Shown piece after piece: positions 1-24,992 of a stretch of DNA of 24,992 nucleotides. Source of the stretch: a virus; IMG/VR virus record IMGVR_UViG_3300031951_001128, positions 1-24,992 of that record; one strand, written 5' to 3'. The position numbers and the translations under genes are program-made. Each line of letters starts with the position of its first letter. Within the stretch, counting starts at the first letter, position 1. The notes under the pieces were generated by a model, which was not told the origin of the DNA, ran no database searches, and saw only the letters and a program-made list of their open reading frames with translations.

Positions 1-78
1 ATGCAGACAGCTTTTTGGCATCTCTTTGATTCTAAGCAACGATCTGCAATCAAAAAATATAGGGAAGGACAAAAATGA
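1..78 (+). CDS. 3' end of an unidentified early gene (partial)
   Basis: Frame 1 is open from the first base and ends with TGA at 76-78, coding about 25 residues rich in Lys and Arg near the end. Its stop overlaps the SSB start as ATGA, the junction type used repeatedly in this operon, so it is probably the C-terminus of a translationally coupled gene whose body lies left of the window. The ATG at base 1 may simply be an internal Met. A recombination or replication role would fit a neighbour of SSB, but nothing in these residues proves it. Confidence 0.55.
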   Translation: MQTAFWHLFDSKQRSAIKKYREGQK

Positions 79-479
79 GTTCTGTAAATAAAGTGATTCT
101 GATTGGCAATCTTGGGCGAGATCCAGAGATTCGCTATACACAAGCAGGTGATGCAGTCGTTAATCTATCCATTGCTACTGTTGAGAAATGGAAAGACAAA
201 GCAACAGGATCAATGAAAGAATCAACTGATTGGCATCGCGTAGGAATTTTTGGCAGACCAGCAGAAGTAGCAGCGCAATATCTGAAAAAAGGCTCACAGA
301 TATTTGTTGAAGGAAAGATCAAGTACAAAAAATATACAGACAAACTAGGCCACGAAAAAGTCGTTGCGGAAATTCTGTCTGATAATTTTAAGATGCTTGG
401 CAAACCAACAACAGAGCGTTCTCAATCGATGCCAAAAAATGAGCCTGATGAAATACAAGACGATGAAATTCCTTTTTGA
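75..479 (+). CDS. ssb: Single-stranded DNA-binding protein (SSB)
   Basis: This 134-residue protein coats single-stranded DNA during replication and recombination and recruits partner enzymes. The N-terminal ~105 residues form a typical SSB OB-fold: the start MSSVNKVILIGNLGRDPE is family-diagnostic, followed by the usual DWHRVGIFG and GSQIFVEGKI stretches. A short linker then leads to the acidic tip DDEIPF, the conserved partner-binding tail of bacterial SSBs. It is shorter than cellular SSBs (about 170-180 residues) because the linker is short, as is common in phages. The start is fixed by AAGGA at 65-69 and by the ATGA overlap with the upstream frame. It opens the legible part of the early operon. 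Confidence 0.97.
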   Translation: MSSVNKVILIGNLGRDPEIRYTQAGDAVVNLSIATVEKWKDKATGSMKESTDWHRVGIFGRPAEVAAQYLKKGSQIFVEGKIKYKKYTDKLGHEKVVAEILSDNFKMLGKPTTERSQSMPKNEPDEIQDDEIPF

Positions 480-489
480 TGGAGGACTT

Positions 490-636
490 ATGAAATACTT
501 ATTTGCTTTGTGGTTAGCTATTACAGCACCTCTCGTCTATGCTAGTTGCACTTATCACACTTATTGTGATGGCGGTCGCTGTGTGAATTGTTCAACTTGT
601 TGTTATGGGAATAGTTGCCAGACAAGTTGCTATTGA
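490..636 (+). CDS. Small exported cysteine-rich protein
   Basis: A 48-residue protein starting at ATG 490, chosen because GGAGG at 481-485 lies four bases upstream; the longer frame lacks such a site and overlaps SSB. Residues 1-18 form a signal peptide (MKY, hydrophobic core, VYA cleavage-like site). The remaining ~30 residues hold eight cysteines, with many Tyr, Gly and Ser. The first Cys follows VYAS, a poor lipobox, so a soluble periplasmic product is more likely than a lipoprotein. Eight Cys in an oxidising compartment suggests up to four disulfides or metal binding. I do not recognise the family. It follows SSB by 10 bases. Possible roles include superinfection exclusion or envelope modification, but this is conjecture. 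Confidence 0.7.
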   Translation: MKYLFALWLAITAPLVYASCTYHTYCDGGRCVNCSTCCYGNSCQTSCY

Positions 637-797
637 TTAATGAGGGAAAGCAGTTGAACATCAAAAGATGTCAAGGATAGGCTGTGAGTACCTCACCCCA
701 TCAATGGGGGAAAGCGGATACTGTAGTTCGGCATATGCCCCCACGCGGCAGAAGTTCTACAGCGCAGCGAGTACCCCGCCTTTCAAAGTGAGGAATT
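637..797 (+). promoter_or_regulatory. Structured non-coding leader upstream of the 798 gene
   Basis: This is the only sizeable gap in the early operon. It contains several mutually exclusive pairings. GTGAG (684-688) pairs with CTCAC (692-696) around TAC; alternatively CCTCAC (691-696) can pair with GTGAGG (788-793), which contains the Shine-Dalgarno for the ATG at 798. CCCCA/TGGGG (696-700/705-709) competes with TGGGGG/CCCCCA (705-710/738-743). CTGTAG/CTACAG (721-726/757-762) would cross the latter as a pseudoknot. GAGTACC occurs at 686-692 and 769-775. This looks like a cis-regulatory RNA, but I cannot match it to a known riboswitch class. A frame at 668-862 through it looks non-coding. Confidence 0.45.
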
Positions 798-1136
798 ATG
801 AAAGAGTTTGTCACCGATGCAGATGTCGAGAAAGCAATCGACTTCCTACGATTCGAAGCTAACAAAGCTGCCGAAGCTAAAGCCCATCGAATCTACATGA
901 CAGAGTATCGCAAGGTAGTTAAAGCGAACGTCATGCAACGATTCATCAATCAGCCCCATACGACACAAGAACGTAACGCATACTCTGATGCGGAGTATGT
1001 CGCTCATCTTAAAGCAATGAAAGAAGCTATAGCGCAGGATGTTTTCTATGAATGGAAACGTGGTGCAGCCGAAGCAACTATAGAAGCATGGCGCACACAC
1101 AATGCAAACAAACGAGGCGAAGGGAAATTAGGATGA
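798..1136 (+). CDS. Conserved phage protein of unknown function
   Basis: A 112-residue, charged and mainly helical protein, rich in Ala, Glu, Lys and Arg, with no signal or membrane segment. It resembles a family I recall from early regions of proteobacterial phages (an N-terminal DADVEKAIDFLR-like helix followed by KAHRIYMTEYRKVVKA), often near SSB or recombination genes; no function is established to my knowledge. GAGG at 790-793 places the start at ATG 798. The same bases could be masked by the leader's CCTCAC. The TGA overlaps the next start as ATGA, so the two are probably coupled. It could be a helper in DNA processing, but the sequence gives no catalytic motif. Confidence 0.8.
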   Translation: MKEFVTDADVEKAIDFLRFEANKAAEAKAHRIYMTEYRKVVKANVMQRFINQPHTTQERNAYSDAEYVAHLKAMKEAIAQDVFYEWKRGAAEATIEAWRTHNANKRGEGKLG

Positions 1137-1462
1137 GTTATATAGTACAGGTTGCTAACAACAATGCTGATCAATTCTGCGAGGAATTTTTAGATTGGCT
1201 TCCAGAGAATCTTCATGTCTATTATGCATTTGAAGAAGAAGCAATACGCATACATAAACGAGGATTCAAACATTATTCCGCTAGAACAATCGTTCATGTA
1301 TTAAGACATCATTCAGCAGTAAGTGAGAGTGGTAGCCAATGGAAAATTAACGATCATCATAGTCCTTATCTGGCAAGATTGTTTGATATTTTCAATCCTT
1401 GGTATGAGGGCTTATTTGAATATCGCACTACTAAAAAACCTAAGAGGCAATGTGATGACTAA
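1133..1462 (+). CDS. Conserved phage protein of unknown function
   Basis: A 109-residue protein. The start at 1133 was chosen over an earlier in-frame ATG (1052) because it makes the ATGA overlap with the preceding gene and has TTAGG just before it. The core has a recognisable pattern: HYSARTIVHVLRHH, then WKINDHHSPYLARLF, then a C-terminal WYEGLFEYR. I recall this layout in small phage and prophage proteins of unknown function. It is rich in aromatic and His residues and has no membrane segment. It overlaps the next gene by 8 bases. A small DNA-binding protein is possible, but that is a guess. Confidence 0.8.
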   Translation: MSYIVQVANNNADQFCEEFLDWLPENLHVYYAFEEEAIRIHKRGFKHYSARTIVHVLRHHSAVSESGSQWKINDHHSPYLARLFDIFNPWYEGLFEYRTTKKPKRQCDD

Positions 1463-1628
1463 AGAACAATTCAAAAATTTGCTAGAAAAATTATCTTTCG
1501 ATGATGTCGCAAAAGATTTAATGCTGACAAGCTACATGGTCGGATACGACAAAGGAAAGATAGATGGCTTATCAGAAGCCATTGCTATAGCAGAACAAGG
1601 CCTACATAAAAATGCCATTAGACAATGA
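1455..1628 (+). CDS. Small hypothetical protein
   Basis: A 57-residue acidic/helical protein starting MTKEQF. ATG 1455 is preferred because AGAGG at 1443-1447 precedes it by seven bases; the upstream ATG at 1323 would bury the start in the previous gene. It overlaps the previous gene by 8 bases, consistent with coupling. Leu, Asp, Lys and Ala dominate and no motif is recognisable. It could be a small regulator or protein-binding adaptor, but no function can be assigned. Confidence 0.65.
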   Translation: MTKEQFKNLLEKLSFDDVAKDLMLTSYMVGYDKGKIDGLSEAIAIAEQGLHKNAIRQ

Positions 1629-1635
1629 GGACACT

Positions 1636-1836
1636 ATGATTGATGATTCTAACTTAGCTCAATGCTGCTCCTGTGGATTCGTAGATTATTGGGATGAGAT
1701 ACCAAAAGGCCGATGCCCTTGGTCTGAGGACTATTTAACAGAGTGTCCTCGCTGTGGTGATGTCGATAACTTTGCAGACTACACCGTAGAGAGAGCCGCT
1801 AGGATCGAAGCCAAGCTGAAAGAGAAAAATACATGA
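1636..1836 (+). CDS. Small zinc-ribbon-like protein with AKLKEKN tail
   Basis: A 66-residue protein starting at ATG 1636, preceded by GAGG at 1627-1630; an earlier ATG (1612) lacks a site and lies inside the previous gene. Two Cys pairs, CSCGF near residues 10-13 and CPRCGD near 38-41, form a probable zinc ribbon. The C-terminus is IEAKLKEKNT. The IEAKLKEKN codons (1804-1830) recur almost unchanged at the end of the 2057 gene and in weaker form in the 3092 gene. Here AAAGAG within those codons serves as the Shine-Dalgarno for ATG 1833. The stop overlaps the next start as ATGA. Nucleic-acid or protein binding is plausible; the function is unknown. Confidence 0.75.
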   Translation: MIDDSNLAQCCSCGFVDYWDEIPKGRCPWSEDYLTECPRCGDVDNFADYTVERAARIEAKLKEKNT

Positions 1837-2060
1837 ATAGAGAAGACATTATCCGCATGGCGCAGGAAGCCGCCATTATGCCGCCTAATTGGGGAGCTAC
1901 TGAGAACCAATGGCGCAGTCTGGAAGCCTTTGCCAACCTAGTCGCAGCAGCGGAGCGCGAGGCGTGTGCGAAATTTATAGAGCAAGAATATGTAAGGCAA
2001 TTTGATGAGCCGTGGCGTGACAATTTAGCTAAAGCTATCCGCGCAAGGGGGCAAAAATGA
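1833..2060 (+). CDS. Small phage protein with EREACAK and AIRARG motifs
   Basis: A 75-residue protein. The N-terminal part (MNREDIIRMAQEA) is helical and polar, followed by AAEREACAKFIEQE around residues 38-51 and WRDNLAKAIRARG at the end. The EREACAK...AIRARG pattern is widespread at the ends of otherwise unrelated small phage proteins, and the 2460 gene has it too; GAGCGCGAGGC-TGTGC-AA is nearly identical at 1953-1972 and 2691-2710. No function is known. The start is fixed by the ATGA overlap and by the AAAGAG of the upstream junction module. Its stop overlaps ATG 2057 as ATGA. Confidence 0.78.
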   Translation: MNREDIIRMAQEAAIMPPNWGATENQWRSLEAFANLVAAAEREACAKFIEQEYVRQFDEPWRDNLAKAIRARGQK

Positions 2061-2467
2061 CTTATGGACAATGCTCAAGTTGCGGCGGGTTTTGCAAGAA
2101 ATCAGGATGCGAGCGTGAAAACGTGAAGCCTGAACCGGAGCCGGTGGCGCACTCCGTTATTGCTGGCGCACTATTTGATTTCATGGGCTGGCTCACCTCG
2201 CGCAAAGAGCGCATTGTGCTTTCCTCTGCTGATAACGCCTCGCCAGCTGTTGAGGTCATCACTGAATTTGCAAAGATGCGAGGGCTGTCACTGGATGATG
2301 CGAAAGTTCAAGACTGGAACACCGCCCCACCACAGCGCGAATGGGTTGGGCTGACGGATGAGGACATGAATAAGCTGCGGCACTTAGTAGACTGGACTGC
2401 TGGTTGGACATATGTGGACTTTGCAAAAGCCATCGAAGCCAAGCTAAAGGAGAAGAACAGTGGATGA
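2057..2467 (+). CDS. Mosaic phage protein: Cys cluster, DFMGWLTSR domain, AKLKEKN tail
   Basis: A 136-residue protein assembled from three segments. Residues 1-19 hold a Cys cluster (CSSCGGFCKKSGCE) that could bind zinc. Residues ~32-88 match a module I recall from many proteobacterial phage proteins (ALFDFMGWLTSR, then LSSADNASPAVEVI, then FAKMRGLSLDDAKVQDW). Residues ~92-136 carry REWVGLTDEDMNKLR and end IEAKLKEKNSG. The last motif's codons (2432-2458) contain AAAGGAG, the Shine-Dalgarno for the GTG start at 2460. The function of none of the modules is known. Coupled by ATGA to the preceding gene and overlapping the next by 8 bases. Confidence 0.82.
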   Translation: MTYGQCSSCGGFCKKSGCERENVKPEPEPVAHSVIAGALFDFMGWLTSRKERIVLSSADNASPAVEVITEFAKMRGLSLDDAKVQDWNTAPPQREWVGLTDEDMNKLRHLVDWTAGWTYVDFAKAIEAKLKEKNSG

Positions 2468-2861
2468 GGATAAAGCAGAAATAATGCCAAATATAGATTA
2501 CATATATTCGGCTGTGATAGCGGACAGTGAGGCACTGGAAGAGGCGAAGATGACGTTGGAGATCATTAAGAAAACTGATCCGGGCGTTTACGATGAGATG
2601 ATTAACGACACGCTTTCTTTGATTCGCAAAGCGTTGAGCAGTTCTATCCTTAGTGTTGTCGATAGGATGGTTAAAGTAGAGGTAGAAGCAGAGCGCGAGG
2701 CATGTGCCAAGGTGGCAGAAGATATGGGCAACATAGATGGAAACATGAACAAGACATGGCGCAACGGATGTTTTGACGCTGCTTTTGCTATCCGCGAGAG
2801 AGGTGCGCCAGCACTAGAGAAGCTGAACAAAGCCGCTGAGGATAACGGTGAGCCGCTATGA
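2460..2861 (+). CDS. Hypothetical phage protein (GTG start) with EREACAK module
   Basis: A 133-residue protein read from GTG 2460, chosen because AAAGGAG at 2446-2452 sits seven bases upstream; the ATG at 2484 has no such site. The N-terminal ~80 residues are helical and acidic with Leu/Ile heptad-like spacing. The second half contains VEAEREACAKVAEDMG, TWRNGCFDAAF and AIRERG, the same module as in the 1833 gene, then an Ala/Glu/Lys-rich tail. It is coupled by ATGA to the next gene. No function can be assigned; it looks like a unique N-terminal domain attached to a shuffled C-terminal module. Confidence 0.75.
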   Translation: MDEDKAEIMPNIDYIYSAVIADSEALEEAKMTLEIIKKTDPGVYDEMINDTLSLIRKALSSSILSVVDRMVKVEVEAEREACAKVAEDMGNIDGNMNKTWRNGCFDAAFAIRERGAPALEKLNKAAEDNGEPL

Positions 2862-3040
2862 CTGACGATATTGGAGATCGGTTCGCACACCGTCTGGCGA
2901 TCATGCTGGAGTGTATGTGTCTGAACGCAGACAAGAACTATAACGAGGCGCTTAACCTGCTGGACGAGTACCACACGGCATTGCGAGAGCGTGATGATGC
3001 GATGGGTATTCCTTACGTCAGCGGCTTTGGAAAGGATTGA
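2858..3040 (+). CDS. Small hypothetical protein
   Basis: A 60-residue, mostly helical protein, fixed at ATG 2858 by the ATGA overlap with the previous stop. Asp, Glu and Arg are abundant, with two Cys in ECMCLN near residues 18-21. No signal peptide or membrane segment and no recognised family. It lies in an unbroken chain of overlapping small genes and is followed after one base by the 17-codon frame at 3042. Confidence 0.65.
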   Translation: MTDDIGDRFAHRLAIMLECMCLNADKNYNEALNLLDEYHTALRERDDAMGIPYVSGFGKD

Positions 3041-3041
3041 T

Positions 3042-3095
3042 ATGAGCGGAGATCACAACATGAATCAGATGCACATGACGCACGAAGCGCCATGA
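3042..3095 (+). CDS. 17-residue Met/His-rich micro-ORF
   Basis: A 17-codon frame encoding MSGDHNMNQMHMTHEAP, with four Met and three His. Although tiny, it fits the operon architecture: AAAGGA at 3031-3036 lies five bases before its ATG, it begins one base after the preceding stop, and its TGA overlaps the next ATG (3092) as ATGA. It would carry ribosomes to the start of the next gene. The Met/His content resembles copper- or silver-binding peptides, but it may equally be a coupling peptide with no separate role. Confidence 0.45.
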   Translation: MSGDHNMNQMHMTHEAP

Positions 3096-3406
3096 TTGAC
3101 CAAAATGAAATCATACATCTTGGTATCGAAGCTGGAGGATTCTACGAGAACAGACCGTTAATAGAACGATCTTATTTTGTATTTCCTTGTGATGAAGATT
3201 TGATGGCATTCGTACATTTAATTCTGAAGAATCAAAAATGGAAAGACCTATCAACAGCGGAAACCAAGGTGCTATGGACTATGACGCAGAAGCCTAGCGA
3301 ATATGCCAAAGTGATATCTGCCAAATTAAAGGAGAAGAATTTTGACGACATTCGAATCATTGACGACCAGAGAAATAGTATCAAGAATGCTGGAAGTAAT
3401 TCATAG
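3092..3406 (+). CDS. Hypothetical protein with internal AKLKEKN motif
   Basis: A 104-residue protein fixed at ATG 3092 by the ATGA overlap with the micro-ORF. Its body is acidic and aromatic (ERSYFVFPCDEDLMAFVHLI, then QKWKDLSTAETKV). Around residues 75-83 it has ISAKLKEKN, encoded at 3314-3340, the same motif that ends two upstream proteins. Here the frame runs on for 21 residues inside the next gene's coding region. Those residues are probably a by-product of overlap, perhaps after loss of an ancestral stop just beyond KEKN. The codons contain AAAGGAG (3328-3334), the Shine-Dalgarno for TTG 3342. Function unknown. Confidence 0.75.
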   Translation: MIDQNEIIHLGIEAGGFYENRPLIERSYFVFPCDEDLMAFVHLILKNQKWKDLSTAETKVLWTMTQKPSEYAKVISAKLKEKNFDDIRIIDDQRNSIKNAGSNS

Positions 3407-3605
3407 ATGGAAACGAATTCCAGATCATTTGAAATATGGATTTACTAATCCAGATTCACCAATCATTGTGCAAGTAGGAGAGTATGGTTACGAATTAGAA
3501 AGTATTGGCAAACATGATGACATAGATGGCATTGTATTATGCGTTAAAGAAAAGCCTGTTTGCAGATGGAAAGAGTCAGGGTGTAAGACTATACCAACAG
3601 TCTAG
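3342..3605 (+). CDS. Hypothetical protein (TTG start)
   Basis: An 87-residue protein read from TTG 3342. The rare start is preferred over ATG 3387 because AAAGGAG lies at 3328-3334, seven bases upstream, exactly as at the GTG gene at 2460. The protein is mixed alpha/beta with RWKRIPDHLKYGF, VGEYGYELESIG and two C-terminal Cys (VCRWKESGCK). No known family is recognised. It overlaps the preceding gene by 65 bases, the longest overlap in the early operon. Its TAG stop lies inside AGGAGG, the site for the next gene. Confidence 0.65.
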   Translation: MTTFESLTTREIVSRMLEVIHRWKRIPDHLKYGFTNPDSPIIVQVGEYGYELESIGKHDDIDGIVLCVKEKPVCRWKESGCKTIPTV

Positions 3606-3613
3606 GAGGCATC

Positions 3614-3739
3614 ATGGAACTTCTACATATCATTCGCTTCATAGGTGCAGCAATGATGGGTGCTGGATTCTTACTTGGCATTTTAGCTATCGCTTTTTTT
3701 ATTATGTTTTGTATTGATTGCATTGAGGTGGACACATGA
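3614..3739 (+). CDS. Small single-pass membrane protein
   Basis: A 41-residue frame with a strong Shine-Dalgarno, AGGAGG at 3604-3609, four bases before ATG 3614. Residues ~10-34 are an unbroken hydrophobic segment (MMGAGFLLGILAIAFFIMF), followed by a short acidic tail with two Cys. Its TGA overlaps the start of the MazG-like gene as ATGA. Such mini membrane proteins are common in phage early regions and some inhibit host envelope functions; its role here is unknown. Confidence 0.65.
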   Translation: MELLHIIRFIGAAMMGAGFLLGILAIAFFIMFCIDCIEVDT

Positions 3740-4041
3740 ATTACAACATTATTGAAATGGAAGTTGTACGATGGGGCGAAGCAAGAGGTATCATCGGCAA
3801 CAGTACGAGCGCAGCACAAGTAAAGAAAACACAAGAGGAATTAGATGAACTTGTGGCAGCGATATATCACAAAAACAAATTGGAAATCATTGATGCCATA
3901 GGAGATATTATGGTGACGCTAACAATGATTGCAGCTATTGAAGATGTGCCGTTAATTCAATGTTATGAACACGCTTATAACCAAATAAAAAATAGAAAAG
4001 GATTTCTCAATGCAGATGGTATCTGGGTCAAAGAATCTTGA
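3736..4041 (+). CDS. MazG-like nucleotide pyrophosphohydrolase
   Basis: A 101-residue all-helical protein of the MazG-like/dUTPase-type all-alpha NTP pyrophosphohydrolase group. The metal-binding signature is visible: EELDE at residues 34-38 (EExxE) followed by EIID at 50-53 and GD at 56-57 (ExxD). The length fits phage single-domain members. These enzymes cleave nucleoside triphosphates to monophosphate and pyrophosphate, cleaning nucleotide pools or lowering alarmone effects; the substrate cannot be read from sequence. The WGEARGI motif near residues 13-19 is common in phage members. It is coupled by ATGA to the small membrane gene and overlaps the following zinc-ribbon gene by 32 bases. 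Confidence 0.85.
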   Translation: MNYNIIEMEVVRWGEARGIIGNSTSAAQVKKTQEELDELVAAIYHKNKLEIIDAIGDIMVTLTMIAAIEDVPLIQCYEHAYNQIKNRKGFLNADGIWVKES

Positions 4042-4189
4042 ACCTGCTACACCTAGTCCGAGTGGCACTCGGTATTGTTCAAATTGTCAGTTGACTAAAA
4101 ATGCAGTAGGTGGTTTCTGGAAGTTGTACGACAACAAAACCAAACGTAGATGGATATGCAAGCAATGTGCTGAAAAGCGATTTACTTAG
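4010..4189 (+). CDS. Small zinc-ribbon protein
   Basis: A 59-residue basic protein. CSNC at residues 23-26 and CKQC at 50-53 form a four-cysteine zinc ribbon with a 23-residue spacing, separated by an aromatic and Lys/Arg-rich strand region (FWKLYDNKTKRRW). AAAAGGA at 3996-4002 places the start at ATG 4010; a second ATG at 4016 is possible. Its beginning lies within the MazG-like gene. It is the last + strand gene, and its final 8 bases overlap the end of the opposing Rz gene. DNA or RNA binding is plausible; the function is unknown. Confidence 0.7.
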   Translation: MQMVSGSKNLEPATPSPSGTRYCSNCQLTKNAVGGFWKLYDNKTKRRWICKQCAEKRFT

Positions 4190-4652
4190 CCTTTATCGTT
4201 TGGTATTGGTCGTAGCATTGCTTGAGGAGGATTCTTGCTTGGTCGGCTCTGGCAGCTTCCCTTGCAAGAAATTCTGCATCCTCTCTAGGAAGTTCTGCTC
4301 CACTACAGATGACGGTGGGGCATCCAGCATTGGCGGTACTGGACATGGCACTTGCTTTGGTGGCGCGGGATTGCCTGTCGCGCAAGCTGTTAGACAAAGA
4401 GGCAGCGTGAGCAGTAAGATTCTGTATCTCAACATCTTTTTCCTTTCGCAATGTATCTGCTTGTTGCTGTAACAATTGCTCTTTCTCTCGTGCTTCCGCT
4501 TGTGCCTTCGCATATGCGGCTTGCTGTTCGGCGCGTTCCTTATCCCATTGTTGTTGGACATAAGCCTTCCCATCCTGATGGCCTTTGTAATAGCCAACGC
4601 CACCAGCAGTAGAGATGGCAAAGAACACGCCGATCAAAAACCAAGGATTCAT
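4182..4652 (-). CDS. Rz: Rz-like i-spanin
   Basis: A 156-residue inner-membrane spanin subunit that joins the outer-membrane Rz1 lipoprotein to fuse the two membranes in the last step of lysis. Residues ~4-22 form the N-terminal membrane anchor (FLIGVFFAISTAGGVGYYKG). The periplasmic remainder is a long Gln/Glu/Ala/Lys-rich coiled coil (roughly 30-95), then a segment with Cys residues at ~110 and ~115 and a second helix. The Rz1 gene lies wholly within it in another frame, the classical nested arrangement. It is coupled by ATGA to the preceding secreted-protein gene. It ends the leftward late operon. Confidence 0.9.
   Translation of the reverse strand: MNPWFLIGVFFAISTAGGVGYYKGHQDGKAYVQQQWDKERAEQQAAYAKAQAEAREKEQLLQQQADTLRKEKDVEIQNLTAHAASLSNSLRDRQSRATKASAMSSTANAGCPTVICSGAELPREDAEFLAREAARADQARILLKQCYDQYQTIKAK
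4193..4435 (-). CDS. Rz1: Rz1-like o-spanin lipoprotein, nested in Rz
   Basis: An 80-residue lipoprotein read in a different frame within Rz. The start MLRYRILLLTLPLCLTAC gives a signal peptide with lipobox LTAC, so Cys18 would be lipidated and the protein anchored in the outer membrane. The mature part begins Pro-rich (NPAPPKQVPCPVPP), typical of Rz1 proteins. The open frame extends upstream to 4621, but only the start at 4435 gives the signal peptide. It pairs with the Rz C-terminus across the periplasm. The presence of this pair shows a Gram-negative host. Confidence 0.88.
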   Translation of the reverse strand: MLRYRILLLTLPLCLTACATGNPAPPKQVPCPVPPMLDAPPSSVVEQNFLERMQNFLQGKLPEPTKQESSSSNATTNTKR

Positions 4653-4813
4653 TTTTGCCCCGGAACTTTTTTGCCTTCTAACTTCTTATGAACCTTGATT
4701 GTCTTGCAAACTTGCTTGCCATTTACTTCATGACAAACCTTCTTTAGTTCCCCTCCAGCATACGCATTGACACTAAAGGCAGCGATTACTGCAAACATAG
4801 TTAGATTACGCAT
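4649..4813 (-). CDS. Small secreted protein in the lysis cassette
   Basis: A 54-residue protein. Residues 1-19 are a signal peptide (MRNLTMFAVIAAFSVNAYA), with cleavage expected after AYA. The mature ~35 residues are strongly basic, with many Lys and two Cys about nine apart (VCHEVNGKQVC), suggesting one disulfide. It lies two bases after the holin-like gene and overlaps the Rz start as ATGA, so it belongs to the lysis operon. It could help target the cell wall or regulate lysis, but no known family is certain. Confidence 0.7.
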   Translation of the reverse strand: MRNLTMFAVIAAFSVNAYAGGELKKVCHEVNGKQVCKTIKVHKKLEGKKVPGQK

Positions 4814-4815
4814 GA

Positions 4816-5226
4816 TTAAATCTCCGGTTCAGGTGCGGGTGGTGGTGCTTTCTTTCCATCAAAACCAATAATTGTTTTCGGTGCTTCTTCTGTTTTAAGA
4901 ACAGGCTCAACACGAGCAGGACTCTTTGGTGGCGTATCTGCCCAATCGCTAGACTTAGAAACTCCCGGTGGAGGATCAATTAACTTGGCGACACCATCTT
5001 TACCTTTGATGGCAAGCAGAGTTGCCAATGCGCCCAATATGTATTTAGACATATCGGAGAGCAACATAAAGAACTGCTTGTCTGCTGGCGCAATGCCTAC
5101 CATCGGCTGTGTAACGAACACAACTGAATACATCGCCAATGAACTCATCATCAATAGAACTACACAGAATGTGCCGCCAATAATTAACTTGATGACTGAA
5201 TCAATTTGATCAGGAGTCCATTTCAT
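4816..5226 (-). CDS. Probable holin (two membrane segments)
   Basis: A 136-residue membrane protein. Hydrophobic segments lie at about 11-38 and 59-75, separated by a short polar loop (APADKQFF), followed by a long Pro-rich charged tail ending PPPAPEPEI. Position between endolysin/lipoprotein and spanin genes, plus two membrane segments, makes a holin (the pore former that times lysis) the best guess. No strong family motif confirms it; the long Pro-rich tail is unusual for a holin. It overlaps the preceding lipoprotein stop as ATGA. Confidence 0.6.
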   Translation of the reverse strand: MKWTPDQIDSVIKLIIGGTFCVVLLMMSSLAMYSVVFVTQPMVGIAPADKQFFMLLSDMSKYILGALATLLAIKGKDGVAKLIDPPPGVSKSSDWADTPPKSPARVEPVLKTEEAPKTIIGFDGKKAPPPAPEPEI

Positions 5227-5417
5227 TTTTGTTCCTCCGGCTTAAAGTCAGACGATGGCACAAGTTGATCAGGGCAAGTACCTGTTAATGCACAAGTCGG
5301 TCTTTGACATTCTGGCTTGTTCCAATTCTTATTGTCTTGGCATGGATATCTAAATCGATCTTCACAACCATTAAGCCATACGAGTATCAACGCCAATAGC
5401 GTTAAGCGCAATTTCAT
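5223..5417 (-). CDS. Small lipoprotein in the lysis cassette
   Basis: A 64-residue protein starting at ATG 5417, chosen because GGGAG lies eight bases upstream and because this start gives a clean signal peptide (MKLRLTLLALILVWLNGC). LNGC is the likely lipobox, with Cys18 lipidated. The mature part has four further Cys and reads DRFRYPCQDNKNW, then CPDQLVP, a pattern I recall from small lipoproteins beside phage lysis genes. It overlaps the endolysin 3' end by 47 bases and the holin start as ATGA. The role is unknown; it may act in superinfection exclusion or at the outer membrane during lysis. Confidence 0.75.
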   Translation of the reverse strand: MKLRLTLLALILVWLNGCEDRFRYPCQDNKNWNKPECQRPTCALTGTCPDQLVPSSDFKPEEQK

Positions 5418-6006
5418 AGTGATGCTCCCTGTCTGCAAGTCCTATGGTTCCACCATTGATACGTTTGGTTAAGTTGAGAATATCTCCAGCGTCAGCAAAC
5501 TTATTTAGATTATTGGTTTCCCAAAACCAGCAAGCAGATTGTGCCGCGCCTTCAAACGTCATCAAGTAATCTGGAACGTCATTGATATTCATTTCTAAAC
5601 TATCAGCGAATGCTTGATAATTATTTCTGCCAGTTAATTGAATCAATCCTCTGCCGCAAAATCGAAAGCCATCGCCACTAGCCTCATCACGATTGCCCAT
5701 ACGGTTAGCGTAAACACGGTTTGCAATAGCAGCTTGTTTGTTTGGTTTTGCTGCATACATCTTGGCTATATCGTCATTCGGAAAATACTTTGGGAATATC
5801 TTGCGTAGTGTTTCCCACTTGTAATTTAGATTCTCTTTCAGCACCATGAATCCACCAGACTCATGAGCGCATTGCGCGACGAAAGCAGCAATTCTTTTTG
5901 GCGTATTGATATCGTAATCAGGCAACAGTTGCATCAATGCAATATGCCAATCCTCTACATACGGATTCTTAGGCAGCATAACTTTTAGTTGATGTAATGT
6001 CAGCAT
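5371..6006 (-). CDS. Endolysin, GH19 chitinase/lysozyme family
   Basis: A 211-residue peptidoglycan hydrolase. The family core is clear: CAHESGGF around residues 46-53 with catalytic Glu49, second acid Glu58 in KENLNY, then the substrate-cleft motif FCGRGLIQLTGRNNY around 117-131. GH19 phage endolysins cleave the glycan strand and reach the wall through the holin lesion. No signal peptide or separate wall-binding domain is present, so the protein is a single catalytic domain of usual length. ATG 6006 is preferred over TTG 6009: it forms TGATG with the upstream stop and has AGGGG eight bases before it. Confidence 0.93.
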   Translation of the reverse strand: MLTLHQLKVMLPKNPYVEDWHIALMQLLPDYDINTPKRIAAFVAQCAHESGGFMVLKENLNYKWETLRKIFPKYFPNDDIAKMYAAKPNKQAAIANRVYANRMGNRDEASGDGFRFCGRGLIQLTGRNNYQAFADSLEMNINDVPDYLMTFEGAAQSACWFWETNNLNKFADAGDILNLTKRINGGTIGLADREHHYEIALNAIGVDTRMA

Positions 6007-6317
6007 CAATTGCCCCTATAGTATTGACGTTCTTCTTGTATCTCTTGTCGTAGTTGTTTCATTCTTTTTACTTCATGAACCGCTGCTTGCGTTGCGTAAT
6101 ACATATCGTAGTACATGAAAGCTAATACAGGCATCACAATAAAGAACATTAAGATCACAGACATGACCACAACAATCAAAGACCAAGGGACATCTTCTGA
6201 ATCGCGCTTCTCGTTATTAGCCACATTAGTCCCACCGCCCATGCTATTACGAACACGACTGCTCCAATCCATACCAGACGCGCCTTGAGCCTGCTTATTG
6301 CCCTTCTGCGTTGCCAT
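6006..6317 (-). CDS. Single-pass membrane protein upstream of endolysin
   Basis: A 103-residue protein. A polar, Gly/Asn/Ser-rich N-terminus (~1-43) is followed by a hydrophobic segment at about 44-70 (LIVVVMSVILMFFIVMPVLA), then Tyr-rich residues and a charged, probably coiled-coil tail ending in EIQEERQYYRGN. AGGCGG four bases before ATG 6317 supports the start. The first 142 bases are read in another frame by the preceding gene, and the stop forms TGATG with the endolysin. It may be a lysis-associated or virion membrane protein; a holin role is less likely with one segment. Confidence 0.72.
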   Translation of the reverse strand: MATQKGNKQAQGASGMDWSSRVRNSMGGGTNVANNEKRDSEDVPWSLIVVVMSVILMFFIVMPVLAFMYYDMYYATQAAVHEVKRMKQLRQEIQEERQYYRGN

Positions 6318-6874
6318 TTAGCCGCCTGTATCTTTCTTGTTTCTATTGCCAGCGCATCGGCTTGTTCATTCTGAATATCAGTCCATGCTTTCTCAAACTT
6401 AGACCACACAGACCCCAACTCCGGTGGCGTGTTATAAACCATCTGCTCTCGTACTTGTGCAAGCATCTCGTTTAATTTTGACTCTAGCCTGATACGCTCT
6501 AATGCTCTACGACCTAGAGACAAATCACCTCTATACACTTCTTTTGATGCTGCTTCACTCTGTATATACAGCGCAGCCAATGCCTCGTATTGATCAATGA
6601 ATGTGCCAAGATTGCTCCATATGTCATTCAGTACATCATCTGGAGTAGTCTTTGCAATCTCTTGTACTTTCTTTACTTCTTCGTTGTATTGCTTCTTCTG
6701 TTCTGGACTAGGATCAACTATCTTGTGATACTGTTCCTTTAGATCTTTTAGTACACCGCTTACATCGCCGCTTGTACTCTTAATCTGCTTGTATAGATCA
6801 ACTCCTTTTTTTGCCAGATCAATTGCTGTAGTACAGGCTTTATATGCCGCAGCAATTGTGATCGGATCAAGCAC
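6176..6874 (-). CDS. Coiled-coil protein with C-terminal membrane anchor
   Basis: A 232-residue protein beginning MLDPITIAAAYKACTTAID, a start I recall from a phage family encoded near lysis and late genes. Residues ~20-190 are helical and rich in Lys, Glu, Gln and Ala. A basic stretch (KWQRRRAISRLKARL) precedes a hydrophobic segment at about 199-222 (IGAVVFVIAWAVGLMWLI), giving a tail-anchored topology. It lies two bases after the stop of the preceding gene. No catalytic motif is visible. A virion-internal or membrane-associated role is possible; the function is unknown. Its last 142 bases are shared with the next gene in another frame. Confidence 0.75.
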   Translation of the reverse strand: MLDPITIAAAYKACTTAIDLAKKGVDLYKQIKSTSGDVSGVLKDLKEQYHKIVDPSPEQKKQYNEEVKKVQEIAKTTPDDVLNDIWSNLGTFIDQYEALAALYIQSEAASKEVYRGDLSLGRRALERIRLESKLNEMLAQVREQMVYNTPPELGSVWSKFEKAWTDIQNEQADALAIETRKIQAAKWQRRRAISRLKARLVWIGAVVFVIAWAVGLMWLITRSAIQKMSLGL

Positions 6875-6875
6875 A

Positions 6876-7154
6876 TCAGAACAAGTGCAACTGCTTTTTC
6901 ATCGCAATAATTTCTTCATGCAAGGCATGGTTCGCTTCCTCACACTTACGGTTCTGCTCCTCTACGGTAGCCAGCCGTTCCGATAGGCGCGTGACTTCCT
7001 CGCGTAATGTAGCGATGACCTGTTGCCATGCTGCATCAGTAACATCAGCGGCTTTATTGATACGATTATCAGATTTAATTTTCTGATACATACCCCATGC
7101 GCCAGCACCGATGCCGCCAATACCGACTGCAATTTTTGTGAGCAAATCTTCCAT
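6876..7154 (-). CDS. Small membrane-anchored coiled-coil protein
   Basis: A 92-residue protein. Residues ~5-23 form a Gly/Ala-rich hydrophobic segment (LTKIAVGIGGIGAGAWGMY), followed from about 40 to 92 by a heptad-patterned coiled coil (LREEVTRLSERLATVEEQNR and onward) ending KKQLHLF. The layout recalls small phage proteins of the lysis region, similar in shape to a spanin but lacking its context. It starts two bases after the previous stop. The function is unknown. Confidence 0.75.
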   Translation of the reverse strand: MEDLLTKIAVGIGGIGAGAWGMYQKIKSDNRINKAADVTDAAWQQVIATLREEVTRLSERLATVEEQNRKCEEANHALHEEIIAMKKQLHLF

Positions 7155-7156
7155 GA

Positions 7157-7321
7157 TTAATGAGGGCTATGATTTTGACTTAGCATCTGAACCTGTGGAT
7201 CAGCTTGTGTTTTAATTGCACCAATCACATGAGCAACCTGCTTGAATGGTAATTCATATAGTGCCGCCATGATAATGTTTAGTTCATTGATATTCAATTT
7301 CAAAATGATTTCTTCTTTCAT
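7157..7321 (-). CDS. Small conserved phage protein
   Basis: A 54-residue protein starting MKEEIILKLNINELNIIMAA, followed by LYELPFKQVAHVIGAIKTQA. The combination of a beta-strand-like start with the ELPF-x3-A motif is typical of a small protein family seen near tail-fibre and lysis genes of many phages; its role is unknown. The start is fixed by the ATGA overlap with the preceding stop (7318-7321). Confidence 0.7.
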   Translation of the reverse strand: MKEEIILKLNINELNIIMAALYELPFKQVAHVIGAIKTQADPQVQMLSQNHSPH

Positions 7322-7539
7322 GGCAATTCTTCTCTTTCAATATCTTGCGGAATAGATTGATTCTCGTTAGCAATTCTTGCCTCATAATCAATAGGCAAGA
7401 CATTGGGATATATTGAGTTCAGATAGTCAACTTCATCCCTCGTTAATTCTTTCCCTACTAAACTTTTTACTGGAATAGATTGTTTGAAAATATGGACAAA
7501 CAATCCTTCTTCCCCGCGATCTTCAATGGCTCTTAGCAT
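7318..7539 (-). CDS. Hypothetical protein downstream of the fibre gene
   Basis: A 73-residue acidic protein with many Glu, Asp and Arg, no membrane segment and no recognised motif; EARIANENQSIPQ lies near the end. The start forms TAATG with the fibre stop and the end forms ATGA with the next gene, so it is translated from the late operon. By position it might be a fibre chaperone or accessory protein, but sequence gives no support for either. Confidence 0.65.
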   Translation of the reverse strand: MLRAIEDRGEEGLFVHIFKQSIPVKSLVGKELTRDEVDYLNSIYPNVLPIDYEARIANENQSIPQDIEREELP

Positions 7540-10280
7540 TATCCTGTCCTATACCAAGCGTTAGCTGAAGTTACATAGGTGTACTGCACATAAGCACCAG
7601 CAGCTAATGTAGTAATTGCTGGGCGAAAAGTTCCACCTGACAATGTAACTGTTGTAATTGCAGATCTTGCCGCGATGGTAATTTGTTGCCCATTGGTCAA
7701 TCCGCTAGAGGGGAAAGCAAATGTATGTGACGCAATAGTTGCCGTATGGTCACATATCACAATAGACGTACTCGTTGTTAATGTAGTTGTCCCTGCTGCT
7801 GCTGGCGTAACTCCGGTTGGAGTATAGTGAACCGCGCCATCAAGAATTACATTGCCATTAAAAAAATTAGGCCAACTTGAATTTACATATACGCCATATT
7901 TTGTTCCGACTGTTCCTGTTTCTGTACTGGTTAAATACAAAAGATAAGCAGTTGTAATTCTTTTTTGTGCAACAGTAACCGCGACTTGTCCATAGAGTCC
8001 ATATGCATTTACTATCCCAACAGATTGAGAAACATTGATTGCAGTTGATGCAACAGTTTGTGATGCTGATACTGTATAAGTACCTGCGCCGCCTGTGCCA
8101 GTTCCTAATGCTGTAATGGTTGTGCCAGCAGTAACGCCTGTTCCAGTAATAGTATCGCCGACCTTGAATCCAGCAACGACTGTACCGCCGATGGTTAATG
8201 TTGTGCCAGATATTGTGCTGGCTGTTGAAGTACCTTGCGCGCCACTTAAATGTGTATAACCAAGAACTCCATAAGCGTTTTGTATATTAGCTACATTGCC
8301 TTGTGATTGGGCATATCCATAGACACCGATAACATCACGCATTGCAAAATATCGCGCATCATCAGTATCATGAAATGCTCTGGCATAAGCTGCACATAAC
8401 TGTCCATAACTTAAAGAATTATTACCAGAAGTTGTTGTTGTATATGCTTGAAAATATCCACCAAAATCATTTGAACTAAACGCAGCAGTATTTTGATTTT
8501 GATTAATTACATAACCATCATATCCATAATGATTCCTGTTTGCTGTTAATGCTTGAGCAGTAATAGTAAGGCCAAGTTCAACGCCTACTCTAGTCGAGTT
8601 CCCCGCCATGGATTCCATAGCGTTTATGATATATAAACTTGAATTTGGTGCTGAACCAAGGCCTAGATGATAAGCCTGTATATAGGCGTTGCGCGACCCT
8701 GCATCAGCATTGAAGTTATATACATTATTAGTTTCATCAAAAGTAATTGAATCAAATGCTCCGGAAGTTGGATCGCTGAAATAATGCTCCGGAACCATTC
8801 CTTGTAAAAAATAATAAGTATATGGTGAAGTGTTAGTATTATAAATAATAGGCAAATACTCTTGATTGCTAACGAACGCTCCTGCATTCCAAGCTATACC
8901 CATTGCACCGTTATAATTATCTGCGCTAAGTGTTGTTGGTAAAGATAATGAGTCAATTGCTAACGGAAGCATTTCTCCATCAGGCACAGTATGCCCTGTT
9001 AATTTGAGTGCATAAGTAGGCAGGTTGTCTACTGGCAGCTCATCAGTCTGCCTTGCACTTATATAAACTGGACCATGAAAGTTAGTATCTGTAAATTGAT
9101 TGCTTATATTCCCTAACTTTTGTATTTTTATTGCGCCGGGAACAAGATGCATATTTGAAGCAGTAACTATATGTTCTCCACCTCCAACCGCAGTTATAGA
9201 ATACCCGGGAATAACATAATAAGTTCCAGCATCTAAAAATTGTGTGAAATCAAATGTAATAGTTGTGCCACTATATGATCTATATACTATTTCCTTAACT
9301 CCAACTACTGTAGTGCTAACTAGAAAAATTGATCCAGCAGAAGCCAATCTAATGTCATTTGTTTTATTTATAGTTAATGTGTTGTAACTATTTGATACGG
9401 CTATTGTTGCTGTTGGAAGATCATTATTATCAACAATCACTTTAGAATATCCAGACCATGTAGCCAGACCAGATACTCCATTAAAAAATTCGTATGCTAA
9501 ACCTCCTGTATATTCACCTTGAGAAGTATATGTAAAAAGATCAGCAACATAATTATTGTGAATTGCTAGTGCTTGCCCTCCTGATCTTCTAAATCCATAT
9601 CCAGCAGCACTTGTAATCCATTGAGAACCACCGGGATAACCACCAGTATCTGTTTGAAATCCCATTGCGAGAATTGGCAAAACAGCGTCACCTGAAGTTA
9701 CAGACGCAAGTTCAATACCGCTTACACCTGTAAAGCTCGTGCTTGTTTTTCCAGTATATCGAGCAACTGAAATCCATTGTGGTTGAGTTTTGCTTACAAT
9801 AAGCATAGCTCCTGAAGTTGGAAAATCTACTGTATCTAATACATTTAAGGTGTATGTTGCAGTTGGATCTCCTGTCGAAGTTATACCTGATGTTGCTATA
9901 GTTCCTAAATCCATTAATACATTTCCAACAAACATCTTTCCGCGTAATGCAGTAGCAGATATTTGTGTGGCTGTAATGCTGCCATCAACAATGATGTTGC
10001 CATCAATCTTGTTAGGCGTACCGCTCAACTGTGACGATAGTTCATAATCAGTTGGATCAATCTCTGAGATATAAGCGTATCGTATGTAATAGGTAGTAAG
10101 CGGAGTAAGATTGCCTAAAAGAATTGTGAAGGCATTGCCTGTATAGACTAGGTTTGCAGCGCTAGGTGTAAATCCATTGGTCATAGATGCCCATACCTGA
10201 ACGGTAGTGAGATCATCCCTGTTTGGATTATCTAGCGTCAAGATTAATGACGCGATACTTGCTGTGACTGAAGCTGGCAT
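7539..10280 (-). CDS. Tail fibre / receptor-binding structural protein
   Basis: A 913-residue beta-rich protein of Thr, Ser, Gly and Tyr repeats, downstream of the J-like tip gene. The N-terminal ~90 residues look like a fibronectin-III-type domain (LTTVQVWASMTNGF, then LTPLTTYYIRYAYI). Residues ~90-120 carry GNIIVDGSITATQISATAL, which I recall from J-like and central-fibre proteins. A long middle lacks recognisable domains. A Gly/Thr-rich module (TGTGVTAGTTITALGTGTGG) lies around residues 710-760, and the C-terminal ~75 residues form a cap-like repeat (SGLTNGQQITIAARS). ATG 10280 is preferred to TTG 10301, which overlaps the previous gene. It probably determines host binding. Confidence 0.85.
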   Translation of the reverse strand: MPASVTASIASLILTLDNPNRDDLTTVQVWASMTNGFTPSAANLVYTGNAFTILLGNLTPLTTYYIRYAYISEIDPTDYELSSQLSGTPNKIDGNIIVDGSITATQISATALRGKMFVGNVLMDLGTIATSGITSTGDPTATYTLNVLDTVDFPTSGAMLIVSKTQPQWISVARYTGKTSTSFTGVSGIELASVTSGDAVLPILAMGFQTDTGGYPGGSQWITSAAGYGFRRSGGQALAIHNNYVADLFTYTSQGEYTGGLAYEFFNGVSGLATWSGYSKVIVDNNDLPTATIAVSNSYNTLTINKTNDIRLASAGSIFLVSTTVVGVKEIVYRSYSGTTITFDFTQFLDAGTYYVIPGYSITAVGGGEHIVTASNMHLVPGAIKIQKLGNISNQFTDTNFHGPVYISARQTDELPVDNLPTYALKLTGHTVPDGEMLPLAIDSLSLPTTLSADNYNGAMGIAWNAGAFVSNQEYLPIIYNTNTSPYTYYFLQGMVPEHYFSDPTSGAFDSITFDETNNVYNFNADAGSRNAYIQAYHLGLGSAPNSSLYIINAMESMAGNSTRVGVELGLTITAQALTANRNHYGYDGYVINQNQNTAAFSSNDFGGYFQAYTTTTSGNNSLSYGQLCAAYARAFHDTDDARYFAMRDVIGVYGYAQSQGNVANIQNAYGVLGYTHLSGAQGTSTASTISGTTLTIGGTVVAGFKVGDTITGTGVTAGTTITALGTGTGGAGTYTVSASQTVASTAINVSQSVGIVNAYGLYGQVAVTVAQKRITTAYLLYLTSTETGTVGTKYGVYVNSSWPNFFNGNVILDGAVHYTPTGVTPAAAGTTTLTTSTSIVICDHTATIASHTFAFPSSGLTNGQQITIAARSAITTVTLSGGTFRPAITTLAAGAYVQYTYVTSANAWYRTG

Positions 10281-10281
10281 C

Positions 10282-13200
10282 TTATGTAATCTTTGTAACA
10301 ACTATTGAACCTAGAGCAGAAGCAGGAGAATAGTTACCAGACTTATCTCTCATGCGAACTGCGACTCTATATTTTGTTCCCGCCAATGTAAATCTAGGAG
10401 TCGGGAATTTATTCAAATCAATCTGTGCATTTCTTGTTGTGCTTTCAACTATCTGACAATCAACATCATTCCAAAAGTTATCAGTCGTACCATCAGGTAT
10501 GCCCGGAGTCCCGACTTTGCCAATCTGAAATTCGTATTCATCAAAATCATTTGGCAATGTTGGCGCACTAACAATCGTAAATTCAAGAATAGATTTTTTA
10601 CGATTAACAGTAACAGTTGCAGTAGCCATCGTCACAGGCGCAGTTACATCATGAATGAATGAAAAACTACTCGTAGAATAATTATTGTATGTATCGTAAG
10701 TTCTAATATAAAAAGTCGTAGCAGCAGTTGCAGATACATTCGTTAATCTAGCTGCTGATGCTCGTCCTTTATATAGATATCCTGTCGCTGTACCCCAATT
10801 CGTATTAGAGGTTCTTATCTCATATCCAGCCACATCAAATGTAGTGGGTGCGACATCATTCCAATCTAGTGCTAACTCAACTACAGTCTTTGTGGTTTTA
10901 ACAATCGTCTGCGTTACAGCAGAAACATTGCTCGGACTATTTAGCGTTATGTTTACTGAGGTTGCATTTAAAGAATAATTTTTTAGTACATCAAATGCTT
11001 TTACAAAATAGGTATAAGTTCCCGGAACTTTGTTTACAAATTTATATTCGCTTGCTTTTCCTTTGAACAATGGTGCAGGACTTACCAATCCCCAATTAGC
11101 ATTGGATGTTCTAACTTCATATCCATCTAAATCTGGTTCGGTATTATTAGCCCAATCTAATCTAACTTCATTTCCAGATTCCACCGCAGTCAATCCTGTT
11201 ACTGATTGTGGCTTGCTTGTTTTGCCAACAACGGTATGATTACTTGATGTTTGCCACGGACCTACTCTACCTTCCATGCTGACATACCGTAGGCGCATTT
11301 TATAAGTTGCGCTTTCTTGTACGTCATCAAAAAAGATATCTGATACTTTGCCTACCTCAACAGTCTTTGTGCTTTCCCAATCATCACCTGTACTAGATGC
11401 AAGAATTATTTGTCCTTCAACATACTTGCAGGACTTAGGTAGATTTTTTGCATGGGAAAAAGTAACTCTAATTCTGTATTGATATTTACCCGGAGCCAGT
11501 ACAACCAATACAGACTCATCACTCTTTAATGCAGTAATGGTTGGCTTAACTGTTATGACACTCTGCTCAATCTTAGGTGGCAAAGTAATCTTGCTACTGA
11601 AAGCAGGAATAGGCTCATCATCAACATCATAGACAGCCGGAGAGTAATCAACCAAAGTTAGTTTGGCGCAATAATTATCCATCGGCTCAATACTTTGAAC
11701 CAATAAATCAACCGACTCTGAACTCAGAGAACCAAACATGAATAGATTGCCACCAGCACCTTCTGTCGCTGTGACGCTACTTGTCAGATCAATTGTTTGA
11801 TAATAGCCATCAGATACTTTTGCCGCTACTGTTCGTGTTATTGATGTGCCATCTGCCAATCTAATTCTGATTGTGTATTGTGTGCTTGCATCCATAGGTA
11901 CAAGCTCATCTAGTTCTAGCTGAGTACCAGTAATACGATTCTTAATTCTGCCTGTAGCAATACCCCACATAGGCACATCATGCGTGACCTTAACTCTATC
12001 GCCACGAGTACAAATTAAATGCTCCATATCAACATTTAATGTATATGTCTCTGGACGCAATTTAATTTGTGCAAGATGGAATCTAGCCATCTTAAATACT
12101 TGATCAGAATTGGTAACACCCGGAAGTGTCAATCCTTCAAAGTAGGTAGCATTCGCGCTTGTGTAGCCATCGTTATAGACAATGCGCTCATCAGGAATGT
12201 ATCCTTTATCAGCATTAACAAACTGTACTCTGAAAGCATGAGGCATTTTTGGCAATGTCTTTACAGATTCAAAGCCCCATGAATTGTGCGGAGTAAAGAA
12301 TTGCGCGATTGTATTATTAGGCCTATCAATAATGACAGTCCACTTGCCATCTCTAATAGTTGGGGATGCGCGACCAGCAGCACAAATATCTCTGAGGATA
12401 TCTAATACGCTGCGTTGATCAGATATCACAGCATCATAAACATAGTCTTTTGTATTACAGAAATTATGCCAATCAATCAATGCTGGCAAATCAATTTCTG
12501 AATCACTTACAGCTTGTGCATTTGCAGGATGTTGCAATACATATCTAAATAAACTTGCAGGATTGCGAGTTGAATTCAGCACCCAATTAGTTGGATGTGC
12601 GCTAACGGTGACAACCCCAGCACCACTTAATGCAGGACTAGAAGCAAAAGTAACTCTAAATGTTTTAGCTGTTACATTGCTGACTGTATAGGTTCCATCT
12701 ACACCAACGCCAGAAGTAAAGTCTAAGACAACACTATTTCCGTTTTCATATGGATGACCAGCATAGGTAATCACACAAGAATTACTTGTGGTAACGGATG
12801 CAAGACCTGTTGCAATATCATAGTCTTTACATACAGAAGTAACTAGCGCAGAGATACCATCAATCGATCCATTTAACTGATTAGTCGCTTTTACTTTTAT
12901 TGCTGTGAGCGTGAGATTCTTTGGTGGAATTACAGGCTTAGTATTGTCAAATCCTGTAACTGTTAAAAAATACGCATCATGTAAACGAGTGTATTTAACA
13001 CCGCCAGATGAAAAATCTTTTTCGCTTATATTTGTTCTTCTTACCCTTACTTCTTGTGCGCCATAAGGCACATCAAATGTCACATTGTATGTAAATGCTT
13101 TTTTAGAGATTGCATATTCTTCACCTGTATTACCTAGTAAAACATCATCACCACCAGCACGATCAATAGTACCTGCGGCAATGGTTGCCGTTAAGCCACT

Positions 13201-15141
13201 CATTGTAAGATTGCAACCAGTAATCGTATATGGAGATGCAGAACGACGATCAACAGTAGTATAGACATTCGATCCATAAAAACAGATTCTCCATATTTCA
13301 ATTTCAGATGGAGGAATAGTAGGCAACCTTGCGTAGGTTAATGATAAAGGATCATATCCAATTCTAAAATTTTTCTGCCAAGTTAAAAGCCCACCAGATG
13401 GATTATTATTAACATCCGCAGTTAATGCGCCATTTCGTATTATTACTTTATTAAATGAATCAATAGAAATAATTGACCATCTAAAATATGGATCTGCTCT
13501 TCTACCATAAGGCCAGTGAGCTGTAGCTTTTGATAATTTAAGTTTAGATGAGACAACTGTATCGCGTACATCTTGCCATGCTGAAATAGGCAAGAGCGTA
13601 TTATTGTCTAGTTGCCTAATCTGAACTTGACCTCTAAATGGAGCAACTGCTTCCTTACCTGCATTCTCCCCATCAAGAGTAATTCTCCGTAAACCTTCAG
13701 GGAAATGAAGATCAACTTTAACTTTGTTACATGGATCAGCAATTACTTTTTCTATAAATGCTGAAGCAATAACAGTATCGCAACTTACTGCGCCATCTGT
13801 GCCTGTCCATGGAATCGTAAATGTATCTGTGTCAACATAAGTTACTGTTGCTTCTATCAATACTGTGCCGCTTAAGTAAACTCTTACCTGCCATCCATTT
13901 GCAAACCCATGCGCTGCTGTTGTATTGATTGTGACTACATTACTTGTTCTTGTTGCTGAACTTACCGATGCAGACTTACATTCAAGCAAAAGATTAACTT
14001 GCTCTTGTGATGTATCTGTACCGTAAATCTTCTGAAACTTTGTAGCGTTATCAACTACACCATCATAGTCATTGATTGTGTCGTATTCAATTTCTTCTAA
14101 TGTGTCTATCGGTACATCACCAACACGATAGTCATACACTTGCAAAGGAGCATATCCCCAACACAACAACATCTTGAGGTAACTTGTCGTAGCATTTGTC
14201 TCTACAAAATTGATTGCTGCCAGCGGTGGCGTATATTTGTATTGACCAAGAATTACAGGTATTGCTTCATACGGATAAGCGATATTGCTTCCAGCCTGTA
14301 ATAGGTCTTGTCGTTTTACTGACAGATCAACGGTAGGAGTCTCTGGAATGCGAACTGGGAAAAGCGCATTGACCAACATATTCCCTGCTACAGTTAATGC
14401 AGCAGTTGCAGCTAATGCAGTCCATCCAGTTAATTGCGTATAAGTTGCTACTGCCCAAGGGGCAGCGACAGCAACAAAAATAAACCCAACAATTCTTAAG
14501 GCATCATCATCACCAGCTACAGCACGAAACTCTACTCGCGCTCCCTGATGTGGCTTTACTAACTCCCATTGATCTTTAGGAATTACTTTGCCATCAACCA
14601 TCATCAATGCGTCATAAGGCATTGAAGTGGTTGTCTTTATATGATCCGCAATTTGTTTGATGTTCCAATCAGAAGGAACTAATCCGTCAATACGCTCATT
14701 GCGTAAAGGATGAATCAATCCACCAATGCTTGTGCTTTGTTCTTGTTGACGTTCTTTATATCTGCCATACGCAACAATACGATGTTTCCAAACGCCTGTA
14801 GTCAATCGCTCTACTGTAGCAGTTTGATTTCTCCTTACATGAAGAAACATCCCTGGACTTGTGACAACGCCAATATGAACTGGCTGGCCTTTGATTCTAA
14901 ATAGGACAACATCACCAGAGCGAGGCTCAGTAACCTCTTGCCATCCTTCTTTATTAATGGCAATAATTTCTGCAATATGATCAACATCAGCCGCTTCGTA
15001 TTCATCAACGAATGTCGGTAATGTGATATTGAATTGTTCTTTATAAATTAAGCGGACAAGACCCCAACAATCAGAGCCATCTTTATCTCTGCCTTTTTCC
15101 TTGTATGGAATACCAACATAATTATTCCACCAGTAATCCAT
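10282..15141 (-). CDS. Tail-tip fusion: NlpC/P60 peptidase, I-like and J-like host-specificity protein
   Basis: A 1619-residue protein. Residues 1-135 form an NlpC/P60 cysteine peptidase: DGSDCWGLV gives catalytic Cys25, PVHIGVV gives His89 and FLHV the third polar residue; in lambda this is the separate protein K. Residues ~140-265 resemble tail assembly protein I, with hydrophobic stretches at ~215-262. Residues ~265-1300 correspond to the J-like baseplate hub and attachment region, with inserted beta modules near 395-450 and 783-850. The end holds fibronectin-III domains at ~1309-1400, ~1401-1500 and a divergent one to the end; the first two share the pattern GYE[VI]RTSN-NWG. It forms the tip, digests peptidoglycan and recognises the host. 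Start: TGATG overlap. Confidence 0.92.
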   Translation of the reverse strand: MDYWWNNYVGIPYKEKGRDKDGSDCWGLVRLIYKEQFNITLPTFVDEYEAADVDHIAEIIAINKEGWQEVTEPRSGDVVLFRIKGQPVHIGVVTSPGMFLHVRRNQTATVERLTTGVWKHRIVAYGRYKERQQEQSTSIGGLIHPLRNERIDGLVPSDWNIKQIADHIKTTTSMPYDALMMVDGKVIPKDQWELVKPHQGARVEFRAVAGDDDALRIVGFIFVAVAAPWAVATYTQLTGWTALAATAALTVAGNMLVNALFPVRIPETPTVDLSVKRQDLLQAGSNIAYPYEAIPVILGQYKYTPPLAAINFVETNATTSYLKMLLCWGYAPLQVYDYRVGDVPIDTLEEIEYDTINDYDGVVDNATKFQKIYGTDTSQEQVNLLLECKSASVSSATRTSNVVTINTTAAHGFANGWQVRVYLSGTVLIEATVTYVDTDTFTIPWTGTDGAVSCDTVIASAFIEKVIADPCNKVKVDLHFPEGLRRITLDGENAGKEAVAPFRGQVQIRQLDNNTLLPISAWQDVRDTVVSSKLKLSKATAHWPYGRRADPYFRWSIISIDSFNKVIIRNGALTADVNNNPSGGLLTWQKNFRIGYDPLSLTYARLPTIPPSEIEIWRICFYGSNVYTTVDRRSASPYTITGCNLTMSGLTATIAAGTIDRAGGDDVLLGNTGEEYAISKKAFTYNVTFDVPYGAQEVRVRRTNISEKDFSSGGVKYTRLHDAYFLTVTGFDNTKPVIPPKNLTLTAIKVKATNQLNGSIDGISALVTSVCKDYDIATGLASVTTSNSCVITYAGHPYENGNSVVLDFTSGVGVDGTYTVSNVTAKTFRVTFASSPALSGAGVVTVSAHPTNWVLNSTRNPASLFRYVLQHPANAQAVSDSEIDLPALIDWHNFCNTKDYVYDAVISDQRSVLDILRDICAAGRASPTIRDGKWTVIIDRPNNTIAQFFTPHNSWGFESVKTLPKMPHAFRVQFVNADKGYIPDERIVYNDGYTSANATYFEGLTLPGVTNSDQVFKMARFHLAQIKLRPETYTLNVDMEHLICTRGDRVKVTHDVPMWGIATGRIKNRITGTQLELDELVPMDASTQYTIRIRLADGTSITRTVAAKVSDGYYQTIDLTSSVTATEGAGGNLFMFGSLSSESVDLLVQSIEPMDNYCAKLTLVDYSPAVYDVDDEPIPAFSSKITLPPKIEQSVITVKPTITALKSDESVLVVLAPGKYQYRIRVTFSHAKNLPKSCKYVEGQIILASSTGDDWESTKTVEVGKVSDIFFDDVQESATYKMRLRYVSMEGRVGPWQTSSNHTVVGKTSKPQSVTGLTAVESGNEVRLDWANNTEPDLDGYEVRTSNANWGLVSPAPLFKGKASEYKFVNKVPGTYTYFVKAFDVLKNYSLNATSVNITLNSPSNVSAVTQTIVKTTKTVVELALDWNDVAPTTFDVAGYEIRTSNTNWGTATGYLYKGRASAARLTNVSATAATTFYIRTYDTYNNYSTSSFSFIHDVTAPVTMATATVTVNRKKSILEFTIVSAPTLPNDFDEYEFQIGKVGTPGIPDGTTDNFWNDVDCQIVESTTRNAQIDLNKFPTPRFTLAGTKYRVAVRMRDKSGNYSPASALGSIVVTKIT

Positions 15142-15656
15142 CAGAAAAGCCCCGGAAAGTAGGAAGGTGTGAAAGTATGAGCAGGGAATGGCTCATTGAC
15201 AAGCGAAGCAACGGTCAAGGTTGCAATGATTGAATCTGCATTGTATTGAATCCCACCAACCAAAAAATTAGGAAATGAAACTTCTACAGTATTCGGAGAA
15301 GTTTTCAAAACCAATTCAATCGTTGCATTCATTGTACTGGTCAAATTCCTAATTGTTGGTATTAGAAATCTAGTTACATCATTTATTCGTATTTGGCATT
15401 GTGGTATTTGATCAGAATCTTCAATTGGCAATGTCAGATTAAATGGCAGAAATAAATAATTATTTGATCTGCTAATTACTCCATAGGTAACTTCTGTATC
15501 TGTCTCAGAAATTCTTTGTGTGTAATTATCTGCAATGCGAACAGGAGGCGAAATACCTGTGCCAGTAAAAGTAATCAGCGTGATGAATGTATTGTCTGAT
15601 TCTTGAGAAAGTAATGCAGCCTTAGCCGCTGCTGATAGAGAAGATAAGCGGCTCAT
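15141..15656 (-). CDS. DUF1833-type minor tail protein (lambda L position)
   Basis: A 171-residue protein with the features of the DUF1833 phage family, ending HTFTPSYFPGLF, a conserved tail of that group. It is beta-rich, without membrane segments. By position, between the M-like gene and the NlpC/P60-J fusion, it corresponds to the lambda L slot, whose product joins tip and tube. The start makes ATGA with the preceding gene. The family assignment is from motif recall and the functional analogy from synteny. Confidence 0.85.
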   Translation of the reverse strand: MSRLSSLSAAAKAALLSQESDNTFITLITFTGTGISPPVRIADNYTQRISETDTEVTYGVISRSNNYLFLPFNLTLPIEDSDQIPQCQIRINDVTRFLIPTIRNLTSTMNATIELVLKTSPNTVEVSFPNFLVGGIQYNADSIIATLTVASLVNEPFPAHTFTPSYFPGLF

Positions 15657-16015
15657 GGAAGCACTTGTAAGGTCAAGGTGACGCGATATAAATCTTTGCT
15701 CTCATACCCTATCTGATACATTGCTTCGCCTTGTGGCACGATTCTGACCTCTTCCACGACACCTGTTCTTGGATGTGTATAGTTAAATCTTGCGATGCCA
15801 GATAGTGTGGTATAGACAAAAGTTTCTAATGTACCTACTTGCGTATCGGTAAGAATATAAGACACACGCAAAGTATCTGGCAGTAAACTTCTACGGCGCA
15901 TCTTTGCAGGTCCAGCATCCATTGGAGTGATGAGAATATTCAGGTTCTTATCCTCTGAATAATCTGTCAATGGTCTCGCTGGCAATGTAGCAGGCCATGA
16001 ATATGATGCTGCCAT
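15653..16015 (-). CDS. Minor tail protein (lambda M position)
   Basis: A 120-residue beta-rich protein. The pattern SWPATLPARPLTDYSED at the start, an arginine pair in KMRRRSLLP and a C-terminal LYRVTLTLQVLP is typical of small tail-tip proteins immediately after tape measure genes. By synteny it is the tail-tip protein that adds after the tape measure initiator. Coupled by TAATG to the tape measure stop and ATGA to the next gene. No catalytic motif. Confidence 0.75.
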   Translation of the reverse strand: MAASYSWPATLPARPLTDYSEDKNLNILITPMDAGPAKMRRRSLLPDTLRVSYILTDTQVGTLETFVYTTLSGIARFNYTHPRTGVVEEVRIVPQGEAMYQIGYESKDLYRVTLTLQVLP

Positions 16016-18423
16016 TATCTTCTCGCTAAAGCAGGTTTAATACCAAAGGTAGAACGTACAGACATATTTGCATCGCTGCCATTCCTTCTAATTTCCGATG
16101 CAACAACTTCGCCGATCTGCACATTAATTGCTCTGTTGCCGCGACTATCCTTTACTTCGCTTGTCTTAACTTGTGTTCCAGAATAATTATTGATGTTGAC
16201 AGAAACATTACCACCGCCCATCGCATTATTCGGAATCATTGTGCCATTGCTAATTGGCTTAAACAATTCTGGTCCACGTTCGCCAACTAAGTAAGTTGAA
16301 CTCGCATTAACCATCCCGCCGTTTGCTCGACCTGTAAATGCATAACTTGAGGACATGTTGTTTACAGGAGTGCTATTGGTTGTTATTCCTGCGCCACCAG
16401 TTTTACCAAAGTTAAAACTCATGTTGCCAATTGCACTTTCGATTGCATTAGCAAATGGATCAGTCAATGATTTACGAACGATGATTGCAAGAATGTCTTG
16501 TAGCAATCCTTTTAAGATGCTTTGAAAATCTTTAGCTTGCAGAATTGCTTGCTCAAAAGATGATGTTAATGTTTGACCCATTAATTTATAGGTCTGCTTT
16601 AGATCATCTGCGCCACGTTTTGTGTTGTAGATTTCGTCATGCTGTTTAATGAGTGCTTTACTGATACGATCATTGACTTCGGCTTCTTCATATCCAGCAT
16701 CAATTAACTCTTGACGTAACCGCAACAAGTCCTCTTGCGATGCTGCAAATTGTTCATTCTGTGTATTTGTATCTGAGATCAATTGCTTATAGCGCTCTTG
16801 CAATTGATTCGATCTTTCTAGCTCTTTATTTTCTTCTTCTTTCCTAGCCTTCGCTTCGCTGATCATGGCGATATATTCATTCATCAAAGTAATTTCTTCT
16901 TGAGTCGCGCCAAGAGATTTTGCTTTGATAACAAGCAACTCATCTTCTGTCATGCCGAGCGAGTTGTAGCTTTGAATCAAATCTTGTAGAACTTGATTCA
17001 ATTCTTCTTTCTTCTTTTTTTCTTCTTCGTAATTTTTAATGTAACTTATTTGTTGTTCAATACTTTTAATAATTTGCTGACTAGCACCAAGACGCTCTAA
17101 TTCAATAACAGCTAACTCACCTTGAGTTTTTGTCAGTTCATTGTAGGATTTATTTTGTGCTTCAACAATTTGCTGAATTTTCTTTTCATTCTCTTGTTGC
17201 GCTACGAGTTCTTTTTTCTGAGCGATAAGACTTGTAATTTGATCTATCTGTTTTTGATTCGCACCAAAAGTCTTTGCATCAACAAGTAGCAAAGCCTCTT
17301 TACCTTTGACAAGTTCATCTATTTCCCTTGTCTGCTGTTTAATTAGATCAGCAAGTTTTTTTGCATTATCGGTAGCAGTCTTATCTGCTTCGCCTGTCAT
17401 TTTTATTTGACGCTTCGGCGCAGCCGTTACTGGCTCATCTTTCTTAGGTGATCGCGCTTCTTGTAATGTCTTATAGTAAGTAAGTAACTTTTCTAATTCT
17501 TTTATCTCGTTACGCATTGTTGCGGCAGCACGAGGGTTTGATCTGCCTAATTTCTCAGCTTCTTCTTTTGCTTTTGTAATCTCTTTAGTAAGGCTTGCGA
17601 CTTGTTGATCAACGCCCTTAAATGGATTCGTTAAACCCAACCCTAGTTTTTGAGTAAAACTAAGTTGTGCTTTTTCTGCTGCAATGATTTCCTCCATGTA
17701 TTTATTCAATACAGGAATAATGTCATTAGCAATGCTCTTGGCAAGACCACCAAAAGATGTTTTAAGCCGATCTAAATTGTCATTGAATATCGCAGCTTGT
17801 TTGGCAGCTTGAGGTGTAATAACCCCACCTAGCTTTTCCAATTCAATACCCATGTCTTGGATGCCCTTGCGACCTCCATTTAAGAATGGGATTAGTTCTG
17901 CGCCAGACTTACCAAAGATAGATGTTGCAATGGCAACCTTACCAGCACCATCTTCATATTGCGTAAAAGCATCTGCAATGTCGTACAGTAATTGCTCTGT
18001 AGATTTTAGATTGCCAGCAGAATCTTTGACAGATACGCCAATGGTTTTGAATGATTCATTAGCAGACGCACTACCGGATGCAGCTTCAACAGCGGCTTTG
18101 CTGAGTTTGACTAATGAAGTATTAAGGCCATCAATATCTACGTTAGAGAATTTTGCAGCATAAGCTAATTTAGAAAGCGTATCAGCAGCGATGCCAACCT
18201 TTTCTGACATATCATCCATTCTATCCATTGCATCAATTGATGCCTTGATAAAACCGACAAACATATCAGCAGACAATACCGCGGCAATTCCCGCTGCAAG
18301 TGTCTGTGCGCCACCATACATCTTATCGAAAGTCTTTTGCGATGTAGCAGCAGCACGTTCCATCGCTACTCTGAACTGTGCCGTTTCCGCAGTAAGATTA
18401 ACGACTAAATCTGCTAATGCCAT
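16015..18423 (-). CDS. Tape measure protein
   Basis: An 802-residue protein that sets tail length and is ejected during infection. The N-terminal ~250 residues resemble phage tape measures (LVVNLTAETAQFRVAMERAA, then MDDMSEKVGIAADTLSKLAY, then FGKSGAELIPFLNGG), with a hydrophobic stretch near 40-60. Residues ~275-600 are a Lys/Glu/Gln-rich coiled coil with 59-residue repeats: LVDAKTFGAN, VIELERLGAS, VIKAKSLGAT, then a diverged fourth copy. The C-terminal ~110 residues are Gly/Asn-rich with RANGGMVNASSTYLVGERGP, a common end of tape measures. At about 0.15 nm per residue the tail would be near 120 nm. It starts directly after the GT stop. Confidence 0.93.
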   Translation of the reverse strand: MALADLVVNLTAETAQFRVAMERAAATSQKTFDKMYGGAQTLAAGIAAVLSADMFVGFIKASIDAMDRMDDMSEKVGIAADTLSKLAYAAKFSNVDIDGLNTSLVKLSKAAVEAASGSASANESFKTIGVSVKDSAGNLKSTEQLLYDIADAFTQYEDGAGKVAIATSIFGKSGAELIPFLNGGRKGIQDMGIELEKLGGVITPQAAKQAAIFNDNLDRLKTSFGGLAKSIANDIIPVLNKYMEEIIAAEKAQLSFTQKLGLGLTNPFKGVDQQVASLTKEITKAKEEAEKLGRSNPRAAATMRNEIKELEKLLTYYKTLQEARSPKKDEPVTAAPKRQIKMTGEADKTATDNAKKLADLIKQQTREIDELVKGKEALLLVDAKTFGANQKQIDQITSLIAQKKELVAQQENEKKIQQIVEAQNKSYNELTKTQGELAVIELERLGASQQIIKSIEQQISYIKNYEEEKKKKEELNQVLQDLIQSYNSLGMTEDELLVIKAKSLGATQEEITLMNEYIAMISEAKARKEEENKELERSNQLQERYKQLISDTNTQNEQFAASQEDLLRLRQELIDAGYEEAEVNDRISKALIKQHDEIYNTKRGADDLKQTYKLMGQTLTSSFEQAILQAKDFQSILKGLLQDILAIIVRKSLTDPFANAIESAIGNMSFNFGKTGGAGITTNSTPVNNMSSSYAFTGRANGGMVNASSTYLVGERGPELFKPISNGTMIPNNAMGGGNVSVNINNYSGTQVKTSEVKDSRGNRAINVQIGEVVASEIRRNGSDANMSVRSTFGIKPALARR

Positions 18424-18968
18424 TTATTTCTTCCTTACTATACGGTTGGCAAATTGCGCTCTTAAGACTTCAGATGCTTTGGGCTTTTCAGGTTCTTGCA
18501 ATTTGAAATAGGCAATCCATTCGCTTAGTTCTGCGCTGTCCATTCTCCTTAGCATTTCCCCGACCGGAATGCCTAGCTTCAAAGCTAGATCAAAATAAAA
18601 TAAACGCTCCGGTCGGTTCTTTAGTTTTTTTTCAGGTCATCCAATTCTGATTCGGTAAGCCGATTCAATCTTTGGGCAACCTTAACGCAACGCTCTAATG
18701 CGGCAACAGACTTTTCACCGAGGGCGATTACATCATCCTCAGCAAATAGTCGATTACCTTTTTCATCTACAGCAGTTGCTACAACCAATCTTGCTCTTAC
18801 GTTAATCAATGCACCATCTTTTGATTGCACCAGATGTTGTTCCCAAGCATCTCTTGCGTATCCTGTCATCGTGCTAATGATTACTTCACCTCCCCACTCT
18901 GGAACTTTGACAACCTCTTTTTTTAGATCGTCAGCCTTCAGAATGGCATCTCTATTTAATATCGCCAT
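18424..18968 (-). CDS. Tail assembly chaperone GT (-1 frameshift product)
   Basis: The G frame is joined to a second frame by slippage at 18624-18630, giving about 181 residues: 115 from G, then about 66 beginning LKNRPERLFYFDLALKLG and including ELSEWIAYFKLQ, a motif conserved in T-domain extensions of siphophages. In lambda, G and GT bind the tape measure and recruit tube subunits, then leave. The T frame has no plausible start of its own and runs to TAA at 18424-18426, one base before the tape measure gene. The slippery site, spacer and stem are listed separately. Only a small fraction of ribosomes is expected to shift. Confidence 0.9.
18560..18630 (-). promoter_or_regulatory. Programmed -1 frameshift signal (slippery heptamer and stem)
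   Basis: Read on the minus strand, the sequence is CTG AAA AAA AAC TAA in the G frame. It contains A AAA AAC (18624-18630), one of the most efficient bacterial -1 heptamers, followed by the G stop. After a 7-base spacer (TAAAGAA), CCGACCGGA (18608-18616) pairs perfectly over 9 bp with TCCGGTCGG (18560-18568), and a smaller hairpin CTAGCTT/AAGCTAG (18573-18579/18582-18588) sits in the loop. Spacing and stability match known stimulators. The shifted frame then continues to the T stop. Confidence 0.92.
18621..18968 (-). CDS. Tail assembly chaperone G
   Basis: A 115-residue protein ending at TAA 18621-18623 immediately after the slippery site. It is mostly helical: ILKADDLKKEVVKVPEWGGE, then a middle DEKGNRLFAEDDVIALGEKS, then RLNRLTESELDDLKKN at the end, the usual shape of a G-type chaperone, with a conserved WGGEV-like strand early. 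It is the major product; GT is the shifted minor one. It follows the tail tube gene by three bases, the normal order (tube, G, GT, tape measure). Confidence 0.9.
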   Translation of the reverse strand: MAILNRDAILKADDLKKEVVKVPEWGGEVIISTMTGYARDAWEQHLVQSKDGALINVRARLVVATAVDEKGNRLFAEDDVIALGEKSVAALERCVKVAQRLNRLTESELDDLKKN

Positions 18969-18971
18969 AAA

Positions 18972-19391
18972 TTAAGTCTCAGTAATTGAACCAGTCACTT
19001 CCAAAGTTACGTTAGCTTCAACCACACCATCAACAGCACCAGATACAGAGAAGCCTGTAATGTATGCGCTGAATGACCAAGTAGTCGGCGATGTATCAGT
19101 AAAGATCAACTGAAACGGAGTAAGTGTGCGAGCAGCACGATTGGTACGCAGCAAGTCATGCTGAGTATCATCCGGCAGATAGTTAATTACAAAGCTAAGT
19201 TGGCCTTCATCTTGCAAGCCCATACGCTTTTCTTTTGCTGTAGACGATAGATCAGTTACGTCAATCACAGCAGCAGATCCACCCGGACCAGTGAAAGACT
19301 TCACTTCTTTGATGGTTGTATAAGTAATCGGCGATGCGCCAGTCCCGATTTTAAGCAAAGTGCCTTGTGCTTCAATTGCGTTCGTTGACAT
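18972..19391 (-). CDS. Major tail tube protein
   Basis: A 139-residue beta-rich protein with the pattern of siphophage tube subunits: EAQGTLLKIGTG near the start, then ITYTTIKEVKSFTGPGGSAA, VIDVTDLSSTAKEKRMGL and a C-terminal WSFSAYITGFSVSGAVDGV. Hexameric rings of this protein stack around the tape measure. GGAG lies six bases before ATG 19391, stronger than most sites in the operon, as expected for a highly made structural protein. Neighbours (tail terminator upstream, chaperone downstream) agree. Confidence 0.92.
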   Translation of the reverse strand: MSTNAIEAQGTLLKIGTGASPITYTTIKEVKSFTGPGGSAAVIDVTDLSSTAKEKRMGLQDEGQLSFVINYLPDDTQHDLLRTNRAARTLTPFQLIFTDTSPTTWSFSAYITGFSVSGAVDGVVEANVTLEVTGSITET

Positions 19392-19404
19392 TTACTGCTC
19401 CTTT

Positions 19405-19746
19405 CTATTTGCGCCAGACATAATAATCCTGTGTAACTCTGTAGATTGTTACATCAGGCTCGAAAAAATCCTCGTCAGTTTGCAGTAGTCCCTTAAATGC
19501 TGCCGCTTCCATTGCTGTTCTAACGGATGCCGCCAATGTTCGCGCTGCGGAATAAGTCTCTGCATAACTATCAATTTGAAATCTTACTAAATCAATTGTT
19601 GCACCACCATTCAATGTGTTTTCAGGTGTGCTAGAAATCCTTGTGTATATGATTGAAGGATAAGAAGGATTTTCAGGCATGAGTAATGGATAGCATCTGT
19701 TAGATACCAATCCCTTCAATGCGTTAAAAATATCTTCTTCAATCAT
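19405..19746 (-). CDS. DUF3168-type tail completion / terminator protein
   Basis: A 113-residue protein with the outline of the DUF3168 family: MIEEDIFNALKGLV start, YPSIIYTRISSTPENTLNGG, VRFQIDSYAETYSAARTLAA and a terminal RVTQDYYVWRK. Members cap the tail tube and provide the connector interface (lambda U/HK97 gp11 role). Fixed by ATGA overlap with the gp10-like gene and 13 bases before the tube gene. It carries no catalytic motif. Confidence 0.87.
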   Translation of the reverse strand: MIEEDIFNALKGLVSNRCYPLLMPENPSYPSIIYTRISSTPENTLNGGATIDLVRFQIDSYAETYSAARTLAASVRTAMEAAAFKGLLQTDEDFFEPDVTIYRVTQDYYVWRK

Positions 19747-20225
19747 TTTCTGTTGTATTTTTTCTCAAGTTTTTTGATCGACTTGCCTAAATTGGTTTTA
19801 ATAGAATTAACAACATCTACTCTTGTCGATTCAAATGCTGGTCTGATAAATGGTCTGGCTGGCATAAACTTAGTTCCAAATTCTATGAATCGCCAATAAA
19901 ATGCCGCCCCATCTGTTTCATATCTTTGACCAACTCTATTTAGTTGTCTATTACGTCTAGTGTTTGCATATTTTCTTTTTTTGCCATTTCGCACACCAAC
20001 AACATAAGTTGCTCTACCTACATCAGACTTGGACTTTGAAAAAGCAGCATATACGTTATCTCTTAATTTTCCGGTCTTTACAGGTGCTTTTGCAATGATT
20101 TCATTCTTCAAAATCTTTGATGACTTGGCAATAGCACCTCTTAATTCTTTTCGTTGTAATTCAAGCGGCAATTGCTTAAGAGCATTATCTAGTGCTTTCA
20201 AGCCATCCACTTTCATTCCAATCAT
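19743..20225 (-). CDS. HK97 gp10-like head-tail/tail completion protein
   Basis: A 160-residue basic protein of the HK97 gp10 family: LKALDNALKQLPLELQRKEL, then KSSKILKNEIIAKAPVKTGK LRDNV, with the APVKTG motif that marks the group, and FIEFGTKFMPARPFIRPAFE in the second half, another hallmark. It probably acts in neck or tail-tube attachment. ATG 20225 forms TAATG with the previous stop; a second ATG nine bases on (20216) is an alternative start. It is coupled by ATGA to the DUF3168-like gene. Confidence 0.9.
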   Translation of the reverse strand: MIGMKVDGLKALDNALKQLPLELQRKELRGAIAKSSKILKNEIIAKAPVKTGKLRDNVYAAFSKSKSDVGRATYVVGVRNGKKRKYANTRRNRQLNRVGQRYETDGAAFYWRFIEFGTKFMPARPFIRPAFESTRVDVVNSIKTNLGKSIKKLEKKYNRK

Positions 20226-20539
20226 TATTCAGGCCTCTTGACGGTAATCTGCAATCCCTCACGGCGTTTTAATTCCGCGATGTGCTGGATATCATACGCC
20301 ACACCTTCATACAAAATACGAAATTTTTCGTTAATTCCTGCAAGCCAGCGAATAGTTATTCTCAAAGTTGCTTCTGGCAAAACTTGTCCAGCAGTTATTA
20401 ATTCCCTACCTGACAATGGAATGACCTCTGCCCATACCTCTGCAAAATTAGAAAATGACACAACAATTTCCCCAAATGAATTTTGGGTTTCAGTTGGTTG
20501 CTGAATAGTAATTCTGCGGTCTAGGCTTCCGGCTTTCAT
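20225..20539 (-). CDS. Head-tail joining protein (SPP1 gp16 / phage H-T joining family)
   Basis: A 104-residue protein with the usual start MKAGSLDRRITIQQPTETQN and the motif WAEVIPLSGRELITAGQVLP, then ATLRITIRW and a C-terminal LQITVKRPE. These match the head-tail adaptor family (Phage_H_T_join). It closes the neck after DNA packaging. Two bases separate it from the previous gene, and its stop forms TAATG with the gp10-like gene. The length is normal for the family. Confidence 0.93.
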   Translation of the reverse strand: MKAGSLDRRITIQQPTETQNSFGEIVVSFSNFAEVWAEVIPLSGRELITAGQVLPEATLRITIRWLAGINEKFRILYEGVAYDIQHIAELKRREGLQITVKRPE

Positions 20540-20541
20540 GG

Positions 20542-21153
20542 CTATAGCCCGATGTTAATGCGATGCTGCGACAGTAGATGCATTGCGCCTAGAGGTATCT
20601 CGTTGACAATGTTGCCTACATTGATTGCCTCACGATTGGCATACAGATGCCCTATATTGAGCAGCATGGCTTGATTAATGCTCTTAGGTATAGGATTGGT
20701 GTTCGGGCTTACATTGTCCGTATAACCCGCATTAAACGTAACTGTGACCGCATTCGGTTGCTGCCTTGTATCAGGCCATTTCTCGTTATAGTTTAGATTG
20801 ATGACCGATGGCTTAGTCACATTGTCTAAAGTATATTTTGTAGATGAGAAAGTTTGCGTTGCCCCATTGGTGTCAACATAGGAAATTGACGTAATAGAAT
20901 TTACTTTTGAAATCTGTAAATTTATTTCTGCGTCAGGGAAACGATCTAGCGTCAATGTATAAGTCTGATTCGCTATTGCCAATCCAGTATATTTTTCAGC
21001 AGATTCCCTAGAGGCAGCAATCAATGCCGTTACTAATGTATCGTCTGGATGCGATGGCGGTGATCCGCTTGTATCCAGCTTTAGATGTAGTCGTGCTTGT
21101 GCCAATGTGATTGGCTCTGCGGCAACATTATTCGACGGGCTAAGACCTGACAT
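20542..21153 (-). CDS. Head-tail connector (gp6 / phiE125 gp8-like)
   Basis: A 203-residue helical protein: EPITLAQARLHLKLD near the start, DDTLVTALIAASRESAEKYTG and a C-terminal region AMLLNIGHLYANREA followed by LLSQHRINIGL. These are features of the phage head-tail connector group that includes HK97 gp6 and phiE125 gp8, whose oligomers bind the portal. The beta-strand middle with TYTLTLDRFP is usual for the phiE125 version. It follows the methyltransferase-like gene by two bases, so the modification block is inserted between it and the capsid. Confidence 0.9.
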   Translation of the reverse strand: MSGLSPSNNVAAEPITLAQARLHLKLDTSGSPPSHPDDTLVTALIAASRESAEKYTGLAIANQTYTLTLDRFPDAEINLQISKVNSITSISYVDTNGATQTFSSTKYTLDNVTKPSVINLNYNEKWPDTRQQPNAVTVTFNAGYTDNVSPNTNPIPKSINQAMLLNIGHLYANREAINVGNIVNEIPLGAMHLLSQHRINIGL

Positions 21154-21155
21154 GA

Positions 21156-21677
21156 TTACCTCAATGGTTTCATAGCACTAACATAAACGTATATCGTCAT
21201 TCCGCTTTGATGAATACTATCTATCAAGAATCTTTTTTTCAATTGTTTTTCCCACCAAGGAATCGGCATTTGGATGAGATGAGCATTCCTGCCATCTGCC
21301 AAAACTTTAGCCGCTGCTCCGGTATGTATTGTGAAAAATCCTTTATAGATAGTCAGTTCTTGCAGGTGATCTAATACGTTATCCAACAACGAAGGTTCAA
21401 TATGTTCCAGTACATCAATGCAACAAACTAGATCCGCTTTTGTTGCCTCTCCATATTCAGGGAAAACAGGATCATACGGATAATAATTTTCTAATTTTCT
21501 GGTAAGGCATTTTTTTAATAATTGCTTTCCAGCACCGTAATCACACAAACTATCAATCTTATATTCATCAATTAGGTCATCTATCAATGGCGCGACATAC
21601 TTTGATGCCACTCCGTAATTCTGATTTTTATGCAGCAACTTTTGAAGCTCAAGATATTGATTTGTTATAAATTGCAT
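21156..21677 (-). CDS. SAM-dependent methyltransferase-like protein
   Basis: A 173-residue class I methyltransferase-like protein. Motif I is DSLCDYGAGKQ around residues 43-51, with the usual Asp and Gly spacing for S-adenosylmethionine binding; LVCCIDVLEHIEP at 83-95 is the post-motif strand and helix of small-molecule methyltransferases. NAHLIQMPIPWWEKQLKKRF at 131-150 looks like the substrate side. ATG 21677 is preferred: the earlier start would overlap the previous gene by 125 bases. It overlaps it by 29. With the two genes before it, it may methylate a sugar on the virion, the host or small molecules; the substrate is unknown. Confidence 0.85.
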   Translation of the reverse strand: MQFITNQYLELQKLLHKNQNYGVASKYVAPLIDDLIDEYKIDSLCDYGAGKQLLKKCLTRKLENYYPYDPVFPEYGEATKADLVCCIDVLEHIEPSLLDNVLDHLQELTIYKGFFTIHTGAAAKVLADGRNAHLIQMPIPWWEKQLKKRFLIDSIHQSGMTIYVYVSAMKPLR

Positions 21678-22320
21678 TTTTGTACTCGCGCCACCAATGT
21701 TCTGATCCTCTAGCAGTTCGATACGATTCAAACCAAGGAATGCCAGCAGTCCAATGCAACAACTTAGCCCCACCTACATCTTGATCTTCATCAATTAATA
21801 AATTGTATGATTGATCAAGTTCTGCAATTTCTTCATCTTTGAGAAATTTTAATTGCAGTAAATCAATTACTTTTTCTTCTGCAATTCTTTCCATTGTCAT
21901 TTGTCGCCATGATGGATGCTCACAGTTAATCATCATCATGCTCGCCCAATTCTTTCGTTCGTAATCTTCGTTCCTACACTCCATGTCTGTGCCGATATAT
22001 TTCCTAGAGTGCTTTGTTTCGTATTGATGCTTAACTACCGCAACCGCATCAGTCATATCATCTAAAGTTTTTTTGTACAGAGCGATATCACTTACCATCA
22101 ACATATCGCTTCCATCCATAAAGATTGCTCTACCAGTAAAGTTCATCAAAGCTGGAATAGCAAATCTTGAAACTGTAAACTTATTTGAGCCACACTTAAA
22201 ACTTAAATTGCTAATTGGAGTTAATGCTACAGGTACAGTTGATCTACGAATGACTGAACTTGTAAAAACATGAAATCCAATCTGCTCTCTCTCATCATAT
22301 CCACAAAACAAATTTAGCAT
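21649..22320 (-). CDS. Glycosyltransferase-like protein (GT-A / GT8-like)
   Basis: A 223-residue protein with the outline of phage GT-A glycosyltransferases: LFCGYDEREQIGFHVFTSSV at the start (sugar-nucleotide strand), VSRFAIPALMNFTGRAIFMD at 50-69 and then MDGSDMLM, where Asp69 and Asp72 form a DxxD/DxD-like metal site. A central charged helical stretch and a C-terminal HWTAGIPWFESYR follow, a pattern I recall from phage family members. The product would transfer a sugar; donor and acceptor are unknown. It overlaps the preceding gene by 7 bases and the methyltransferase by 29. Confidence 0.82.
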   Translation of the reverse strand: MLNLFCGYDEREQIGFHVFTSSVIRRSTVPVALTPISNLSFKCGSNKFTVSRFAIPALMNFTGRAIFMDGSDMLMVSDIALYKKTLDDMTDAVAVVKHQYETKHSRKYIGTDMECRNEDYERKNWASMMMINCEHPSWRQMTMERIAEEKVIDLLQLKFLKDEEIAELDQSYNLLIDEDQDVGGAKLLHWTAGIPWFESYRTARGSEHWWREYKNAIYNKSIS

Positions 22321-22934
22321 TGGTCTATAGACAATCTTTTAAAACAAGTTAAGGAAGTTTCTCTTGTTGCATTTATTACTTCAACTTGTTCAGCTTCTAA
22401 ATCTTTTGCAAGCACTTTAAACTTTTCCACCCAATCTTTTAGCAAGTCTTTTGATGGTGTGCTTTTGTCACCATGATAAGGATGTTTGCCAAAGAAATGT
22501 GGTTGATCATTTGTTCTCTGCATATCAAAGCCAAGCAAAATTATCCTAGCTGCGCCAAACAAAAAAGCTAGATTGACTGCCTGATATCCTGAGTTCCCTC
22601 CAAAATGCAAAATCTTTTTTCCAAGACCGTATTCCCAAACGCCCATCATGCGATTTAACTTATATTTTCTTTCCGCATCTGCCGATTGAGTCCATAGTTC
22701 AGCATTAGTAGTTTCTTTAATTCGTGCCATATGATGATCCCACCAATGGTCATCACAAGCATATAGAACGTCAGCACTTGGTATATATCTCCATGTATCT
22801 TTTACAGCAATGACGCGCCAACCATCTGCTCGCTGTTTCTGCGCGACGATCTGCGCGTCCGCTTCGGTAAGGCTTGGTCCGCTGGCGAGGACTGCGACAG
22901 TTGCTCCACTCCATCGTGCAGCGGATCGGTCAAT
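22314..22934 (-). CDS. MptE/DUF115-like phage protein with non-canonical start
   Basis: About 206 residues if read from ATT 22934. It resembles phage proteins with a Rossmann-like N-terminus: GATVAVLASGPSLTEAD, then VIAVKDTWRYIPSADVLYAC and DDHWWDHH, then GGNSGYQAVNLAFLFGAARI, LLGFDMQ and HPYHGD. The frame is open from 23036, but contains no ATG, GTG or TTG before the conserved region; the first ATG (22730) would lose 68 residues of core. AAAGGA (22939-22944) lies four bases before ATT 22934. Possible explanations are ATT initiation, frameshift from the overlapping upstream frame, or a sequence error. Probable role in sugar or nucleotide modification, with the next two genes. Confidence 0.72.
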   Translation of the reverse strand: MDRSAARWSGATVAVLASGPSLTEADAQIVAQKQRADGWRVIAVKDTWRYIPSADVLYACDDHWWDHHMARIKETTNAELWTQSADAERKYKLNRMMGVWEYGLGKKILHFGGNSGYQAVNLAFLFGAARIILLGFDMQRTNDQPHFFGKHPYHGDKSTPSKDLLKDWVEKFKVLAKDLEAEQVEVINATRETSLTCFKRLSIDQC

Positions 22935-23101
22935 GGGTTCCTTTGAGCAACTGCCATCATGGGGTTTGCATGAGCAACCAATCCCATTGACATAAGATGC
23001 TCGGCGACATCCATCGGAATTTTTAATCTCTGCTTTCTAAACATTGCACCAATTCTAGTATCCTCGAAATGTGCAAGGCCTATGACCTCAATCATCTCCA
23101 T
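22802..23101 (-). CDS. Small hypothetical late protein overlapping the MptE-like gene
   Basis: A 99-residue protein from ATG 23101 (forming TAATG with the previous stop) or ATG 23095; the GTG at 23116 is less likely. Residues ~1-55 read MIEVIGLAHFEDTRIGAMFR, KIPMDVAEHLMSMGLV, a pattern of small phage proteins of unknown function; the rest is Ser/Arg/Pro-rich and low-complexity. Its last third overlaps the MptE-like gene by at least 133 bases in another frame, and this stretch is GC-richer than its surroundings, as expected for double coding. Confidence 0.65.
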   Translation of the reverse strand: MEMIEVIGLAHFEDTRIGAMFRKQRLKIPMDVAEHLMSMGLVAHANPMMAVAQRNPLTDPLHDGVEQLSQSSPADQALPKRTRRSSRRNSEQMVGASLL

Positions 23102-23658
23102 TAGTATTCGCTCCACCTCAAGTTTGTAAGCCCAATGATTGATTGGTTGCCTACATTCGTTAGCCTAAAATAATAAGTGCCGGGAGGTAATCCAATCAAT
23201 TCTGAATCACCAAAAATTGCACCACCTTTTGTTGCTGACAACTTGTGATAATCAATTATTGTACCGCCAGTAATTGTCCCCCCGCTATTCATTGTGGTTG
23301 TTGATGCAATGCCGGGAGTATTGCTCATAGTATTAGATTTAATTATTGGCAGAGCAGTTTCGAATGTGCCGCCTTCTGTGCCGCCAGAAATTATCTCTAT
23401 CTTTAAAACAGAATCATCTAATTCAAAATCTAAGTAGCTAATGCAGATGTCTCTGGTTATAACTGTTTTAATTGTTATGCTTGCTGCACTTGCTAGAGTA
23501 AAGTCTGCATAAGTATGAAACGTATTGCCGCTATAAAAGGCTCTATCTTTTTCGGTCTTACATAACACCGTAGTCGAATGGGAATTGTCTCCCATACTTC
23601 TATGACGAATTAACGCTCCTTGTGGACCTTCCCACAAAATATCATTTGCGTCATTCAT
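23101..23658 (-). CDS. Putative structural/decoration protein
   Basis: A 185-residue beta-rich protein of Thr, Ser, Gly and Ile. The C-terminus is GLPPGTYYFRLTNVGNQSII with a final LRWSEY, like beta-sandwich decoration or fibre-type proteins; SGGTITGGTIIDYH lies in the middle. It directly follows the capsid cluster, so head decoration is plausible. No cleavage or catalytic motif is visible. It overlaps the previous small gene by 8 bases. Confidence is in the gene rather than its role. Confidence 0.72.
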   Translation of the reverse strand: MNDANDILWEGPQGALIRHRSMGDNSHSTTVLCKTEKDRAFYSGNTFHTYADFTLASAASITIKTVITRDICISYLDFELDDSVLKIEIISGGTEGGTFETALPIIKSNTMSNTPGIASTTTMNSGGTITGGTIIDYHKLSATKGGAIFGDSELIGLPPGTYYFRLTNVGNQSIIGLTNLRWSEY

Positions 23659-23815
23659 CTTTTGCCTCTTTCATTTCTTTAGGTTTGTTGCGCCATTGCG
23701 AATAACAAAAAGCAATGCGCTGTGATTCATCTGCAAATGTACGACGAGCCTCAGCATCGCCCATACAGCGGGAGATAAACTGAGGCTCTGTCTCGCCTGT
23801 ATTAGGCGTAGGCAT
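23651..23815 (-). CDS. Small conserved phage protein after the capsid gene
   Basis: A 54-residue protein starting MPTPNTGETEPQFISRCMGD and continuing RTFADESQRIAFCYSQW. The pattern of a CMGD-type Cys followed by FCYSQW is a conserved small phage family usually found near head or portal genes; its role is unknown. It begins two bases after the capsid stop and overlaps the next gene by 8 bases. Two Cys could bind metal or form a pair. Confidence 0.75.
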   Translation of the reverse strand: MPTPNTGETEPQFISRCMGDAEARRTFADESQRIAFCYSQWRNKPKEMKEAKDE

Positions 23816-23817
23816 AT

Positions 23818-24992
23818 TTAGAATGTGCCTTTGATGAACGATGCAGGACGATACACAGTCAGAGCAAGACGTTCTTCTGCAAGCAGAGTTGCCATGTTCT
23901 TCTTGAAGTTATCGCCATCTTCATAACTGATCTGCACAGCAGCATCCATACGATCCCAAACTTGTGCGCCCATTGTGAAAGCACCAGCGAGGAAAGTACC
24001 AGCAGCAATGCTGTTAGTTGCCACTACTCGGCGACCCCATACTCGTGGACCGAGCGAATCAACTGGACCCATATCACCGTGGAAGATGTACTCACCATAA
24101 GTGGACTTCAACAGTTCAATGGTTTCCCAATCAGCAGGGTTAATCACGAAAGCATCTACTGGGTATTCAGCCAGAGCAGCTTGGGTAATTGCTTTACGCA
24201 GCGTATCTAGTTTAGTGTCACCAGTTGCGCCACGGTTATATGCCGTAAAGTTACCAGAGGCCAAGATACCTGCCATGTTGCCGCCTGTGCCTGAGCCGTT
24301 CAGAAGTTGATCTTCTTCTTCCAGTTTCAGGCCATAAGTCAAACGACCATTTACATAGCTTTGCAGTTGCGGAGCATCATCCAATACCTGACGCGATACA
24401 GGAATAAAATGCGCCAGAGTAACTACAGGCGAGTTTGCCAGCGTGAAGGTGATGCCAGACTCAGGCTTGGTTGTGTTCTCAACAACCAGCGGAGATGAGC
24501 CAGCACCCACAGGACCAGCATTGTCGGTAAAGACGTTTTCCTTAGTGAACTGAATCAAGTTAGAAGTCGTGCGACCAACAGGCATCAAGTCACGAATGGT
24601 CAATACGCGCTGAGGATTGGCGATGATCCCCGGAACGCGCATATCAGGAACCAGAGGTTGGTTCTGACCAGTAGCGTTAATGATCGCGGCTTTCATTTCC
24701 ATGCGAGCAAACTTGCTCTTGCCTTCAGCCATTGCTTTGAACGAATCCGATTTAACGAATTGCTCACCAATAGTCTCAGTACGATTAGTGCTTTCTTCAT
24801 TGCCAGCCGACATCTTGCGCTCAAGCTCAATACACTTGTCGGTCAGTTCAGCGGCTTTAGCTGACAGCTTGTCAATCGCAGCTTTGGTTTCGCCTTCGAT
24901 TGACTTGCTATTAGCGATTTCGCCATTGGCTTTTTCAACCCAAGATTTTAGTTCTTTGGTGGAGTCCAACAGCTTGGCTTGCGTTTCTGCAA
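23818..24992 (-). CDS. Major capsid protein, HK97 family (5' partial)
   Basis: At least 391 residues are visible and the frame is open to the right edge, so the true start lies outside; a TTG at 24969 is not convincing. The N-terminal ~100 residues are a coiled-coil, Lys/Glu/Ala-rich delta-domain-like scaffold, normally removed by protease. The HK97 core begins around VPGIIANPQRVLTIRDLMPV, then PVSRQVLDDAPQLQSYVNGR, EEEDQLLNGSGTGGNMAGIL and the C-terminal MATLLAEERLALTVYRPASF, all family-typical. It forms the icosahedral shell. It is the highest-expressed late gene and lies first in the visible part of the late operon. Confidence 0.95.
   Translation of the reverse strand, partial: AETQAKLLDSTKELKSWVEKANGEIANSKSIEGETKAAIDKLSAKAAELTDKCIELERKMSAGNEESTNRTETIGEQFVKSDSFKAMAEGKSKFARMEMKAAIINATGQNQPLVPDMRVPGIIANPQRVLTIRDLMPVGRTTSNLIQFTKENVFTDNAGPVGAGSSPLVVENTTKPESGITFTLANSPVVTLAHFIPVSRQVLDDAPQLQSYVNGRLTYGLKLEEEDQLLNGSGTGGNMAGILASGNFTAYNRGATGDTKLDTLRKAITQAALAEYPVDAFVINPADWETIELLKSTYGEYIFHGDMGPVDSLGPRVWGRRVVATNSIAAGTFLAGAFTMGAQVWDRMDAAVQISYEDGDNFKKNMATLLAEERLALTVYRPASFIKGTF

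Follow-up and report, generated by a model that had tools for sequence, protein, structure and literature searches.

Among the closest described counterparts of the locus reported here are the tail assembly chaperones G and GT of phage lambda (Levin 1993; Xu 2004, 2013; reviewed in PMC5009743), for which lambda slips on the heptamer G_GGA_AAG (PMC7618472) and needs a ratio of about 30 G per GT (PMC5009743). At HK97-like tail chaperone genes frameshifting has been measured at 6-7% (PMC3711429). Published G/T junctions of phages include heptamers of the type A_AAA_AAC or G_GGA_AAC, so that the element as such is already known; the present case concerns an uncultured phage group. The same heptamer type is found at the G/T junction of phiCbK (AAAAAAC), Colossus (GGGAAAC) and HCTV-2 (A_AAA_AAC), it adjoins the stop as AAAAAAC in Loki and IME_AB3, and in KL1 GGGAAAC adjoins TGA and is accompanied by a stem-loop. 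All of these belong to other phage lineages and are likened to our locus by heptamer type, KL1 and Loki also by layout. Homologous proteins are encoded by the Streptomyces phages Dubu and phiSASD1 (G with 48-49% identity, T with 61% over 46 residues), where the heptamer is G_GGA_AAC followed by TGA and T is longer than here; the homologues in Dubu, phiSASD1 and Opt-169 are annotated as joined CDSs.

The locus lies on the minus strand of the window, i.e. the whole stretch of 24,992 nucleotides of IMG/VR record IMGVR_UViG_3300031951_001128 that was analysed. In common with lambda it has the order tube-G-T-tape measure, a probable -1 frameshift site near the end of G and, as a prediction, a low ratio of GT. 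As the original prediction had remarked, the lambda heptamer is a different one; the locus has A_AAA_AAC, which is immediately followed by the stop, and a 9-bp stem on the 3' side. The features are as follows.

18972-19391, minus strand: major tail tube protein gene, lambda-like (phrog_158, E 8.3e-31; PF16460, E 2e-15)
18621-18968, minus strand: G gene, 115-aa tail assembly chaperone (0-frame product), stop TAA at 18623-18621
18624-18630, minus strand: slippery heptamer A_AAA_AAC, read from the sequence, within a run of eight A at 18632-18625
18617-18623, minus strand: spacer of 7 nt, read from the sequence, containing the 0-frame stop TAA
18608-18616, minus strand: 5' arm of the stem, CCGACCGGA, read from the sequence; structure beyond the codon-preserving null
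18573-18588, minus strand: nested 6-bp hairpin CTAGCT-TTGA-AGCTAG, present in the minimum free energy (MFE) fold
18560-18568, minus strand: 3' arm of the stem, TCCGGTCGG, read from the sequence; structure beyond the codon-preserving null
18424-18624, minus strand: T segment in the -1 frame, 66 codons from CTA (18624-18622) to AAA, stop TAA at 18426-18424
16015-18423, minus strand: tape measure gene, start ATG at 18423 (several tape measure phrogs, e.g. phrog_8462, E 1.6e-47)

The G/T pair thus sits between the tail tube gene, directly upstream of G, and the tape measure gene, and, as had been predicted, 66 codons can be read in the -1 frame before its stop, which abuts the tape measure start without a gap (TAAATG). 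At the level of family profiles, the G product matches the tail assembly chaperones of phrog_344 (E 2.7e-28) and T matches the tail proteins of phrog_337 (E 5e-10). The matches of G to PF06222 and of T to PF06223 (Minor tail protein T), to which T is distantly alike, are both below the Pfam cut-offs. G as modelled by AlphaFold2 (mean pLDDT 85) has 2OB9, the tail assembly chaperone of HK97, as its clear top match (Foldseek E 5e-5; Z 9.4 over 99 residues); the folds are alike at a low sequence identity of 20%, and a sequence profile search alone retrieved 2OB9 only at E 0.27. Family profiles and predicted fold together support the view that G and T are a tail assembly chaperone pair of the lambda G/GT type. 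A blastn search of annotated phage records with the frameshift region gave no match.

Elsewhere in the window, likewise on the minus strand, the structural module contains an unusual insert resembling sugar modification functions (21156-22730, flanked by the head genes and the head-tail adaptor), which consists of three overlapping ORFs: methyltransferase-like (phrog_24759), of an unknown family (phrog_28018) and sialyltransferase-like (phrog_4603). A single ORF of 1,619 aa (10282-15141) matches minor tail protein phrog_329 at its N-terminus, looks NlpC/P60-like there, and further on matches phrog_31, the central tail fibre J, an arrangement reminiscent of a fusion of lambda K, I and J. At 4182-4652 and 4193-4621 an Rz-like spanin and an Rz1-like ORF with a lipobox-like LTAC are nested in different frames.

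On the minus strand the G gene ends CTG AAA AAA AAC TAA, and the heptamer has the coordinates that the original prediction gave it. Of 31 in-frame X_XXY_YYZ heptamers over ~7,670 codons of the window, only this one, at the end of G, is A_AAA_AAC. To judge its conservation, relatives were taken by G homology alone and the G stop was located by reading frame, which makes the resulting count over 61 distinct junctions unbiased; a product of wobble probabilities was set aside, because its junctions had been picked by motif and the reasoning would be circular. A_AAA_AAC is the last heptamer that opens a long -1 ORF in 47 of the 61 junctions, with G_GGA_AAC (2/61) and G_GGA_AAA (3/61) in the same role elsewhere. 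The codon ahead of AAA AAC varies (AAA, CAA, TCA, GTA, ACA, GAA, GCA, encoding K, Q, S, V, T, E and A), while its third base is always A; wherever the next codon is GGA, that third base is G. Inspection of the junction listings by eye revealed no apparent conserved Shine-Dalgarno-like stimulator upstream of the heptamer.

Among bacterial genome contigs, no relative was found with the single G protein as query, whereas an alignment query recovered 15 loci, and the heptamer pattern is repeated at prophage-like loci in Limnohabitans parvus, Marinobacter, Motiliproteus and Paraburkholderia. The loci in Limnohabitans and other Burkholderiales point to a possible host of that kind. In one locus of a Limnohabitans MAG (L127, 2501-2842), A_AAG_GGC adjoins the stop in place of A_AAA_AAC. 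Three relatives (L051, L052, L077) have no X_XXY_YYZ heptamer before the G stop; they carry a G-rich GGGGGAG or GGGGGAA ahead of TCC, which may be a slippery motif of another kind.

AAC is immediately followed by the stop in the window and in most relatives, and the stop adjoins the heptamer in KL1 (GGGAAAC directly before TGA) and Loki as well. This arrangement would also suit the same frameshift with another timing, in which tRNA-Lys would occupy the E site, tRNA-Asn the P site and the stop the A site, and the GT output would depend on the speed of the release factor. Adjacency of heptamer and stop is, however, not required, since several relatives have the heptamer away from the stop: by one codon in most of L033-L050, and by 10-27 codons in the L062, L063, L064, L070, L072, L136 and L137 loci. 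We regard this timing as improbable.

Downstream of the heptamer, the structure proposed in the original prediction is present in full: CCGACCGGA and TCCGGTCGG pair over a perfect 9 bp, 7 bases downstream, and the nested hairpin lies at 18573-18588. The MFE fold of the element, nested hairpin included, has -25.6 kcal/mol. As a null for structure we resampled synonymous codons, leaving the T protein unchanged; under this null a perfect stem of at least 9 bp arose at that position in 0.8% of 20,000 trials, and an equally low MFE in none of 2,000. The 66 nt 3' of the stop are more stable than the null in the window (z -4.0) and in 26 non-redundant relatives (mean z -2.0), as against mean z values of -0.46 to +0.09 for six control windows elsewhere in G and T; a combined (Stouffer) z was left aside because the sequences are related. 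The junction of phiSASD1 (L118) has no excess structure.

What the family keeps is the downstream helix and its position; neither the exact 9-bp stem nor the nested hairpin is family-wide. The helix starts at a median of 6 nt after the heptamer (5-9 nt in 17 of the 26 relatives), and the pairing partner turns over. A stem of the window type occurs in L004, L009, L085-L087, L112 and L113, other hairpins take its place in L046, L060 and L039, and the nested hairpin is not conserved, with 69.7% of cells paired in relatives. In the GC-rich L028 (2342-2411) and L030 (2351-2420) the window stem is replaced, at an equal distance from the heptamer, by a helix of roughly 12 bp whose 3' arm is nearer. 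Among 11 sequences that share the window stem the pairing varies only by G-U variants and a few mismatches; compensatory changes on both sides are absent, and covariation therefore neither proves nor refutes the 9-bp stem. An Rfam scan of the window returned no family. By its position and excess stability the downstream helix is a putative frameshift stimulator; G/GT pairs of this class often have such a structure, though it is not obligatory.

Ribosomal slippage leads one to expect a positioned 3' helix. Transcriptional slippage, in which RNA polymerase would add one A in the A8 run and so place G and T in one frame, does not. One extra A does bring T into frame, and the A8 run is the sole A/T run of at least 8 in the window, so that such slippage could contribute a little GT in this particular phage. 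The relatives, however, conserve the heptamer rather than the A run, some of them having G_GGA_AAC instead of A_AAA_AAC, and over 42 distinct junctions the A run has a length of 8 in 3, 7 in 7, 6 in 23 and 3 in 9. As the source of GT we consider transcriptional slippage very improbable.

Translation of T in the -1 frame is supported by its substitution pattern in ten relatives, in which changes fall mainly on third positions (0.187, 0.097 and 0.498 by -1 frame codon position) and pN/pS across the T segment is 0.12 in the -1 frame versus 1.81 and 2.73 in the others. Purifying selection is visible from near the beginning of T. The first 13 T codons hold no start codon, and the earliest candidates (TTG at codon 14, ATG at codons 23 and 27) all lie beyond the conserved motif RPERxFYF at the beginning of T. 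Given the selection in the -1 frame and the lack of an early start codon, T is a coding extension that requires a change of frame from G. Some records do have T as a separate CDS, yet its production by reinitiation past the G stop, with no G-T fusion, is extremely improbable in view of the starts lying beyond RPERxFYF and the selection near the beginning of T.

A programmed -1 ribosomal frameshift that yields the tail chaperones G and GT is consequently the reading that we predict with high confidence; it is supported by the family profiles, the predicted fold, the coding signature of T, the conservation of the heptamer and the excess 3' structure, and the original prediction of a G/GT chaperone is borne out to that extent. 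Most ribosomes would stop at TAA 18623-18621 and release G of 115 aa, while a minority would shift back by one base at A_AAA_AAC, where tRNA-Lys reads AAA and tRNA-Asn reads AAC, the helix from about 7 nt downstream holding the mRNA during slippage. The slipped ribosomes would then read the 66 T codons, giving a GT of 181 aa, and the predicted peptide across the G-T junction contains DDLKKNLKNRPER. By analogy with lambda, G would coat the tape measure protein, the T domain of GT would recruit the tail tube protein, and both G and GT would leave the finished tail. Both the occurrence of slippage and the role of GT are what we infer from these comparisons.

The claim that A_AAA_AAC is highly efficient in bacteria did not hold: in E. 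coli assays it is a weak, low-efficiency heptamer (Sharma et al.; PMC4066793; PMC5009743), and its A-site codon AAC falls outside the high-efficiency type X_XXA_AAG, for which an all-purine or all-pyrimidine A-site codon (AAG or AAA) is needed. The slippage rate is expected to be low, perhaps a few per cent, and a weak heptamer fits the low GT/G ratio that lambda needs. A more specific proposal, which we put forward as speculative and on balance doubtful, is that A_AAA_AAC, interchangeable with G_GGA_AAC and weak in E. coli, is kept in a widespread phage chaperone family, with tRNA-Asn and not tRNA-Lys in the slipping A site and usually with the stop adjacent. In that case tRNA-Asn (e.g. through its wobble modification) and the speed of the release factor would determine how much GT is made, and the 3' helix would be rebuilt repeatedly from different partners at a fixed position.

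The general picture of frameshifts in phage tail genes is unchanged by these results. For this uncultured phage group and its prophage relatives they establish how G and GT are correctly annotated; gene callers would split or truncate them. The family moreover forms a natural series, with heptamer and 3' helix position kept and helix partners changing, that is useful for tests of how weak bacterial heptamers are tuned.
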